Shown in pieces: positions 1 to 64,000 of a DNA stretch of 64,000 nt. Position 1 is the first letter of the stretch. Each line of letters begins with the position of its first letter. The notes under the pieces were generated by a model. The model was not told the DNA's origin. It worked only from the letters and a program-made list of their open reading frames with translations, and ran no database searches. Made by a program: the position numbers and the translations under genes. Source of the stretch: Amycolatopsis nigrescens CSC17Ta-90 (GTDB lineage Bacteria > Actinomycetota > Actinomycetes > Mycobacteriales > Pseudonocardiaceae); NCBI RefSeq assembly GCF_000384315.1, contig NZ_ARVW01000001.1, positions 3,109,746 to 3,173,745 on the forward strand, given 5' to 3'.

Positions 1-1692
1 GTCGGTCACCCGCTCGAGTGCGACGATCACCGGCCACCAGGCGATCGCCTGCCGCCCGGCGGCCGAGGGCTCGACCACCACCTGCTGGAAGGCGGTCCGC
101 AGGTCGGCCAGCGCCCGGTAGGCCCGGCGGCGCGACCGGGACCGCTCGAGCCGCGCCTGTGCGGGCTCGGCCGGTGTCTCCGACGGCGCCAGCGCGGTGC
201 GGACGTAACCGGCCACCGTGTCCAGCCCGTCCGCGAGCATGCCGCCCACCCGCGGCCGCATGCTGCCCGGCCAGAGCAGGTAGCCGAAGACCAGCACGAT
301 GGCGCAGCCGAGCACGGTGTCCACCAGCCTGGCCAGCACCACGCCCCAGTCCCCGTGCGAGGACAGGTCCATCTGCAGGATGATCAGCGGGGTGACGAAG
401 GCGCTCAGGATCCCGTAGTTGCGCACCTTGCCGATCGCGACCCCGGCCGCGAGCAGCGCGATCAGCAGCACCAGCAGCCAGCCCTGCGCGCCGAGACCGA
501 GCACGGCGGCGCCGATGCCGACCCCGATCACGGTGCCGATCCCGCGCAGCACCGCCCTGCCGAACACCGAGCCGAAGTCCGGTTTCAGCACGATGCCCAC
601 GGTGAGCGTGATCCAGTAGGACCGCTCGAACGGCACCAGCAGACCGGCCACTTCCGCCAGCGTCACGCACAGGCAGAGCCGGAGCGCGGCCAGCCAGGTC
701 AGCCTGCCGAAGATCACCGAGTCGGCCAGCGCGCGCAGCCGTTCCCGCAGCGGCTCCGGGCTGCGTCGCTGCCGCTTCGCCCCGGACGTGATCTTCGCCA
801 GCCCCGCGTACAGCGGGGCGAACTCCGGGTCCGGTTCGGGCGCCGGCGGCAGCGGCTGGTCGGCGAGCACCGCGGTGGCCACCGCAGCCAGGTAGTCGAC
901 GGGCTCCTTCGGTGCCCGCCGCCCCGCGTTGAGCAGCGCCACCGAGGCTTCCACCGCGGGTGTGCTGGCGGCGAGCAGGTTGAGCAGCTTCCGGTAGGCC
1001 GCGTCCCGGCCGGACAGCCAGGACCTGGCGGTGAGCAGCCGGTCGTAGGCGGTGTTCATCGCGGTGGTCAGCTGGTGCCGGGCGGCCCGTGAGGTCTCCT
1101 CGTCGGCGGCGGAGAGCATCGCGGCCAGCTCGATGTAGACCTGCGCGACCGCGGTGCGCTCGGGGCTGGTCGCACGCACCGTCCAGGCCACCAGCGCGAC
1201 CAGCAGCCCCCATGCCGCGCCGGCCACGAAGCAGAGCAGGACGACCTCGGCCTGCACCCCGGTGGTGTGCTGCCCGGTGCCAAGCACGCAGAACACGAAC
1301 AGCTGCAGCGCGGCGATCGAGGCGTTGCTGCCGGCCGCGCTGACCAGTGCGGAGACCGCGGCGACCGCGATCACCGCCGGTACCGACGCGGCCGGGTTGC
1401 CGCCGGTGAGCAGCCCGACCAGGTAGCCCAGCGCGGCCGCGGCGGTGGCGCCGCCGAGCCGGCGCAGGCGGTACCGGTACGGCCCGGCCGCCTCGGACAG
1501 CACGGTCGGCAGCGCGCCGGTGGAGACCAGCGCGCCGAGCCGGATGTCGCCAAGCGCGAAACCGACGGCCAGCGGCACCGCCAGCGCGATCGGCGCGCGG
1601 ACCGCCCTTGTCCACGGCACCGGCACCGGCTTGCTGCGGAGCAGTTGGACCAGCCAGTGCGGCGCGGCGAAGTCGGGGCGGTTCCTGATCAC
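1..1692 (-). CDS. FUSC-family membrane protein, C-terminus cut by window edge
   Basis: About 564 residues are visible, open at the left edge. An N-terminal group of hydrophobic helices (about residues 25-155) is followed by a soluble helical linker (about 160-310). A second membrane half then carries the FUSC signature, FERSYWITLTVGIVLKPDF, followed by more helices and a charged C-terminal tail. This two-half layout is typical of fusaric-acid-resistance / aromatic-acid-exporter-like proteins in the inner membrane. The start chosen is GTG at 1692 (VIRNRPDF...); an in-frame GTG at 1710 is an alternative, and neither has a strong ribosome binding site. It is divergent from the SRPBCC gene at 1770. 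The transported substrate cannot be told from the sequence. Confidence 0.85.
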   Translation of the reverse strand, partial: MIRNRPDFAAPHWLVQLLRSKPVPVPWTRAVRAPIALAVPLAVGFALGDIRLGALVSTGALPTVLSEAAGPYRYRLRRLGGATAAAALGYLVGLLTGGNPAASVPAVIAVAAVSALVSAAGSNASIAALQLFVFCVLGTGQHTTGVQAEVVLLCFVAGAAWGLLVALVAWTVRATSPERTAVAQVYIELAAMLSAADEETSRAARHQLTTAMNTAYDRLLTARSWLSGRDAAYRKLLNLLAASTPAVEASVALLNAGRRAPKEPVDYLAAVATAVLADQPLPPAPEPDPEFAPLYAGLAKITSGAKRQRRSPEPLRERLRALADSVIFGRLTWLAALRLCLCVTLAEVAGLLVPFERSYWITLTVGIVLKPDFGSVFGRAVLRGIGTVIGVGIGAAVLGLGAQGWLLVLLIALLAAGVAIGKVRNYGILSAFVTPLIILQMDLSSHGDWGVVLARLVDTVLGCAIVLVFGYLLWPGSMRPRVGGMLADGLDTVAGYVRTALAPSETPAEPAQARLERSRSRRRAYRALADLRTAFQQVVVEPSAAGRQAIAWWPVIVALERVTD

Positions 1693-1769
1693 GCCACCAT
1701 CTTGACTCACGTAACCGGAACACCCAGTCTCATACTGCCCGGTAACATCGCGCCTGGAGGCCAGCCCTG

Positions 1770-2222
1770 ATGTCAGCGAAGAAGCACTCCTTCGAGATCA
1801 ACCGCACCAGCAGCGCGCCGCCGGCGAAGCTGTTCGAACTGGAGACCGACGGCGCGAACTGGTCGAACTGGGGCAAACCGCTGATCATGAGCTCCGGCTG
1901 GGCCGAGCGCGGCGACCAGGCCCCCGGCGGAGTCGGCGCCATCCGCAAGGTCGGCACCTGGCCGCTGCTGCTGCGCGAACGGACCCTCGAGTACGAACTG
2001 GACCGGCGCCACGTCTACACCTTCGCCGGCCCGGTCGCGCCGGCCAGGGACTACCGGGCCGAAGTGACCTTTTCCCCGAACGAACGCGGCGGCACCGACC
2101 TCCGCTGGGCCGGCTCGTTCAGTGCGATCCTGCCCGGCACCGGCGCGGTCACCGCGTTCGTGCTGCGCACCGTGATCCAGTTCCTCTCCGCCCGGCTGGT
2201 CCGCGCCGCCGAACGCGGCTAG
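1770..2222 (+). CDS. SRPBCC-family (polyketide cyclase/START-like) protein
   Basis: A 150-residue single-domain protein. The N-terminus (KKHSFEINRTSSAPPAKLFEL) matches the first strand and helix of the SRPBCC fold. The central FSPNERGGTDLRWAGSF segment and a long C-terminal helix complete the hydrophobic-cavity domain. Length fits the family. The ATG has GGAGG 8-10 bases upstream. There is no signal peptide, so it is cytoplasmic. It is divergent from the FUSC gene. Family members bind lipophilic ligands or act as cyclases; no ligand can be inferred here. Confidence 0.85.
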   Translation: MSAKKHSFEINRTSSAPPAKLFELETDGANWSNWGKPLIMSSGWAERGDQAPGGVGAIRKVGTWPLLLRERTLEYELDRRHVYTFAGPVAPARDYRAEVTFSPNERGGTDLRWAGSFSAILPGTGAVTAFVLRTVIQFLSARLVRAAERG

Positions 2223-2333
2223 CCCGACCGGGGTGCGCAAGCCCACATCTGCCACCCCGGCACAACCGGTCTCGTAGTGGGTACGTCCTCCTTGCTAATC
2301 CTGTTGCACGGCAAGGAAAAAGGGGGACGTGAC

Positions 2334-3128
2334 ATGACACAAAGGACAGGTGCGGCATTTCGGCGGGTGCTCGCCGGTTGCCTCGTCGGCCTGCTGCTCT
2401 TGGCCGGCTGCGCGCCGGACACCCCGGAAACCCCGCCGCAGAGCCAGTCCAACCCGGCACCGGCCGGTTCGCCGGTGCCGCAGCAGCCGTATCCGTTCGG
2501 CGAGGCGCAACAACAGGCTCCGGCCGGCGAGAACGGCCAGATCCCGGTGGTCCGGCGCATCCGGACCGACAAGCCGTACGTGTTCATCACCATCGACGAC
2601 GGCGCGGTCAAGGACCCGGACGCGCTCCGGCTGATCCAGCAGTCCGATGCCCGGCCGGTGCTCTTCCTCAACCAGCAGTACGTGTCCGGGCACGAGGACT
2701 ACTTCAAGTCCATTTTGGACAATACCGGCGCGGTGCTCGGGGACCACACGGTGGACCATCCGAACCTGCGCGGGAAGCCGTACGAGGTCCAGCGCAAGGA
2801 GATCTGCGAGGACGCGGACGACTTCGGCCGCGAACTGGGCACCCGGCCGGCGCTGTTCCGCCCGCCGTTCGGCAACTACGACCCGGCAACCCTGCGCGCG
2901 GCCGCCGCCTGCGGGATGCGCGCGGCGGTGCTGTGGAGCGCTTCGGTGAACGACGGCCAGGTGCAGTTCCAGCAGGGCGACCGGCTGCGGCCCGGCGACA
3001 TCGTGCTGATGCACTTCCGCAAGACCTTCGCCAAGGACTACACCGCCTTCCTCGACCAGGCCCGCCGCGACGGCCTCACCCCCGTCCCCCTCACCGACTT
3101 CCTCGCCCCCACCCCACCCGGCAAATAG
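2334..3128 (+). CDS. Polysaccharide deacetylase (NodB domain) lipoprotein
   Basis: A 264-residue lipoprotein with a NodB-homology domain, expected to remove N-acetyl groups from cell-wall or other polysaccharide outside the membrane. A hydrophobic N-terminus ends in the lipobox LLAGC (Cys26), followed by a Pro/Gln-rich linker (about 30-70). NodB motifs: TIDDG with Asp88/Asp89, metal-binding His138 and His142 (GDHTVDHP), RPPFG at 176-180, and IVLMHF near the C-terminus. The ATG at 2334 is chosen over an upstream in-frame start at 2277 because AGGGGG precedes it and the signal peptide then begins properly. The gene ends GGCAAATAG, so its stop codon is part of a repeated palindrome. Confidence 0.9.
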   Translation: MTQRTGAAFRRVLAGCLVGLLLLAGCAPDTPETPPQSQSNPAPAGSPVPQQPYPFGEAQQQAPAGENGQIPVVRRIRTDKPYVFITIDDGAVKDPDALRLIQQSDARPVLFLNQQYVSGHEDYFKSILDNTGAVLGDHTVDHPNLRGKPYEVQRKEICEDADDFGRELGTRPALFRPPFGNYDPATLRAAAACGMRAAVLWSASVNDGQVQFQQGDRLRPGDIVLMHFRKTFAKDYTAFLDQARRDGLTPVPLTDFLAPTPPGK

Positions 3129-3185
3129 CCGACTTTTTGCCCTTCCCGGACGCCACCTCAGGGGCAAATAGCCGACTTCTTGCCC
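3120..3185. terminator. Two tandem copies of the GCAAATAGCCGACT inverted repeat
   Basis: Copy 1 (3120-3142) has arms GGCAAA and TTTGCC around a 10-base loop. Copy 2 (3162-3185) has arms GGGCAA and TTGCCC around a similar loop. Copy 1 contains the TAG stop of the deacetylase gene; copy 2 ends one base before the TAA of the convergent CHAT gene. A third copy lies at 25280-25297. Likely a bidirectional terminator between convergent genes. Confidence 0.6.
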
Positions 3186-5771
3186 TTAACCGGCGCCGAG
3201 GCAGAGGAAGGGGCGGCGCAGCGGGTCGACGGCGGTCGCCTCGGCGAGGGCGAGCGCGGGCGAGGTGCCCGACGCCAGCCGCCGGTGCAGATCGGTCATG
3301 GTCTCCGCGGCGGCCTGGTCGCCCACCCTGGCCACCGCGCCGACCACCGTGCGGGACCCGCTGGCCAGCAGCGTGCCGGCGAAACCGAGCGCCTCCTCAC
3401 CGGGCCGGATGTGGCTCATCGCCAGCTCGCAGGCGGCCAGCACGACGTGCTCCGGCGGGCTGCCCAGCCGGGCCGTCTCGTGCGCGAACAGCGGCCCGTC
3501 CACCAGCTCCAGCCGCGAGAACAGCGCGTTCGCCGGTTCGTGCGCGCCGTGCGCGACCAGGTGCGCCATCCCGGACCCGTCCAGCGCCGCCAGCACGGTC
3601 GCGCTGGTCGCCTCCGGCCCGTCCACCACCCGGGCCTGCGGGTACACCGAGCGCAGCTGCCGCACCTCACCGATCGCGCCGGGCACCCCCGGCCCGCCGG
3701 CCAGCACGACCGGCCCGAGCGTCGGCTTGCTGGCCGCGGCCACCCACGCGGTCGCCGACGGCACGATCGACACCGGCCGCCCGCGCAACGACGGCAGCGC
3801 CGGCCACGGCAGCGCGTACAGCGGCCCGATCGGCACGATCACCAGCTCCCGGTCGCCGAGCACCTCGGCCAGCGGCTCGACCAGCATCCGGTCCAGCAGC
3901 GCGGACCGGTGCTGCGCGGAGGCGGTGACCGCCTTGACCAGCGGATCGGGCAGGTGGTCCGGGGCGAGCGCGTCCAGGTCCGCGTGCAGCTGCCTTGCCA
4001 CCTCGACCGTCTCGGCCAGCGCGCCGAGCCGGATCAGGGAGAACCGGCCGTCGCGGACCACCACCGCGGCCAGCGCGTCGCCATGGCCGACCAGGCTGAC
4101 CAGCACCCGGTCACCGAGCCGCTCGGCCACCTCGTCCGGGCTGCTGACCGGCCGCGGCCTGCCCCACGGGCTGGTGTGCCAGCCGAGCCTGCTCGCCTCG
4201 CGCTGCAGCCAGGCGTACCGGCTCTCCAGCCCGGTCACCCGCTTGCCAGCCAGCCGGTCCTGCTGCACGGTGCGCTGCACATGCCGCATCTCGGTGATGT
4301 GCTTTGCCAGCACGGTGTCCTCGATGATCGGCAGCGGCTCGTACCGGTAGACCTGCGCCCTGGTGCGCTCCTGCCAGCCGAACAGCCGCCGCGCGTCGGC
4401 CTGGCCGCGCGCCCTGTCCAGCACCAGCCCGACCGCGAGCTGACCCAGTTCCTGCCCGTGCACCGCGGTGCCGCACAGCAGGTCCAGCCCGCCCATCCGG
4501 TCGCGGACCCGGCCAAGCTCGGCCAGTCCGGCCCTGGCCTGTGCCAGCGCGGAACGAGGCCGCCCGGTGGCCACCGCCAGCTCCGCCTTGCACAGCCGCA
4601 GCAGCATCCGGTGGTCCACCGGGGTGGTCTGCCGCGGCTTCGGCACCTTGGCGAGCAGCTCCTCGGCGGCCGCGACCGCGCCGCGGCGCAGGTGCAGCCG
4701 GACCGCGAGCAGCCTGGCCACCGCCGCCTCGTCGCGCAGCCCGAGCCCGGCCAGCCGCCCGGCCAGCGCGACCAGCCCGGCGGCGAGTTTCGCGGCCGGA
4801 CGGCTTCCGGTCCGCTCCAGCGCGTCCATGGCGTCCGCGCGCAGCCTGGTCAGCGCGGCCACCTCGGCCCAGTGCACGTTGCCGCGCCGGACGAACCGCC
4901 GCCTCGCCGCCGTCGCGAGCGCCCTGGCCAGCGGGAAGTCACCGTCCAGGATGGCCGCGGCGGCGCGCGCGACCTCGGCCTCGGCAACGTCCTGGATCAC
5001 CCGGTTGCGGCGCAGCTCGGGTAGCGCCTCGTCCAGGTGCCGGGCCGCCTCGTCGGCGAGGCCGGCCACCAGCAGCGCCCGCGCCTGGTCCAGCCGCACC
5101 CTGGTCAGCCAGCCCGGCGCGGCCTGCTCCAGGATGCGCGCGGCCTCCTCGTAGTGCCGCAGCGCTTCCGGGATCTCCCCGACCAGCTGGGCCAGATCGC
5201 CGAGGCCGTGCCGCGCCTTGCCCTCCAGCCGGGTGAGCTGGTTCGCCTTGGCCAGCTGCATGCTCCGGTGCAGGTCGGCGGAGGCGTGGTCCGGGCTGCC
5301 CATGCTGGCGTGAATCTGGGCACGGTTCATGAACGTCTTGGTGAGCAGGTCGCCGTCACCCTCGCCGAGCTCTTCCAGCGCCGGAATGATCGCGTCGAAC
5401 AGGCTCAGCGCCTCGACCGAGCGGCCGATTCGCCAGAGCAGCAGGGCACGCTGCAACCCGGCCACCGAGCCCAGGGTGGTCCGAGCTCCGCCGGGCGCCA
5501 GCCGGGTCACCACCTCTTCGGCCAGCCGGAGGTGCGCCAGTCCCTTGGTGGTGGATCCGCTCTCCGCCTCGGCCGAGGCCAGGCTGATCAGCACCCGTAC
5601 CCGGAGTTCGGTGGCCACCGGACCGGCCGCGTCGCCAAGCCGGCGAAGCGCCCGTTGCAACAGCCTGGCGGCGTCCGCGGGGCGCGCGTCGGCGGCGGCT
5701 GTGGTGGCGCGGCGATACAGCTCGTCGGCCGCGCGCACAACTCGGCTCGGCGGTTCAGCGGACCCAGGCAC
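3186..5771 (-). CDS. TPR-CHAT caspase-like protease
   Basis: An 861-residue protein. About residues 10-480 are alpha-helical TPR-like repeats (many LxxA...GxxxxA units). The C-terminal 300 residues form a CHAT domain, a caspase/separase-clan cysteine protease. The catalytic dyad is visible: His741 in LVAHG and Cys781 in VVLAACE, with the usual spacing of about 40 residues. No signal peptide or membrane helix is seen, so it should be cytoplasmic. It is the last gene of a six-gene minus-strand unit, 49 bp after the gene ending at 5821. The start is GTG 5771 with only a weak ribosome site. TPR-CHAT is also the architecture of Csx29 of type III-E CRISPR, but no CRISPR component is present here. 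The substrate is unknown; neighbours in the operon are candidates. Confidence 0.9.
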   Translation of the reverse strand: MPGSAEPPSRVVRAADELYRRATTAAADARPADAARLLQRALRRLGDAAGPVATELRVRVLISLASAEAESGSTTKGLAHLRLAEEVVTRLAPGGARTTLGSVAGLQRALLLWRIGRSVEALSLFDAIIPALEELGEGDGDLLTKTFMNRAQIHASMGSPDHASADLHRSMQLAKANQLTRLEGKARHGLGDLAQLVGEIPEALRHYEEAARILEQAAPGWLTRVRLDQARALLVAGLADEAARHLDEALPELRRNRVIQDVAEAEVARAAAAILDGDFPLARALATAARRRFVRRGNVHWAEVAALTRLRADAMDALERTGSRPAAKLAAGLVALAGRLAGLGLRDEAAVARLLAVRLHLRRGAVAAAEELLAKVPKPRQTTPVDHRMLLRLCKAELAVATGRPRSALAQARAGLAELGRVRDRMGGLDLLCGTAVHGQELGQLAVGLVLDRARGQADARRLFGWQERTRAQVYRYEPLPIIEDTVLAKHITEMRHVQRTVQQDRLAGKRVTGLESRYAWLQREASRLGWHTSPWGRPRPVSSPDEVAERLGDRVLVSLVGHGDALAAVVVRDGRFSLIRLGALAETVEVARQLHADLDALAPDHLPDPLVKAVTASAQHRSALLDRMLVEPLAEVLGDRELVIVPIGPLYALPWPALPSLRGRPVSIVPSATAWVAAASKPTLGPVVLAGGPGVPGAIGEVRQLRSVYPQARVVDGPEATSATVLAALDGSGMAHLVAHGAHEPANALFSRLELVDGPLFAHETARLGSPPEHVVLAACELAMSHIRPGEEALGFAGTLLASGSRTVVGAVARVGDQAAAETMTDLHRRLASGTSPALALAEATAVDPLRRPFLCLGAG

Positions 5772-5820
5772 GCGCCCTATAGGAGCACATCCGTGAATAC
5801 GAGACGACGGCCGGTAACCC

Positions 5821-6300
5821 TCACAGCACCACGGTGGGCGTGACCACGGTCCGCCGGTTCGCCGCGGCGCCGATGTGCACCATTATCTGGGTGGTGCCGG
5901 TGGGCACGTCGTCCAGCACGAACCGGCCGCCCTCGTCCGCGGTGGTCGAGGTCGCGCCGTGTTCGGCGACCCTGACCTCCACCCCGTACTCGCCGGCCGG
6001 CACCAGCCAGCCGTCGATCCGGTGGTGCGTGCCGATCTTGGTCAGGTTGATCATCACGGTCAGGTCGCTGACGGTGAACGTGATGGTGCCCTGGTCGCCA
6101 CGGACCCCGGACCGCGCGTCGGCGCGCTCCCAACGCGCGACCTCCACGTCCAGGTCCTCCAGCGCGATGGCGAACTGCACCCGCTCCACCAGGTCGGCCG
6201 GCAGCGGGTCGAGCTCGTCGACGAGCCTGCCGATGTCTTCGAGCAGCTTGAGGTCGTCAGGGTGGGTACTGCCGCCCCCCGCCAACTGAAACTCGTTCAT
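5821..6300 (-). CDS. Small protein with C-terminal carboxypeptidase-regulatory-like beta-sandwich
   Basis: 159 residues. Residues about 12-58 form an acidic helical segment rich in Leu, Asp and Glu (LLEDIGRLVDEL...). From about residue 68 alternating beta-strands appear, with the pattern seen in carboxypeptidase regulatory-like or transthyretin-like domains (VPAGEYGVEV, then GRFVLDDVPTG). There is no signal peptide. Its ATG shares one base with the sigma-factor stop (TGATG), so translation is coupled to the sigma gene; the TPR-CHAT gene follows. I infer a regulatory partner, either an anti-sigma-like factor or a protease substrate. That role is inference from position only; no enzymatic motif is seen. 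Confidence 0.75.
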   Translation of the reverse strand: MNEFQLAGGGSTHPDDLKLLEDIGRLVDELDPLPADLVERVQFAIALEDLDVEVARWERADARSGVRGDQGTITFTVSDLTVMINLTKIGTHHRIDGWLVPAGEYGVEVRVAEHGATSTTADEGGRFVLDDVPTGTTQIMVHIGAAANRRTVVTPTVVL

Positions 6301-6911
6301 CAGCTGCCCCCTTCGCTGTCCAACAGGTCACGCATCGACTTCAGACAGCGGCCCCTGGTCGGCCCGATACTGCCGTGTGGCATCCGCAGCGCCTCGGCGA
6401 CAAGGCGATACTCCGAACGCCCCGCCAGCACCGTCATCCGCAGCAGCTCCTGGCACCGCTGGGGCAGCCGGCTGAAAGCGGCCCAGATCTCCCGGTCCCG
6501 GTCCGCCCGCAGCACCTCCGCCTCCGGTGTCGGATGGGTCTGCTGCTCGGTCTCCACCAGCGCCGTGGTCTCCTCGGTGAGCGGCACCGGTGCGGGCTTG
6601 CGCCCGAAGCTCCGTTGCGCCTCGCGGCGGGTGGTGGTGATCAACCACCCCGCCAGTGCGCGCGGTTCGTTCAACTGCTCCAGCCGGCTGAACAGCGCCA
6701 GCCACACCGTCTGCACCACGTCCTCCGCGGTGTGCCGGTCAAGGCCGTTGCCCCGAGCGACGTGCCACACCAGTGGCGTCAGCTCCTTGACCAGCCGGTT
6801 CATCGCCTGCCGGTCACCTGCCCTCGCCGCATGCATGCAGGCCGCGTACAGCTCATGGCCGTGCAGGCCCTCCCACGGTGGGTCCGCCTCGACGGTCCGA
6901 ACTTCCGTCAC
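6300..6911 (-). CDS. ECF-type RNA polymerase sigma factor
   Basis: 203 residues with region 2 at about 30-100 (TAEDVVQTVWLALF; WLITTTRREA) and region 4 at about 140-200 (LPQRCQELLRM, then a helix-turn-helix LVAEALRMPHGSIGPTRGRC). Length is normal for an ECF sigma factor. It should direct polymerase to a small regulon, probably including its own operon. The GTG start at 6911 lies 102 bp after the inhibitor gene, so an internal promoter is possible. The TGATG overlap couples it to the next gene. No zinc-finger anti-sigma gene is adjacent, which makes the following small protein or the proteases candidate regulators. Confidence 0.9.
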   Translation of the reverse strand: MTEVRTVEADPPWEGLHGHELYAACMHAARAGDRQAMNRLVKELTPLVWHVARGNGLDRHTAEDVVQTVWLALFSRLEQLNEPRALAGWLITTTRREAQRSFGRKPAPVPLTEETTALVETEQQTHPTPEAEVLRADRDREIWAAFSRLPQRCQELLRMTVLAGRSEYRLVAEALRMPHGSIGPTRGRCLKSMRDLLDSEGGS

Positions 6912-7013
6912 CGCATCCGCCCCACTTCCGATTGGTGCTCCTCAAGTCGGTGTTCGAAGTATCGCGGCATCTACCGAATAGGTGAGCGTCGAGGTCGTCC
7001 CCAGATACATGTG

Positions 7014-7379
7014 TCACTCGCTTGGAGTAGTCGGAAAGTCGGTCGTTAACACAAACGTGAGCTCACGGCGCGGTTCTGTTTCCCACGGCCGCGCCAGTTC
7101 GGCCTTGAGCAGGTGCCGGCCGGCGCCGACGATGTCGAACGCCAGCCGGCGGACCCCACCCATTCCCGGCGGCCCCGCCCCCGCGGCCGCCCGGCCCCCT
7201 TCAGGGTGGCCCTGTTCCCCCTGGACATGCTCGTCCACCAGCACCCGCACCCCCGCCGGCAGCCGCCATCGCCACCGGTATCCGGATGCCGGGACCTCGC
7301 GGAGCCGCAGCTCCACGGTGTCCCCTACGCGCAGTTCGGTCGGCACCCCCGCGTCGACCTGCGCGATCTGAACGAGCAC
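7014..7379 (-). CDS. Chagasin-type cysteine protease inhibitor (I42 family)
   Basis: 121 residues, a single immunoglobulin-like I42 domain. All three inhibitory loops are visible: VPASGYRW (residues 29-36, like the NPTTGY loop), PGMGGV (71-76, the Gly-Gly loop) and RPW (97-99). Family members plug the active site of papain-like (C1) peptidases, and such a peptidase is encoded two genes upstream at 8206-9357. There is no signal peptide, unlike many I42 proteins, so enzyme and inhibitor should meet in the cytoplasm. The GTG start at 7379 is preceded by GAGAGGGAG. An 81-bp gap separates it from the repeat-protein gene. Confidence 0.9.
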   Translation of the reverse strand: MLVQIAQVDAGVPTELRVGDTVELRLREVPASGYRWRWRLPAGVRVLVDEHVQGEQGHPEGGRAAAGAGPPGMGGVRRLAFDIVGAGRHLLKAELARPWETEPRRELTFVLTTDFPTTPSE

Positions 7380-7460
7380 GCTCCCTCTCCCGGGTTCTTC
7401 AGGGCGGCGGTGACCGGCGGCCCCCTCGACTGCCGGCCACCGCCTGTCTCGAGTAGTTCC

Positions 7461-8174
7461 TCAGACCAGCAACTGGTCGATCTGGCCCAAGGCGTCCTCG
7501 TGGTAGCTCACCGGGATCCGGTGGTTCCTGGCCATCAGTGCCAGCAGCACCAGGTGGCCGTGCCCGGAGTCGGATCCCGGCGAAAGCCGCTTCCAGCCCA
7601 CGCCGTGCACGAAAGCCCACACGCCCGGCGAAGAGTCGTACGAGTACAGGGCCGTGATGCCCCGGTTGTGCACCCAGCCGTCACCCTGCTCGGCGGTGAC
7701 CGGTGCGGGCGCGGCAGCACCGCCGTTCCCGCCGTTGCGCTGCGGCGGGTTGTACGGCTCCCAGCCGTTCGGCGCGACCGGCGGCGGGCCGTAAGGCTCC
7801 CAACCGGTAGGTGCGACGGCGGGACGCGGCGGGGTGTACGGCTCCCAGCCCGTCGGCGCCACCGGCGGCGGGCTGTAGGGCTCCCACCCGGTCGGTGCGA
7901 CCGCGGGACGGCCGGCCGGCGGGCTGTACGGCTCCCAGCCGTTGGGCGCGACCGCGGGACGCGGCGGGGTGTAGGGCTCCCACCCAGTGGGCGCGACCGC
8001 GGGACGGCCGGCGGGCGGGCTGTAGGGCTCCCAGCCCATCGGCGCCACCGGCGGCGGGCCCTCCGGGGTCCAGTTGGGCGGGACCGGCGGCTGGTTCTCC
8101 TCGAGCCGCTCCACGTCACCCCCAGACCGGTCCTCGTTGTCCGGAGGCTGCGCCTTCTTCTCGGTGTTCGTCAT
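7461..8174 (-). CDS. WEPY-repeat protein sharing its C-terminal domain with the adjacent peptidase
   Basis: 237 residues in three parts: an acidic N-terminus (1-38); seven imperfect Pro-rich repeats ending in GWEPY(S/T/G/N)PP (about 41-144); and a C-terminal domain (about 165-237). The C-terminal domain contains VWAFVHGVGWKRLS and then L..L..MARNHRIPVS. The same pattern (GWAYLENLGWTRLS ... ARAGGHPVAP) ends the C1 peptidase encoded just upstream, so the two proteins share a domain. There is no signal peptide or membrane helix. It lies 31 bp after the peptidase gene and before the inhibitor. Function is unknown; a scaffold, adaptor or substrate for the protease system is plausible inference. 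Confidence 0.8.
   Translation of the reverse strand: MTNTEKKAQPPDNEDRSGGDVERLEENQPPVPPNWTPEGPPPVAPMGWEPYSPPAGRPAVAPTGWEPYTPPRPAVAPNGWEPYSPPAGRPAVAPTGWEPYSPPPVAPTGWEPYTPPRPAVAPTGWEPYGPPPVAPNGWEPYNPPQRNGGNGGAAAPAPVTAEQGDGWVHNRGITALYSYDSSPGVWAFVHGVGWKRLSPGSDSGHGHLVLLALMARNHRIPVSYHEDALGQIDQLLV
7743..8054 (-). repeat. Seven tandem Pro/Trp repeat units inside the WEPY protein gene
   Basis: On the minus strand the units read roughly (R)P(A)VAP-x-GWEPY-x-PP, with lengths alternating between about 12 and 18 residues. The DNA of several units is almost identical, which suggests recent duplication or slippage. Unit number may vary between strains. Confidence 0.8.
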
Positions 8175-8205
8175 CGCTGTTCGCTCCCCTGCTTGTTGCC
8201 AGGCC

Positions 8206-9357
8206 TCAGTAGGCGATCTGGATCATGCTCAACTCGTCGTTGTCGATGAACGGAGCCACCGGATGGCCCCCGGCCCGCGCATGGGTCAACATCGCGAGCT
8301 TGCTGGTCGTGCTGTGCGCCCCGCCGGAAAGCCTGGTCCAGCCCAGGTTCTCCAGGTACGCCCAGCCATTGGCGTCATGCGCCGAAGTGAACAGGCGCAG
8401 CGCGCGCTGGGCCGGCAGCCAGGCGCGCAGGTTGACCCCCGTGCAGCCCAGCGTGGTCGGCCGGGCGGCCGGATAGTCCTCGAGGAAGGCCTCGCCGTAC
8501 GCGATCCGCAGGAAGCCCTGCTCCCCCCAGTCCGCGCCCCACGAGTTCTTCGCGATCCAGCAGCCGGCCACGTCGTCCCAGCCGATGAGCGCGACGCAGT
8601 GTCCGCCGCTGGTCTCGTCGGTGGTGCGCCGGTAGACGCCGCCGGTGTAGTGGAACAGGTCGTTGTAGATCACCAGGCAGGCCGCGACCGGCCCGTACCC
8701 GTAGATGTGCTGTTTGATCGCCGCGGGGTTGCCGCTGAGATCGATGACCTCTTCCGCGTGCGCGACCCGGTCCGGCCAGCCGGGGTTCAGCGCGCCGGCG
8801 CCGTCTTCGCGGTAGGGGAAGTAGTCCTCGAAGGTGACCCCGCTGGACATGCTGTCGTCGAACAGCTCGTCCGGCCAGGAACCGTCCGGGTGCAGGCTTT
8901 CGCGTGCGGCGGCGTACCCGAAGTGCAGGTGCGCCTCGGACAGGTCCAGGTTCAGCCCCGGCGCCGACCGGGTGTACGCGGCCGTGCCCTCCAGCGCGGC
9001 CGCGGTGGCGAACGCGGTGCAGGAACCCGTCTCGCCCTGGTCCTTGACCGGGGTGACGTAGTTGCGGCCGTGGAGGTTCCGCAGGTCGAACCGCTCGGGG
9101 AGGCTCGACGAAGGGGCCAGCGCGGCGACCACCGACTCGCCGGCCGTGTGGAAGGCGGCGTGCGCCATCCGCGACGGCTGGTGCACTCGGAGGTCGATCT
9201 CGCCCTGGTCCGGTGCCGGCACCCCGAGCCGCACCGCGCGCGACTCGACGGAAAGCCTGCTCAGCCTGGTCTCACCGACCCGCCAGGAGGCGCCCAGCGA
9301 GGCCAGCGAATCGCGAATGCTCGCGATCTCGGCCTCGCAGGAGTGATCGGCGGTCAT
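8206..9357 (-). CDS. Papain-like (C1 family) cysteine peptidase
   Basis: 383 residues. The N-terminal 90 residues look like a propeptide or regulatory region; the C1 domain spans about 90-310. Catalytic residues are visible: Gln107 and Cys113 in DQGETGSC, His253 in GGHCVALIGW and Asn271 in KNSWG. A C-terminal appendix (about 324-383) is shared with the neighbouring WEPY protein. No signal peptide is seen, so it is probably intracellular, unusual for a papain-like enzyme. The ATG at 9357 has GGGAGAG just upstream. It is the first gene of the unit that also encodes its likely inhibitor (7014-7379), an ECF sigma factor and a CHAT protease. Confidence 0.92.
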   Translation of the reverse strand: MTADHSCEAEIASIRDSLASLGASWRVGETRLSRLSVESRAVRLGVPAPDQGEIDLRVHQPSRMAHAAFHTAGESVVAALAPSSSLPERFDLRNLHGRNYVTPVKDQGETGSCTAFATAAALEGTAAYTRSAPGLNLDLSEAHLHFGYAAARESLHPDGSWPDELFDDSMSSGVTFEDYFPYREDGAGALNPGWPDRVAHAEEVIDLSGNPAAIKQHIYGYGPVAACLVIYNDLFHYTGGVYRRTTDETSGGHCVALIGWDDVAGCWIAKNSWGADWGEQGFLRIAYGEAFLEDYPAARPTTLGCTGVNLRAWLPAQRALRLFTSAHDANGWAYLENLGWTRLSGGAHSTTSKLAMLTHARAGGHPVAPFIDNDELSMIQIAY

Positions 9358-9588
9358 AGGCTCTCCCGGTGCAGGTTGAAGGGGTCGGGCTCAAGTGCTA
9401 CGCCCATATGACGCAGCAAACCCCTTCGCAGATACACACTCAGAGTATTTTCTTGGCAGATTTTTCCTCAGCTTCGACCGGTTCCACCCGTTTGCCTGGG
9501 ATCCGTTAGCGGTGTGTGACCTCAACCGCGGGATAAAACAGGCATAACGGACACGGCCTGAGTGTCTGCCGGGAGAGCGAGCCGGGCG
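9358..9588 (-). promoter_or_regulatory. Presumed promoter region of the C1/CHAT protease unit
   Basis: A 231-bp gap between the C1 peptidase start and the end of the GbsR-type gene. It is AT-richer than its surroundings near 9440-9475 (AGTATTTTCTTGGCAGATTTTTCC on the plus strand, split by GG). No ORF or clear hairpin is seen. I cannot identify a specific -35/-10 pair with confidence. Confidence 0.35.
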
Positions 9589-10101
9589 TCAGCCTGCCTG
9601 ACGTTCGAGGTGCAGCCGGTGCCAGCGCTCGAAGAGCACCGGGATCTCGCTGATCATGAAGTCGAGGAAGTCCACCATGTCGGCGAGGCGGCGCCCGGCC
9701 GGAGTGTTCGGGCCCATCGCTTCGATGCCTTCCACGGTGGCGTCGCGCCAGAGGGTCATCATCCGATTGCGCTTGAGGAAGGTGGCGTACCAGAGATCGT
9801 CGTAGAGCCGGTAGTGGTCGCGCCGCTCGCCCGGCTCGCGCTCCTTCGAAACCAGGCCGATCTGCTCCAGGTAGCGCACCGCGCCGGAGACGGCGGCGGG
9901 GCTGACGGACAGCTTCTCGGCGATCTCGGCCGCGGTCAGCCGGCCGCTGTCGGTGACCATCAGTGCGGAGAAGACCCTGGCCGCCATCCGCTGGAAGCCC
10001 GCCTGGGTCAGCACCAGTGCGAAACTTTCGATGTAACGGAGCACAGCGTCTTCGTCACGCTGCGGGTTCGGGTCACGCTGGGACTGCGGTCGGCTCGACA
10101 T
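9589..10101 (-). CDS. GbsR/MarR-family winged-helix regulator
   Basis: 170 residues. A MarR/GbsR winged helix covers about 25-110: LTAAEIAEKLSVSPAAVSGAVRYLEQIGLVSKEREPGERRDHYRL is the recognition helix plus wing, read here in shortened form. A C-terminal helical dimerisation part follows. The ATG at 10101 is chosen over 10146 because AGGAGAGG lies about 8 bases upstream. It is divergent from the ABC exporter genes at 10196, with an operator-like palindrome between them. It probably represses the exporter and itself; the ligand is unknown. Confidence 0.88.
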   Translation of the reverse strand: MSSRPQSQRDPNPQRDEDAVLRYIESFALVLTQAGFQRMAARVFSALMVTDSGRLTAAEIAEKLSVSPAAVSGAVRYLEQIGLVSKEREPGERRDHYRLYDDLWYATFLKRNRMMTLWRDATVEGIEAMGPNTPAGRRLADMVDFLDFMISEIPVLFERWHRLHLERQAG

Positions 10102-10160
10102 GGCGCCATCCTCTCCTAGTGGGGTGCCGGCAATCACCCCATCCATACACTTTCTTTACT

Positions 10161-10176
10161 TCACGACTTTGTGAAA
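10161..10176. promoter_or_regulatory. Operator-like palindrome between gbsR-type and ABC exporter genes
   Basis: TTCAC-N6-GTGAA (10161-10165 and 10172-10176) sits in the 94-bp divergent region and overlaps the proposed -35 element of the exporter promoter. Weaker flanking symmetry (ACACT ... AGTGT) extends it. It is a natural site for the dimeric winged-helix regulator encoded alongside. Confidence 0.5.
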
Positions 10177-10195
10177 AGAGTGTAGCTTCCCTGTC
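10161..10195 (+). promoter_or_regulatory. Promoter of the ABC exporter, probably leaderless
   Basis: TTCACG (10161) and TAGCTT (10184) are spaced 17 bases apart. The -10 box ends six bases before the ATG at 10196, and no ribosome binding site precedes that ATG. This fits a transcript beginning at or next to the start codon. Confidence 0.45.
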
Positions 10196-11113
10196 ATGGA
10201 AAACGCCATCTCAGTTGCCGGCCTGGACAAGTCCTTCGGCCGGTCCAAGGCTCTCGACGGCCTCGACCTGTCCGTGGCCACCGGTGAGGTGCACGGCTTC
10301 CTCGGCCCGAACGGCGCTGGCAAGTCCACCACGGTCCGGGTGCTGCTCGGCCTGCTGCGCGCGGACTCCGGCACCGTCCGGCTGCTCGGCGGCGACCCCT
10401 GGAAGGACGCGGCGAGCCTGCACCGCCGGCTCGCCTACGTGCCCGGCGACGTCAACCTCTGGCCCAACCTCTCCGGCGGCGAGGTGATCGACCTGCTCGG
10501 GCGGCTGCGCGGCGGGCTCGACCAGCGGCGCCGCAAGGACCTGATCGACCGCTTCGACCTCGATCCGAAGAAGAAGGGCCGCACCTACTCCAAGGGCAAC
10601 CGGCAGAAGGTCGCCATCGTCGCCGCGCTCGCGTCCAAAGTGGACCTGCTGATCATGGACGAGCCGACCTCCGGGCTGGACCCGCTGATGGAGGCCACCT
10701 TCCAGTACGCCATCCAGGAGGAGCGCGAGCAGGGCCGCACGGTGCTGCTGTCCAGCCACATCCTGGCCGAGGTCGAGGCGCTCTGCGACCGGGTGAGCAT
10801 CATCCGCAACGGGCGCACCGTGGAGACCGGCACGCTGAGCGAGCTGCGGCACCTGACCCGCACCTCGATCAGCGCCGAGCTGGCCGGACCGCCGAACGGG
10901 CTGTCCAATTCGGACTCCATCCACGACCTCAAGATCGAGGGCAACAAGGTGCGCTTCGACGTCGAGACGCATGCGCTGGACGAGGTGCTGGCCCGGCTCA
11001 CCCAGGTGGGCGTGCGCAGCCTGACCAGCCAGCCGCCGACCCTCGAAGAGCTCTTCCTCCGGCACTACACCACCGAAGCATCCAATGCGAAACAGCAGGT
11101 AGCGGCGAAATGA
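10196..11113 (+). CDS. ABC exporter ATPase subunit
   Basis: 305 residues. Walker [10 protein letters not shown] (about 38-46), signature-like YSKGNRQKV (about 138-146; SKGN replaces SGGQ, usual for this export family), Walker [14 protein letters not shown] and the switch His in LLSSHI. A C-terminal extension of about 90 residues is typical of drug/antibiotic exporters. The stop overlaps the permease start by 4 bp (ATGA). The likely role is to energise export of a toxic or antibiotic-like compound with the 549-residue permease. It is divergent from, and probably controlled by, the GbsR-type regulator. Confidence 0.9.
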
Positions 11114-12759
11114 CCAGCACTCTCGACCGTTCGGTACGGGCACACGCGGCGCCCAGCGGGTCCACTCACCCGCTGCTCGGCACCCGGCACCTGGTGCGGC
11201 TGGCGCTGCGCCGCGACCGGATCGTCATGCCGATCTGGGTCGTGGTGATCGGTGTGATCCCGGCCGGCACCATCGGCGCGTACGAAGGGCTGTACAAGAC
11301 CCCGGCCGAACGCGCCTCACTGACGTCGACCATGGGCGCTAACCCGTCGCTGAGCCTGCTCTACGGCCCGGCGTTCGACCTGTCCACCGCGGGCGGGTTC
11401 ACGGTCTGGCGGTACGGCGCGTTCCTGCCGCTGTTCCTGGCGCTCGCGTGCATCTTCACGATGACAAGGCACACCAGGGCGGAGGAGGACACCGGCCGGC
11501 AGGAGCTGCTCGCGTCCGGGGTGCTCGGCCGTTACGCCGCATTGACGGCGGCGGCGCTGTTCACCGGTACCGCCGCGCTGCTGTCCGGGCTGCTGGCCGC
11601 GGCGGCGATGGCCGGGGCCGGCGCACCGGCAGCGGGTTCGTTCGCCTTCGGGCTCGCCGTGACGCTGACCGGCTGGGTGTTCATCGGGGTGGCCGCGATC
11701 GCCGTGCAGTTCGCAGAGTACTCGCGCACCGCGAACGGCATCGCCACCACGGTGCTCGGCCTGACCTTCCTGCTGCGCGCGGTCGGCGACTCGGCCAAGG
11801 ACGTGGGCTGGCTGTCCTGGCTGTCCCCGATCGGCTGGTCCAACCAGGTGCGGCCGTTCGCCGGTGAGCGCTGGTGGGTGCTGGTGCTGCCGCTGGTGGC
11901 CGCGCTGGTGCTCGGCGGGATCGGCTACGCGCTGCTGCCGCGCCGCGACCTCGGCATGGGCATCGTGGCGACCAGGCCGGGACCCGCCACCGCGGCGGCG
12001 GGCCTGCGTTCCCCGTTCGCGCTGGCCTGGCGGCTGCACCGCGGCTCGCTGTACGGCTGGCTGGCCGGGTTCGCGGTGATGGGCGCGCTGTTCGGTTCGC
12101 TGGCCGCCGGCATCGGCGACGTGATCGGCGACAGCGCGCAGGCAAAGGAGATGTTCGCCCGGCTCGGCGGGTCCGCCGCGATGGTGGACGCGTTCCTCGC
12201 CGCGATCGGCGGGATCTTCGCCATGATCGTGTCGATGTACGCGGTACAGGCGACCCTGCGGATGCGGTCGGAGGAGGTCGCGGTGCGGGTGGAACCGCTG
12301 CTCGCGACCAGCGTCGGCCGGCTGCGGTGGGCCGGCAGTCACCTGGTGTTCGCGGTATTCGGCAGCGCGCTGCTGCTGGCCGTGGCCGGTGCGATGGGCG
12401 GGCTGCTGCACGGCCTGCGGGTCAGTGACGTGAGCGGTCAGGTGCCCGCGGTGCTCGGCGCGACGCTGGCGCAGCTGCCCGCGGTGTGGGTGGTGGCCGG
12501 GGTGTCGGTGCTGATCTTCGGTTTCCTGCCGAAGGCGAGTACGGCCGCGTGGGCCGTGGCCGCGCTGTTCCTGCTGATCAGCCTGTTCGGCCCGGTCGCC
12601 AACCTGAGTCAGGCGGTGCTCGACGTGTCGCCGTTCTCGCACATCCCGAAACTGCCGAGCGCCCCGTTCACCGCGACTCCGCTGCTCTGGCTGCTCGCCG
12701 TCGCACTGGTCACCATGTCCGCCGGCCTCTTCGCCTTCCGCCGCCGCGACCTCGGCTGA
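11110..12759 (+). CDS. ABC-2 type exporter permease (COG3559-like)
   Basis: 549 residues with about 12 hydrophobic segments in two halves. [20 protein letters not shown] (about 118-137) and [20 protein letters not shown] (about 388-407) are the paired cytoplasmic motifs of large two-domain ABC-2 permeases linked to polyketide antibiotic export. It starts inside the stop of the ATPase gene. Together the two proteins make one exporter in the cytoplasmic membrane. The substrate cannot be read from the sequence. Confidence 0.88.
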
Positions 12760-12766
12760 CCGGCTT

Positions 12767-12823
12767 ATGCAGCGAAGGCCACCTTGCCTGCGTTCAACGC
12801 AGCGAAGGTGGCCTTCGCTGCAT
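12767..12823. terminator. Long inverted repeat (GAAGGCCACCTT family)
   Basis: Perfect 19-bp arms (12767-12785 and 12805-12823) flank a loop with its own hairpin TGCGTT-C-AACGCA. It sits just after the exporter permease stop and is related to the repeat at 37227-37273. Likely a terminator. Confidence 0.65.
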
Positions 12824-12854
12824 GTTGGGAGGGGCGACCCGCTCGCTTTTGTCC

Positions 12855-12871
12855 GTGAAGGGGCCCTTCAC
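12855..12871. terminator. Short palindrome GTGAAGGG-G-CCCTTCAC
   Basis: A perfect 8-bp-arm palindrome immediately after the stop (TAG, 12871-12873) of the minus-strand XRE gene. With 12767-12823 it fills the gap between convergent genes. Confidence 0.5.
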
Positions 12872-13710
12872 TACATGTGGGCCAGCCGGGAGATGAGCCG
12901 GGCCGAGTCTGTCTCACTCAGCGCAACAGAGACCAGGTGCATCAAAGTCTCCAGGTAGGGCGCGATCTGTCGGGCTTCGTCGATGAACACGCTGGACCGC
13001 AACAGTTCGGCCATCACCACCGGCTGCGCGTCTGGAAACTCCAGAACCGTGAAAGGCCCTCGCTGCCCACCGTGTGGCCCGACCTGGGTTGGCACCACCC
13101 GTACCAGCACGTTGGGCCGGGTGGCAGTCTGCTTGATCCAGGCCAGTTGCCGCGCCATCAGGGCTGAGTCTCCGACCGGCGTGTGCAAGGCGGACTCACC
13201 GAGGAAAGCCACATATTTCACTCCACTGTTCAGAATCTGCTGGCGACGAAATCTCGCCGCCAGCCGGAGGTCAGTACCGGCCGGGTCTGCACCGGTACCC
13301 AGCAGAAATGCCCTGGCATACTCCATGGTCTGCAACAACCCGGGGACCATCAGCGGCTCCCAGTTGCTGAGTCTGCTGGCCTCGGATTCGTAGTCAGCCA
13401 GCACCGACGTTTCCTTGGGCAGCCCTTCAAGGTCCTGCTGGCCCTGCCCCCACCAACCAGGCTCGTCAAGGGTGCGGACCACCCTCAGGATCTCTTCCCG
13501 TACCTGCGCGCGAATCCGGTACACCCCAAGCAAATGCGCGGCTTCCTCGGGATTTATGGTGCGCTCGCCGTTCTCGACCCTGGACAGCTTCGACTTGTCC
13601 CACTCCACCAACACGGCCGCTTCGCGCAGGAGCAGGCCAACGCTCTCCCGGCATCCCCGCAACTGCGCACCAACACTTTTCATCTTGGCGCTGAGCGGTT
13701 TTCTGGGCAC
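12871..13710 (-). CDS. XRE-family regulator with DUF5753 domain
   Basis: 279 residues. An N-terminal helix-turn-helix (about 13-65: GAQLRGCRESVGLLLREAAVLV, shown here in parts, then DKSKLSRVENGERTI) is followed by a DUF5753 ligand/effector-like domain (about 100-275) with the usual WEPLMVPGLLQTMEYARA and FLGESAL motifs. This is the WhiJ-like regulator type common in actinomycetes, often linked to development or secondary metabolism. It is divergent from a zinc-finger gene at 13802, the usual partner arrangement. Its target is probably the divergent promoter. Confidence 0.9.
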   Translation of the reverse strand: MPRKPLSAKMKSVGAQLRGCRESVGLLLREAAVLVEWDKSKLSRVENGERTINPEEAAHLLGVYRIRAQVREEILRVVRTLDEPGWWGQGQQDLEGLPKETSVLADYESEASRLSNWEPLMVPGLLQTMEYARAFLLGTGADPAGTDLRLAARFRRQQILNSGVKYVAFLGESALHTPVGDSALMARQLAWIKQTATRPNVLVRVVPTQVGPHGGQRGPFTVLEFPDAQPVVMAELLRSSVFIDEARQIAPYLETLMHLVSVALSETDSARLISRLAHM

Positions 13711-13801
13711 GAGAACCTCCGCTGTCTCGTCGCTGCAACTCAGTTGTCCCCAAACTACGAATGCTTACGCTGGGATCAACGACGACACACCAGGAGTAGC
13801 G

Positions 13802-14008
13802 ATGTTGCGCTGGCAGCAAGCGGGTGGCAGGCGGCATGCTCTGGACGGGCTGGTGCCGGGGCCCGGCGGGGAGTTCCGGGCGTTGTGCGGTGCGGAAGTC
13901 ACCGTGCGCGCTTCGGATCTGCACGCACTCGGCGGGCTATGGTTCGACCCGACCTGCTGGGACTGCGACCGGATCTGGCGCGAGAGCCTGGCGGGCAGCC
14001 CGCGATGA
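13802..14008 (+). CDS. Small zinc-finger protein paired with XRE regulator
   Basis: 68 residues with putative metal ligands in RALCGAEVTV and a C-terminal CWDC motif, plus a nearby His. It starts at ATG 13802, 91 bp from the divergent XRE gene. Proteins of this type commonly accompany DUF5753 regulators in actinomycetes. The stop overlaps the next ATG by 4 bp (ATGA at 14005). The exact role is unknown. Confidence 0.7.
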   Translation: MLRWQQAGGRRHALDGLVPGPGGEFRALCGAEVTVRASDLHALGGLWFDPTCWDCDRIWRESLAGSPR

Positions 14009-14280
14009 ACGAGCGCGACATCCGCCTTCTCGACCGCGTACGCGAACTGCACCGCTATCTGACCCAGCGCACCGTCGCACTGGTGCACTGCCAGTCGGAC
14101 CCGGACCTGTTCGCCGAAGGAATGCGCGACCTCGGCCAGGATCTCCACGATGCCGGAACCGCGCTACTGGACCGCGTGCACGAGCTGGACGCCGGTCAGC
14201 GCTCGGTGACCGTGCCATCAGCGGCGACCCGAATGCCAGCCTGCGGCCCGCCCGCACCGCAGTCCGGCCCGTTCGGATAA
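14005..14280 (+). CDS. Small helical hypothetical protein
   Basis: 91 residues, mostly helical and charged for the first 65 (RDIRLLDRVRELHRYL..., LLDRVHELDAGQRSV), then a Pro/Ala-rich tail. It is translationally coupled to the zinc-finger gene. The last 85 bp overlap the end of the convergent lipoprotein gene (14196-14594), so the tail may be accidental read-through or one of the two ends may be mis-called. I do not recognise a family. Confidence 0.6.
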   Translation: MNERDIRLLDRVRELHRYLTQRTVALVHCQSDPDLFAEGMRDLGQDLHDAGTALLDRVHELDAGQRSVTVPSAATRMPACGPPAPQSGPFG

Positions 14281-14594
14281 GCCAGTTCCGGGGTCACTTC
14301 GAGGGTCTGCTCGATGGACGGAGCGAGGTCGGTGCGCACCAGCGTCACGGTGACCTTGACCGGCGCGGCAGGCAGGTCGTCCACCGTCGCGAAGCCGTGC
14401 GCGACCGGGATGGTGTGGCAAGTTTCCGCCCAGCACACGGTCATCGTCGCGCCGGCCACCTCCGCTTCGAGTGGCTGCTCGATGTCCAGTGAGATCCCGA
14501 CCGGCGTCCCGATCATCGTGCAGGCGACCTCACCGCCGCCACAGGAAACCGTGACCGCCGCCGCCAGCACGCCAACCCCCGCGAGTATTCGCAT
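14196..14594 (-). CDS. Small secreted lipoprotein, unknown function
   Basis: 132 residues with an N-terminal signal (MRILAGVGVLAAAVTVSC) and a lipobox-like VTVSC. It is followed by an Ig-like or beta-rich domain with Cys pairs (VACTMIG, MTVCWAETC, GPDCGAGG) that could form disulfides. The ATG at 14594 is preferred over the in-frame start at 14705 because it begins the signal peptide. Related short lipoproteins occur in actinomycetes, but I know no assigned function. Confidence 0.75.
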   Translation of the reverse strand: MRILAGVGVLAAAVTVSCGGGEVACTMIGTPVGISLDIEQPLEAEVAGATMTVCWAETCHTIPVAHGFATVDDLPAAPVKVTVTLVRTDLAPSIEQTLEVTPELAYPNGPDCGAGGPQAGIRVAADGTVTER

Positions 14595-14855
14595 ACCCCA
14601 CAGACGGTGACACCTCTGCTTCCGGTTGCATCCCCAGCGATTTTCCGCCATGGGACACAAGATTTTCCAGTTGTCAAATATGCGCTCTGATGGCAAGAGG
14701 TACATTTTGTCAAATCCGATCGCGCTTCCGCGGAATTGGCATTACGGCGATCCGTCGCGTACTCTCGGAAACGGCCATTGATCGGCCCCATTCACGTCGA
14801 CTCCGTCATGCCGTCCACCTTGCCCGGAAGGGGATTCCATGCCCGCTGCGCCGGT

Positions 14856-15206
14856 TCAGGGTCCTCGGCGGGACGACAACGAGCTGCCGGTGGTCGGCAA
14901 CGCAGCCTCCGGCGGCAGCAGGGTCGGCGGGTGGCGCGGGTCCTGCGGGGCGAACTCGGTCCGCGTCACCACCTGTGTCTCGACGACGGTAACCGGGGCG
15001 GGCGGCGGCGCGGTCACGGTGACCGTGGGCGGCGGCGGGGCGCTCGAGGTCGGGGCCGGGGTGGATTGGACCAGCACCGCACCGGCCGGTTCCATCGACC
15101 GGTCGAACCGGCCGGCGAGCAGCAAGGCGGACAGCAGTAGCCCGGCGCCGAACCCGGCGAGCACGCCAAGGGCGAGCGAAGCGAAGCGTGGCTGTTCTTC
15201 GAACAC
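14856..15206 (-). CDS. Single-pass membrane protein with Pro/Thr-rich exterior
   Basis: 116 residues: a short cytoplasmic N-terminus (VFEEQPRFAS), one transmembrane segment (about 12-33) and a Pro/Thr/Val-rich tail. The GTG start at 15206 has a perfect AGGAGG seven bases upstream and is preferred over 15227. It is divergent from the SNF2 helicase gene. A similar layout is seen in the protein at 37310-37822. Function unknown. Confidence 0.7.
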   Translation of the reverse strand: MFEEQPRFASLALGVLAGFGAGLLLSALLLAGRFDRSMEPAGAVLVQSTPAPTSSAPPPPTVTVTAPPPAPVTVVETQVVTRTEFAPQDPRHPPTLLPPEAALPTTGSSLSSRRGP

Positions 15207-15334
15207 GTCCGCACCTCCTCGGCGCAACTACAACCAGTTACCTCTGTCCTGAATCTGTTCCGGGTGTATGCAGCTAGACGAGATATCAGAGTACTCGCGT
15301 TGATCACGACGCGCGTTACGGAAAGTGGCGGCAG

Positions 15335-17803
15335 TTGAGCAGAGCGATCTTCCTGGCCGGGGAGCACCGGCCATCCGACGGGCGGTTCGAGGTACCCACG
15401 GACCGGCCACTGCCGATCACCGACGCGCTGGCCGCGCTCTCGGACCCGTCCACTGAGGACGGACCGCTGGCCGACTGGCTCGCCCCCGCGAAACTGGCCC
15501 TTGACCAGGTCGCGGAGGGCAAGCTCCTGCCCGCGCTGCGGGATCTCGGGGACGGCGTCGCCCTCGCGCACTGGCGGCTGGCTGACTGGGATCCGGCCAG
15601 GTTCCCCGCCTTGCCGGCGGAGGAGGTCGCGGCTTTCGGGGAGGCGGTCGCCGATCTGTGCGGACGTGTGGAGCAGCTTTACGGAGACCGCTACCTCGAA
15701 GCACTCACCGGGCCGGACGGGCGTGTCGAAACCTCCGGCGCGCGCCTGGTGCTGGAGCTGCGGACACCAGGAGAACACCAGGACTGGCAGCTGGACTTCG
15801 CGGTGCGGCTCGGCAAGACCGTGCCCGCCGAGCGCGCCTGGCAGGGCCAGGAGCAGCAGACACTGGTGCGCGGGCTGGCCGAGGCGGCCAGGCTGTTCCC
15901 GCCGATCGACCGGAGCCTGTCCGAGCAGCGGCCAACCGGCGTCCGGCTCGACGTCACCGAAGCGGCCGACCTGCTCGCCGGAGGAGCCGCCGCGCTCACC
16001 GGCGCGGGCATCGACGTGCGGCTGCCGTCCGAGCTGACCGAGCACCGGCTGCGCGCCAGGGCGCGGGTGACCGACCTGACGGCCGTGCGCTGGGAGGCAG
16101 CGATCGGCGAGGAGACGCTGAGCACGGCGGAACTGAAAGAACTCGCCGGGCAGCAGGCCCGGCTGGTCCGCTGGCGCGACCGCTGGGTGTGGGCCGATGG
16201 CGCCGGGCGGCTGGCCGGGCTGCTGGACCGGGCCGACGACCTGCCGGCCGCGGAAGCGCTGTCGCTCGCACTGGCCGGTACCCGCGACACCACCGAGTTC
16301 GGCGCGGTCGAGGTGGTGGCGGAAGGCGCCGTCGAGGACCTGGTGCGCCGGTTGCAGGCGGCGGACGCACAGGAACCACGGCTCGACGGCGTCGACGCCC
16401 GGCTGCGGGACTACCAGCGGCGCGGCGCGGCCTGGCTGCAGTCCATGGCGGAGCTGGGGTTCGGCACGCTGCTCGCGGACGACATGGGCCTCGGCAAGAC
16501 CCTGCAGGCCATCGCGCTGCTCGCGGACCGGCCTGGGCCGCACCTGGTGGTCTGCCCGACCTCGGTGCTGGGCAACTGGGCCCGCGAGCTGAACCGGTTC
16601 GCGCCGGGACTGGAGGTGCGCACGCACCACGGTGCCATGCGGCCGTCCACAGTGGACGACCTGGCGCCGGGGACGGTGCTGCTGACCAGCTATCCTCTGC
16701 TCCGCATCGACGCCGAGCTGCTCGATCAGGTCGGCTGGGACGTGGTCGTGCTGGACGAGGCGCAGCAGATCAAGAACCCGGACTCCCAGGCCGCCCGCGC
16801 GGCACGGGGCCTGCGGGCCGAGGCCAGGCTGGCGCTCACCGGCACCCCGGTGGAGAACCGGCTGTCCGAGCTGTGGTCGATCATGCGGTTCTGCAACCCC
16901 GGACTGCTCGGCTCCCAGCGGCGGTTCCGCGAGCGCTTCGTTCAACCGATCGAGCGACAGCGCGACCCGGCCGCGGCCCGGCAGCTGCGTGCGATCACCG
17001 CGCCGTTCCTGCTGCGCAGGCTGAAGTCCGAGGTGGCCTCCGACCTGCCGGCGAAACAGGAGGCGGTGGTGTCCTGCACGCTCACCGACGAGCAGGCCGC
17101 GCTGTACCGGACGACCGTGCGCCGGATGCTGTCCGGCGACCTCGGCACCGGGATCCAGCGGCGCGGCCGGGTGCTGCGGCTGCTCACCGCGCTCAAGCAG
17201 ATCTGCAACCATCCCGCGCAGTACCTCGGGGATTTCGGCGACGGCGGCGAGCTGGCCGGGCGCTCCGGGAAACTGGCCAGGACCACCGAAATGCTGGCCG
17301 AGGTGGTCGACGAGGGCGAGCGGGCGCTGCTGTTCACCCAGTACCGGGTGATGGGCGAGCTGCTGGCCACCCATCTCGCCGCCGAGCTGGAGCTGGCCGA
17401 GGTGCCGTTCCTGCACGGCGGGCTGAGCACGTCGCGGCGGGACGGCCTGGTGCGGGCGTTCCAGCAGGACGAGCGGGCTTCGCCGCTGCTGATCGTCAGC
17501 CTCAAGGCGGGCGGGGTCGGGCTGAACCTGACCAGGGCGACCCATGTCTTGCACTACGACCGGTGGTGGAACCCGGCGGTGGAGGACCAGGCCACCGACC
17601 GGGCGCACCGGATCGGCCAGACCCGCACGGTCTTCGTGCACAAGCTGGTCACCGGCGGCACGTTGGAGGAGCGGATCGCGGACCTGCTGGAGTCCAAGCG
17701 CGGGCTGGCAGACGCCGTGATCGGCTCCGGCGAGGACTGGCTGACCGAACTGGCCGACGAGGACCTGCGTGCGCTGGTCGAGCTGACGGAGGTGGACCGG
17801 TGA
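15335..17803 (+). CDS. SNF2-family (DEAD/DEAH) ATP-dependent helicase
   Basis: 822 residues. The N-terminal 340 residues are an SNF2-associated region. The motor follows: DYQRRGAAWL, Walker A DDMGLGKT, Walker B DEAQ (variant of DEAH), LALTGTPVEN, FLLRRLK. The second RecA lobe has LLFTQY, SLKAGGVGLNLT and DQATDRAHRIGQ. HepA/Snf2-like proteins translocate on duplex DNA or remodel nucleoprotein. The TTG start at 15335 is the best in-frame choice but lacks a strong ribosome site. The stop overlaps the GTG of a SWIM-finger gene, so the two products probably act together, perhaps in DNA repair or recombination. Confidence 0.9.
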   Translation: MSRAIFLAGEHRPSDGRFEVPTDRPLPITDALAALSDPSTEDGPLADWLAPAKLALDQVAEGKLLPALRDLGDGVALAHWRLADWDPARFPALPAEEVAAFGEAVADLCGRVEQLYGDRYLEALTGPDGRVETSGARLVLELRTPGEHQDWQLDFAVRLGKTVPAERAWQGQEQQTLVRGLAEAARLFPPIDRSLSEQRPTGVRLDVTEAADLLAGGAAALTGAGIDVRLPSELTEHRLRARARVTDLTAVRWEAAIGEETLSTAELKELAGQQARLVRWRDRWVWADGAGRLAGLLDRADDLPAAEALSLALAGTRDTTEFGAVEVVAEGAVEDLVRRLQAADAQEPRLDGVDARLRDYQRRGAAWLQSMAELGFGTLLADDMGLGKTLQAIALLADRPGPHLVVCPTSVLGNWARELNRFAPGLEVRTHHGAMRPSTVDDLAPGTVLLTSYPLLRIDAELLDQVGWDVVVLDEAQQIKNPDSQAARAARGLRAEARLALTGTPVENRLSELWSIMRFCNPGLLGSQRRFRERFVQPIERQRDPAAARQLRAITAPFLLRRLKSEVASDLPAKQEAVVSCTLTDEQAALYRTTVRRMLSGDLGTGIQRRGRVLRLLTALKQICNHPAQYLGDFGDGGELAGRSGKLARTTEMLAEVVDEGERALLFTQYRVMGELLATHLAAELELAEVPFLHGGLSTSRRDGLVRAFQQDERASPLLIVSLKAGGVGLNLTRATHVLHYDRWWNPAVEDQATDRAHRIGQTRTVFVHKLVTGGTLEERIADLLESKRGLADAVIGSGEDWLTELADEDLRALVELTEVDR

Positions 17804-18438
17804 GCACTGCGAAGGAATTCGGCACGACCTGGTGGGGGCACCGCTGGACCCGCGCCCTGGAGTCCCTGCACACCCGCTATCCGAATCCCCGGCTCCCCCA
17901 TGGCCGCACGCTGGCCAGGAAGGGCGCGGTGGAGCAGCTCGACGTGTCGCCGGGCGAGATCACTGCTCTCGTCGCAGAGCACCGCGTCGTGTTGCGACTG
18001 CCGATCTACGACGAGAGCGGCTGGGCGGTGGTGAGCCGCGCGCTGGCCGGGCAGGTCCGGCACGCCGCGGCCCTGCTGGCGGGCCGGCTGCCCGAAGATG
18101 TGGACGAGACGTTGAGCGCCACGGGCTACTCGCTGTTCCCCGGACGGGGCGAGCTGACCGCGACCTGCACCTGCCGCGGCAGGCACGAGCCCTGCGCGCA
18201 CGCTGCCGCACTGCACTACGCGCTGGCGGACGCCTTCGACGAGGACCCGTTCCTCCTGACCACCCTGCGCGGCCAAGACAAGAAAGCACTGCTCGCAAAC
18301 GTGAGCAGTGCTCTCGCCGGAGCGGCCCCCACCGCCCCAGCCCTTACGCCCGCCCCACTCGATATCGACCCCACCGCCCTGCACACCGCGATCCGCAACG
18401 CCGCCGCCCACGCCCGCCACCTCCGCCACTCCCTCTGA
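17800..18438 (+). CDS. SWIM zinc-finger protein, partner of SNF2 helicase
   Basis: 212 residues. The SWIM motif CxC...CxH is visible in CTCRGRHEPCAHAAAL (about 125-140). The N-terminus (FGTTWWGHRWTRALE) is typical of actinobacterial SWIM proteins encoded directly after SNF2 helicases. The GTG start overlaps the helicase stop (GTGA). SWIM domains bind DNA or proteins, so this is a likely DNA-targeting subunit. The C-terminus is Ala/Pro-rich. Confidence 0.88.
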   Translation: MSTAKEFGTTWWGHRWTRALESLHTRYPNPRLPHGRTLARKGAVEQLDVSPGEITALVAEHRVVLRLPIYDESGWAVVSRALAGQVRHAAALLAGRLPEDVDETLSATGYSLFPGRGELTATCTCRGRHEPCAHAAALHYALADAFDEDPFLLTTLRGQDKKALLANVSSALAGAAPTAPALTPAPLDIDPTALHTAIRNAAAHARHLRHSL

Positions 18439-18467
18439 CGCCTCTCCTACCTCCACCCGGCGACCAG

Positions 18468-18516
18468 GCCCAACGTGACGTTTGGCCAATAGAACACACC
18501 AAACGTCACATTGGGC
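18468..18516. terminator. Long inverted repeat (CCCAACGTGACGTTTGG family)
   Basis: 18-bp arms (18468-18485 and 18499-18516) with one mismatch around a 13-base loop, 30 bp after the SWIM gene stop. A second family member lies at 47221-47271. Likely a terminator separating the helicase operon from the STAND gene. Confidence 0.65.
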
Positions 18517-18613
18517 TCGTACGGCGGCGGGTGAAAAGGCGGTCGGTGAAAAGGTGGGTAGGCGACCGGGCAATGGGCCGAAAGGGGGCAGTTTCGGGGT
18601 CCTGGCGGTGGTG

Positions 18614-20980
18614 GTGCGGATAGCTGTGCACGATGTCGTGGTGGACCAGTCACACAACGAGATCGCCGGTGGCACGGTCGCGGGGCCGGTGCTTCAGGCT
18701 CGCGACGTCGGTTCCGTGCACCTGTCCCCGCCGGTACCGGTGTCGGTGGCCGGGCTGCCCGCCGAGGAGGAGTTCACCGGCCGTGCCGAGGATCTCGCCA
18801 CCCTCGCCGACATCCTCGCACCGGACGGCGAAACGGCAGTCTGCACGATCGCCGGACTGGCCGGAGTCGGCAAAACGGCGCTGACGGTGCGAGCCGCGCG
18901 CCTCGCGGTGGCGGAGGGCTGGTTTCCCGGTGGAGTGCTGTTCGTGGACCTGTACGGCTACGACCCGGACCGGCGGCTCGACGCCAACGCCGCGCTGGCC
19001 GCGCTGCTGCGGGCGCTCGGGGTGGCGGGCGAGTTCATCCCCGGCAGCCAGGGCGAGCGCGAAACCCTCTACCGCTCGGAGCTTTCCAGGCTGGCCGCGC
19101 AAGGCAAACGCGTGCTGGTGCTGGCCGACAACGCCGCCGCGATCGAGGAGGTGCAACCGCTGCGGCCGGGCAGCGAGGCGCATCGCATGCTGGTGACCAG
19201 CAGGCACACCCTGCCTGTGCGCGGTGCCCGGCGGGTCGAGGTGGACGTGCTGCCCCCGGCCGACGCGACCGCTGTGCTGGCCGCCGCCCTGCGCGCGGCC
19301 GACCCCGCCGACTCCAGGGTCGACGACGAGCCGACGGCGGCCGCGGAACTGGTGCGGCTGTGCGGCCATCTGCCGCTGGCCGTGTGGATCACCGCGGAGC
19401 TGCTGGCGGACAAGCCGGAGCAGCGGGTGTCCGAGCTGGTCGAGATCTTCACCGCGGCGAGTGACCGGCTGGGCGAGCTGGCCTACGGCGACTCGATCGC
19501 GGTCCGGGTGGCCTTCGACGTGTCCTACCGGTATCTGCCCGCCGAGCAGGCGCGGGTGTTCCGGCTGCTGGCGCTCAACCCCGGCCCACATTTCGGTTAC
19601 GGCGCCGCCGCCGCGCTGACCGGCACCTCCGAGGAGGTCGCGCGCCGGGCGCTGGACGGGCTGTGCCGCGCGCACCTGATCCAGTCCGCCACCGTCAAGG
19701 ACCACTGCCGGTTCCACGATCTGCTGCGCCTCTACGCGGCCGAACGCTGCCGGGAGGAACAACCCGGCGACGAGCAAGAAGCGGCCGTTCGGCGGCTGCT
19801 GGAGTACTTCCTGGCCAAGGCCCGCGCCTCGGAAACCCACCTGGACCCGACCGCGCCGCCGGAGAACCGGTCACCGGAGCTCGAAGACCGGGCGGCCGCG
19901 GTGGACTGGCTGGCCGCCGAGCAGCCGAACCTGGTGGCAGCGGTGCGGCTGGCGACCGAGTACGGGTTCGACACCTTCGCCAGGGACATTCCGCTCGCGC
20001 TCTTCTTCTTTCTCGAGCTGCGCAAGCAATTCGCGGACTGGGTCGAGACCCAGGAGCTCGCGCTGGCCGCGGCCCGACGGCTCGGTGACCGGCACGGTGA
20101 AGGCGTGGCGCTGAACTACCTCGGCGGAGCCCGCCGGCAGGCACGGCAGACCAAGCAGGCCATCGACTGCTACCGGCAGGCGCTGGTCCTGCTACGGGAG
20201 AGCGGCGATCGGTTCCGTGAAGCGATGGCGCTGAACAGCCTCGGCGCCGCGCACCGCTGGGACATGAACCTGGACAAATCTCTGGAGTGCCTCGAACAGG
20301 CCAGGACGATCTTCGTCGAGCTGGGTGAGCGGTACGGCGAGGGCATGACGCTCAACGGCATGGGCGCCACCTACCGCCGACAGTCCAAAAGGGACCTTGC
20401 GCTGGACAGCTATCGGCGGTCGCTGCGGATCTGCCGCTCGATCGGGGATCTTCGCGGTGAGGGCGTGACACTGAACGGGATGGGTACGATCTATCGGCAG
20501 CTGCGCCGCCTGGACGAGTCACTGGACTGTCTACGGCAGGCCCGCACCATTTTCGTCGAGCTCGGCGACCGGTACGGCGAAGCCATGGCGCTCAACGGCA
20601 TGGGTGATGGTCACCGTAAGGCGAAGCGGCCGGCCGAGGCCATCGCCGCCCACCGCCAGGCCGGCGACATCTTCCTGGAACTCGGCGCCCGGCACGACGA
20701 GGGCATGGCGCTCAACGGCATGGGCACCACCTACCTGATGCTGGACAAGGCGGAACTCTCCCTCGACTCGCACCGGCGGGCCCATGCGATCTTCCAGGAG
20801 CGGGACAACCCGTACGGCGTGGGCATGGCGATGCAGGGCATGGCGGAGGCGCACCGGCGGCTGCACCAGCCGGGCGACGCCCTGACCTGCTACCGGCGTG
20901 CGCGGACCGCCTACCAGAAGGCTCGCGCGCCGAAAGAGGTCACCAGGATCGACCGGCTGATCGGCGAGCTGAAGAGGTAG
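18614..20980 (+). CDS. STAND/NB-ARC ATPase with TPR sensor and amyloid-like N-terminal motif
   Basis: About 788 residues. Near the N-terminus (14-37) is a motif of the form NEIAGGTVAGPVLQARDVG, the G-xxx-G-P-V-x-Q-A pattern seen at the N-terminus of many actinobacterial NB-ARC proteins and resembling bacterial amyloid signalling motifs. An NB-ARC ATPase follows: TGRAEDL at about 54, Walker A GLAGVGKT at 81-88, Walker B VLVLADN at 167-173. A winged-helix-like region and seven TPR units end the protein. The start is uncertain: GTG 18614 is chosen, with GTG at 18608/18611 and an in-frame TTG at 18482 inside the hairpin as alternatives. The likely role is a ligand-triggered oligomeric switch in regulation or immunity; the effector partner is not evident nearby. 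Confidence 0.82.
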   Translation: MRIAVHDVVVDQSHNEIAGGTVAGPVLQARDVGSVHLSPPVPVSVAGLPAEEEFTGRAEDLATLADILAPDGETAVCTIAGLAGVGKTALTVRAARLAVAEGWFPGGVLFVDLYGYDPDRRLDANAALAALLRALGVAGEFIPGSQGERETLYRSELSRLAAQGKRVLVLADNAAAIEEVQPLRPGSEAHRMLVTSRHTLPVRGARRVEVDVLPPADATAVLAAALRAADPADSRVDDEPTAAAELVRLCGHLPLAVWITAELLADKPEQRVSELVEIFTAASDRLGELAYGDSIAVRVAFDVSYRYLPAEQARVFRLLALNPGPHFGYGAAAALTGTSEEVARRALDGLCRAHLIQSATVKDHCRFHDLLRLYAAERCREEQPGDEQEAAVRRLLEYFLAKARASETHLDPTAPPENRSPELEDRAAAVDWLAAEQPNLVAAVRLATEYGFDTFARDIPLALFFFLELRKQFADWVETQELALAAARRLGDRHGEGVALNYLGGARRQARQTKQAIDCYRQALVLLRESGDRFREAMALNSLGAAHRWDMNLDKSLECLEQARTIFVELGERYGEGMTLNGMGATYRRQSKRDLALDSYRRSLRICRSIGDLRGEGVTLNGMGTIYRQLRRLDESLDCLRQARTIFVELGDRYGEAMALNGMGDGHRKAKRPAEAIAAHRQAGDIFLELGARHDEGMALNGMGTTYLMLDKAELSLDSHRRAHAIFQERDNPYGVGMAMQGMAEAHRRLHQPGDALTCYRRARTAYQKARAPKEVTRIDRLIGELKR
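20097..20936 (+). repeat. Seven TPR units with an exact 120-bp period
   Basis: Units begin near 20097, 20217, 20337, 20457, 20577, 20697 and 20817, each with (G/R)E(G/A)(V/M)(A/T)LN-(G/S)-(M/L)G. The spacing is exactly 40 codons throughout. Units 3-6 are the most alike at DNA level (repeated CTCAACGGCATGGG). Confidence 0.8.
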
Positions 20981-21004
20981 CCGGGCTTCTGGCAGGTTGG
21001 ACGG

Positions 21005-22288
21005 GTGCCCGCCGAACGGTCCGCCACCCGCCGCGCGGGCCTGCTGCGGCACGGGGACTTCCGGCGGCTGTGGCTCGCCGACGTGCTCAGCCAGTTCGGC
21101 AACCGGATCAGCGTGCTGGCCGTCCCGCTGCTGGCGACCACCACCCTGCAGGCGTCCACCTTCCAGGTGTCCCTGCTCCGGACCCTGGAGACCGCCGCGT
21201 ATCTGGCGCTCGGCCTGCAGGTGGGCGCCTGGTGCGATCGGCTGCGTTGCCGACCGGTGCTGATCGCCGCCGATCTCGGCCGGGCGGCGTTGCTCGCATC
21301 GGTCCCGGTCGCATGGGCGTTCGGCGCGCTCACCATCGGGCAGCTGCTCGTGGTCGTGCTGCTGACCGGGGTGCTCACGGTGTTCTTCGACGTCGCGCAC
21401 CAGACCTACCTGCCGCGGCTGATCGACCGCGAGCGGCTGCTGGAAGGCAACGCGAAGCTGCAGACGAACCTGTCGGTCGCCGCGGTCACCGCACCCGGCC
21501 TGACCGGCTACCTGGTGCAGGTCTTCGGCGGCCCGATCGCAATCATGGGCAACGCGCTGGGTTTCCTGTGGTCGGCGGGCTGGCTCGGCCGGATCGGGGC
21601 GGACGAGCCGAAACCCATAAGTACCGCCCGGCCGCGACTGCGGCGCGAGATCGGCGAGGGGCTCCGGCTGGTGGCCGGGCATCCGGCGCTGCGCGCGATC
21701 TGCGCCACCGGGGCGACCGCGAGCCTGTTCCAGTCGGTGCAGACCTCGATCGTGGTGGTGTTCCTCAACCGCGAGGTTGGCCTGTCGCCCGGCTCGATCG
21801 GACTGCTCAGCACCACCACCCTGGTCGGCGCGCTGGCCGGGGCGCTGACCGCGCGACGGCTCGGCGAGCGGCTCGGCCAGGCGCGGGCGCTGCTGCTGGC
21901 CGCGGTGCTGTTCGGCTGCTGCTACCTGCTGTTCCCGTTCACCGGACCGGGCTGGCGGCTGGGGTTCTACGCGGTCGCCGGGTTCGGCGCCAGTCTCACC
22001 GTGATCGTGCTGAACGTGCTGTCGGTCAGCTTCCAGCAGACGGTCACCCCGGAACGGTTGCGCGGCAGGGTCAACGCGACCAGCCGGGTGCTGATGCTGG
22101 GCGCGATCCCGGTGGGCAGCCTGCTCGGCGGGCTGCTGGCCACCGCCGCCGGCTTCCACGCCGCGCTGTGGGTGGCCGCGGCCGGCAACTTCGCGTCGGC
22201 GGGGTGGCTGCTGTTCTCCCCGGTGCGCCGGATGCGCGATCTGCCGGAGGAATGCGAACCGGCCGAACGGGGTAGCCCCAGCTCATGA
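21005..22288 (+). CDS. MFS transporter (EntS-like MFS_3 family)
   Basis: 427 residues with about 12 transmembrane segments. FGNRISVLAVPLLA in helix 1-2, CDRLRCRPVLIAADLGRA in the loop 2-3 region and LRGRVNATSRVL near the C-terminal half are hallmarks of the enterobactin-exporter-like MFS_3 group. The GTG start lies 24 bp after the STAND gene. The stop overlaps the dehydrogenase start by 4 bp. It probably exports a small molecule; the substrate is unknown. Confidence 0.88.
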   Translation: MPAERSATRRAGLLRHGDFRRLWLADVLSQFGNRISVLAVPLLATTTLQASTFQVSLLRTLETAAYLALGLQVGAWCDRLRCRPVLIAADLGRAALLASVPVAWAFGALTIGQLLVVVLLTGVLTVFFDVAHQTYLPRLIDRERLLEGNAKLQTNLSVAAVTAPGLTGYLVQVFGGPIAIMGNALGFLWSAGWLGRIGADEPKPISTARPRLRREIGEGLRLVAGHPALRAICATGATASLFQSVQTSIVVVFLNREVGLSPGSIGLLSTTTLVGALAGALTARRLGERLGQARALLLAAVLFGCCYLLFPFTGPGWRLGFYAVAGFGASLTVIVLNVLSVSFQQTVTPERLRGRVNATSRVLMLGAIPVGSLLGGLLATAAGFHAALWVAAAGNFASAGWLLFSPVRRMRDLPEECEPAERGSPSS

Positions 22289-23745
22289 GCGCTCTTCTGG
22301 ACCGTGTGCCCAAGCAGCTGTACATCGCCGGGAAGTGGCGCGACTCCGCCGACGGAAGCCGGTTCGAGGTGCGGGACCCCGGCACCGAGCAGGTACTCGG
22401 CGAGGTCGCCGACGGGCAGGCGTCCGACGCCGGGGCGGCGGTCGACGCGGCCGCCGGGGCCCAGGAGGAGTGGGCCGCGACCGCGCCACGGGAACGCGGG
22501 GAGATCCTGCGCCGGGCGTGGCAGCTGATGACCGACCGCGCGGACTCGCTCGCCGAGCTGATGACACTGGAGATGGGCAAGAGCCTGGCGGAGTCCCGCG
22601 CCGAGGTGACCTACGCCGCGGAGTTCTTCCGCTGGTTCTCCGAGGAGGCCGTGCGGATCGACGGCCGGTACACCCGCAGCCCGGCCGGTGGCGGCGGGCG
22701 CACCCTGGTCACCAGGCAGCCGGTCGGCCCCTGCCTGCTGATCACCCCGTGGAATTTCCCACTGGCCATGGGCACCCGCAAGATCGGGCCGGCGGTCGCG
22801 GCGGGCTGCACGATGATCGTCAAACCACCGCAGCTGACCCCGCTGTCCATGCTGAACCTGGCCGGGCTGCTGGCCGAGGCCGGGCTTCCGGACGGCGTGC
22901 TGAACGTGGTGCCCAGTACCTCGGCGAGCCGGGTGGTGGAACCGGTGCTCGGCGACCCGCGGGTGCGGAAGCTGTCCTTCACCGGATCCACCGAGGTGGG
23001 CCGGAAACTGGTCGGCCAGTGCGCGCGGCACCTGCAGAAGATGTCCATGGAGCTGGGCGGCAACGCGCCGTTCCTGGTGTTCGGCGACGCGGACCTGGAG
23101 GCCGCTGTGCGGGGCGCGGTGACCGCGAAGATGCGCAACAACGGCGAATCCTGCGTCGCGGCGAACCGGTTCCACGTGCACGAGTCGGTGGCCGCGGAGT
23201 TCACCAGGCGGCTGACCGAGCGGATGGCCGCGATGAAGACCGGGCACGGCACCGAGGACGGGGTGGAGGTCGGCCCGCTGGTCGACGGCGGGCAGCGGGA
23301 CAAGGTGGTCAAGCTGGTCGAGGACGCCGTCAGCCGCGGAGCGATCGCCGAGGCGGGCGGGAAACCGTTGTCCGGTAAGGGTTTCTTCTATCCGCCGACG
23401 GTGCTTTCCGGGGTGCCGCCGGAGGCTAGGATTCTGCGGGAGGAGGTATTCGGGCCGGTCGCGCCGGTGACCACCTTCGCCGACGAGGACGAGGCCGTGC
23501 GACTGGCCAACGACACCGAGTTCGGACTGGTCGGCTACCTGTTCACCAGCGACCTCGATCGCGCGATCCGGGTCGGCGAACGGTTGCAGACCGGCATGGC
23601 CGGGATCAACACCGGGCTGGTTTCCAACGCGGCCGCCCCGTTCGGCGGCATCAAGGCCTCCGGCTTCGGCCGCGAAGGCGGCGCCGAAGGCATCGACGAA
23701 TACCTGGAGGTCAAGTACCTGGCGCTGGCCGTCAACGCGCCCTAA
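22285..23745 (+). CDS. gabD: NAD(P)-dependent aldehyde dehydrogenase (succinate-semialdehyde type)
   Basis: 486 residues covering a full ALDH domain. Catalytic and binding residues: Asn157 in TPWNFP, Lys180 in VKPP, general base Glu256 in MELGGN and nucleophile Cys290 in NNGESC. These and the C-terminal KASGFGREGG match the succinate-semialdehyde dehydrogenase branch, which oxidises succinic semialdehyde to succinate in GABA breakdown. It is coupled to the MFS gene (ATGA). The substrate assignment is by family resemblance only. Confidence 0.85.
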   Translation: MSALLDRVPKQLYIAGKWRDSADGSRFEVRDPGTEQVLGEVADGQASDAGAAVDAAAGAQEEWAATAPRERGEILRRAWQLMTDRADSLAELMTLEMGKSLAESRAEVTYAAEFFRWFSEEAVRIDGRYTRSPAGGGGRTLVTRQPVGPCLLITPWNFPLAMGTRKIGPAVAAGCTMIVKPPQLTPLSMLNLAGLLAEAGLPDGVLNVVPSTSASRVVEPVLGDPRVRKLSFTGSTEVGRKLVGQCARHLQKMSMELGGNAPFLVFGDADLEAAVRGAVTAKMRNNGESCVAANRFHVHESVAAEFTRRLTERMAAMKTGHGTEDGVEVGPLVDGGQRDKVVKLVEDAVSRGAIAEAGGKPLSGKGFFYPPTVLSGVPPEARILREEVFGPVAPVTTFADEDEAVRLANDTEFGLVGYLFTSDLDRAIRVGERLQTGMAGINTGLVSNAAAPFGGIKASGFGREGGAEGIDEYLEVKYLALAVNAP

Positions 23746-23756
23746 GGGGTTTCTCA

Positions 23757-25286
23757 GTGAGCCGGTTCTACCGTGGCGCCATGCCGACCCTCGAGGTGCG
23801 GGATCTCGCCACCGCCGCGCATGTGGCGTGGAAGGCGGGCCAGGGCGAGCTGGCGCGGGAGCTGATCGCGCAGGCGGTCCTGGCCGGCGACGAGCGGGCC
23901 GCGCGGCCGGCGCTGACCCGGCTGCGCGGGCTGGTCGAGCTCTACAGCGGGGACCAGGGCGCGGCCTGGGAGAACCTGCGGCTGGCGGCGGGCGCGCTCG
24001 GCGGAACCGAGCCGCGGCAGGCGGCCGGGCTGCTGTTCATGGCCGCGGACGCCGCCCACCACCGGGATCGGCCGGACGACGCGGCCGCCTGCCTGCGGCA
24101 GGTGCGCGAACTGGACTGCGGGCCGGAGTACCACCGGTTCGCCGGCTGGATGGCGGCGTCGATGGCCGACGAACTCGACGATCCGGCCGCCGAACCGTGG
24201 CACATCCTGGATTCCGGCCCACCGGAGCTGACCGAGCAGAGCGCGCATCGCTGGGTCCTGCCGCTGGCGATCAGCCGGTTCGGACCGTACCCGAGGACCG
24301 CCGCCGCGTTCGGCGTGACGGCCTGCGAACGCTTGCACGCCAACGGAATGCTCGCGATGCACGCGGTGGCGCTTGGCTGGCTGGCGGAGCTGGAGCTCCG
24401 GCTCGGGCGGTGGCGGGACGCGCGGGCGCACGCCGGTGAATCGCTGCGGTTCGCCACCGACACCGGGCAGCACGCCACCGCGACCGACGCGCGGGCCGTG
24501 CTGGCCCAGCTCGCCGCGCGCACCGGCGACCAGGCCGGCTGCCGCGAACACGCGGACCAGGCGTTGCGTGTCGCGGCGGTGTCGCACAACAAGCTGGCCG
24601 CGGCCCGCGCGAACTGGGCGCTCGGCGTGTCCCACCTGGCGCGCGGGGAGTACGCCGCCGCGGTGGAACGGCTGGCAAGGCCGGGGCACCGGCAGGTGGC
24701 CGGGCACGCGGTGGCCGACCTGGTCGAGGCGCTGGTGCGGGGCGGCGATCCGGGCACCGCGCGGGAGGTCACCGAGGACTTCCGGCGCACGATCACCCCG
24801 GCGAAACCACGGCTGGCGACCGCGCTGCTGCACCGCTGTCAGGCACTGCTGCCCGACGAACCAGCCGAACGGCACTTCCGGCTCTCACTGTCCACTTCGG
24901 ACGCCGACCTGCGGCCGTTCGAGCAGGCCCGCACGGCTTTGCTCTACGGACAATGGCTCCGCCGGGAACGCCGGGTCAACGACGCCAAGGCCCAGCTGCT
25001 GGACGCACTCGAAGTGTTCGACGGCCTCGGTGCCACGGACTGGGCTGCGGCCGCCCTCGTCGAACTGCGGGCGACCGGCGCCAGGAGCTCGTCGTCCGCG
25101 GCGGCGAACCTGACCGCGCAGGAGCACCGGGTCGCCGCGCTGGCCGCGGCCGGGCTGTCCAACCGGGAGATCGGCGCGCGGCTGTTCCTCAGCCCGCGCA
25201 CCGTCGGCTACCACCTCTACAAGATCTTCCCCAAGCTCGGCATCGCGACCCGCGCCCAACTCCGCGACCTCGCCCTGGACAAATAG
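23757..25286 (+). CDS. LuxR-type regulator with helical repeat region but no ATPase domain
   Basis: 509 residues. The C-terminal 65 residues are a LuxR/FixJ helix-turn-helix (LTAQEHRVAALAAAGLSNRE, then LFLSPRTVGYHLYKIFPKLG). The preceding 430 residues are TPR-like helices resembling the C-terminal half of LAL/MalT regulators. The N-terminal AAA/Walker A part of such regulators is absent. The GTG at 23757 has AAGGGG seven bases upstream; ATG 23781 is the alternative. It lies 11 bp after the dehydrogenase gene, so it may regulate that operon. It ends ...GACAAATAG inside a palindrome. Confidence 0.82.
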   Translation: MSRFYRGAMPTLEVRDLATAAHVAWKAGQGELARELIAQAVLAGDERAARPALTRLRGLVELYSGDQGAAWENLRLAAGALGGTEPRQAAGLLFMAADAAHHRDRPDDAAACLRQVRELDCGPEYHRFAGWMAASMADELDDPAAEPWHILDSGPPELTEQSAHRWVLPLAISRFGPYPRTAAAFGVTACERLHANGMLAMHAVALGWLAELELRLGRWRDARAHAGESLRFATDTGQHATATDARAVLAQLAARTGDQAGCREHADQALRVAAVSHNKLAAARANWALGVSHLARGEYAAAVERLARPGHRQVAGHAVADLVEALVRGGDPGTAREVTEDFRRTITPAKPRLATALLHRCQALLPDEPAERHFRLSLSTSDADLRPFEQARTALLYGQWLRRERRVNDAKAQLLDALEVFDGLGATDWAAAALVELRATGARSSSSAAANLTAQEHRVAALAAAGLSNREIGARLFLSPRTVGYHLYKIFPKLGIATRAQLRDLALDK

Positions 25287-25290
25287 CCGA

Positions 25291-25297
<7 letters not shown>
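25280..25297. terminator. Perfect CAAATAG-N4-CTATTTG palindrome holding both stop codons
   Basis: Arms 25280-25286 and 25291-25297. TAG at 25284-25286 ends the LuxR-type gene, and the mirrored TAG (25291-25293, minus strand) ends the iron ABC ATPase gene. It is the same family as 3120-3185. Confidence 0.65.
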
Positions 25298-26096
<799 letters not shown>

Positions 26097-26100
<4 letters not shown>

Positions 26101-27173
26101 GCCCGCTCCTTCCGGCGGCTGCGGACAAAGAGGAAGATCAGGTATGGCGCGCCGAGCACCGCGGTGAGCACCCCGACCGGCAGCCCGCCGGCGCCCGGCG
26201 CGAGCCGGACCGCGAAGTCCGCGCAAACCGTCAGCAGCGCGCCCAGCACCATGGACCCGACCAGCGGCGGCTGCGCGGTCCTGGCCAGTCGCAGCGCGAT
26301 CTGCGGGGCGGCCAGCGCGACGAAGGTGATCGGCCCGGCACCGGCGGTGGCCACCGCGGCCAGCCCGGCGGCGAGCAGCAGCAGCGTCCCGCGCGCGGCG
26401 TCCACCCTGATGCCGAGGCCCCGCGCGGTCTCGTCGCCGAACTGCAGGCCGCCGATGGTCCGGCCGCAGACCAGGGTCAGCGGCACCAGCACGACCAGCG
26501 CCAGCAGGACAGGGCCGACCGACTCCCAGCCCACGTCGCTGAGGTTGCCGACGATCCAGGTGGTTGCCCTGGTCGCGTCGTCCACGTCGCCGACGGTGAG
26601 CAGCCAGTACACGACGTTGTAGCCGACCGCGGACAGGCCGATGCCGACCAGCACCATCCGGTAGCCGTCGATCCCGCGGCGCCAGGACAGCGCGTAGAGC
26701 AGCAGCCCGGCGATCAGCCCGCCGGCCAGCGCGGCCAGCGGCACCCCGATCGTGCTCAGCAGGCCGGAGACCTGACCGGCGTTGCCGCCGATGGTGATCA
26801 TGGTGACCGCGCCGACCCCGGCACCCCAGGTGACGCCGAGGATGTCCGGGCTGGCCAGCGGGTTGCGGGCGATGGACTGGAAGATCGCGCCGGACAGGCC
26901 GAAGGCCGCGCCGACCAGGATGCCGGTCAGCGTGCGGGGCAGCCGGAGGTCGAAGATGATGCCGCGGGTGCGCCGGTCGCCACCGCCGAACAGGGCCTCC
27001 AGCACCTGCGGCACGTCGAGCTGCGCGCTGCCCTTGCCGATGTTCAGCGCGGCGACCAGCACCAGCAGCACCGCCGCGATGGCCGGTACCGCGAGCACCC
27101 TCGGCCGGAACGTCCAGGCGAACGGCCCCACCGTCCACACCCGGCGACCTGGCACCGAACTCTTCGTTTTCAC
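26097..27173 (-). CDS. Siderophore ABC permease, FecCD family (second)
   Basis: 358 residues with about 9-10 transmembrane segments. ARNPLASPDILGVTWGAGVGA (split by one residue from the motif core) and GPITFVALAAPQIALRLAR are the FecCD hallmarks. GTG start at 27173 and a GTGA overlap at each end show translational coupling within the three-gene transporter operon. It pairs with the permease at 27170-28198 to form the channel. Confidence 0.92.
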
Positions 27174-28198
27174 AGGCGCGTTAACCCTTTCCGCCGCACC
27201 AGGAACACGAACACCGGCGCGCCGACGACCGCGAGCATGATGCCGACCTCCAGGTTGTCCCCGGACAGCACCCGGCCGAGCACGTCCGCGGACAGCAGCA
27301 GCAACGCGCCGAGCAGCGCCGAGCAGGGCACCAGCCAGCGGTAGTCCGGCCCGGTGATCGCCCTGGCCAGGTGCGGCACGATCAGGCCGAGGAACGCGAT
27401 CGGCCCGCAGGCCGCGACCGCGGCGCCGGTGAGCAGGGTGATCGCGACGATGCCGAGCGCCCTGGTCCGGCGCACGTGCTGGCCGAGCGAGGTGGCCACG
27501 TCCTCGCCGAGGGACAGCGTGTTCAGCCCCGGCGTGTTGATCATCGCGAGCAGCAGCCCCACCAGCAGGAACGGCAGGATCTGGCCGGTCACCGAGTAAT
27601 CGCGGCCGGCGATCGAGCCGACGTGCCAGAACCGGTAGGTCTCCATGCCCTGCTCGTTGGACAGCACGATGGCCGCGATGACGCCGTTGAGCAGCGCGCT
27701 GACCGCGGCACCGGCGAGCGCGAGGGTGACCGGGGTGGCGCCGCGGCCGCCGACCCCGCCGAGCGCGAACACCACCAGGCTGCCGAGCAGCGCGCCGGCG
27801 AAGGCGAACCAGATGAAGCCGTACAGGCTCTGCACCCCGAGCACGACCACGGACAGCACCACCGCGAAGGCCGCGCCCTGGCTGATGCCGAGCAGCCCGG
27901 GGTCGGCCAGCGGGTTGCGGGTGTGCCCCTGCATCATCGCCCCTGCGGCGCCGAGCGCCAGCCCGGCGAGCGCGCCGAGCAGGGTGCGGGGCAGCCGCAG
28001 CGAACGGATGATCAGGTGCTCCTCGGCGCCGGTCGGGCTGGTCAGCGCGTCCAAGACGACGCCGAGCGGAATGGCCCTGGTGCCCAGCGCGATGCTCGCG
28101 ACGCAGACCACCAGCAGCGCCAGCACCAGCAAGCCGAGGGTGGCGGGCCGCCGGCCGCGACGCCGGGTCGCGGGACGCACACCGACGGTTGCGGTCAA
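27170..28198 (-). CDS. Siderophore ABC permease, FecCD family (first)
   Basis: 342 residues with multiple transmembrane segments. GHTRNPLADPGLLGISQGA and GPIAFLGLIVPHLARAI are FecCD motifs; the latter is the ATPase-coupling loop. It starts at TTG 28198 behind GGAGCG. It is the first gene of the transporter operon, divergent from the binding-protein gene, with an iron box in the 98-bp gap. Confidence 0.92.
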   Translation of the reverse strand: MTATVGVRPATRRRGRRPATLGLLVLALLVVCVASIALGTRAIPLGVVLDALTSPTGAEEHLIIRSLRLPRTLLGALAGLALGAAGAMMQGHTRNPLADPGLLGISQGAAFAVVLSVVVLGVQSLYGFIWFAFAGALLGSLVVFALGGVGGRGATPVTLALAGAAVSALLNGVIAAIVLSNEQGMETYRFWHVGSIAGRDYSVTGQILPFLLVGLLLAMINTPGLNTLSLGEDVATSLGQHVRRTRALGIVAITLLTGAAVAACGPIAFLGLIVPHLARAITGPDYRWLVPCSALLGALLLLSADVLGRVLSGDNLEVGIMLAVVGAPVFVFLVRRKGLTRL

Positions 28199-28262
28199 CG
28201 CTTCGCTCCTGTCGGCTCTATTACTCAGGCTTTAACTACGGCGCGCGCCATCCTAGGCTCCG

Positions 28263-28281
28263 TTAGGCAAGGCTAACCGCA
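28263..28281. promoter_or_regulatory. IdeR/DmdR-type iron box
   Basis: TTAGGCAAGGCTAACCGCA matches the TTAGGTTAGGCTAACCTAA consensus at 15 of 19 positions. It lies between the divergent permease operon and the binding-protein gene, 16 bp before the latter. It predicts iron-dependent repression of both. Confidence 0.75.
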
Positions 28282-28296
28282 CAGTTGGGATAAATC

Positions 28297-29307
28297 GTGA
28301 CCAGTCTGACCCGCCCCCGCCGATCGCGGATCGCCGGCCGATTCACCGCCCTGTCCGCCGCACTCTGCGTGACCGTCACCGGCTGCGCTGGCGGCGACGA
28401 GCAGGGCGCCGGCGGCGACCAGGCCGCGGCACCGGGCGGGTTCCCCCGCACGGTGCAGCACGCGATGGGTGAGACCACCATCGAGAAGCAGCCGCAGACG
28501 GTGGCCGCGCTGGACGCCAGCTACATCGGCGCGGCGCTCTCGCTGGAGACGAAGCTGGTGGCGTACACCAAATACCGGTCACAGGAAAACCTGCCCGACT
28601 ACCTCGGCGACGACCGGAAGTACGGCGACGGCGCCAGGATGATCGGCGACCTGGAGAGCCCGGACATCGAGCAGCTCTACGACATCAAGCCCGATCTGAT
28701 CGTGTCCGCCAAGATCCGGCACGAAAAGATCTACAACGAGCTCGGCAACGTGGCACCGACGGTGTTCAGCCAGACCACCGGCGCCACCTGGAAGGAGAAC
28801 ATCCGCATGCTCGCCAAGGCGCTCGGCAAGGAGCAGCTGGGCGAGCAGAAGATCGGCGCGTTCGAGCAGCGGGCGAAGCGGCTCGGCGACTCGATCCGGG
28901 CGAAGCTGGGCCGCAACCCGTCGATCACCCTGGCCAGGTTCACCGAGGGTGAGCCGACCGTGCGCCTGTACAGCAGCGCGTCCTTCCCCGGCATCGTGCT
29001 GGCCGACACCGGGCTCAAGCGGCCGGACGGGCAGCCGGACAAGCAGGACAAGATCAGCGTGGACATCAGCCAGGAGGACATCCCCAAGCTGGACGCCGAC
29101 CAGATCTTCACCGCCACCTACTCCGACCCGAGCAAGGACGCGGTGAACCCGAAGGACCAGTTCAAGTCGAACCCGCTGTGGGGCACGCTCAAGGGCAAGA
29201 TCAGCGAGGTGGACGATCTGACCTGGCTGACCTCGGTCAGCCTGCAGGGCGCGCACCACATCCTGGACGACCTGGCCACCCAGTTCGAGGTCGACCCCGC
29301 CCGCTAA
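28297..29307 (+). CDS. Siderophore-binding lipoprotein (FepB/FecB type)
   Basis: 336 residues. The signal peptide ends in a TVTGC lipobox (Cys30). The type III periplasmic-binding-protein fold follows, with two lobes and a long helix; motifs include VAALDASYIGAALSL and IEQLYDIKPDLIV. It is anchored outside the membrane and should deliver ferric siderophore to the divergent permeases. GTG start, with the iron box just upstream. A long hairpin follows its stop. Confidence 0.92.
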   Translation: MTSLTRPRRSRIAGRFTALSAALCVTVTGCAGGDEQGAGGDQAAAPGGFPRTVQHAMGETTIEKQPQTVAALDASYIGAALSLETKLVAYTKYRSQENLPDYLGDDRKYGDGARMIGDLESPDIEQLYDIKPDLIVSAKIRHEKIYNELGNVAPTVFSQTTGATWKENIRMLAKALGKEQLGEQKIGAFEQRAKRLGDSIRAKLGRNPSITLARFTEGEPTVRLYSSASFPGIVLADTGLKRPDGQPDKQDKISVDISQEDIPKLDADQIFTATYSDPSKDAVNPKDQFKSNPLWGTLKGKISEVDDLTWLTSVSLQGAHHILDDLATQFEVDPAR

Positions 29308-29312
29308 CCACG

Positions 29313-29356
29313 TCGTGAGTGAAAAACGTTGCTCCGGCAACGTTTTTCACTCACGA
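29313..29356. terminator. Long perfect inverted repeat (CGTGAGTGAAAA family)
   Basis: 20-bp perfect arms (29313-29332 and 29337-29356) with a 4-base loop, between convergent genes. The right arm contains the TGA stop of the TetR gene (29351-29353). It is homologous to 33684-33729. Confidence 0.75.
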
Positions 29357-29917
29357 GGTCGGCCGGAGCCCGTCGGTGAGAATGCGGCCGAGGTGGCGTC
29401 CAGGGGCGGAGCCGCGTTCCATCGCCAGGTAGCCGGCCAGCAGCGCGCGCACGTCCGCGACCTCGATGTCCGCGCGGACCGCGCCGGCCCGCTGGGCTCT
29501 GGTCAACAGCTCGCCGAAGGCCGCGCGGAAATCGTTGTCCACGCCCTGCTCGGCCTTGAAGCCGAGGCCGGTGCTGGCCTCCAGCGCGTCGCAGAGCGCC
29601 TTGTTGAGGGTGGCCTGCTCGGCGACCACGGCGAAGAACTCGAAGAACGCCGGCCCAGGGTCGCCCTGCTCGGCGAGCTTGGCCCTGGCCTGCTGCGCGA
29701 GCTGCTCGATCCGCTCCAGCACGACCGCCTCGAACAGCGCTTCCTTGCTGGGGAAGTGCCGGTACACCGTGCCGGCGCCGACCCCGGCCCGGCGGGCGAT
29801 CTCGTCCAGCGGCACTGTCGTACCGGACGCGGCGAAGGCGGCTTCGGCCGCGGCCAGCACCCTGGCGCGATTGCGCCGGGCGTCCGCGCGAAGGGCGGGT
29901 TTCTCGACCGAGTTCAT
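29351..29917 (-). CDS. TetR-family regulator
   Basis: 188 residues. The N-terminal helix-turn-helix (about 12-58) reads RARVLAAAEAAFAASG...VPLDEIARRAGVGAGTVYRHF, shown in parts, and a C-terminal ligand-binding helical domain follows. ATG 29917 is chosen over 29974 because the upstream residues do not fit the family and would overlap the preceding gene. It lies 10 bp after the DUF457-type gene. It ends in TSR-free PTS*, its stop lying in the hairpin. Confidence 0.88.
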   Translation of the reverse strand: MNSVEKPALRADARRNRARVLAAAEAAFAASGTTVPLDEIARRAGVGAGTVYRHFPSKEALFEAVVLERIEQLAQQARAKLAEQGDPGPAFFEFFAVVAEQATLNKALCDALEASTGLGFKAEQGVDNDFRAAFGELLTRAQRAGAVRADIEVADVRALLAGYLAMERGSAPGRHLGRILTDGLRPTS

Positions 29918-29927
29918 CAGCGCAAGT

Positions 29928-30710
29928 CTAATGGCCCGCTTCCACCACCGGTCGCGTGAAGAGCTGTTCGGCAAGGTCGGTCACCAGTGGCCAGACGCCG
30001 GGTAGCAGCAGGATCGCGGCGATCGTGAAGGCGGGGAAGATGAGCAGGTTTTCCACCCGTTTGCCGGTGCGGAACCGCAGCCAGCGCGGTGGCCGCAGCT
30101 CGTACCAGGTTTCGCCGGCGATCGGGAGCGGGAACAGGAACGGGCAGCCGGACTCGGTCAGCGCGTCGCCGAGGCAGTGCACCAGGCAGCCGGCCCCGAC
30201 CGCGATGCCCAGGTAGCCGGTGAGCTGTTCGAGTTCGACGTTGGCCGCGCCCACGGTGAAGGTCCACCAGATCACCGCACCGCCGGCCACCGGGAGCAGC
30301 CAGTCACCGAGGGCGTCCTCGGCGAGCAGTACCCCGATCAGCACCACCGCGGCCACCGCCCACCAGCCGCCCGCGTTGGTGGCGAAGGTGGTCAGCGCGC
30401 CGAGCCCGGCGGCGAACAGCACGGTGTGCGACAGGTGCCGGTGGGTGCCCTTGCCGCGTTCGTCGCGCGGACCCTTGGTCAGTGCGTACAGCCCGGCGGA
30501 GGCCTTGCGGAGCAGCCAGGAGATGCCGCCGGTGACCGGCCCGAGCAGCTTCGACGCTCGGGCGCCGGGGTGGTCGAGGTCGGGCAGCAGCGCGAATCCG
30601 GCGGTGGTCGCGGCGAAGGCGACCGCCTGGTGCACGGAACCGGCGCCCACCGCGGGCGCCAGCGCGAGTCCCGCGCACCAGCCGGTCAATGCGTGCGTAC
30701 GCCCCATCAT
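29928..30710 (-). CDS. YdjM/DUF457-type membrane metal-dependent hydrolase
   Basis: 260 residues with about 5-6 transmembrane segments. Putative metal ligands: His in MMGRTHALTG, LPDLDHP, GTHRHLSHT and LVHCLGDALT. The family is annotated as membrane-bound metal-dependent hydrolases, some induced by DNA damage. ATG 30710 is preferred over the long upstream ORF because GAGGAGG precedes it by about 11 bases. It is transcribed with the TetR gene. Confidence 0.82.
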   Translation of the reverse strand: MMGRTHALTGWCAGLALAPAVGAGSVHQAVAFAATTAGFALLPDLDHPGARASKLLGPVTGGISWLLRKASAGLYALTKGPRDERGKGTHRHLSHTVLFAAGLGALTTFATNAGGWWAVAAVVLIGVLLAEDALGDWLLPVAGGAVIWWTFTVGAANVELEQLTGYLGIAVGAGCLVHCLGDALTESGCPFLFPLPIAGETWYELRPPRWLRFRTGKRVENLLIFPAFTIAAILLLPGVWPLVTDLAEQLFTRPVVEAGH

Positions 30711-30810
30711 GGGTTGCTGATCCTCCTCGTCCGAGTGAACTCCCATCCTGGCAACATGATCGGCGCCGGGGGCGCGCGACAGGCCGGATTCAGTGCAGGG
30801 AAAGGGAAAC

Positions 30811-31200
30811 ATGACCGCGAGTGACGAGCTTTTCGAGTTCTGGAGCGAATGGCATCTGAGCACCCTGACCACCCTGCGGCCGGGCGGGTCGCCGCATGTG
30901 GTGCCGGTCGGGGTCACCGTCGACGAGGAGTTCGGCGTGGCGCGGGTGATCTGCTCGCGGGGCAGCGTCAAGGCGCGCAACGTGCGTGCCGCGGGTGAAC
31001 CGGGCGCGCCGGTCGCGGTGAGCCAGGTAGATCGCGGCCGGTGGTCGACCCTGGAGGGCACCGCGGTGCTGCGCGAGGACGAGGAGTCCGTGCGGGACGC
31101 GGAGAACCGCTACGCCAAGCGGTACGGCCGTCAGCCCCGCCCGAACCCGGAACGCGTCGTGATCGAGATCTCGCTGCACCGCCGCCTCGGCATGAGCTGA
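30811..31200 (+). CDS. PPOX-class (F420/flavin-dependent) oxidoreductase, Rv1155-like
   Basis: 129 residues forming a split-barrel flavin/F420-binding fold: LSTLTTLRPGGSPHVVPVGV at the start, then a loop with GSVKARNVRAAGEP. Such proteins reduce substrates with F420H2 or FMN. The ATG at 30811 is preceded by AGGGAAAGGG; the upstream GTG 30793 is rejected. It is divergent from the DUF457-type gene and precedes the sigma/Ada operon. Confidence 0.85.
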   Translation: MTASDELFEFWSEWHLSTLTTLRPGGSPHVVPVGVTVDEEFGVARVICSRGSVKARNVRAAGEPGAPVAVSQVDRGRWSTLEGTAVLREDEESVRDAENRYAKRYGRQPRPNPERVVIEISLHRRLGMS

Positions 31201-31236
31201 CCGCAACCGGTCGGGGTGACGTGGTGTTCTAGGGGT

Positions 31237-31848
31237 ATGACCGACGACCAAGCGACAGAGGCTGCCCAGGCGGCACGGGCGGCACTGTGCGCGGGCCTGG
31301 CCGAGGACCTCGACCAGGGCTTTGCCGAGCTGGTGCGGGCCTACGAGCGGGTCGTCTATTCGGTCGCGCTGCGCGTGAGCGGACGTCCCGCCGAGGCCGA
31401 GGACCTGGCCGCGGAGGCTTTTCTGCGCGCCTACCGGGCGCTGCGCGGCTACCGGCGCGACCGGATCATGGCCCTGCAGCCGCGCTCCTGGCTGCTCACC
31501 ATCCTGCTGAACACCTGGCGCAACACGGTCCGCACGGCGAGCAGGCGGCCGAGCCAGGTGCCGCTGGACGAACTGGCCGAGCCGGCGCAGCCCGGCCCCG
31601 GGGTCGAGGACCTGGCCGAGTCCATGGAGAGCCGCCGTGAGCTGGGCGCGCTGGTCGCCCAGCTGCCCGAAGCGCAGCGGATCGCGGTGGTGCTGCGCCA
31701 TGTCGAAGGGCTGCCGACCAGCGAGGTCGCGGCCGTTCTACGGTGTCCGGAAGGCACCGCGAAATCCCATATTTCCCGCGGTTTGCGCCGGCTGCGCACG
31801 CTCTACGCGGCCGGAGAGCCGCTCTGCACCGGGAGGGAGCAGCGATGA
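31237..31848 (+). CDS. ECF-type sigma factor of the alkylation-repair operon
   Basis: 203 residues. Region 2 (about 30-105: SVALRVSGRPAEAEDLAAEA and SWLLTILLNTWRN) and region 4 (about 140-195: LPEAQRIAVVLRHVEGLPTSE plus EGTAKSHISRGLRRLR) are clear. Its stop overlaps the ATG of the Ada-like gene (ATGA), so the sigma factor is co-made with alkylation-repair proteins. ATG 31237 is chosen over 31216. It probably drives this operon. No anti-sigma gene is adjacent, so the repair proteins may provide the signal. Confidence 0.88.
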   Translation: MTDDQATEAAQAARAALCAGLAEDLDQGFAELVRAYERVVYSVALRVSGRPAEAEDLAAEAFLRAYRALRGYRRDRIMALQPRSWLLTILLNTWRNTVRTASRRPSQVPLDELAEPAQPGPGVEDLAESMESRRELGALVAQLPEAQRIAVVLRHVEGLPTSEVAAVLRCPEGTAKSHISRGLRRLRTLYAAGEPLCTGREQR

Positions 31849-32609
31849 CCACCCCAGATCCGCTGTTCGACCAGCTCAGTGAACTTTCTTCCGCCGCACC
31901 GCCGAGGAGCCTGCTCGGGTTGGTGTTCGGCCAGTGGACGCTGGTCGACGGCCCGGCCGGCGAGCTGTACGTCGCGTTCACCGACCAGGGCATCAGCTAC
32001 CTGCGCACCGCGGACTCGGTGCCGGACGAGGCCGGGTTCGCCGAGGCCTACCGCGAGCGGTTCGGCAAGCCGCTGCGCCACGCCGACCGGCCGCCGGCCG
32101 GGCTGCTGCGCGCGATCCGCGACGGCAACGCGCGGTCGCTGCGGTTCGATCTGCGCGGGCTCAGCGAATTCGAGCGGGACGTGCTCGCCGCCACCCGGCG
32201 CATCCCGACCGGCCAGACCCGCCCGTACGGCTGGATCGCCCGCGAGATCGGCAGGCCGGGCGCGGTGCGCGCGGTCGGCTCGGCGCTGGGCCGCAACCCG
32301 GTGCCGGTGCTCATTCCGTGCCACCGGGTGACCAGGTCCGACGGCACGCTCGGCGAGTACGTCTTCGGCGCGGCCACCAAGGAGCGGCTGCTGCGGGCCG
32401 AGCACACCAACCTGGACGAGGTGCACGCGCTGGCCGGGAAGAAGGTGCACTACCTCGGCAGCGCCACCACCGGCATCGTCTGCTTCCCGACCTGCCACAA
32501 CGCACGGCGGATCAGCGAGCCGCACCGGCGCGGGTTCGGCAGCGTCAAGGCCGCCGAACGGGCCGGTTACCGGCCGTGCCGGGCCTGCCGCCCGGGGGTG
32601 CCCGCGTGA
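31845..32609 (+). CDS. Permuted Ada-like protein: O6-methylguanine methyltransferase plus Ada zinc domain
   Basis: 254 residues. The first 185 form an O6-alkylguanine-DNA alkyltransferase domain with the PCHR acceptor Cys159 (VLIPCHRV). The C-terminal 60 residues are an Ada-type zinc domain: TTGIVCFPTC with Cys213/Cys217, and RPCRACRP with Cys245/Cys248. By homology to E. coli Ada, Cys213 would be the methylphosphotriester acceptor (Cys38). In E. coli Ada the zinc domain and an AraC helix-turn-helix come first; here the order is reversed and the helix-turn-helix is missing. It is coupled to the sigma factor and to the next gene (GTGA). Confidence 0.88.
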   Translation: MTTPDPLFDQLSELSSAAPPRSLLGLVFGQWTLVDGPAGELYVAFTDQGISYLRTADSVPDEAGFAEAYRERFGKPLRHADRPPAGLLRAIRDGNARSLRFDLRGLSEFERDVLAATRRIPTGQTRPYGWIAREIGRPGAVRAVGSALGRNPVPVLIPCHRVTRSDGTLGEYVFGAATKERLLRAEHTNLDEVHALAGKKVHYLGSATTGIVCFPTCHNARRISEPHRRGFGSVKAAERAGYRPCRACRPGVPA

Positions 32610-33055
32610 ACGTCGAACTGGAAACCGTGCTGCGGCTGGCCCGCGCGCACCGGGCGGTGCTGGTCAACCTCGGCCACGGCCGGGACGGGGCGTCGTTGGC
32701 GCGGGCCGAACTGTTCGCCGAGGCATGGCTGAAGGCCGGCGGTGAGCTCGGCTCGGTGGTGTCCTGGCCCGCCGTCGCGGCCTCCTGGCTGCGGCCCGCG
32801 TGCCGGCTGGCCTCCGGTGCACCGGATGTCTGGGTGATCGCCGACGAGCCCGCCGGCTGGGCCGGTTTCGGCAGGCGGCTGGCCGCGGACGGCCGCTGGC
32901 GCGCGCGGCGGACGGTCTGCTTCGCCGGGCTCGGCGACCCCGTGCTGCCGAAGCTGGCCGGCCGTCCGGCGACCGAAGGACTGTCCGGCACCACGGCCAC
33001 CGGCGAGCCGTGGACCTTCACCGACGCGCAACTGGAGCGGGCGTGGATGCGCTGA
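32606..33055 (+). CDS. Unknown protein in alkylation-repair operon
   Basis: 149 residues, alpha/beta in pattern: AVLVNLGHGRDGASLARAEL, then PDVWVIADEPAGWAGFGRRL and RTVCFAGLGDP suggest Rossmann-like strands and turns. I recognise no family. GTG start within the Ada-like stop (GTGA), and its end overlaps the AlkB start, so it is made with sigma factor, Ada and AlkB. A role in sensing or repairing alkylation damage is inferred from context only. Confidence 0.7.
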   Translation: MNVELETVLRLARAHRAVLVNLGHGRDGASLARAELFAEAWLKAGGELGSVVSWPAVAASWLRPACRLASGAPDVWVIADEPAGWAGFGRRLAADGRWRARRTVCFAGLGDPVLPKLAGRPATEGLSGTTATGEPWTFTDAQLERAWMR

Positions 33056-33690
33056 TGCCGAGGCCGCGCGCGGAGGTCGCGCCCGGCGCGGTGCACCTGC
33101 CGGACTGGCTGGACGTCGACGGGCAGCGCGCGCTGGTGGACGCCTGCCGCGGCTGGTCCGGCGGGTTGCGCCAGGTGCGAATGCCCAGCGGCGCGGTGAT
33201 GTCGGTGCGCCAGGTCTGCCTCGGCTGGCACTGGTACCCGTACCGGTACTCGCGGTACGTCGACGACGGCGACGGCTCACCGGTGCTGCCGTTCCCCGGC
33301 TGGCTGGTCGAGCTGGGCCGCCGGGCGGTGGCCGACGCCTACCGCACCCCGGACGTCGAGTACGAGCCGGACATCGCGCTGATCAACTACTACGACTCTG
33401 CCGCGCGGATGGGGCTGCACCAGGACAAGGACGAGCGGTCGCTGGAACCGGTGGTGTCGCTGAGCCTCGGCGACCCGTGCGTGTTCCGGTTCGGCAACAC
33501 CGAGCACCGCGGCCGCCCGTGGACCGACGTGGAGCTGCGTTCCGGCGACCTGTTCGTCTTCGGCGGCCCGTCCAGGCTGGCCTACCACGGCGTGCCGAAG
33601 ACCCTCCCGCGCCAGGACACCCCGGACATCGGCCTGCCCGCCGGACGGCTCAACCTGACGCTCCGTGTTTCGGGCCTTTCGACGTCGTGA
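33043..33690 (+). CDS. alkB: AlkB-type Fe(II)/2-oxoglutarate dioxygenase
   Basis: 215 residues. Iron ligands His126 and Asp128 (GLHQDKDE) and His182 (YHGVPKT), 2-oxoglutarate-binding Arg202 and substrate Arg208 (GRLNLTLR), in near-identical spacing to E. coli AlkB. It oxidatively removes methyl groups from N1-methyladenine and N3-methylcytosine. GTG 33043 has GGAG five bases upstream; ATG 33055, sharing one base with the previous stop, is the alternative. It ends STS* with the TGA inside the following hairpin. Confidence 0.92.
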   Translation: MDALMPRPRAEVAPGAVHLPDWLDVDGQRALVDACRGWSGGLRQVRMPSGAVMSVRQVCLGWHWYPYRYSRYVDDGDGSPVLPFPGWLVELGRRAVADAYRTPDVEYEPDIALINYYDSAARMGLHQDKDERSLEPVVSLSLGDPCVFRFGNTEHRGRPWTDVELRSGDLFVFGGPSRLAYHGVPKTLPRQDTPDIGLPAGRLNLTLRVSGLSTS

Positions 33691-33729
33691 GTGAAAAGTG
33701 TTGCTGGAGCAACACTTTTCACTCACGAC
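33684..33729. terminator. Long perfect inverted repeat (CGTGAGTGAAAA family)
   Basis: 22-bp perfect arms with a 2-base loop (GG at 33706-33707) between convergent genes. The left arm contains the TGA stop of alkB (33688-33690). Homologous to 29313-29356. Confidence 0.75.
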
Positions 33730-33738
33730 CGTGGCGGG

Positions 33739-34437
33739 TCAGCGGGCGTTGTGGAAGATGACGCCGAGCACATGGCGTTGTCCACTGTGGACGGCGCTGA
33801 CCCCGTGCCGCATCGCCACCCGGCGGAAACCGCGGGCACCCGGCACCGGCCGGTGCCGCACCGGGAACACCAGCCCCTGGCCGAGCCCCGGCCTGGCCAC
33901 CATCGCGCGGGACTGCGCCCGCGGCCGCTGCTCCACGAACACGCTCTCCCCACCCGTGAAATCCTCGTCCGGCCGGTTGAGCATGATCGCCACCTGCAAC
34001 GGGAAGGTCAGCTCCCCGTAAACGTCCTGGTGCAGGCAGTTGTACCCGCTCGGCCCGTACCGCAGCAGCAGCGGGGTCGGCCGGTGCTGCCCGGCCGCGG
34101 CGCACTCGGCGACCAGCTCCGCCAGCTTGTCCGGAAACCGCCGCTCGCTGAGCATCGTGGCCCAGCGGTTCGCGATCGCGGCCAACGGCGGATACAGCCG
34201 TTCCCGCAGTTTCGCCACGATCGGCACCAGCGGATCGGCGAAGTAGCGGTAGCTGCCCTCCCCGTAGGCGTGCCGGGCCATCACCACCGTGCTGCGGAAC
34301 ACCTCGTCCGCCTCGAACAGCTCGATGACCTCGGCGCACTCCTGCGCGGAGAGCAACGGCGGGGTCAGCGTGAAGCCGGATCGGTCCAGTTCCCCGCCCA
34401 GTGCGGGCCAGTCGAGCGTGCTCAGCAGATCGTTCAT
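33739..34437 (-). CDS. 2OG-Fe(II) oxygenase (COG3826-like)
   Basis: 232 residues. Iron ligands His and Asp in NCLHQDVYGEL and a distal His in VSAVHSGQRH, followed by Arg. These fit a prolyl-4-hydroxylase-like dioxygenase rather than AlkB. ATG 34437 is chosen over the in-frame start at 34539. It is convergent with alkB across a hairpin and 43 bp downstream of an acyl-CoA ligase gene. The substrate is unknown; closeness to alkB suggests a link with damage repair, but the operon partner is the ligase. Confidence 0.83.
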   Translation of the reverse strand: MNDLLSTLDWPALGGELDRSGFTLTPPLLSAQECAEVIELFEADEVFRSTVVMARHAYGEGSYRYFADPLVPIVAKLRERLYPPLAAIANRWATMLSERRFPDKLAELVAECAAAGQHRPTPLLLRYGPSGYNCLHQDVYGELTFPLQVAIMLNRPDEDFTGGESVFVEQRPRAQSRAMVARPGLGQGLVFPVRHRPVPGARGFRRVAMRHGVSAVHSGQRHVLGVIFHNAR

Positions 34438-34480
34438 ACCCGGGGAACACCGGACGGCGGCCGTCGGTTGCAGGCGCGGC

Positions 34481-36130
34481 TCACTGCCGGGATTCGTAGA
34501 GCGCGTCGACCACGTCCGCGTACCGCTCCCGCACCACACCGCGCCGGATCTTCAGCGTCGGCGTGAGCTCGCCGCTGTCCACGGTGAACTCGCCGGGCAG
34601 GATGGTGAAGTCCCGGATCCGTTCCGGCGGCGCGTAGTTCTCGTTCGCCGCGTCGACCACCCCGGCGACCAGCTCGCGCATCGCCGGATGCGCCGCCACC
34701 GCGCCGGTCACGCCGTGCTCGGCCGCCCAGGCGGCGGCCTCCTCCGGGTCCAGGGTGATCAGCGCGACCGGGTAGGGACGGCGGTCGCCGAGCATCACCG
34801 CCTGCGAGATCCAGCGCGACTGGCGCAGGTCGTTCTCCAGGTTCGCCGGGGTCAGGTTCTTGCCACCGGCGGTGATGATGATGTCCTTCTTCCGCCCGGT
34901 GAGGTACAGGTAGCCGTCCTCGTCCAGCCTGCCGAGATCGCCGGTGTGCAGCCAACCGTCCACAATGGTCTCCGCGGTGGCGGCCGGGTTGTGGTGGTAG
35001 CCGGTGAACACGTTCTCGCCGCGCGCGAGCACCTCACCGTCCTCGGCGATGCCGATCTCCACCCCGGGCAGCGCACGCCCCACGCTGCCGAACCGGACCG
35101 CGCCGGGCACGTTCGCCGAGATCAGCGCGGTGGACTCGGTCATCCCGTACGCCTCGTAGATCGGGACTCCGCAGCCGTGGAAGAACTCCAGGATCTCCGG
35201 CGCGATCGGCGCCGCGCCGGTGAGCGCCTCGCGCACCCGGCCGCCGAGCGCGGACCGCACCAGCTCCCGCGCCTGCTCGGCGTCGATCCCGGCCCCGGCG
35301 GCACGCACCATGCCGTACGCCTTCTCGAACAGCCGGGGCACCGAGGGCAGGTGGGTCGGCCGGACCTCCGCCAGTTCGGTCACCACCTGCCGGATGTCGC
35401 CCCCGAAGTAGACCAGGGTGGCGCCGCGCTCGAAGGCGGTCAGCTGCACCATCCTGGCGAACAGGTGCGCCAGCGGCAGGTACACGTAGATCGTGTCGCC
35501 CTCGCCGAGCGAGGTGACCTGCTCGATCGCGTCCAGCGACGTACGCCAGTTCCGGTGCGACAGCACGCATCCCTTGGGCGGGCCGGTGGTGCCCGAGGTG
35601 TAGACGATGGTGTTCGGCGCGGCCGGATCTACGTCCACTGTGGACACTTCTGGCTCGGCGACGATCAGGTCGTCCAGGGTGCGCACTCCCTCCCGCGCCA
35701 CCGGATCGATCACCACCACGGTGGCGAGCTCCGGCAGCTCGCCCTGAACCTCGGCCACCCGGTCCAGGTGCGCCGCCTGCTCGCAGATCACCATGCTCGC
35801 CCCGGAATCCGCCAGCACCCAGGCGCATTCGGCGGCCGAGTTGGTCGGGTAGACCGGCACGCAAACCGCGCCGGCCGCGGCGATGGCCAGGTCGCAGACC
35901 GTCCACTCGGGACGCGTCTCGGCCAGCAGCGCCACCCGGTCGCCCGGCTCGACGCCGGCCGCGACCAGCCCGCCGGCCACCGCCCGCACCCTGGCCGCCA
36001 GTTCGGCGTAGGACTGCTCCACCCACTGCCCGTCGTGGCGGTACCTGATCGCCGGCCGCCGCCCGTACCGGCGCTCCGCCCAGTCGGCCAGTTCGGCGAT
36101 GGTGGCAGGCCGGGTGTCGCTCGTTGCCAT
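34481..36130 (-). CDS. Long-chain fatty acid-CoA ligase (FadD-type, AMP-binding)
   Basis: 549 residues. AMP-binding motif YTSGTTGPPKG (about 165-175), YGMTES, and GYLYLTGRKKDIIITAGGKN (linker motif with catalytic-hinge Lys region), covering a full adenylate-forming enzyme. It activates fatty acids to acyl-CoA. ATG 36130, with an inverted repeat (36144-36171) just upstream. It is divergent from the secreted lipase gene, so lipid release and activation may be co-ordinated. Confidence 0.9.
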   Translation of the reverse strand: MATSDTRPATIAELADWAERRYGRRPAIRYRHDGQWVEQSYAELAARVRAVAGGLVAAGVEPGDRVALLAETRPEWTVCDLAIAAAGAVCVPVYPTNSAAECAWVLADSGASMVICEQAAHLDRVAEVQGELPELATVVVIDPVAREGVRTLDDLIVAEPEVSTVDVDPAAPNTIVYTSGTTGPPKGCVLSHRNWRTSLDAIEQVTSLGEGDTIYVYLPLAHLFARMVQLTAFERGATLVYFGGDIRQVVTELAEVRPTHLPSVPRLFEKAYGMVRAAGAGIDAEQARELVRSALGGRVREALTGAAPIAPEILEFFHGCGVPIYEAYGMTESTALISANVPGAVRFGSVGRALPGVEIGIAEDGEVLARGENVFTGYHHNPAATAETIVDGWLHTGDLGRLDEDGYLYLTGRKKDIIITAGGKNLTPANLENDLRQSRWISQAVMLGDRRPYPVALITLDPEEAAAWAAEHGVTGAVAAHPAMRELVAGVVDAANENYAPPERIRDFTILPGEFTVDSGELTPTLKIRRGVVRERYADVVDALYESRQ

Positions 36131-36143
36131 TTCTCATCTCCTC

Positions 36144-36171
36144 GACAAGATATTTGGTCAGTCATCTTGTC
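36144..36171. promoter_or_regulatory. Inverted repeat upstream of fadD-type gene
   Basis: GACAAGAT (36144-36151) and ATCTTGTC (36164-36171) form perfect 8-bp arms around 12 bases, within 15-45 bp of the ligase start and in the divergent gap with the lipase gene. It resembles a TetR-type operator; the regulator is not identified. Confidence 0.55.
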
Positions 36172-36227
36172 AGAATCAGAACGGCCGGGCTACTGTGCGG
36201 TAGGTCACGCACAGAAAGGCGGCAAAG

Positions 36228-37220
36228 ATGCCCCTGACGCCTCCCGGACTTCGCAGAATCGCGACCTTGCTACTGGCCGGAGCCGCGGCCTTTGGCCTGG
36301 CGACCGCCCCGGCCACCGCCGCCGAAGGCCCGCCGCTGGAGACACCGAAATCCCAGCTCGAAGCCGCCCTGCACTGCGATGCGGCGATTGACAACGCGAC
36401 CACGAACCCGGTGCTCTTCGTACCGGGCACCACCGCCGAGGGCGGCGAGAACTTCGCCTGGAACTACGTGACCGTGCTACGCGAAAAGGGTGTACCGGCC
36501 TGCTGGGTGAACTATCCCTATCGCGGCTGGCGCGATATGCAGACCTCATCGGAATACATCGTGCACGCGATCCGCACTATGGCCGAACGCAGCGGGCACA
36601 AGGTGTCCACCATCGGGCACAGCCAGGGCGGTCTGCACCCGGCGTGGGTGGCGCGGTTCTGGCCGGACATCGCAGGCAAGCTGGATGACGCGATCAGCCT
36701 CGGCACCCCGTTCCAGGGCTCGGTGGTGGCCAGCCTGTACTGCGGCGCGCTGAACGTGTTCCCCACCGGCTGCCAGGAGTCGTTCTGGCAGTTCACCCAG
36801 GGCTCGAAGTGGTCGCGGGCGCTGAACGCGGCACCGATGCCGGACGAGGTCTCGTTCACTTCGATCTACACCCCGACCGACGAGGCCGCCGCCCCTGGCA
36901 AGGAAGCCAGCGCGCTGGCCGGCGCCGCGCACATCGGCACCAACGACGTCTGTCCCGGCCGGGTCGGCGAGCACCTTTCGCTGGTGGTGGACGCCGTCGT
37001 GTTCGCACTGGCCGAAGACGCGCTCACGCACGACGGCCCGGCCGACCCGGCGCGAATCGACAAGTCGGTGTGCGGCCAGGTATTCATGCCGCTGGACTGG
37101 CCCGGTTTCGCCAAGGCACTGCCGGACCTGCTCGCTCTCCCCATCAAGGCCTGGCTGCAAAGCCCCCCGTGGACCTGGGTCCGCGAAGAGCCACCCCTTC
37201 GCTCCTACGCCCACTCCTGA
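36228..37220 (+). CDS. Secreted triacylglycerol lipase/esterase
   Basis: 330 residues. A cleavable signal peptide (to about ATA-A at 32) precedes an alpha/beta hydrolase. The nucleophile motif is GHSQGG (about 126-131); an acidic residue in YTPTDEA and the His in GEHLSLV are likely triad members. Several Cys could form disulfides. The fold resembles fungal/actinomycete CalB-type lipases. It acts outside the cell, releasing fatty acids that the divergent ligase could activate. A long hairpin follows. Confidence 0.88.
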   Translation: MPLTPPGLRRIATLLLAGAAAFGLATAPATAAEGPPLETPKSQLEAALHCDAAIDNATTNPVLFVPGTTAEGGENFAWNYVTVLREKGVPACWVNYPYRGWRDMQTSSEYIVHAIRTMAERSGHKVSTIGHSQGGLHPAWVARFWPDIAGKLDDAISLGTPFQGSVVASLYCGALNVFPTGCQESFWQFTQGSKWSRALNAAPMPDEVSFTSIYTPTDEAAAPGKEASALAGAAHIGTNDVCPGRVGEHLSLVVDAVVFALAEDALTHDGPADPARIDKSVCGQVFMPLDWPGFAKALPDLLALPIKAWLQSPPWTWVREEPPLRSYAHS

Positions 37221-37226
37221 TTGTCC

Positions 37227-37273
37227 GTGAAGGCCACCTTGCCTACGTTGAAGGTAGGCAAGGTGGCCTTCAC
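37227..37273. terminator. Long inverted repeat (GAAGGCCACCTTGCCTAC family)
   Basis: Perfect 20-bp arms (37227-37246 and 37254-37273) with a 7-base loop, between convergent genes. Related to 12767-12823. Confidence 0.7.
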
Positions 37274-37309
37274 GACATGTAGCAGCGTGAGTAGCAGGCG
37301 TTCGGGTGG

Positions 37310-37822
37310 TCAGCAGAGCAGCCATTCCGGCCAGAGGGTGCACGGCGGTTCGGTGGTCGTGCTCGGCGGCGGGGTGCTGGGCGGCGGCGTGGTCCGGGGC
37401 GGCGTGGACGGCGGCCGCGCGCTGGTCACCGGCGGCGGGTCGCTCCGCCCGGACGGGGTGCCGGCGGATACCGAGGTGGTGGGCGCGGTGGTTTCGGACT
37501 CCGACTCCGCGGGGGTGCTGGTCGGGGTGGCCGAGGTGCCGCCGCCGACCCCGGTGTCCCCTGGCGCGCCGGGAACCTCGGTGGCGTCCGGGTTGGTCCC
37601 GCCTCGCGGCAGGTGCACCACGCCGGTGTCCTCGGTCTCCCGCACCGCCCGGTAGTCGTCGCCGGACTCACCGGGCAACGCCAGCAACGCGGCCAGTCCA
37701 CAACCGAGCACTACCGCCGCCATCACGGCCATGACCCGCATCCTGGACCGCGGCGCGGGTGGTACGTGCTCGTCCCAGCCTTCCCGTTCGAGCAGGTGGG
37801 CCACCGAAACCTCGTCGTTCAC
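37310..37822 (-). CDS. Single-pass membrane protein with Pro/Ser/Thr-rich tail
   Basis: 170 residues. A short cytoplasmic N-terminus ([19 protein letters not shown]) is followed by one transmembrane segment (about 32-50) and then a long exposed Pro/Ser/Thr-rich region, ending in [11 protein letters not shown] with two Cys. GTG 37822 has AAAGGG six bases upstream and is preferred over 37918. Function unknown; it may be a cell-wall-spanning anchored protein. Confidence 0.72.
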
Positions 37823-37969
37823 CGGTAACCCTTTCGAACGCGGACCATCGCGGATCGCTCTTTTTACCGCATGCCGGGAGATTCCGGGTCCGGATTGCGA
37901 AATAACACCGGACCGCAAGGAATTTCACTGCCGGGAAAGGTACCACCGCGACGGTCCGCGTTCGTCCGG

Positions 37970-38653
37970 TTACTCGGCAGCGGTCAGCTCGATCAGTCCC
38001 CTGGGGTCCCATGGGAAAGGCCCGGTTGGGAAAGTGAACCGCAGCAGCCGATGTGGCGGCTCGACGTCGAAATGCAGGGTGAACGGCGGCAGCAGCCCGC
38101 CGATCACCCGGTCGAGCAACCCGTTGATCTGCGCGAAACTCGGCCGGGCGCGCACCCGCCACGCCTCCATCGAGCCGATCGGCAGCCGGACCCGCTCCCG
38201 CCGCTCCACCTTGAGGTCCACCTGCCAGAACACCGAGAACGCCAGCCACAGGTTCACCTGGCGCCGCGCGCCACGGCTGAAGTCCAGTCCCCGCAACGCG
38301 ATCGACGCGCCGAGCAGCGGGGTGACGTCGGCGGGGAAGGACTTCACCGCGCCGCCGAACTGCAAGTGCTTGGTGTCGCGGAAATACGCCTCCTCCCTGG
38401 TCACCAGCTCGCCATCGTGGCGGGACTCCGCGCGGTAACTCTCCGCGAGCACCATCCCGTTCTTCCTGGCGAAAGCCTGCTCGACCACCAGTTCCAGCTC
38501 ACCCAGCCGCGCCTCGATCAGCTGCCGGTAGCGGGTGTCGCCTTCCAGTTCGACGGAGACCACCACGTCGTAGTTCTCGTCGGCACCGAGCGAAGCGCGG
38601 TAGGCGGCCTTCTCCCCGGCCGGGATCATCGGGTCGCGAAAGGGCTGGTTCAT
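37970..38653 (-). CDS. Conserved hypothetical protein, beta-rich
   Basis: 227 residues with alternating strands (YDVVVSVELEGD, HDGELVTREEAYF, RLLRFTFPTGPF) and few motifs. No signal peptide. It begins 9 bp after the FadD2-like gene on the same strand, with AGGA upstream of its ATG, so it is probably co-transcribed. A lipid-related role is suggested only by its neighbour. I do not recognise a named family. Confidence 0.7.
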   Translation of the reverse strand: MNQPFRDPMIPAGEKAAYRASLGADENYDVVVSVELEGDTRYRQLIEARLGELELVVEQAFARKNGMVLAESYRAESRHDGELVTREEAYFRDTKHLQFGGAVKSFPADVTPLLGASIALRGLDFSRGARRQVNLWLAFSVFWQVDLKVERRERVRLPIGSMEAWRVRARPSFAQINGLLDRVIGGLLPPFTLHFDVEPPHRLLRFTFPTGPFPWDPRGLIELTAAE

Positions 38654-38662
38654 GCGCGTGTC

Positions 38663-40261
38663 CTATTCGGTCTCGGATTCGAGCAGCACGCGCTTGAGCA
38701 CCTTGCCGGTCGCGTTGCGGGGAAGTTCGGCCAGAAAACGGATCTCGCGCGGGGTCTTGTACCCGGCCAGGTTCTGCTTCACGTATTCCTTCAGCTCATC
38801 TTCGGTGGCCTCTCCGGAGAGCACCACGAAAGCGCGCAGCCGCTGGCCGAACTCCTCGTCAGGCACCCCTGCGGCGGCCGCCTCGCCGACTGACGGGTGG
38901 CGCGCCAGCAGATCCTCCACCTCGGCCGGGAACACGTTCTCGCCACCGGAGACGATCATCTCGTCGTCTCGGCCACGGACGAACAGCCGCCCCGACTCGT
39001 CGAACCGGCCGACGTCGCCGGTGCTCATCAGCCCGCGCACGACTTCCTTGCCACCGCCGCCGGTGTAGCCGTCGAACAGGCCGCCGTTGGCCACGAAGAT
39101 GCGGCCGGTCTCGCCGTCCGGCACCGGCTCGCCGTGTTCGTCGAGCAGCCGGACCTCGGTGCCGCGCGCCGGGTGGCCCGCGGTGCCCGGCGCGGCGCGC
39201 AGGTCCGCCGGGGTGGCCACCGAGACCAGCGCGACCTCGGTGGAGCCGTAGATGTTGTAGAGGTTGTCACCGAAAGCGTCCATCCACTCCGCGGCCAGGT
39301 CCCCGGTTAGCGCCGAACCCGCGGCGGCCACCGCGCGCAGAGCCGACAGGTCGTGACCAGTTTTGGTCTCCCCTGGCAGGTCCAGGATGCGCCGCAGCAT
39401 CACCGGCACCGGCACGAAGGTCGCGCACCGCTTGGCCTCGATTTCCGCCAGCGCCCGCGCTGGGTCGAACCGGCGGTGCAGCACCTGCGTGGTGCCCAGG
39501 TGCAGGCCGAGCAGCAGGAAGCTCAACCCCCAGGTGTGGAACAACGGCGCGGCCAGCAGCTGGGCCCGGCGGCGGGGCAGCGGGATCCGGTCGACCAGGC
39601 CGGCAACCGGGTCCAGCGACCGCGGATCGGGCCTTGCCACGCCCTTCGGGCTACCGGTGGTGCCCGAGGTCAGGATGATCACCTGCCCGGTCCGCGCCGG
39701 TTTCGCCGGCTCGGCGGGGTCCCCCGCCTCGATCAGCCCGTCCAGGGTCGGGGCCGAAACGGGGTTCTCGTGCCAGGCCAGATAACGCCGCTGGGCCGGT
39801 ACGTCCGCGAACTCCTCGTCGCAGATCACCGCCGTCGCCCGCTCACGGTCCAAAGTAGACGCTAGCTGCGGTGCGGCGAAGGCGGTGTTCATCAGCAGCA
39901 CGTCCGCGCCCAGCTTGGCCCCGGCCAGCAGCCCGTCCACGAAACCGCGGTGGTTGCGGCAGATCAGCGCGATCCGGTCGCCGGGCCCGAGGCCGTCCGC
40001 GGCCAACGCGCGGGCCAGCGCGTTCGACCGCCGGTGCAGCTCGGTGAAGGAGAGTGCACCCCGTTCGTCGACCAGCGCGGTCCGGTGGCCGTGCTCGATC
40101 GCGGCCATCGCGGCCAGTGTCGCCGGGCCGCGTCCCCAGCGCAGCGCCGCACCGCCGAGCCTGACCGCGGTGTCCGGGCGGATCGGCCGCAGGAAACCGG
40201 TGCGCACCAGGACGCCGACGTTGCCCAGCTCGTGTGCCAGCCACTTCGCGGGGTTCACCAC
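38663..40261 (-). CDS. Acyl-CoA synthetase (FadD2-like, AMP-binding)
   Basis: 532 residues. An N-terminal helical segment (MVNPAKWLAHELGNVGVLVRTG, partial) precedes the adenylation domain. AMP motif ILTSGTTGSPKG, YGSTE, and GRDDEMIVSGGENVFP. A catalytic Lys lies in ATGKVLKR near the end. The N-terminal segment and overall length recall mycobacterial FadD2. It activates fatty acids or related acids. It is divergent from a TetR gene, with the GATACC-N3-GGTATC operator between. Confidence 0.88.
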   Translation of the reverse strand: MVNPAKWLAHELGNVGVLVRTGFLRPIRPDTAVRLGGAALRWGRGPATLAAMAAIEHGHRTALVDERGALSFTELHRRSNALARALAADGLGPGDRIALICRNHRGFVDGLLAGAKLGADVLLMNTAFAAPQLASTLDRERATAVICDEEFADVPAQRRYLAWHENPVSAPTLDGLIEAGDPAEPAKPARTGQVIILTSGTTGSPKGVARPDPRSLDPVAGLVDRIPLPRRRAQLLAAPLFHTWGLSFLLLGLHLGTTQVLHRRFDPARALAEIEAKRCATFVPVPVMLRRILDLPGETKTGHDLSALRAVAAAGSALTGDLAAEWMDAFGDNLYNIYGSTEVALVSVATPADLRAAPGTAGHPARGTEVRLLDEHGEPVPDGETGRIFVANGGLFDGYTGGGGKEVVRGLMSTGDVGRFDESGRLFVRGRDDEMIVSGGENVFPAEVEDLLARHPSVGEAAAAGVPDEEFGQRLRAFVVLSGEATEDELKEYVKQNLAGYKTPREIRFLAELPRNATGKVLKRVLLESETE

Positions 40262-40276
40262 ACCTCCAAACTACGG

Positions 40277-40291
40277 GATACCGGCGGTATC
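40277..40291. promoter_or_regulatory. Operator palindrome GATACC-N3-GGTATC (copy 1)
   Basis: GATACCGGCGGTATC is a perfect 6-bp-arm palindrome in the 47-bp gap between the fadD2-like gene and the divergent TetR gene; an extra GATACC half-site follows at 40293. The same site lies at 49176-49190. Confidence 0.7.
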
Positions 40292-40308
40292 CGATACCTG
40301 GCATTACG

Positions 40309-41013
40309 ATGGTCGTCGTGGATGAGCGCAGCACCGGCCGTGACGGCCGCTCCGAACGGTGGAGCCAGCATCGGGCGCAGCGCCGCGAGGAGTTCCTGGA
40401 CGCCACCTTCCGCGCGCTCGCCGAACGCGGGCCGGATGTCACCATGGCGGATATCGCGGCCGAGGCCGGGGTGGCGAAACCCAGGCTGTACCGGTACTTC
40501 GGGGACAAGGGCGACCTGTTCGACGCGGTCGCCGAGCGGACCCTGCGCAACCTCTGGCAGCGGCTGCTGCCCACGCTCGAGGTGCGCGACCAGCCGCGCC
40601 GGGTGGTGCGTACCGCGCTGGACGCCTACGTCGGCCTGGTCGCGGAGAATCCCAACGTGGTGCGCTTCCTGATCGGCAGCCGGTTCGTCGAGCGGTCCTG
40701 GGAGAGCGATCCGGTGCTGGACAACGGCCGCAAGGTGGCCGGGGTGCTGGCCGCGATGATCGCTCGCAACCTGAAGGCTTTCGGGGCGCCGGCCGGTGGC
40801 GCCGAGCCGTGGGCGAACGCCGTGGTCGGCGCGGTCGCCGCCGCCACCGAGTGGTGGCTGGAGACCAAAACCATGACCAGGGACCAGCTCGTGGACTATC
40901 TCGGCGTTTTCGTCTGGGGCGCGCTGGACGCGGCGCTGCGCTCGGAAGGCATCGCACTGGACCCGGCCGAGCCCGTTTCGCTCAACGACCTGGTGCGCAA
41001 GTCCGAGCCCTAG
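40309..41013 (+). CDS. TetR-family regulator of lipid genes
   Basis: 234 residues. The helix-turn-helix (about 20-70) includes VTMADIAAEAGVAKPRLYRYFGDK, here split; the rest is the helical ligand domain. ATG 40309 (or GTG 40318) places the start 18 bp after the GATACC-N3-GGTATC palindrome. It is the natural binder of that site, controlling itself, the divergent fadD2-like gene and probably the AurF operon at 49147. The ligand is likely an acyl-CoA or lipid, by inference from its neighbours. Confidence 0.85.
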   Translation: MVVVDERSTGRDGRSERWSQHRAQRREEFLDATFRALAERGPDVTMADIAAEAGVAKPRLYRYFGDKGDLFDAVAERTLRNLWQRLLPTLEVRDQPRRVVRTALDAYVGLVAENPNVVRFLIGSRFVERSWESDPVLDNGRKVAGVLAAMIARNLKAFGAPAGGAEPWANAVVGAVAAATEWWLETKTMTRDQLVDYLGVFVWGALDAALRSEGIALDPAEPVSLNDLVRKSEP

Positions 41014-41080
41014 TCCGCGGCGGCCCGCATTATCCTCTTTTCGCACGCTCGCGCGGGCTGTGTCGGCGTCGGCGGCCGAG

Positions 41081-41184
41081 TTGTCCACACCGGCCGGAAC
41101 CATCCACAGATTCGCCGCGACCCCCGCCCGCGGCTCGTCCGGGCGATAGGCTGGAGCGGGGCCGCCCCCCGGGAAGGGTGGGGG
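41081..41184. repeat. Flanking repeat element, copy A (DnaA-box-like plus GC core)
   Basis: TTGTCCACA at 41081-41089 matches the actinobacterial DnaA-box consensus. 66 bases on is the core TAGGCTGGAGCGGGGCCGCC followed by CCCCGGGAAGGGTGGGGG. Copy B at 45907-46011 has the same layout, spacing (67) and orientation. The two copies flank the TetR-SDR-FMO-FMO block. No protein is encoded by it here. Confidence 0.65.
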
Positions 41185-41232
41185 TTTGCGGTGGGGTGGG
41201 TTTTGGTTGGGGTGGTGGGGTTTCGGGGCCGG
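41176..41232 (+). repeat. G-run-rich tract with G-quadruplex potential
   Basis: Immediately after the copy A core, seven or more runs of three to five G separated by short T/G spacers (GGGTGGGGG, GTGGGGTGGG, GGGGTGGTGGGG). It lies just downstream of the minus-strand TetR gene end at 41241. Confidence 0.55.
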
Positions 41233-41240
41233 CGCCGGGG

Positions 41241-41861
41241 TCAGGGGCCGGTGATGCCGTCGAACATGACTCGGATGCCGGCCGCGATCCAGCGGTCGCG
41301 CTGGGCGGCCGGGTCGGTGGCGGTGAGCAGGGACAGCCCGCAGGAGATGATCACGCCGACCAGCGCCTGCGCGGTGATCTCCACATCCAGGTCCGCCGGC
41401 AGGAAACCCTTGCGCACCCCGTTCTCCAGGTACATCGCGGTGCCCTGCGCGATCCCGTCGTAGGTCTGCAGGGTCAGCTCGGTCATCTCCGGGTCCGCGC
41501 TGAGCGCCTCCACGAACAGCAGCCGCACCAGTTCGGGGTCCTCCACGAACAGCGTGAACATGCGCTCGCAGATCTGCTCGCACTGCGCCCGGTACTCGGC
41601 CAGCGTCTCGGTGGCGTTGGGATCGGCCAGCGCCATCACCGACATCAGCCGCTCGGCCGCGTTGGCCAGCACGTGCACCAGGATGTCCCGCTTGTTCGCG
41701 AAGTACCGGTAGAACGTGCCGTGCCCGATGCCGAGCTCGTTCGCGATGTCCGCGATCCCGGCCGCGTGGTACCCGCGCTCGGTGAACACCTTGAAGGCCG
41801 CGTGCACGATGTCCGCGCGCCGCTGTTCGGCACGTTCGGCCGCTCGATCCGCTGTTGTCAT
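41241..41861 (-). CDS. TetR-family regulator at end of FMO operon
   Basis: 206 residues. Helix-turn-helix at about 18-62 (GIADIANELGIGHGTFYRYF); C-terminal helical ligand domain. It is transcribed in the same direction as, and 44 bp after, the SDR gene, so it may be the last gene of the FMO-FMO-SDR unit and its autoregulator. ATG 41861. It is also a candidate for one of the palindromic sites nearby, but no such site lies directly at its own start. Confidence 0.87.
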   Translation of the reverse strand: MTTADRAAERAEQRRADIVHAAFKVFTERGYHAAGIADIANELGIGHGTFYRYFANKRDILVHVLANAAERLMSVMALADPNATETLAEYRAQCEQICERMFTLFVEDPELVRLLFVEALSADPEMTELTLQTYDGIAQGTAMYLENGVRKGFLPADLDVEITAQALVGVIISCGLSLLTATDPAAQRDRWIAAGIRVMFDGITGP

Positions 41862-41905
41862 CGCGATCAGTATCCCACTTCAGCGAACCCGGCCCGGCCG
41901 GCATG

Positions 41906-42796
41906 TCAGCGCCCGGGACCGGCGAACTCGTACTCGACCCCGGTGAGCTCCTCGGACAACGCCCACAGCCGCCGCTGCACACCTTCATCGCGGGAAGCCG
42001 AGTTGGACCGGACCCGGTGCGGATACCCCCACAGCTCACCCGGCCCGTCCGGGCCGACGAACGAACCGCCGGGCAGCTCGGGCACGGTCGCCGCGTACAG
42101 GCTGGGCAGCGCGCCACGCTCGGCGGGCTGGGCGAACAACCGGTTCGCCAGTCCCATCGGCAGGTCCTGGATCGACTCGGTACGGCCCTGCAGATTGGTG
42201 TCCGAGTAGCCGGGATGCGCGGCGTACGCGCGCACCGGCGAACCGGCCGCAGCGAGCCTGCGCTGCAGTTCGTAGGCGAACATCAGGTTCGCCAGCTTCG
42301 ACTGGCCGTAGGCGGCCCAACGCCGGTAGCCCTTCGACCAGTTCGGGTCCGTCAGCCGGATCCGGCCGATGCGGTGCATGAAACTGCTCATCGTGACCAC
42401 CCGGTCGGTGATCCGGCCGAGCAGCAGCCCGGTCAGCGCGAAATGCCCGAGGTGGTTCACCCCGAACTGGGTGTCGAACCCGTCCTCGGTGCGCCCGCGC
42501 GGCACCGCCATCAGCCCGGCGTTGTTGATCAGCACGTCCACCTGCTCGGTGGTCGAGTCCGCGAACGAACGCACCGAAGCCAGGCTGGCCAGATCCACCT
42601 GGCGCACCTCGACGTCCCCGGTCATCCCGGCGGCCGCTTCCTTGCCCTTGTCCACGTTGCGGCAGGCCAGCACCACATGCGCGCCCGCGCCGGCCAGCCG
42701 TTTGGCCGCGATCAGGCCGAGCCCGCTGTTCGCGCCGGTGACCACGGCCGTGCGCCCGCTCTGGTCCGGAATATCGGACGCTGTCCATTTGGCCAT
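41906..42796 (-). CDS. Short-chain dehydrogenase/reductase (retinol-dehydrogenase-like)
   Basis: 296 residues. NAD(P)-binding TGANSGLG, NNAG, and active-site YGQSK with an upstream Ser (MSSF). The family oxidises or reduces alcohols and ketones. Its ATG shares one base with the stop of the FMO gene upstream (TGATG), so it probably acts on the product or substrate of that monooxygenase. A much longer ORF through the neighbouring frame is rejected. Confidence 0.9.
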   Translation of the reverse strand: MAKWTASDIPDQSGRTAVVTGANSGLGLIAAKRLAGAGAHVVLACRNVDKGKEAAAGMTGDVEVRQVDLASLASVRSFADSTTEQVDVLINNAGLMAVPRGRTEDGFDTQFGVNHLGHFALTGLLLGRITDRVVTMSSFMHRIGRIRLTDPNWSKGYRRWAAYGQSKLANLMFAYELQRRLAAAGSPVRAYAAHPGYSDTNLQGRTESIQDLPMGLANRLFAQPAERGALPSLYAATVPELPGGSFVGPDGPGELWGYPHRVRSNSASRDEGVQRRLWALSEELTGVEYEFAGPGR

Positions 42797-44316
42797 CAGT
42801 GAACCCCTGTTTTGTACTCGTAGTCGTCGAGATCGAAATGCCGGCTGCGCCAGCGTGCCTCCAGCACGGTGGACGGCCGGATGTAGGGCATGTCGCCGTG
42901 GGAGTTCACGTAGTAGGTGCGCAGCCCACGGTTCTGTTCCCGGAAGTAGTAGGCGATGTTCGCGCCGCGTTTGCGGACCCTGGCATGGTAGGTGTCGTGC
43001 GCCGACTGGCGCACTTCCGCGGACGTGGCTCCGCGGCGGCGCGCCTCGGTGATCGCGCGGACCGCGTGCCGCGAGGTGATCTCCACCAGCGCGTGCCAGC
43101 CGGTGCCGGTCCAGGAGTACGGGCCGACCAGCATCCAGCGGTTCGGCAGTTTCGGCACGCTCACGCTTTCGTAAGCCTGCAAACGGTTCGCCGCGTAGAA
43201 CTCGCCGAGGTCGAACCCGTCCCGGCCGACCACCGCGCCCGGCCGATAGCTCTCCGGGTCCGAGAACAGCTCGTAACCGGTGGCCAGCACGATCATGTCG
43301 AACTCGTGCCGCGCCCCGTCCGCGGTGCGCAGCCCGGTCTCGGTGAACCGCTCGATCGGGGTGGTGACCAGTTCGGTGTTGGGCCGGTTGAAGGTGCGCA
43401 GGAAGGTGTTCGACAGGGTCGGGCGCTTGCCGAGCGGGCCGTAGCCGGGGAGCAGCGCCCGCCGCACCTTTTCGTCCCGCACCACCCGGCGCAGGTACCA
43501 GCGGTAGGCGCGTTTGGCGCCGGCGTCCATCAACCGCATCGCCCGCGCCGCGATCGGCAGCGGCGCGTACACCGCCGCCCGCAGCAGCAACTCCACTCCG
43601 AGCAGCATGATGCCGTGCAACAGCGACATCAGGCCGGGCAGCCGGAGCGCGGCCCGCGCGGCGGGCGGGATCTCGAAGTCGGGCTTGGGCAGGCACCACA
43701 CCGGGGTCCGCTGGAACACCACGAGCTTCGCTACCTCCCCGGCGATGGACGGGGTGATCTGCACCGAGCTGGCGCCCGTTCCGATCACCGCGACCCGCTT
43801 GCCGGTGTGCCGGTAGCCGTGGTCCCAGCTGGTCGGCCGCTGGATCTTGCCGGTGAACCCGGCGAGGCCGGGGATGCCGGGATCGTCCTTGGGGTTGATG
43901 AACGCGCCCACCGCGTTGATCACGAACCGGGCGGTGAGCACCGGTCCATCGGCCGTGTGCAGCCGCCACAGGTGCCCTGGCTCGTCCCATTCTTCGCGCA
44001 TCACCTCGGTGTGGAACCGCAGGTGCTTGCCGAGACCGAAGCGGTCGGCCACGTCCTGGTGGTACGCCTTGACCTCGGCGCCTCTGGCGAAAACCCTGGT
44101 CCAGTCCGGATTGCGGGCGAAGGAGTACTGGTAGGCGATCGACGGGATGTCCACTCCGATGCCGGGGTAGGTGTTGTCGCGCCAGCTGCCGCCCACCTCG
44201 TCGGCCCGTTCCAGGATCGCGAAGTCGTCGATGCCGGCCTCCCGCAGCCGCACCCCGGCGGCGATCCCGCCGGGGCCCGCCCCGATCACGACGACTTCGT
44301 GGTCGGGCTGAGCCAT
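42796..44316 (-). CDS. Flavin-containing (Baeyer-Villiger-like) monooxygenase 1
   Basis: 506 residues. FAD-binding GAGPGG near the N-terminus, GSWRDNTYPG, NADPH-binding GTGASS and an ATGYE motif. The Baeyer-Villiger fingerprint F-x-G-x3-H-x3-W is present except that Arg replaces the His (FTGKIQRPTSW). It inserts oxygen next to a carbonyl or oxidises a heteroatom. It is a paralogue of the next gene (44286-45851), with which it overlaps by 31 bp, and is coupled to the SDR gene. It resembles the mycobacterial FMO group that includes MymA. Confidence 0.9.
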   Translation of the reverse strand: MAQPDHEVVVIGAGPGGIAAGVRLREAGIDDFAILERADEVGGSWRDNTYPGIGVDIPSIAYQYSFARNPDWTRVFARGAEVKAYHQDVADRFGLGKHLRFHTEVMREEWDEPGHLWRLHTADGPVLTARFVINAVGAFINPKDDPGIPGLAGFTGKIQRPTSWDHGYRHTGKRVAVIGTGASSVQITPSIAGEVAKLVVFQRTPVWCLPKPDFEIPPAARAALRLPGLMSLLHGIMLLGVELLLRAAVYAPLPIAARAMRLMDAGAKRAYRWYLRRVVRDEKVRRALLPGYGPLGKRPTLSNTFLRTFNRPNTELVTTPIERFTETGLRTADGARHEFDMIVLATGYELFSDPESYRPGAVVGRDGFDLGEFYAANRLQAYESVSVPKLPNRWMLVGPYSWTGTGWHALVEITSRHAVRAITEARRRGATSAEVRQSAHDTYHARVRKRGANIAYYFREQNRGLRTYYVNSHGDMPYIRPSTVLEARWRSRHFDLDDYEYKTGVH

Positions 44317-45851
44317 TCGCTACGCACCTCCCCGTTCGCAGTGGCACCGGTGGCGCCGGCGGTGAGCGTGCGGTAGCGGTAGTCGTCCAGCGAGAACCGG
44401 CGGCTGGACAGCCATGCCTGGGTGGCTGTGGTGGGGCGCAGCAGCGAGAAGTCCCCGTGGTGGTCGATGTAGTAGGTGTTCGCCCCGCTGCAGTTGTTGC
44501 TGAACAGCAGCGACCGGCTCGCCCGGCGGTGCGCGAACTCGAAGAACCGGTCGTTCGCCTCCTGGCTGACCTCCACCGCGGTCGCCCCCCGCCGCCTGGC
44601 CTCGGTGATCACCCGCATCGCGTGGTAGGACTGGGTTTCCACCATCACGTGCCAGGAGCTGCCGGTCCACGAAAACGGCCCGAAGATGAAGAAGCTGTTG
44701 GGCAGCTTGGGAATGCTCACGCCCTCGTAGGCCTGCACCTTCTCGGTGGCGAAGAAGTCCGCCAGGTCGAACCCGTCGCGGCCCTTCACCGGCACCTTGC
44801 GGTAGTTCTCCGGGTCGTTGGACAGCCGGAACCCGGTAGCCAGGATCAGCGTGTCCACCCGGTGCAGTTTCCCGTCCCTGGAACGGATCCCGGTCGGCGT
44901 GATCCGCTCGATGCCCTCGGTGACCAGCTCCACGTTGTCGCGGGTGTAGGTCTTGTAGTACGTGTTGGAGACGCTCGGCCGTTTGCAGCCGAACCCGTAG
45001 TCGGGGGTGAGTTTGCGGCGCAGTTCGGGGTCCTTCACCTGGGTGCGCAGGTACGCGCGGATCCCGCGTTCGGCGCCGCGCGCGATCACCGAGCCGGGTT
45101 TGCCGGAGACGATCACCCCGACCAGCAGAGCCTCCACCACGGCCGCGGTGACGGTCCGCACCACGGACTGGGTGAACGGCAGCCTGGCGAACAGCTTCCG
45201 CACCGTCGGTGAGATCTTCAGGTCCGGTTTGGCGAACACCCAGATCGCCCGGCGCTGGAACACCGTGAGCCGCTTCGCAACCTTCGCCACTTTCGGCACC
45301 ATCTGGACCGCGGTGGAACCGGTGCCGATCACCGCCACCCGCTCGCCGGTCAGGTCGTGCTCGTGGTCCCAGCGGGAGGTCTGGATGACCTTGCCGCGGA
45401 ACTCGTCGAGGCCGGGGATGTCCGGTTTCAGCGGGTCCACGAACGCGCCCAGCGCGGTCAGCACGTACCGGCAGGTCAGCACCTCGTCACCGAGGTGGAT
45501 CCGCCAGAGGTGGTGCCGCTCGTCCCAGACCCTGGCGGTCATCTCGGTGTTCAGCCGGATGTGCGGGCGCAGGCCGTATTTGTCCGCGCAGTGGTCGATG
45601 TAGGCCTTGACCTCGCCGCCCTTGGGGAAGACCCGGCTCCAGTCCGGGTTCTTCTCGAAGGAGAACTGGTAGGTGAACGACGGCAGGTCCACCGCGACGT
45701 CCGGGTAGGTGTTGTCCCGCCAGGTCCCGCCGATGTCGGCGGCCCGCTCGATGATCAGGAAGTCGGTGATCCCGGCGCGTTTCGCCGCGATCCCGGCGCC
45801 GAGACCGCCGAATCCCGCGCCGACGATGATGATCTCGTGGTCCGGCCGCAT
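44286..45851 (-). CDS. Flavin-containing (Baeyer-Villiger-like) monooxygenase 2
   Basis: 521 residues. GAGFGG, GTWRDNTYPD, GTGSTA and ILATGF are the dinucleotide-binding and FMO motifs. The fingerprint F-x-G-x3-H-x3-W has Gln in place of His (FRGKVIQTSRW). ATG 45851 has GGAGG six bases upstream and is preferred over 45947. It is the first gene of the FMO-FMO-SDR-TetR unit and a clear paralogue of the following gene. The substrate is unknown; the setting suggests lipid or envelope metabolism. Confidence 0.9.
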   Translation of the reverse strand: MRPDHEIIIVGAGFGGLGAGIAAKRAGITDFLIIERAADIGGTWRDNTYPDVAVDLPSFTYQFSFEKNPDWSRVFPKGGEVKAYIDHCADKYGLRPHIRLNTEMTARVWDERHHLWRIHLGDEVLTCRYVLTALGAFVDPLKPDIPGLDEFRGKVIQTSRWDHEHDLTGERVAVIGTGSTAVQMVPKVAKVAKRLTVFQRRAIWVFAKPDLKISPTVRKLFARLPFTQSVVRTVTAAVVEALLVGVIVSGKPGSVIARGAERGIRAYLRTQVKDPELRRKLTPDYGFGCKRPSVSNTYYKTYTRDNVELVTEGIERITPTGIRSRDGKLHRVDTLILATGFRLSNDPENYRKVPVKGRDGFDLADFFATEKVQAYEGVSIPKLPNSFFIFGPFSWTGSSWHVMVETQSYHAMRVITEARRRGATAVEVSQEANDRFFEFAHRRASRSLLFSNNCSGANTYYIDHHGDFSLLRPTTATQAWLSSRRFSLDDYRYRTLTAGATGATANGEVRSEWLSPTTKSS

Positions 45852-45906
45852 CAGTATCCTCCCTTGTGGACGGTCTCGTCCTCGCTTGGGCGCAGCCACG
45901 GCGAAG

Positions 45907-46011
45907 TTGTGCACAGTCGCCCCGGCCTGTGCATAACCGCCCCGCACATCCCGGCCCGCCCGGCACGCGGCGCTAGACTGGAGCGGGGCCGCCCCCCGGG
46001 AGTGGTGGGGG
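45907..46011. repeat. Flanking repeat element, copy B
   Basis: TTGTGCACAG (45907) and CTGTGCATAA (45927) form an inverted pair of DnaA-box-like sites. The core TAGACTGGAGCGGGGCCGCC starts at 45974 and continues CCCCGGGAGTGGTGGGGG. It has the same orientation and internal spacing as copy A (41081-41184). It sits in the 250-bp gap upstream of FMO2; nothing else is evident in that gap. Confidence 0.65.
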
Positions 46012-46101
46012 CTGCGCGGACGCGCCGAACCCCAAGAACGATCACGTCGAGCCGCTGACCGACCCCGCCATCCGCGCCGGTGCCCGGCACCCGTGCGCCG
46101 G

Positions 46102-47118
46102 TCACGGGGTCACCTCGCGGATGAACGCGCCGAGGTCGCGGATCGCTTCGCGGCCCTGGGGCAGGAAGTCCGCGGCAGCCTGGAAGACGTGCACCTGATC
46201 GGCCCACACCTGCAACCTGGCCGGCACCCCGGCGGCGGCCAGCCGCTCGGCCATCAGCTCGGCGTCCGGCAGCAGCAGTTCGGTCGAGCCGACCTGGATC
46301 AGGCTCGGCGGCAGCGCGCTCAGGTCTTCGTCCACAGGGGACACCAGCGGACCTGGCGAGCCCTCCACCAGCACCCTGGCCCTGGTCCGCTCGGCCAGTT
46401 CCCCGATCGCCTCCAGCGCGCCGGGCGGGAACAGCGGGTCCCGGGTGGCATTCGGGTGCACCGCCTTGCCCGCCGGGTCGAGGTCGGTCAGCGGGGACAG
46501 CGCCGCGATCCCGGCCGGCCGCGGCAGGCCCTTCTCGAGCAGGGCGAGCGCGACCACGAAGGCGAGGTAACCGCCGGCCGAGTCGCCGGCGATCACGATC
46601 CGGTCCGGGGAGAAGCCCCGGTCCAGCAGCCAGCGGTAGCCGGTCACCCCATCGGTGACCGCGGAGCTGATCGGCGCGGCCGGCAGCATCCGGTAGTCCA
46701 CCGCCAGCACCGGCGCGGCCCCGGCCGCGGAGATACTGGACACCAGCCGCCGGTGCGTGCACAGCCCGCAGCAGACGAACGCGCCGCCGTGCAGGTACAG
46801 GATCGCCCGGCTGGCCCCGGTTTCCGGCACGCCGGGGCCGCGAAGCCATTCGGCGCGGCAGTCGGCCAGCCGGACCGGCTCGCGTACGGTGCCACGCCGG
46901 GCGCGCAGCACCACCGCGATCCGGTCCACCAGCCAGAACGGCCATGGCAAGCCGGGCCACCGGGCGTACAGCGCCAGCACCGGCCGGACCAGGACCCGCA
47001 GGAACACCGCCAGCAACTTCGACCCCCTGCTGGCACCCCCTTTGTGCTCGATCACCGGGCCGGGAGGCGTCGCCCGTTCGGCCTTCGCGGTCGCTCCCTC
47101 GGCGGCGAACTCCGCCAT
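46102..47118 (-). CDS. Alpha/beta hydrolase of HSL/LipR type
   Basis: 338 residues. Oxyanion motif LHGGAF (HGG), nucleophile GDSAGG and a C-terminal His in VHVF: the hormone-sensitive-lipase (LipR/LipH) family of esterases. ATG 47118 has GGGAGGAG five bases upstream, chosen over the in-frame start at 47256. The promoter region holds the CGGAATGA-N4-TCATTCCG palindrome shared with the mce operon. It likely hydrolyses acyl esters in the lipid cluster. Confidence 0.9.
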   Translation of the reverse strand: MAEFAAEGATAKAERATPPGPVIEHKGGASRGSKLLAVFLRVLVRPVLALYARWPGLPWPFWLVDRIAVVLRARRGTVREPVRLADCRAEWLRGPGVPETGASRAILYLHGGAFVCCGLCTHRRLVSSISAAGAAPVLAVDYRMLPAAPISSAVTDGVTGYRWLLDRGFSPDRIVIAGDSAGGYLAFVVALALLEKGLPRPAGIAALSPLTDLDPAGKAVHPNATRDPLFPPGALEAIGELAERTRARVLVEGSPGPLVSPVDEDLSALPPSLIQVGSTELLLPDAELMAERLAAAGVPARLQVWADQVHVFQAAADFLPQGREAIRDLGAFIREVTP

Positions 47119-47134
47119 GACGACTCCTCCCATC

Positions 47135-47154
47135 CGGAATGACAAGTCATTCCG
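47135..47154. promoter_or_regulatory. Operator palindrome CGGAATGA-N4-TCATTCCG (copy 1)
   Basis: Perfect 8-bp arms (47135-47142, 47147-47154), here with spacer CAAG. It begins 17 bp upstream of the LipR-like ATG. Copy 2 is at 49392-49411, just before the mce operon. Confidence 0.7.
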
Positions 47155-47220
47155 CTCACTTTGTACCACCCCGTACGGCCACGGCCAACCCTGCGCACTT
47201 CCTCCGCTCCCGCCCGGCAC

Positions 47221-47271
47221 GGCCCAACGTGACATTCGGCTCGCTCTATGGACCAAACGTCACGTTGGGCC
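47221..47271. terminator. Long inverted repeat (CCCAACGTGACGTTTGG family)
   Basis: 19-bp arms with two mismatches (47221-47239, 47253-47271) around a 13-base loop. It lies downstream of the SDR gene (47356) and upstream of the LipR-like gene, so it likely ends the AurF-SDR transcript. Homologous to 18468-18516. Confidence 0.65.
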
Positions 47272-47355
47272 AGCCCGCCGCAGGAGAAAGGCGCCGTTCG
47301 CAGCGGTACGAACGGGCCGCTCGTGCGGAAAGGAACACGGAAAGGAACACGGGAC

Positions 47356-48198
47356 TCAGAACCGGCCGAAGCGGCGGCCGATGGCGAAGCCGGCCCTGGC
47401 CAGTACCGCATTCATCCGCTGGTAGCGAGCGCCGAGCAAACGGGGAATCGCGTCGAAGAGGTAGGCGTCCGGGCCGATCAGGATCCGCGGCTTGCCCCGC
47501 TCGACGCCTTTCACGATCGTCTCCGCGGCCCGCTCCGGGGTGGTCAGGGCGATCCGCTGGAAGTCGCGGTCCACCTTGTCCATCCGCATTTCGCCACCGG
47601 AACGCGCGTCCCGCACGATGTTCGTCTTGATCCCGCCGGGATGCACGCAGCTCACCCCCACCGGCTGCCGCTCGATCAGCATCTCCTGGCGCAGCGCCTC
47701 GGTGAACCCGCGCACCGCGAACTTCGCCGCGTTGTAGGCGCTCTGCGTCGGCACCCCGACGAAGCCGAACACACTGGACACGTTCACCAGATGCCCGTCC
47801 CCGGACGCGATCAGGTGCGGCAGGAACGCCTTGGTGCCGTGCACCACGCCCCAGAAGTTGATGTTCATCAACCAGTCGAGATCCTCCCACCGCATCTCGT
47901 CCACATTCGCCGACAGGGCCACCCCCGCGTTGTTCACCACCAGGTTGACCCCGCCGAACTCGCCGGCGACCTCCTCCGCGTGCGCCAGCACGGCGGTCCG
48001 GTCGGCCACGTTCACCTGGTACGGCAACGCCAGCGCACCCGCCTTCTCGCAGTGCGCCGCGGTGTCCGCCGCCCTCGCCATGTCCACATCGGACACCGCG
48101 AGCCTGGCACCGCGGCCGGCCAGCTCCAGCGCCAGCGCCCTGCCGATGCCCGAGCCCGCGCCGGTGATCACCGCGACCCTGTCTTCGAACCGCTTCAC
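47356..48198 (-). CDS. Short-chain dehydrogenase/reductase (SadH-like)
   Basis: 280 residues. TGAGSGIG, NNAG and active-site YNAAK with Ser in VSSV: a classical SDR. Sequence features and the C-terminal basic segment recall SDRs of mycobacterial lipid clusters such as SadH. It starts 22 bp after the AurF-type gene, so the pair is co-transcribed. It probably oxidises an alcohol made by the diiron enzyme. Confidence 0.88.
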   Translation of the reverse strand: MKRFEDRVAVITGAGSGIGRALALELAGRGARLAVSDVDMARAADTAAHCEKAGALALPYQVNVADRTAVLAHAEEVAGEFGGVNLVVNNAGVALSANVDEMRWEDLDWLMNINFWGVVHGTKAFLPHLIASGDGHLVNVSSVFGFVGVPTQSAYNAAKFAVRGFTEALRQEMLIERQPVGVSCVHPGGIKTNIVRDARSGGEMRMDKVDRDFQRIALTTPERAAETIVKGVERGKPRILIGPDAYLFDAIPRLLGARYQRMNAVLARAGFAIGRRFGRF

Positions 48199-48220
48199 GT
48201 CTGCTCGCTTTCTGCGGTGG

Positions 48221-49147
48221 CTAGCGCGGCATCAGCCGGGAACGTCGCCAGAGCGCTTTGATCAGGCGGCCTTTCAGCATCCCGGTCTCCTCGAAGAACC
48301 GGAGCATGCGCTCGGCCATGAACTGCATGGTCTGCTGGTAGTGCGGGTTGTTCATGGCCGCGCGGTGCCCGGTCAGCGGCCGGATCCCGACCGCGGCGTA
48401 TACCCGCGGGTTGACCAGCGCGATCGTGACGCCGTTCGCCGCGACGGCCAGCACCAGGCGGTTGAGCCACAATTGGAAGCGGTTCAGCTTCTCCGCGCTT
48501 CGCACGAGTTCTTCCCGCGCGAAGCTGATGTGCCGCGCTTCTTCCAGCACGTGGATCCGGTTCAGCATGCGCATATGCGGCTGGAGCGACTCGTCCACCA
48601 TGGTTTCGCGCTGGCCGCGGTCCAGGATCTCTTCGATCAGCAGCGCCATGCCGTAGCTGACCGGGCCGATCGGGATCAGCGAGATGAACTTGAACGCATG
48701 CGCCGCCAGCCACGGCTGCCGATACGCGGGCAGCCCGGACTTGCCGATGAACCGGCCGAACATGGTGGAGTGCCGGCATTCGTCACCGATCTCGGTCAAC
48801 GTGTACTGGCTGTGCCGGCTGCTCGGGTCGCCCTCGGCGACGATCCGCAGCAGCAGGTGCATCAGCGCGACCTCGGCGTAGATCCCGTAGCTCACCATGC
48901 TGACGGCTTCGTGCCGGCCGAGCTCGAGCCGCTGCTCCTGGCTCAGGCCGTCCCACAGCGAGGTGCCGTAGAGCGAGACCCGATGCTCCGGCAGGTACGG
49001 CGCGCCTTCCAGCATCGGCGCGTCCCAGTCGATGTCCACCTGGGGGTCGTAGAACTTCTCGGCCGAGGCATTCAACAGCCTCTTCGCCGTCTTCTCCCGG
49101 TCACCCACGGCCTTGCCGCGGTGACGACCGGCGGCGGTTTCGCTCAT
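48221..49147 (-). CDS. AurF-type diiron oxygenase
   Basis: 308 residues, all-helical. Diiron ligand motifs: Glu in LGRHEAVSM and EIGDECRH (E..H), then HVLEEARH (ExxxH). These match the AurF/p-aminobenzoate N-oxygenase-like ferritin-fold family. It has a C-terminal amphipathic region. The first gene of its unit, with the GATACC-N3-GGTATC operator 29 bp upstream of the ATG. It likely hydroxylates or oxidises a lipid-linked or aromatic substrate; the substrate is unknown. Confidence 0.85.
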   Translation of the reverse strand: MSETAAGRHRGKAVGDREKTAKRLLNASAEKFYDPQVDIDWDAPMLEGAPYLPEHRVSLYGTSLWDGLSQEQRLELGRHEAVSMVSYGIYAEVALMHLLLRIVAEGDPSSRHSQYTLTEIGDECRHSTMFGRFIGKSGLPAYRQPWLAAHAFKFISLIPIGPVSYGMALLIEEILDRGQRETMVDESLQPHMRMLNRIHVLEEARHISFAREELVRSAEKLNRFQLWLNRLVLAVAANGVTIALVNPRVYAAVGIRPLTGHRAAMNNPHYQQTMQFMAERMLRFFEETGMLKGRLIKALWRRSRLMPR

Positions 49148-49175
49148 CTGGATGCACCACCCCGTGCAAGTATTT

Positions 49176-49190
49176 GATACCAGCGGTATC
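49176..49190. promoter_or_regulatory. Operator palindrome GATACC-N3-GGTATC (copy 2)
   Basis: GATACCAGCGGTATC, identical to 40277-40291 except for one spacer base. It is 29 bp before the AurF-type ATG, in the divergent gap with the mce operon. Confidence 0.7.
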
Positions 49191-49391
49191 CGTTACTTCC
49201 AGTACTATCGCCTCCTGGCGACCGGGGTGTCAACAGTCACAAGGCCCGCGAGCCCCCAGATCGGGGGCTTGCGCAACGTAGTAACCCGGGTCACACTCGC
49301 TCGTTAAGATATTGAACTCGTGAGTAGGTAACACGCAACACGGCCGGAAGGGGTGCGGCGTGCGGACTGCGGAACCGATGCGACCAAGAAA

Positions 49392-49411
49392 CGGAATGAC
49401 CTATCATTCCG
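49392..49411. promoter_or_regulatory. Operator palindrome CGGAATGA-N4-TCATTCCG (copy 2)
   Basis: Perfect 8-bp arms with spacer CCTA, ending 23 bp before the first ATG of the mce operon. Same arms as 47135-47154. Confidence 0.7.
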
Positions 49412-49433
49412 CTGCCCTGCCCAGTGTGGGCCG

Positions 49434-50246
49434 ATGACCCAGGGACGGCTTGCCGAGCTGGTGCAGACCAGGGTGGTGCGTTCGTTCGCCACCTTCGGCG
49501 AGGTGCTCGCGATGTCCGTGACGGCCACCCGGCACCTGGTCACCGACATCCCGCGCGGGCGCTTCGCCTGGAAGGAGTTCGTCCGCCAGGCCTGGTTCAT
49601 GACCAGCGTCTCGGTGCTGCCGACGGTGCTCGTCGCGGTGCCCTTCGGCGTGATCATCTCGGTGCAGGTGAGCAGCATCGCCCAGCAGGTCGGCGCCACC
49701 TCGTTCATGGGCGCGGCGAACGGACTCGGCGTGATCCAGCAGGGCGCGCCGATCGTCACCGCGCTGCTGCTGGCCGGCGCGGTCGGTTCGGCGATCACCT
49801 CCGACCTCGGCGCGCGCAAGATCCGCGAGGAGATCGACGCGCTGGAGACGATGGGCCTGTCCCCGGTGCGACGGCTGGTCGCGCCGCGACTGGCCGCGAT
49901 CCTGCTGGTGTCGCTGGTGCTCTGCGGGGTGGTGGTGTTCACCGGCGTGGTCACCGGCTACTTCTTCAACGTGCTCGCCCAGGGCGGCACCCCGGGCAGC
50001 TACGTCAGTTCCTTCGCCGCCTTCGCGCAGCCGTCGGATCTGATCCTGGCGGAAGGGAAATCCTTGCTGTTCGGCGGAATCGTCGGGGTGGTCGCCTCGC
50101 ACAAGGGACTGACCGCCAAGGGCGGGCCCGGCGGAGTGGCGCATGCGGTGAACGCCGCGGTGGTGCTCTCGGTGGTGCTGCTGTTCGCGGTCAACGTGGT
50201 GATCACCCAGCTCGCCGGCCTGCTGTTCCCGTCGAGGATCGTGTGA
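49434..50246 (+). CDS. yrbEA: YrbE-family permease A of the mce transporter
   Basis: 270 residues, about 6 transmembrane helices. KIREEIDALETMGLSPVRRL is the YrbE/MlaE coupling motif for the MceG-type ATPase. ATG 49434, chosen over 49353 because it begins conserved sequence and leaves the palindrome upstream. First gene of the mce operon; its stop shares a base with the next ATG. The ATPase MceG is not in this window; it is normally encoded elsewhere. Confidence 0.93.
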   Translation: MTQGRLAELVQTRVVRSFATFGEVLAMSVTATRHLVTDIPRGRFAWKEFVRQAWFMTSVSVLPTVLVAVPFGVIISVQVSSIAQQVGATSFMGAANGLGVIQQGAPIVTALLLAGAVGSAITSDLGARKIREEIDALETMGLSPVRRLVAPRLAAILLVSLVLCGVVVFTGVVTGYFFNVLAQGGTPGSYVSSFAAFAQPSDLILAEGKSLLFGGIVGVVASHKGLTAKGGPGGVAHAVNAAVVLSVVLLFAVNVVITQLAGLLFPSRIV

Positions 50247-51106
50247 TGGCGGTCGGCTCCCGGTACCGGCCGCCCGGCGCCTTCCTGGTCAAGCGCGCGG
50301 TGAACGCGCCCTACACCGGACTTGCCCTGATGGGACACCAGGCGACCTTCTTCGCCCGCGCGTTCTCCGCGATCCCGCTGACCCTGCGGCACTACCGGGC
50401 CGAGGTGTTCCGGCTGCTCGCGGACATCAGCTGGGGCAGCGGGGCGGTGGTGGTCGGCGGCGGCACGGTCGGCGTGATCGTGCTGCTTTCGCTGTTCACC
50501 GGCGCAACGGTCGGTGTGGAGGGCTTCAACGCGCTGGACATCCTCGGCCTCGCCCCGCTCACCGGGTTCGTCTCCGCCTACGGCAACACCAGGGAGCTCG
50601 CCCCGCTGATCGCGGCCATCGCGTTCACCGCGCAGGCCGGCTGCCGGGTCACCGCGCAGCTCGGCTCCATGCGGATCTCCGAGGAGATCGACGCGCTGGA
50701 ATCGATGTCCATCCGCCCGCTGCCCTACCTGGTCACCACCCGGATGCTGGCCGCCTTCCTCGCCGTCATCCCGCTCTACCTGGTCGGCCTCGCCGGCAGC
50801 TACATCGCCACCCAGGCCGTGCTTTCCGTGCTGTACGGCCAGACCAGCGGCACCTACCTGCACTACTTCCACGCCTTCCTGGTGCCGGGCGACCTGCTGC
50901 TCTCGGTGCTCAAGGCGGCCACCTTCGTGGTGCTGGCGACGCTGATCCACTGCTATTACGGCTACTACGCCACGGGCGGCCCGGAAGGGGTCGGCGTGGC
51001 GTCCGGCCGGGCGATCCGCGCCAGCATCATCGTGATCGTCCTTGCCGACATGCTGATGACACTGGCCTTCTGGGGTTTCGACCCCGGCATCCGGATTTCG
51101 GGGTGA
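50246..51106 (+). CDS. yrbEB: YrbE-family permease B of the mce transporter
   Basis: 286 residues. RISEEIDALESMSIRPLPYL is the YrbE coupling motif; 5-6 transmembrane helices. It overlaps the previous stop by one base (TGATG). With YrbEA it forms the membrane channel of the lipid importer. Confidence 0.93.
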   Translation: MAVGSRYRPPGAFLVKRAVNAPYTGLALMGHQATFFARAFSAIPLTLRHYRAEVFRLLADISWGSGAVVVGGGTVGVIVLLSLFTGATVGVEGFNALDILGLAPLTGFVSAYGNTRELAPLIAAIAFTAQAGCRVTAQLGSMRISEEIDALESMSIRPLPYLVTTRMLAAFLAVIPLYLVGLAGSYIATQAVLSVLYGQTSGTYLHYFHAFLVPGDLLLSVLKAATFVVLATLIHCYYGYYATGGPEGVGVASGRAIRASIIVIVLADMLMTLAFWGFDPGIRISG

Positions 51107-51109
51107 AGT

Positions 51110-52429
51110 ATGGCCTTCCTTGACCCGTCCGGACGCGGTCCAAAGACCGGCACGCTCGCGATCCGCGGGCTCTGCTACCTGACCGCGGTGGCACTGGTGA
51201 TCACCCTGCTGGTGCTCCAGTCGCGCGGCGCGTTCCGCGACGACCTGCGCGCCACCGCGGTGGTCAGCGATGTCGGCGACGGGCTGCCGCCCGGCTCCGA
51301 CGTGAAGGTGCGCGGGGTGCTGGTCGGCACCGTCGGCACGGTCGAGTCCACCCCCGGCGGGGCACGGCACGTCGTCCAGCTGAACCTGAAACCCGAGCAC
51401 GCGCAAGGGATTCCGGCCTCGGTGAAGGCGCGCATCCTGCCCACGAACATCTTCGGCGCGCCTTTCGTCGACCTGGTACCCGAAGCCGGCGACGACACCG
51501 TGCTCGCCGCGGGCGCGACCGTGCCGGGTGACGACTCGGTCGAAGCGCTCCAGCTGCAGACCGCGATGACCGAGGTGCGGGACCTGCTGGCCGCGGTGGA
51601 GCCGGCGAAGCTGAACGCCGCGCTGACCGGGGTCGCGGACGCGCTGGACGGCCGCGGCGCCCAGCTCGGCTCGATGATCGACCGGCTGAACTCCTACCTG
51701 TCCGCGCTGAACCCGCACGCGGGCACCTTCGGCCACGATCTGTCCACTTTGGCCGCCGCACTGGAGGGGCTGCAAGCGAACGCGCCCGCGCTGCTGGACA
51801 CCGTGGACTCCGCACTGGTCACCAGCCGGACGGTGGTGGAGAAACAGCAGCAGCTGGCGAACACGCTGACCGGCGGCGCGGCGACCGTGGACACCGTGCA
51901 CGGCCTGCTCCAGGACAACGGCGACCGGCTGATCAGGATGGCGAACCAGAGCGCACCGGTGCTGCGCGAGGTCGCCAAGGATGCCAAGGAAATCCCGCTT
52001 TCCTTCGAGGCGCTCAGCAAAGGCGTCGCCTCGTTCGCCGGCGCGTTCCCACCGCCGCACCACTGGCTCACCCTCGACCTGATCTTCACCGTCACCCCGT
52101 TCACCCCGTACACCGCGCGGAACTGCCCGGCCTACGGCGCGCTCGAAGGCCCCAACTGCGACGATCCCCTTCCGCCGCAACCGGATCCGCTGCCCGTGCC
52201 ACCTCCCCAGCCGCCGGCACCACCGGCCCAGCCGCTACCTCAGACGGCCGCCCCAGCTCCGGCGCCCTCGGCGCCGTTCGGCGGCATGGTCGGCCCAGTG
52301 GGCAGCGGGGAAGAGCAGGACATGATCGGTTCGATGGTCGGGGACGCCGCGAACGCCCTCGGGTCGCTGGGCAGCCTGCTGCTCGGCCCCTTCTTCCGCG
52401 GAACGACGGTGGTGCCAGGTGGGAAATAG
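51110..52429 (+). CDS. mceA: Mce protein, first of six (MceA position)
   Basis: 439 residues. One N-terminal transmembrane helix (about 20-38), an MCE domain (about 45-120: SDVGDGLPPGSDVKVRGVLVG), a long helical region (about 150-330) and a Pro-rich tail of about 80 residues. It should form part of the tube that carries lipids across the envelope. It starts 3 bp after yrbEB. Confidence 0.9.
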   Translation: MAFLDPSGRGPKTGTLAIRGLCYLTAVALVITLLVLQSRGAFRDDLRATAVVSDVGDGLPPGSDVKVRGVLVGTVGTVESTPGGARHVVQLNLKPEHAQGIPASVKARILPTNIFGAPFVDLVPEAGDDTVLAAGATVPGDDSVEALQLQTAMTEVRDLLAAVEPAKLNAALTGVADALDGRGAQLGSMIDRLNSYLSALNPHAGTFGHDLSTLAAALEGLQANAPALLDTVDSALVTSRTVVEKQQQLANTLTGGAATVDTVHGLLQDNGDRLIRMANQSAPVLREVAKDAKEIPLSFEALSKGVASFAGAFPPPHHWLTLDLIFTVTPFTPYTARNCPAYGALEGPNCDDPLPPQPDPLPVPPPQPPAPPAQPLPQTAAPAPAPSAPFGGMVGPVGSGEEQDMIGSMVGDAANALGSLGSLLLGPFFRGTTVVPGGK

Positions 52430-53438
52430 CGTCAAGGGCCCGCTGGTCAAGCTCACCGTGGTGGCGGTGGCCGCCGTGCTCGCCTCGGTGCTGGTCTACA
52501 GCACGCTGCGCAACACGGTCAGCGGCACGACCCAGACCTACGTCGCCGAGTTCACCGACGTGACCGGGCTGCACGAAGGCGACGACGTGCGCATCGCCGG
52601 GGTGAAGGTGGGCCGGATCGAAAGCATGGCGCTGACCGGCGTCCGCGCCGACGTCAGCTTCACCGTGCAGACCGACCAGCCCGTCTTCGCCAACACCCGC
52701 GCGCTGATCCGCTACCAGAACCTGATCGGCCAGCGGTACCTCGCGCTGCTGCCGGGGTCTGGCGCGTCCCAGCCGCTCGGCGACGGCGCGCGCATCCCGC
52801 CGGAGCGCACCGAGCCGTCGCTGGACCTTTCCGCGCTGCTCAACGGTTTCGAGCCGCTGTTCTCGATGCTGGAGCCGGCCGACATCAACCAGCTTTCCGG
52901 CACCATCATCGGGGTACTGCAGGGCGAAGGGCCCGCGCTGAACTCGCTGCTGAGCCAGAGCGCGGCGCTGACCGGCAAGCTGGCCGAACGCGACCAGGTC
53001 CTCGGCGACGTGCTCACCAAGCTGACCGGCGCGCTGGACCACCTGGCCGGCAAGGACGCCGAGTTCGAGCGGCTGATCGGCCAGGCGAAGCACCTCGTCG
53101 GCTCCTTCGACGGCAAGACCGGGCCGATTTTCGGTGCGATGGAACGCATCGACAAGGTCAGCGGCAACATCTCCGGCCTGCTCGAAGATATCCGGCCCGC
53201 GCTGCGCGCCGACCTCGGCAAGTTCAACCAGGTCGCCGGGCTCTTCCTGAAGGAGGGGCCGGACGTCGAAGCGACCCTGCAGGCGTTTCCCGGTTTCCTC
53301 GGCGGCCTCGCGCGGGTGAGCCAGTACGGCTCCTGGCTGAACCTCTACGCCTGCAGCATCGACATCAACCTGGCGCCGTTCCCGGTCGGGCTGCTGCCCC
53401 AGCTCGCCGGTGGCAAGCAGTCGGAGGTGTGCCGGTGA
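52419..53438 (+). CDS. mceB: Mce protein, second of six (MceB position)
   Basis: 339 residues. An N-terminal helix, an MCE domain (FTDVTGLHEGDDVRIAGVKVG) and a long helical coiled region. GTG start overlapping mceA by 11 bp. The stop overlaps the next GTG (GTGA). Confidence 0.9.
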   Translation: MGNSVKGPLVKLTVVAVAAVLASVLVYSTLRNTVSGTTQTYVAEFTDVTGLHEGDDVRIAGVKVGRIESMALTGVRADVSFTVQTDQPVFANTRALIRYQNLIGQRYLALLPGSGASQPLGDGARIPPERTEPSLDLSALLNGFEPLFSMLEPADINQLSGTIIGVLQGEGPALNSLLSQSAALTGKLAERDQVLGDVLTKLTGALDHLAGKDAEFERLIGQAKHLVGSFDGKTGPIFGAMERIDKVSGNISGLLEDIRPALRADLGKFNQVAGLFLKEGPDVEATLQAFPGFLGGLARVSQYGSWLNLYACSIDINLAPFPVGLLPQLAGGKQSEVCR

Positions 53439-54427
53439 AGACGATGAAGACACTGAAGGAGTACAACCCGGTCTGGGTCGGCCTGTTCGGCGCGATGCTG
53501 ATCGGCGCGCTGGTGGCGGCCTCACTGATCGCCGGCTTCTTCGGCATCGGCGACGAGCGCTACCAGGCCGAATTCCAGCACACCGGCGGCATCCGGGCCG
53601 GCGACGAGGTGCGGGTCGCCGGGATGAGCGTCGGCAAGGTGACCGCCACCGAGCTGGCCGGGGACCGGGTGCTGGTGTCCTTCCGGCTCACCCGCGACGT
53701 GCGGCTCGGGCCGACCACGCACGCGTCGATCAAGCTGGCCACCCTGCTCGGCGGGCGTTACGTCGAGCTGCAACCGCTCGGCGAGGGCGAGCTGCCCGAG
53801 GAGCGGATCCCCCTAGCAGCCACGTCGGTGCCGTTCGACCTGCAGAAGGTGATCGAAACCGGCGGGCCCGCCATCGAACAGCTCGACGGCGCGAAGCTGC
53901 GCGACTCGCTGAAGGTGCTGGCGGACAGCTTCCGCGGCACTCCGCAGCAGGTCGGCGAGACGCTGGACGGCCTCGGCCAGCTGTCCGAACTGGTCACCGC
54001 CAGGGAGGGCCAGCTCCGGCAGCTGCTGGACGGCGCGGACGCGGTGACCACCATGCTGAACGACAACCGGGCCCAGCTGTTCACCCTGATGGGCCAGGCC
54101 GACGGCCTGCTCAAGCAACTGCTGCACCGGCGCGACCTGATCCGGAACGTGCTCACCGACTTCCGCACGCTGACCGGCCAGCTCAAGGACATCCTGAACG
54201 AGAACCGGCCCCAGCTCGAACCGCTGCTGGCCAACCTGTCCGGGGTGACCGACGTGCTGCAGCGCAACGACGACGCGGTCGGCCGGTCGCTCGAACTGCT
54301 CGCCCCGGCCGGCCGCTATCTGGCCAACACCTTCGGCAACGGTCCGTACGCGGAGATCTACCTGCCCTACGCGATCATTCCGGACAACCTGCTCTGCGCG
54401 AGCGGTGTGGTGAAGGGGTGCAAGTGA
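53435..54427 (+). CDS. mceC: Mce protein, third of six (MceC position)
   Basis: 330 residues. Short N-terminus KTLKEYNPVWVGLFG, transmembrane helix, MCE domain (HTGGIRAGDEVRVAGMSVG), then helices. GTG 53435 in a GTGA overlap is chosen; ATG 53444 is an alternative. Coupled to the next gene by another GTGA. Confidence 0.9.
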   Translation: MKTMKTLKEYNPVWVGLFGAMLIGALVAASLIAGFFGIGDERYQAEFQHTGGIRAGDEVRVAGMSVGKVTATELAGDRVLVSFRLTRDVRLGPTTHASIKLATLLGGRYVELQPLGEGELPEERIPLAATSVPFDLQKVIETGGPAIEQLDGAKLRDSLKVLADSFRGTPQQVGETLDGLGQLSELVTAREGQLRQLLDGADAVTTMLNDNRAQLFTLMGQADGLLKQLLHRRDLIRNVLTDFRTLTGQLKDILNENRPQLEPLLANLSGVTDVLQRNDDAVGRSLELLAPAGRYLANTFGNGPYAEIYLPYAIIPDNLLCASGVVKGCK

Positions 54428-55494
54428 AGAAGCTGCTGTTCCCGATAATGGCCGCGCTCGCCGGGCTGCTCACCGCGAGCGGGTGCACCGTGTTCACCGA
54501 GCCGGTCATCACCGTCACCGCCCAGTTCCGCGACTCGGTCGGCCTGTTCCCCGGCAACGACGTGGCCATGCTGGGCATCCCGGTGGGCAGGGTGACCGGG
54601 ATCGAACCACGCGGCACCCATGTCGTGGTGGCGATGGAACTGAAGGCGGGCATCAAGATCCCGGCCACGGCCGGCGCGGTGACCGTCTCGCCGTCGGTGG
54701 TCACCGACCGGCACGTCGAGCTGACCCCGGTCTACTCCGGCGGTCCGGTGCTGCGCGACGGCGACCTGATCCCGCTGGAGCGCACCAAGACCCCGGTGGA
54801 GATCGATCGGGTGATCAAGGCGGTGGACGAGCTGGCCGCACAACTGTCCAAAACGGACGGTGGCACCGGGGTGCTGAAGGACGCCACCGACGTCGGCGCG
54901 CAGAACCTGGCCGGCAACGGCGACCGGCTGCGGGAGACCTTCCAGGCGCTGGCCGGCGCGGTGGACTCCGGCTCCGGGCAGCGGGACGCGCTGGTCGGCC
55001 TGGTCAAGAACGTGGACTCGCTGCTCGGCGCCGCGGCCGAAAACGACGCCACGATCAGGTCCTTCAGCACCGGGCTGACCGAGGCGAGCGAGCTGTTCGC
55101 CGCGCAGGCACCCGAGCTGGGCGCCGCGCTGCAGACGCTGAACGACCTGCTCGACGAGACCACCACCCTGGTCGACGAGAACCGGACGACGATCCGCGAC
55201 AGCCTGGCCAAACTGCGCACCACCACCGGCACGCTGGCCGAGCACGGCCGCGAGCTGGCCGAGTCCGCGGACGTGCTGCCACTGCTGTTCCAGAACGTGA
55301 CCAGTGCGGTCGACCCGGCCACCGGGCAGCTGCGGGTGCACGCCGACCCGGCCGAGATCATCCTGGACACCGAGCTGCTCAACGGGGCCTGCAAGGCGCT
55401 CGGGCTGAACCTGCCCGGTTGCCGCAGCGGCAAGGTGGCCGAGTTCGGCCCCGACCTCGGCATGACCGAACTCCTGCTGGGGGCGGCGAAATGA
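54424..55494 (+). CDS. mceD: Mce protein, fourth of six (MceD position), lipobox-like N-terminus
   Basis: 356 residues. The N-terminal hydrophobic stretch ends TASGC, a weak lipobox (Ala at -3), followed by an MCE domain (FRDSVGLFPGNDVAMLGIPVG) and helical region. In mycobacterial operons the lipoprotein is usually the fifth Mce; here both fourth and fifth may be lipidated. GTGA start and ATGA end overlaps. Confidence 0.88.
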   Translation: MKKLLFPIMAALAGLLTASGCTVFTEPVITVTAQFRDSVGLFPGNDVAMLGIPVGRVTGIEPRGTHVVVAMELKAGIKIPATAGAVTVSPSVVTDRHVELTPVYSGGPVLRDGDLIPLERTKTPVEIDRVIKAVDELAAQLSKTDGGTGVLKDATDVGAQNLAGNGDRLRETFQALAGAVDSGSGQRDALVGLVKNVDSLLGAAAENDATIRSFSTGLTEASELFAAQAPELGAALQTLNDLLDETTTLVDENRTTIRDSLAKLRTTTGTLAEHGRELAESADVLPLLFQNVTSAVDPATGQLRVHADPAEIILDTELLNGACKALGLNLPGCRSGKVAEFGPDLGMTELLLGAAK

Positions 55495-56558
55495 GGGCAC
55501 GCGCGCTGTTCGCCGGGATGTCGCTGGTCCTGCTGAGCGGCTGCGGGGTGACCGCGGCCGACCTGCCGCTGCCCGGCGGCGGCGTGCCCGGCGAGTCCTA
55601 CCGGCTGAACGCGGTGTTCTCCGATGCGCTCAACCTGCCGGAGAAGGCGCACGTCAAGCTGGACGGCGTCGACATCGGCCGGGTGCAGGAGATCGTCGCC
55701 AAGGACTACACCGCCAGGGTCGGCATGCTGATCTCGAAGAACGTCACGCTGCCCGGCGGCACCAGCGCCGAGCTGCGCCAGGCGACCCCGCTCGGTGACG
55801 TGTTCGTCGCGCTGCACCGCCCGGAACGGCCGGGCCCGCCGATCCGGGAGGGCGACACCATCGGCCTGCCCGACACCAGCGCCGCGGCCAGCGTCGAGGA
55901 CACCCTGAGCGCACTGTCCACTTTGGTCAACGGCGGCGGGCTCGGGCAGCTGAAGACGATCGTCACCGAGGTGAACACCGCGCTGGCCGACCGCGGCCCG
56001 CAGACCCGGAACCTGCTCGGCGAGCTGAACACCACCCTGGCCACGCTGAACGCGCGCACCGGCGACATCGACAGGGTGCTCGCCGCCACCCAGTCCCTGA
56101 CCACCGTCGCCGAGCAGCGCCGGGGCACCGTGGACGCGGCGCTCGCCGAGTTCACCCCGGCGATGAAGGTGCTCGCCGAGCAGACCGGCGGGCTCACCGA
56201 CGTGCTCGGCAAGGTCGCCGCCGCCGGGGCCACCGGCGACCGGGTGCTCGGCGAGCTGCGCGGCGACCTCACCTCGAAGCTCAACGACCTCGGCCCGGTG
56301 CTGGACGGTTTCGCCGCGCTGAAGGACTCGCTCGGCCCCACCCTGCGCGGCATGGTCACCCTCGGCCAGTACGTGGAGGGTGCGACGAAGGGCGAGTCGG
56401 GTGCCGGTGAGGCTCGCTTGGCCGGCCTCACCGGCATCCCGTTCCTCTCGCCGGGTGAGTCCGTGCGGATTCCCGGGTTCGAGGACCTCAACGGCGCGCT
56501 GGGCACGATCAGCGACAACCTGATCGACCTGCTGAAAACCTTGGGGGGCAACGGATGA
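55491..56558 (+). CDS. mceE: Mce lipoprotein, fifth of six (MceE/LprK position)
   Basis: 355 residues. Signal peptide with clear lipobox LLSGC, then MCE domain (FSDALNLPEKAHVKLDGVDIG) and helices. It matches the LprK-type lipoprotein position. Coupled to both neighbours by 4-bp overlaps. Confidence 0.9.
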   Translation: MRARALFAGMSLVLLSGCGVTAADLPLPGGGVPGESYRLNAVFSDALNLPEKAHVKLDGVDIGRVQEIVAKDYTARVGMLISKNVTLPGGTSAELRQATPLGDVFVALHRPERPGPPIREGDTIGLPDTSAAASVEDTLSALSTLVNGGGLGQLKTIVTEVNTALADRGPQTRNLLGELNTTLATLNARTGDIDRVLAATQSLTTVAEQRRGTVDAALAEFTPAMKVLAEQTGGLTDVLGKVAAAGATGDRVLGELRGDLTSKLNDLGPVLDGFAALKDSLGPTLRGMVTLGQYVEGATKGESGAGEARLAGLTGIPFLSPGESVRIPGFEDLNGALGTISDNLIDLLKTLGGNG

Positions 56559-57730
56559 GGTACCGGATCCTGCTGTCCAACCTGGCGCTGTGCGCGCTGC
56601 TGCTGCTCGGCGCCGGCTACCTGCTGCTGGAGGTGGTGCGGATCGACCCGACCGCGAAACCGTTCACCGTCACCGTCTACCTGGCCCAGTCCGGTGGCCT
56701 GCTGGACACCTCGGAGGTCACCTACCGCGGCAGCAGGGTCGGGCAGATCGAGCAGATCGGGCTGCGGCCGGGTGGGGTGGCGGTGCGGGCGCGGCTGGAC
56801 GAGGGCACCCGCATCCCGTCGGACACCGAGGTGGCGGTGGCCAACCTGTCCGCGGCCGGCGAGCAGTACCTGGACTTCCGGCCGCGCACCGACGCCGGGC
56901 CGTTCCTCACCGGCGGCGCGACCGTCGAGCAGCGCGACACCAGCACACCGACCCCGTTCGCGCAGCTGATGGTGCACCTCGGCGACCTCTCCGGGCAGGT
57001 CGAGCCGGGCCGGCTGGACGTGATCGTGACCGAGCTGGCCAAGGCGTTCTCCGGCAGCGGGCCGCAGCTGCGCCGGATCCTCACCGGCGGGGAGTTCCTG
57101 CTCACCGGGCTGGAGGAAGTGCTGCCGGAGACCGTGCGCATCCTGGACAACGGCCGGATCACCCTGGACACCGTGGCCGGGCTGCGCGACGAGCTGGACC
57201 GGTTCGGCACCGCGGGCCGCACGCTCGGCGCGCAGTTGCGCGCGTCCGACCCGGAGATCAGGCAGCTGCTCGACGCCAGCCCGGACGCGTTCAAGCTGGT
57301 GGACGGCCTGATCGCGGAGAACAAGCCGACCATGGCCGCGCTGCTCGGCGACCTCGGCACGGTCAGCGAGATCGTCTCGGTGCGCAAGGAGGCGATCGGC
57401 GAGTTCCTGCCGGGGCTGACCGGGCTCGGCGACTCGCTCGCCGGCGTAGTCCGGAACGGCGCGCTGCAGATCGCCGCGGACATCTACCCGCGAGCGGCCT
57501 GCGACTACGACACCCCGCGACGGCCGCCCACCGAAGCGGGCAGCCCGGCGCCCCGGCTCTACCGCTACTGCACCGACACCGCGCCGGACCTGCAACAGCG
57601 CGGGGCGGTGAACGCGCCGCGGCCACCCGGTGACGACACGGCCGGTCCGCCGCCCGGGGTCACCGGCGACGAACGCGCGTCCGCGCCGTCCGGCTGGGCC
57701 TCGGACTACCTGGCCACGCTGGGGAACTGA
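56555..57730 (+). CDS. mceF: Mce protein, sixth of six (MceF position)
   Basis: 391 residues. N-terminal transmembrane helix, MCE domain (LAQSGGLLDTSEVTYRGSRVG), helical region and a Pro/Gly-rich tail. Last of the six Mce genes; ends 15 bp before the Mce-associated gene. Confidence 0.9.
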   Translation: MRYRILLSNLALCALLLLGAGYLLLEVVRIDPTAKPFTVTVYLAQSGGLLDTSEVTYRGSRVGQIEQIGLRPGGVAVRARLDEGTRIPSDTEVAVANLSAAGEQYLDFRPRTDAGPFLTGGATVEQRDTSTPTPFAQLMVHLGDLSGQVEPGRLDVIVTELAKAFSGSGPQLRRILTGGEFLLTGLEEVLPETVRILDNGRITLDTVAGLRDELDRFGTAGRTLGAQLRASDPEIRQLLDASPDAFKLVDGLIAENKPTMAALLGDLGTVSEIVSVRKEAIGEFLPGLTGLGDSLAGVVRNGALQIAADIYPRAACDYDTPRRPPTEAGSPAPRLYRYCTDTAPDLQQRGAVNAPRPPGDDTAGPPPGVTGDERASAPSGWASDYLATLGN

Positions 57731-57745
57731 GAGAGGAGCAAGGCG

Positions 57746-58312
57746 ATGATCGAACAAGGCACCGAAGACACTGCCGACACCGCGAACACCACCGACGTCG
57801 AAAAAGAGGACGCCCCCGAACCCGTCAAGCGGCGCCGCCTCCCTCGGCTGACCACCCTGCTGGCCGCCGCGCTGCTGCTGGCCGCGGTCGGCGCGGGCGT
57901 CACCTTCGCCCTGCTCTTCAAGGACAAGGCCGAGGTCGACTCCGCCGCGAACGCCGCGCTGGGCACCGCCCGCAGCTACGCGGTCACCGTGACCACCTAC
58001 GACTACCAGAACCTGGACCGGAACTTCGCCGACGTGCTGGACGGCGCGACCGGCGAGTTCAAGGACCAGTACACCGGCGCAAGCGGCACCCTGCGCCAGC
58101 TCATCCAGCAGGCCAAGGCCACCGCCAAGGGAACCGTGATCGACGCCGGGGTGAAGTCGGCCGGTGCGGACCGGGTGGATGTCACCCTGTTCGTGGACCA
58201 GTCGGTGACCAACGCCGCGGCCGCCGAGCCGAGGGTGGACCGCAACCGGGTGCTGATGACCCTGGAGCGGCACCAGGACCGCTGGCTGGTCAGCAATCTC
58301 CAGCTGGTGTGA
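57746..58312 (+). CDS. Mce-associated membrane protein
   Basis: 188 residues. Acidic N-terminus, one transmembrane helix (about 35-55), then a soluble NTF2-like domain (VTTYDYQNLDRNFADVLDGA...). Proteins of this type follow mce operons and stabilise the transporter. ATG preceded by GAGAGGAG. Co-transcribed with mceF. Confidence 0.88.
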   Translation: MIEQGTEDTADTANTTDVEKEDAPEPVKRRRLPRLTTLLAAALLLAAVGAGVTFALLFKDKAEVDSAANAALGTARSYAVTVTTYDYQNLDRNFADVLDGATGEFKDQYTGASGTLRQLIQQAKATAKGTVIDAGVKSAGADRVDVTLFVDQSVTNAAAAEPRVDRNRVLMTLERHQDRWLVSNLQLV

Positions 58313-58325
58313 AAGGACGGAGAAC

Positions 58326-59087
58326 TTGACGCACGGCATCGAGCTCGACCGGCTCCGCGAGCTGCTCGACCCCGGCCGCGCGCCGGAGATTCCGGAAGTT
58401 CCGGCCGAGGCGGGCTATCTCGACCTGCTGCCGCCAGAACAGTCGCGACCGCGGACCCCGGCGCAGGCCGCCATGCACAACCCGCTGGTCGCGGCCGTCT
58501 ACGAACGCTGGTGGCGACCGCTCGGCGGACTGCTGATGGGCCTGCACGGGCCGCGGATGGCCGAAGAACGCGGCAACGCCGCGCGGATGCTCGGCCTGAC
58601 CGGTGAGCAGCTGGTGCTGGACGTGGCCTGCGGGCCTGGCAACTTCACCCGCGGTTTCGGCGAGGCGTTGAGCGGCAAGGGTTTCGCCGTCGGCCTCGAC
58701 GTCTCGCCGCCGATGCTGGCCCGCGCCGTCCGGGACAACCGCGGCGACCGGGTGGCCTATCTGCGCGCCGACGCGCGCACACTGCCGTTCCCGGACCTGA
58801 CCTTCGACGCGGTGGGCTGTTTCGCCGCGCTCTACCTGGTGCCGCAACCGTTCGTGGTGCTCGACGAGCTGATCAGGGTGCTCGCGCCGGGCGGCCGCGT
58901 CGCCGTGCTCACCAGCTGCCGCACCGGCGTGCCGGGACTGCGCGGGCCGGAGACCCTGATCGCCAGGACCGCCGGTCTCCGCCTGTTCGAGCGGCACGAC
59001 ATCACCCGCGTCTTCGAACGCCACGGCCTGCGCGACATCGACCAGAAGGTCACCGGCTTCGCCCAGTTCGTCACCGCCCGCAAGTGA
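58326..59087 (+). CDS. Class I SAM-dependent methyltransferase
   Basis: 253 residues. Motif I DVACGPGNFTRGF (about 101), then DVSPPMLARA and YLRADARTLPF: the methyltransferase core. TTG start with GGACGGAG upstream, 13 bp after the Mce-associated gene, so it is likely in the same transcript. The substrate may be a lipid imported or made nearby, by inference only. Confidence 0.85.
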   Translation: MTHGIELDRLRELLDPGRAPEIPEVPAEAGYLDLLPPEQSRPRTPAQAAMHNPLVAAVYERWWRPLGGLLMGLHGPRMAEERGNAARMLGLTGEQLVLDVACGPGNFTRGFGEALSGKGFAVGLDVSPPMLARAVRDNRGDRVAYLRADARTLPFPDLTFDAVGCFAALYLVPQPFVVLDELIRVLAPGGRVAVLTSCRTGVPGLRGPETLIARTAGLRLFERHDITRVFERHGLRDIDQKVTGFAQFVTARK

Positions 59088-59118
59088 CTTCGCCCTAACA
59101 CAGAGAGAGAAGGTATTC

Positions 59119-59373
59119 ATGGCAAAGCGTGCTCGCCTGTTCGGTCTGCTGCTCGCCGGCACCGGTGCGGCCCATTTCGCCGCACCGGCCCTGTTCGAGC
59201 CGGTGTCCGCGGCGGCGTTCCCGAAGGACACCCGGCAGTGGGTGTACCGAAACGGCGCCACCGAACTGACGCTCGGGCTGGCGCTGGCCGGCAAGCGCAC
59301 CCGCAAGCTCGGCGCGGCCGGCCTTGTCGGTTACGTCGGCTGGCTCGGCAGCCGAGTCCTCGCCCAGCGCTAG
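59119..59373 (+). CDS. Small membrane protein
   Basis: 84 residues with hydrophobic segments at about 5-25 and 45-80 and a conserved-looking FPKDTRQWVYRNGATELTLG segment, recalling DoxX-like small membrane proteins. Good ribosome site (GAGAGAGAAGG). It follows the methyltransferase gene and overlaps the convergent hydrolase gene by 4 bp. Function unknown. Confidence 0.72.
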   Translation: MAKRARLFGLLLAGTGAAHFAAPALFEPVSAAAFPKDTRQWVYRNGATELTLGLALAGKRTRKLGAAGLVGYVGWLGSRVLAQR

Positions 59374-60488
59374 GACCAGAACTCGACCTCGGGGTTGGCC
59401 GGCACCGGGCCCTCGAGCAGCGGCTGCGGCCGACCGCGCAAGTTCTCCTCGAAGAACGCGACCAGGTACGCCCTGGTCAGCTCGGTCGCCCGCGCCCCGC
59501 TGATCGTCTCGGTCGGGTCCTTCACCCCGAAGTGCTCACCGAGCACCGAGAGATCGGTGAAGCTGGAATGCCCCGCCCCAGCCACGGTGAGCCAGCGCTT
59601 CCAGTCCGTCAGCCGCGACCACGCCTGCGGCCAGGAGGTGTCCTCGCCGCTCGGGGTGTGCGACTGCGCGGTGCCCAGCATCAGGAACGGCCGGTCCAAA
59701 CCGGACTCCGGCACCGGCTCGATGAACGAGCCGTCCATGTTCACCCCGGCCAGCACCCGGCGATCAACGCTCATCGTGGCCGACGCCGAGTTCCCACCGA
59801 TGGAGTGCCCGGCCATGCCGATCCGCCGGGGGTCGATCAGCCAGCGGCCCGCCCAGGCCGGGTCCCGGCCGAGCAGCCGGTCGAGCACGAAGGACACGTC
59901 CGCGGCACGCACCGTCGGCACCATCTCGACCTGCTCCGATTCGCACGCCACGCAGCCGGTGACCTGCCCGTCCGGGAACTGCGTGCCGTTGGACTCGTAG
60001 TTGTGCCCGATCAGCGCGATCACGTAACCCCGGCTGGCCAGCTCCTCGGCCAGCCCGGTGAGCGCCGAACGCGGGTGGCCGAACCCCGGCGACAGCACCA
60101 CCAGGGGGAAACCGTGCGGGCGGGGCACCGGCGGCGCGGCCAGCCGCGCGCCGCTCCTGGTCGCGGCGACCAGTTCGGGCCGCACATCGGGAATGCCCTG
60201 CAGAAAGAGGGTGGCCTCTTCGGTGCTCAGGTACTGCCGCGGCGCGCCGACCGGCAGCACGGCGGGGTAGAACATCGACACCATCAGCTGCCGCGGCCCC
60301 GACTCCGGCACCCACGGGTCGGTCCTGGACCGGTCGGTGAGGTGCAGGGTGTCCGACCCGACGGCGTACTTGCCGGTGGCCGCCGGCAAGGTGGCGGGCA
60401 CCGGCCCAGCCGCCTGAGCCGTCGCCGGGGCGAGCAGCGCACAGACCGCGAACACGACCAGCGCGAACGCGGTTCTCATTTTGGTCAT
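59370..60488 (-). CDS. Secreted alpha/beta hydrolase (PAF-acetylhydrolase/dienelactone-like)
   Basis: 372 residues. Signal peptide (to about ATAQA-A at 27). Nucleophile GHSIGG (about 225-230), acidic residue in VNMDGSF and His in GAGHSSF: a complete triad. The layout resembles platelet-activating-factor acetylhydrolase-like esterases. It acts outside the cell on an ester. It is convergent with the small membrane gene. Confidence 0.85.
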   Translation of the reverse strand: MTKMRTAFALVVFAVCALLAPATAQAAGPVPATLPAATGKYAVGSDTLHLTDRSRTDPWVPESGPRQLMVSMFYPAVLPVGAPRQYLSTEEATLFLQGIPDVRPELVAATRSGARLAAPPVPRPHGFPLVVLSPGFGHPRSALTGLAEELASRGYVIALIGHNYESNGTQFPDGQVTGCVACESEQVEMVPTVRAADVSFVLDRLLGRDPAWAGRWLIDPRRIGMAGHSIGGNSASATMSVDRRVLAGVNMDGSFIEPVPESGLDRPFLMLGTAQSHTPSGEDTSWPQAWSRLTDWKRWLTVAGAGHSSFTDLSVLGEHFGVKDPTETISGARATELTRAYLVAFFEENLRGRPQPLLEGPVPANPEVEFWS

Positions 60489-60534
60489 GCACCGAGGCTA
60501 GAGAAGCCGTTCAAGCCTTCGAAACCATCGAAAG

Positions 60535-61137
60535 TCAACGATTGCCGTCCAGCACGGTGAATCGGGCACCCAGCAGTACGCCACCGCAGGAGAACGTGAC
60601 CAGGTGCCTGCCCACGGGGGTACCGGCGCGGACCGTGCCGCGGTACCGCGCCTGCCCCTCGGCGACGATGTCCAGCCGCTCGGCGGACGGCGGCGTTTCG
60701 GTGCCGCCGAAGGTGCAGACCAGCCGGATGCCGACCTCCTGACCGACCCCGGCCACCTCGGGCGAAAGCACGATCTCCCCGCACCGCTGCCCCGGCTGGC
60801 CCGATCCAGCGCCGCACCACCGCACGGCCGGCGGGTCGAGCACGGTCAGCTCGGCGCTCACGGTGACCCCGTCGCAGTCGAGGGACACCGGGTAGCCGCC
60901 CGCCGGCACGGCGAGCACCACGGCACTGACGTACTCCGCCGTCCGGATCGCCGTTTCCAACGCCGGTGACGACGGGCCGCGGGTCACCGTCCCGGCGCAC
61001 CGCCAGTCGATGTGCACCTGCCCGCCGGGTCCGGCCGTCGCCGGCGCGAGCCGCACCGACGGTTCCGGCTCCGCCGCCACCGGCTGCGCCGCCACGAAGA
61101 TCGCGACGAGCACCAGGAACACGCGTTTTCGCTTCAT
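60535..61137 (-). CDS. Secreted protein, unknown function
   Basis: 200 residues with a signal peptide (cleavage near VAA-EPEP at 23) and two beta-rich parts containing paired Cys (IDWRCAGT, SLDCDGV, RWCGAG, RLVCTFGG, TFSCGGV), suggesting two Ig-like disulfide domains. It lies 46 bp before the secreted hydrolase gene on the same strand. I recognise no family. Confidence 0.72.
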   Translation of the reverse strand: MKRKRVFLVLVAIFVAAQPVAAEPEPSVRLAPATAGPGGQVHIDWRCAGTVTRGPSSPALETAIRTAEYVSAVVLAVPAGGYPVSLDCDGVTVSAELTVLDPPAVRWCGAGSGQPGQRCGEIVLSPEVAGVGQEVGIRLVCTFGGTETPPSAERLDIVAEGQARYRGTVRAGTPVGRHLVTFSCGGVLLGARFTVLDGNR

Positions 61138-61266
61138 CGCAAACCCCGAATTCGCCTCGTCCAGGGTAGATCCGGTGCCTGTCGCCGGCCGCGGGTTTCC
61201 CCCATGTGGTTGACCAGCTCACTCCACCATGGATATATTCACAGCGGAAAGAGTGGAGGATCGACG

Positions 61267-61599
61267 ATGGCCGGACAACCGCCGACCCCGGCGGTCTTCC
61301 ACCTCCTGCTCGCCCTCACCGGCGGCCCGCGGCACGGTTACGCGCTCGGCCAGGAGGTGGAGCGGCTCAGCGGCGGCCGGATGCGCCTCGGCGCCGGCAC
61401 GCTGTACCGCTCCCTGCAGCGAATGCGCGTGGACGGACTGCTCGCCGAGGAAGGCTCGGACACCGAGGACGAACGGCGGCGCGTGTACTCACTCACCGCG
61501 GCCGGTCGCCGAGCGGCCGCCGAAGAGGCCGAACGGCTGCGCGAGCTCGTCCGCTTCGCTGTCCAAAAAGGACTGTTGTCCCCGGAACTGGAGTCGTGA
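61267..61599 (+). CDS. PadR-family regulator
   Basis: 110 residues. Winged helix: PAVFHLLLALTGGPRHGYALG, then GTLYRSLQRMRVDGLLAEEG and RRVYSLTAAGRRA. Short form of PadR. ATG preceded by GGAGG. Its stop shares a base with the next ATG, so it is made with the VOC protein, and the AlkZ-like gene follows. It likely autoregulates this operon. Confidence 0.88.
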   Translation: MAGQPPTPAVFHLLLALTGGPRHGYALGQEVERLSGGRMRLGAGTLYRSLQRMRVDGLLAEEGSDTEDERRRVYSLTAAGRRAAAEEAERLRELVRFAVQKGLLSPELES

Positions 61600-62048
61600 T
61601 GCTCAGCGAGTTCGCCCCGATCACCGTGCAGCTCATCGTGGCCGACGCGGACGCGGCGATCACCTTCTACCGCAACGCGTTCGGCGCCGAAGAGGTGGTC
61701 CGCAACCTGGCCCCGGACAGCGGCAAGGTGATGCACTGCGAGCTGTTCCTGCTGGGCACCCGGCTGCTGCTGCACGAGGAGTTCCCCGGCCGGTCCGGTC
61801 CGGCGGCGCTCGGCGGCACCCCGGTCACCCTGCACCTGTACGTGGACAACGTGGACGAGGTGTTCGCCCGCGCGGTGGCCGCCGGCGCGACCGTCGAAAT
61901 GCCGCTGCAGGAGGCGTTCTGGGGAGACCGCTACGGAATCCTGCTCGACCCGGCCGGGCACCGCTGGTCGGTGGCCACCCCGAACGACGACCCGGCCCCG
62001 AGCGAGCTGCACGAACGAGCCGAACAATGGGCCGCCAAAGAGCGGTAG
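61599..62048 (+). CDS. VOC/glyoxalase-like protein (PhnB-type)
   Basis: 149 residues. Paired beta-alpha-beta-beta-beta halves; TVQLIVADADAAITFYRNAFG, then LHEEFPG and DPAGHRWSVATP. Possible metal ligands are His54-region and Glu near the end. This matches the PhnB/YdcW group, often of unknown substrate. ATG 61599 follows the PadR stop with a one-base overlap. Confidence 0.85.
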   Translation: MLSEFAPITVQLIVADADAAITFYRNAFGAEEVVRNLAPDSGKVMHCELFLLGTRLLLHEEFPGRSGPAALGGTPVTLHLYVDNVDEVFARAVAAGATVEMPLQEAFWGDRYGILLDPAGHRWSVATPNDDPAPSELHERAEQWAAKER

Positions 62049-62063
62049 CCAAGGGGAGAGAAA

Positions 62064-63239
62064 ATGCAGAAGCTACGCGCCTGGTGGTCCCACCGGCAGG
62101 GCCTGGACGGCACCCTGACCGGCCTCGACGCCGGCGAGGTGCTGGCCCGCAGCGGCTGGGCCCGCTCGGTCGGCGGCGCGGCACCCTATCTGGGGCTGTT
62201 CGCCAGGGCCGGGCTGGACCGCGAGACAGTCGATCAGGACGTCGCGGACCAGCGCATCCACGAGCTGCCCTCGGCCCGCGGCTGCACCTACGTGCTACCG
62301 GCCGCGGATTTCGGGCTTGGCCTGGCGGTCGGCGCCGGTGCTCCGGAAGGCGAACTGGCCGGTGCGGTCAACCGGCTCGGTGTCACGCACACCGAGGTGG
62401 ACGACCTGTGCGCCGCGGTCGTCGGCGCGCTCGAGCAGTCCACCGAACCACTGGACCCGGCCGGGATCAAAGCTGCCACCGGCGATGCTGCCCGCAGCCT
62501 CGGCGCAGCGGGCAAGGCGAGGGGCCTGTCCAGCACCCTGCCGCTCGCGCTCGGCCTGTTGCAGTCCCGCGGCGAGATCCGCCGGGTACCCGCGAACGGG
62601 CGGCTCGACCAGCAGCGCTACGGCTACGTCCGCTGGACCCCTCCGGCCAAGCCCGACGACCCGGAAACCGAACTGGCGCGGCGCTATTTCTCCTGGGCCG
62701 CGCCCGCTTCGCTGAAACATTTCCGCTGGTTCTCCGGATTCACCGCCGCGGTCGCGAAGAAGGCGGTGGCGCCGCTGGATTTGCGGCCGATCCCGGACAC
62801 CTCGCTGTTGCTGCCGCCCGAGCTCGCCGACGAGTTCGCCGAGTTCAGCACCCCGCGCGAGCCTTCCTATGCGCTGCTCGCCGGAATCGACGGAATCCAT
62901 CTGCTGCACCGCGAATTCTCCCGGCTGCTCGACCCGGCGGAGGCGGCGCGCCCGGTTCCGGACGGTAAACCCGGCCGAACTCTGGGCGACGAAGCGGACT
63001 CGCCGTGCCATCTGATCATGGACCGCGGCCGGTTGATCGGGCTGTGGGAGTACGACACCGCGGACGCGCGGATCGCGTACAAGCTGTACGTCGAAGAGAC
63101 TTCGTTGCTGCGTAAGGTGATCAGCCGCACCGAGGGCTTCGTCCGGGAACAGCTCGGCGACGCGCGCAGCTTCAGCCTCGACTCGCCGAAGAGCAGGGCA
63201 GCGCGAATCGAAGCGCTGCGAACCTGCACAGTGGACTGA
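62064..63239 (+). CDS. AlkZ/YcaQ-like winged-helix DNA glycosylase family protein
   Basis: 391 residues. Tandem winged-helix repeats and an LLQSRGEIRR beta-hairpin-like segment fit the HTH_42/AlkZ family, whose members unhook alkyl crosslinks or remove damaged bases. I do not see a clear QxQ catalytic motif, so the activity is uncertain. It is the third gene of the PadR operon. A second DNA-damage link in the window besides the Ada/AlkB cluster. Confidence 0.8.
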   Translation: MQKLRAWWSHRQGLDGTLTGLDAGEVLARSGWARSVGGAAPYLGLFARAGLDRETVDQDVADQRIHELPSARGCTYVLPAADFGLGLAVGAGAPEGELAGAVNRLGVTHTEVDDLCAAVVGALEQSTEPLDPAGIKAATGDAARSLGAAGKARGLSSTLPLALGLLQSRGEIRRVPANGRLDQQRYGYVRWTPPAKPDDPETELARRYFSWAAPASLKHFRWFSGFTAAVAKKAVAPLDLRPIPDTSLLLPPELADEFAEFSTPREPSYALLAGIDGIHLLHREFSRLLDPAEAARPVPDGKPGRTLGDEADSPCHLIMDRGRLIGLWEYDTADARIAYKLYVEETSLLRKVISRTEGFVREQLGDARSFSLDSPKSRAARIEALRTCTVD

Positions 63240-63354
63240 ATGTAACTCTTTCGGGGGTATATCTGCGTACATTCCGTGGATGAACGCTCGGCAAACAGCA
63301 GTTCTCCTGTGCGAGTACTAGATTCCTGGTGACTCGCAGTAGGGAGAGAAAGCC

Positions 63355-63798
63355 ATGGCCAAGGTGACCGTTTGCGGCCGAGTACCGACATCCCCGGAGC
63401 AGACCTGGGCGACCGCTGCCGATCTGCCGCGGTTCGCGGACTGGCTGACCATGCACGAGGCATGGCGCGGCCAGCTGCCCTCCGAGTTCACCGAAGGCAC
63501 CACGCTCACGTCGGTGGTCACCATCAAGGGCCTGCGCAACCGGATCGCCTGGCGGGTGGTCTCCTACGACGAGCCCCACTCGCTGGCGATCTGCGGTGAC
63601 GGCGTCGGCGGCGTGCGGGTGGACCTCGTCCTGTCGATCCGGCCGGAGGGCGACGGCTCCCTGGTCGGAATCGACGCGCAGGTGACCGGGAAGCCGGTGT
63701 TCGGCCCGATCGCGATGACACTGGGGCGTGCGGTCCGAGGCGAGCTGACCAAGTCGCTGGCCAACCTCGAAGCACTGCTCAGATCGCCCTCGGCCTAG
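63355..63798 (+). CDS. SRPBCC-family protein (Rv0910-like)
   Basis: 147 residues. START/SRPBCC fold: VCGRVPTSPEQTWATAADLPRFADWL, then LSIRPEGDGSLVGIDAQV. It resembles the Rv0910-type proteins annotated as toxins of a toxin-antitoxin pair, but no antitoxin gene is adjacent, so the name is not adopted. ATG preceded by AGGGAGAG. Its TAG overlaps the convergent gene's TAG. Confidence 0.82.
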   Translation: MAKVTVCGRVPTSPEQTWATAADLPRFADWLTMHEAWRGQLPSEFTEGTTLTSVVTIKGLRNRIAWRVVSYDEPHSLAICGDGVGGVRVDLVLSIRPEGDGSLVGIDAQVTGKPVFGPIAMTLGRAVRGELTKSLANLEALLRSPSA

Positions 63799-64000
63799 TC
63801 TTCCGAGATTTCCGCGAGAGCGTACGTGATCGAATCGCGATACGGACCGGCCGGCACGTCGTCCAGATGTCGCACGGCCAGCAGATAGTGCTCCCTGGCC
63901 TGCTCCGGCCGGTCGAGCTCCCGGTAGGCCCGCGCCAGATTCCCGTGCAGGGAAGCGTAAAAACCCCGCACCCGCTCGTCACCGACCAGGTCCGCTCGGT
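63795..64000 (-). CDS. TPR-containing protein, C-terminal fragment at window edge
   Basis: The last 67 residues of a gene that continues past 64000. In the correct frame it reads ...RGFYASLHGNLARAYRELDRPEQAREHYLLAVRHLDDV, broken here, the pattern of tetratricopeptide repeats, and ends EISED*. The shadow ORF in another frame is rejected. It is likely the C-terminus of a TPR regulator; the rest is not visible. Confidence 0.7.
   Translation of the reverse strand, partial: RADLVGDERVRGFYASLHGNLARAYRELDRPEQAREHYLLAVRHLDDVPAGPYRDSITYALAEISED

Follow-up and report, generated by a model that had tools for sequence, protein, structure and literature searches.

A conserved sigma factor locus of Amycolatopsis nigrescens that also encodes papain-like and caspase-like proteases

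Related sigma factor and protease loci

An ECF sigma factor gene accompanied by CHAT and subtilase genes is an already known context, that of ECF54. The relevant passages of the ECF54 review (PMC8999054) list CHAT, a subtilase and a 'carboxypeptidase' around the sigma factor, give no anti-sigma factor and propose regulation by proteolysis. We analyzed a six-gene locus within a 64,000-nucleotide stretch of the Amycolatopsis nigrescens CSC17Ta-90 genome (hereafter the window), encoding a C1 papain-like peptidase (C1), a protein with WEPY motifs (WEPY), an I42 chagasin-type inhibitor (I42), an ECF-type sigma factor, a 159-residue protein (P159) and a TPR-CHAT protease (CHAT). Like ECF54, the locus has an ECF sigma factor with a CHAT gene in its context, whereas C1, I42 and WEPY genes take the place of the subtilase gene found at 7 of 9 paralogous loci. 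P159 resembles the regulatory domain of carboxypeptidases weakly at best, its model showing a beta sandwich, and the promoter-like box, small peptides and RNA hairpin found here do not figure in those passages describing ECF54 (PMC8999054).

The CASP systems of type III-E CRISPR (Cas7-11/Csx29/Csx30/CASP-sigma) likewise encode, at a single locus, a TPR-CHAT protease together with an ECF-like sigma factor and one further protein. However, the Csx29 model NF041237 reached 16.7 bits here against a cut-off of 300, and Csx30 was absent from the nine weak PDB-sequence matches of the P159 profile. We found no Cas domain among the six proteins (Pfam) and no CRISPR-like repeat array in positions 1-30000 of the window; a preliminary description, made from the DNA letters, had likewise noted no CRISPR part. 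A further known system, with a caspase-like domain, TPRs and an ECF sigma factor in one neighbourhood, has the same coupling, but the Pfam matches found for the six proteins did not include EACC2, TRADD-N or DUF1822. Staphopain-staphostatin operons also pair a papain-like protease gene with one for a cytoplasmic inhibitor dedicated to it, but their protease is secreted and their inhibitor belongs to a family other than I42. Our searches of the open-licence PMC literature turned up no paper that directly describes the papain/WEPY/I42 form, the box, the peptides or the hairpin.

The preliminary description had also suggested an anti-phage response, which the data did not bear out. PADLOC returned one weak match for the six proteins (Cas6 to P159, E 0.011), and P159 is not sporadic but occurs in nearly every genome of the genus (59 of 60). 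We therefore rejected an anti-phage island.

Gene order and predicted promoters

All six genes lie on the minus strand, as do all features given below, and occupy positions 3186-9357 in the order C1-WEPY-I42-sigma-P159-CHAT. The intergenic distances are 31 nt (C1-WEPY), 81 nt (WEPY-I42), 102 nt (I42-sigma) and 49 nt (P159-CHAT), and the sigma and P159 genes overlap by one base; the co-directional arrangement with short gaps or overlaps described earlier was thus confirmed, with spacings of -1 to 102 nt. This order is more than chance, as it recurs in relatives: it was observed in each of the five genus genomes that carry a close C1 and, in full, at 12 of 24 named loci, the remainder lacking I42, CHAT or contig sequence. 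All six are genuine genes, and they form a conserved unit. Close C1 relatives adjoined sigma and P159 genes at 22 of the 24 named loci, and the other two lay at contig edges; with enough flanking sequence, a close C1 stood beside a sigma gene in every case (22/22). Viewed from the sigma factor, however, C1 was absent at 54 of 59 sigma-P159 loci in the genus, so the co-occurrence of the two gene sets expected earlier held from the C1 side and failed from the sigma side. The unit consists of separable modules.

Two adjacent blocks, C1-WEPY-I42 and sigma-P159-CHAT, are each preceded by the same TGTATC box. The promoter-like box before C1 reads TGTATC-N17-CGTC (9410..9436) and the one before the sigma gene TGTATC-N16-GCTC (6984..7009); the latter sits inside the 102-nt I42-sigma gap and went unmentioned in the preliminary description. 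These were the only two matches to the box pattern in the window, against 0.13 expected. The pattern TGTATC-N15-18-[CG][GC]TC preceded C1 at 26 of 27 sigma-linked loci, and TGTATC alone at all 27, whereas neither occurred before C1 at any of 62 unlinked C1 loci (two of them loci fetched twice). Before sigma genes, TGTATC was found at 51 of 59 genus loci and 16 of 20 named loci, leaving 8 and 4 sigma genes, respectively, without the exact hexamer upstream. Because TGTATC precedes C1 and most sigma genes, the unit's own sigma factor likely switches on both blocks, a prediction drawn from sequence.

Genome-wide, the box pattern showed no excess in the organism's own genome (18 matches vs. 24 for a reversed control) and no clear excess in two others (12 vs. 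20 and 18 vs. 14). A wider regulon defined by this pattern was therefore rejected, and the assignment of function to the box rests on its conservation.

The sigma factor and P159

The sigma factor (203 aa, 6300..6911) matched PF04542 (sigma region 2; 8e-11) and TIGR02937 (sigma-70 ECF superfamily; 4.5e-19), the latter being the sole NCBIfam model to pass its cut-off among the matches listed (25 of 55). P159 is encoded directly behind it (5821..6300). We used AlphaFold2 to model P159, obtaining a mean pLDDT of 80.4 and a pTM of 0.57. The model has N-terminal helices (residues 14-30 and 37-49), a low-confidence linker (pLDDT<50, residues 49-68) and a C-terminal beta sandwich with eight strands between residues 70 and 153. 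The fold search returned chiefly beta sandwiches, FN3/Ig-like ones among them (best E 0.011), and no convincing match emerged when PDB sequences were searched. No anti-sigma domain of the classical kind was found in Pfam or among the NCBIfam matches listed. The Pfam matches were sub-threshold and carboxypeptidase-regulatory-like (best E 0.003), and we rejected P159 as a carboxypeptidase, since the likeness is to a regulatory domain only.

The sigma-P159 pair is the constant core of the unit. The two genes were adjacent on the same strand at 79 of 79 loci (59 genus, 20 named) and adjacent at 28 of 29 loci class-wide. At the end of the low-confidence linker, position 67 (Arg67, codon 6100..6102) was arginine in every one of 60 rows from across the class and at 78 of 79 sigma loci, the remaining one having His.

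We favor, with a probability of about 0.45, a reading in which the sigma factor, predicted to activate both blocks, is likely restrained by P159, WEPY would be a scaffold joining CHAT and C1, and I42 would act as a restraint. Observed directly are the gene order, the conservation of the boxes and of the hairpin, the C-terminal domain common to C1 and WEPY, and the pattern of gains and losses, whereas the binding, cleavage and transcription steps are predicted. An unspecified cytoplasmic signal would free the sigma factor from P159, and the freed factor would amplify its own block and turn on transcription of the papain block.

The preliminary description had proposed a protease-gated sigma switch modelled on Csx29 and Csx30. 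A sigma-centred unit with associated proteases survived our analysis, given the common boxes, the invariant sigma-P159 pairing and the preserved active sites; the Csx29/Csx30 analogy did not fare as well. In a release of that kind, CHAT would cleave the P159 linker at or near Arg67 and so liberate the sigma factor. The retention of Arg67 within an otherwise poorly conserved linker is consistent with this, as are the co-directional CHAT gene with its intact catalytic pair and the type III-E precedent in the portion of PMC10028731 that treats it. However, sigma, P159 and Arg67 were all retained at 25 of 25 loci without an adjacent CHAT (19 genus, 6 named), which argues against CHAT as an obligate sigma releaser. 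The CHAT-less genus genomes hold more distant CHATs elsewhere (~47-51% identical), so a role in trans could be envisaged; overall, we consider such cleavage unlikely.

Somewhat less likely still is that no anti-sigma factor operates and that the unit's proteases (C1 here, a subtilase in paralogous loci) degrade the sigma factor and keep its level low, as the passages on ECF54 propose (PMC8999054). A subtilase gene lies directly upstream of sigma at 7 of 9 paralogous loci, in a single open frame in L146. Yet this would leave P159, the most constant partner, without a role, and C1 is missing from most genus loci, 19 of which lack both C1 and an adjacent CHAT.

Proteases, WEPY and motif peptides

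C1 (383 aa, 8206..9357) belongs to the papain family (PF00112, 1e-34), and its Cys113/His253/Asn271 triad, named in the preliminary description, was invariant in 11 of 11 aligned sequences including that of the window. The His741/Cys781 pair proposed for CHAT (861 aa, 3186..5771; PF12770, 1e-26, plus TPRs) likewise held up, each residue being kept in 39 of the 41 aligned rows covering it. I42 (121 aa, 7014..7379) matched the chagasin profile PF09394 (7.6e-15; 55.4 bits vs. a cut-off of 27.2); 4 of the 16 named loci with CHAT have no I42, so the inhibitor is dispensable. Signal peptides were judged by eye, and the preliminary description had noted none in the two proteases, the inhibitor or the sigma factor.

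WEPY (237 aa, 7461..8174) had no Pfam match. It joins seven tandem GWEPYxPP repeats of the GWEPYSPP kind (~residues 47-144, 7743..8036; also visible as DNA repeats D2 and D3), to a C-terminal domain (~residues 165-237, 7464..7682) that has no PDB match and is held in common with the C-terminus of C1 (~residues 308-383, 8209-8436). The resemblance was seen by BLAST, and the two profiles match each other.

In most genus genomes without C1, the C1-type box instead serves a 45-64-residue peptide carrying a WEPY-like motif. Among genus loci without C1, this peptide was present at all 33 assessable ones whose adjacent CHAT was intact and at none of the 19 that were CHAT-less. Similarly, tandem repeats occurred at 16 of 16 named CHAT-linked C1 loci vs. 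0 of 6 CHAT-less ones, as judged by reading. The motif was thus lost together with CHAT, while sigma and P159 persisted, a pattern suggesting that CHAT works downstream, together with the motif protein, although it comprises two or three branches only. A loss tree serves only to count these events, since motif states were entered beforehand, and no weight can be given to its sign test (p 0.5). In the reading we favor, the motif repeats of WEPY would dock on the TPR part of CHAT, its C-terminal domain would pair with C1, the bearer of the related domain, and I42 would keep C1 in check up to the point at which the complex acts; the papain-like and caspase-like proteases would likely cooperate inside the cell.

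Alternatively, the small peptides might not be CHAT partners but leader or arrest peptides governing how the downstream genes are translated or attenuated. They are short, lie upstream of CHAT or sigma and in some cases end in PP-rich tails, and those linked to sigma are followed by the conserved hairpin; each of the three peptide sets also has more amino-acid-changing than silent codon types. We regard this as improbable, as C1 loci repeat the motif within WEPY, a protein with a conserved C-terminal domain.

A second TPR-CHAT family, without sigma, had a small disordered peptide gene upstream in 20 of 20 new loci (15 by a strict rule, 5 by a looser one). A CHAT peptide sought in nine subtilase-type loci gave nothing convincing, and among the listed regions and ORFs around the other CHAT genes of the organism's own genome no peptide partner stood out. 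A broader and less likely extension would be that actinomycete TPR-CHAT proteases are paired with cognate disordered motif proteins, and that here the motifs, amplified as repeats, are fused to a papain-partner domain to give a sigma-controlled two-protease assembly, a caspase/papain cascade of the cytoplasm put together from a kit of modules, with a regulon including a single-copy structured RNA. Such pairing could help explain how non-CRISPR TPR-CHAT proteins find partners, and if WEPY physically joins CHAT and the papain, the locus would encode a bacterial cascade of two proteases controlled by a sigma factor of its own. The locus breaks the general idea of a protease-gated sigma factor down into parts open to experiment: a pair of predicted promoters, a dedicated partner for the sigma factor whose linker arginine is strongly conserved, a candidate TPR-CHAT docking motif and an RNA hairpin without an Rfam family.

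A conserved RNA hairpin

Between WEPY and I42 lies a conserved RNA hairpin with a GAGGGGG loop (7401..7447), which the preliminary description did not mention. Covariation was observed at 10 of 13 pairs, and the hairpin model R1 scored 68.5 bits in the window and was found at 78 of 80 sigma loci. Rfam matches were below family cut-offs only, and at 59 loci the 300 nt flanking the loop on each side contained no exact 8-base complement to it. In the reading we favor, the hairpin likely modulates the upstream transcript or sets its limit.

One genus clade lacks CHAT, C1 and the peptide yet retains both the hairpin and the sigma-P159 pair. This raises the prospect, in our view a poor one, that CHAT and the papain block are passengers and that the ancestral role is control of a structured RNA by the sigma-P159 pair. 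Where an upstream box was found in that clade, it lay ~80 nt before the hairpin, but a relaxed C1-type box was detected at only 11 of 19 CHAT-less genus loci and not at the other 8. Also against passengers are the conserved active-site residues of C1 and CHAT and the retention of TGTATC before every linked C1.

Composition and distribution of the sigma locus

The preliminary description had claimed a six-gene unit (3186-9357), and all of its genes are present on the minus strand, encoding in transcription order a papain-like peptidase (C1), a GWEPY-type repeat protein (WEPY), a chagasin-type inhibitor (I42), an ECF-type sigma factor, a 159-residue protein (P159) and a TPR-CHAT caspase-like protease (CHAT). 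A domain profile search of the six proteins confirmed clear domains in C1, I42, sigma and CHAT, gave no domain match for WEPY and returned exclusively sub-threshold matches for P159, whose nearest named relatives are from Amycolatopsis. The host genome is a single contig of 9.1 Mb.

This sigma locus is conserved and modular. Across 60 genus genomes, P159 was found in 59, CHAT relatives in 59, C1 in 11 and I42 in 6. Five close C1 genes in the genus (70-100% identity, window counted) all share the identical six-gene order; six distant ones (43-45% identity) are located elsewhere, with no sigma match in the short flanks fetched. Named genomes were sampled as the best 80 of 180 C1 loci, and in 22 of the 24 closest of these sigma and P159 adjoin C1, the other two being truncated at contig edges. 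CHAT comes next in 16 of these 22 loci; the six CHAT-less loci come from Kibdelosporangium (three), Actinosynnema, Actinocrispum and a record labelled Rhodococcus rhodnii. I42 is present in 12/16 CHAT-positive and 0/6 CHAT-less loci, and lies nearby in 40 of the remaining 56 loci among the best 80, without this sigma system.

The record labelled R. rhodnii (L067) falls within Kibdelosporangium on the sigma+P159 tree and is possibly mislabelled or mixed. In genus genome G004 (L051, L156), the single I42 match is only a remnant, broken by an internal stop; it adjoins an intact sigma-P159 pair with box and hairpin retained, and the papain block there has probably decayed. In the window, a polysaccharide deacetylase gene (2277-3128, plus strand) is convergent with CHAT; in the CHAT-less clade, loci have such a gene directly 3' of P159. 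Around the CHAT 3' end (3120-3197), a 35-nt sequence occurs as two direct copies.

Putative promoter boxes and a conserved hairpin

Aligning the otherwise poorly alignable DNA upstream of C1 revealed a box, TGTATC-N15-18-[CG][GC]TC. The full box precedes C1 in 26/27 sigma-linked loci versus 0/62 unlinked loci (two of the 62 are duplicates), counts that are not independent trials because the linked loci share ancestry and the unlinked C1 genes are more distant. TGTATC alone precedes C1 in all 27 linked loci, and stands upstream of the sigma gene in 51/59 genus and 16/20 named loci. The window holds two matches to the pattern (0.13 expected), and both are the unit's predicted promoters (9410-9436 before C1, 6984-7009 before sigma). 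Genome-wide, the box pattern was no commoner than its reversed control (18 matches vs 24), so a regulon wider than the unit is not indicated by this count.

Between WEPY and I42 (7401-7447) lies a hairpin with a 13-bp stem and the loop GAGGGGG. It is positioned 3' of WEPY or of a peptide gene, and in CHAT-less genus loci with a detectable box it follows soon after the box. Two-sided changes occur in 10 of the 13 stem pairs, exceeding all shuffle and slide controls. A hairpin model matched 78 of 80 sigma loci, a count that is high partly by construction because 46 of them had served to build the model; the misses are L159, at a contig end, and L214 (genome G019), where the hairpin is interrupted by other sequence including an undetermined base. 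When 30 genus genomes were searched, 29 each had one match above 50 bits, at the sigma locus, G019 being the sole exception; additional matches reached 42.6 bits or less. At subtilase-type, solitary-CHAT and unlinked C1 loci the model scored 24 bits at most, and no Rfam family passed the cut-off for the hairpin.

Motif peptides and their co-occurrence with CHAT

In genus genomes with CHAT and without C1, a C1-type box precedes, and would drive, a gene for a proline-rich peptide of 45-64 residues bearing a motif such as PDGNWDPHGTKPPVN. Where C1 is linked to CHAT, similar motifs (GWEPYSPP, GAWDPNTPP and GNFEPNTPP among them) recur in tandem in WEPY, and these repeats precede a domain related to the C-terminal part of C1; the most deviant repeats are GWEGNSVPP (L060) and GNHNPTSTPP (L225). 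WEPY relatives at unlinked C1 loci are without repeats, and among the six CHAT-less named loci four carry a short WEPY that lacks tandem repeats and two have no WEPY that we could find.

Of 59 genus loci, five carry C1 plus CHAT. The motif peptide is present in 33/33 loci with CHAT and without C1, and in 0/19 without adjacent CHAT, under a peptide rule that was set after the CHAT-positive loci were seen and not altered for the remaining loci. In G053 CHAT is split and the peptide is present, and the G056 locus stops at a contig edge. On the sigma+P159 tree, CHAT was lost three times, and supported branches require two of these losses. The motif states, which were taken from the locus survey, change alongside, the events being too few for any test. 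A database search with one motif peptide gave 18 clusters in total, the named ones being Amycolatopsis hypothetical proteins. In all three peptide sets, third codon positions changed more than first and second, yet codon types that alter the amino acid were more numerous than silent ones.

A second TPR-CHAT family, ~48-50% identical to the window CHAT, stands alone without sigma (L149-L153, L158, L249-L268). A short peptide gene lies upstream in 20/20 newly fetched loci (15 by the strict rule, five by a looser one), and short peptides are also present in the six fetched earlier; elsewhere, the strict rule yields 34 such ORFs in 2987 kb of strand. These upstream peptides mostly begin MSTPT, and in most of them two cysteines stand close together near the end. 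In L151, tandem repeats of the GPRNTSTDPTTQ type take the place of the MSTPT-type peptide. In L249-L268, the peptide is preceded by a leader that is strongly conserved and may form a hairpin (loop AGAGGG or AAGAGGG), and TGTCATA is conserved directly before CHAT in 17 of the 18 loci shown.

The sigma-P159 core and a proposed switch

Sigma and P159 are adjacent on the same strand in 79/79 loci. Of 148 class genomes, 47 carry P159, and of 29 class-wide loci fetched, 28 have sigma adjoining P159 and 12 a recognisable subtilase motif. In the P159 model, a linker of low confidence (49-68) joins two helices to a sandwich of eight strands. The linker residue Arg67 is arginine in 60/60 class-wide rows and in 78/79 sigma loci, the sole exception being histidine. 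Because sigma, P159 and Arg67 are retained in 25/25 loci without adjacent CHAT, Arg67 is, judged from this conservation, not simply the cleavage site of the neighbouring CHAT; it may serve in sigma binding or be cut by another protease.

Csx29, Csx30 and a sigma factor offer a precedent (PMC10028731), and related caspase-ECF systems have been described (PMC8195603). A review has already assigned ECF54 sigma factors to a CHAT, subtilase and carboxypeptidase context and proposed proteolysis as their regulation (PMC8999054). We infer binding, cleavage and transcription here; most likely, a sigma-P159 switch would drive both gene blocks, with CHAT and C1 acting downstream as joined proteases.

Nine loci of the subtilase type yielded no convincing CHAT peptide. 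The CHAT proteins of L154 and L155 are large (frames of 1129 and 1699 residues) and lack the catalytic His and Cys. In seven of nine paralogous loci (L140-L148), a subtilase lies directly upstream of sigma, with P159 and CHAT nearby, and in L146 (6408-8216, minus strand) subtilase and ECF sigma factor share a single open reading frame, in which each of the two Pfam domains scores above threshold.
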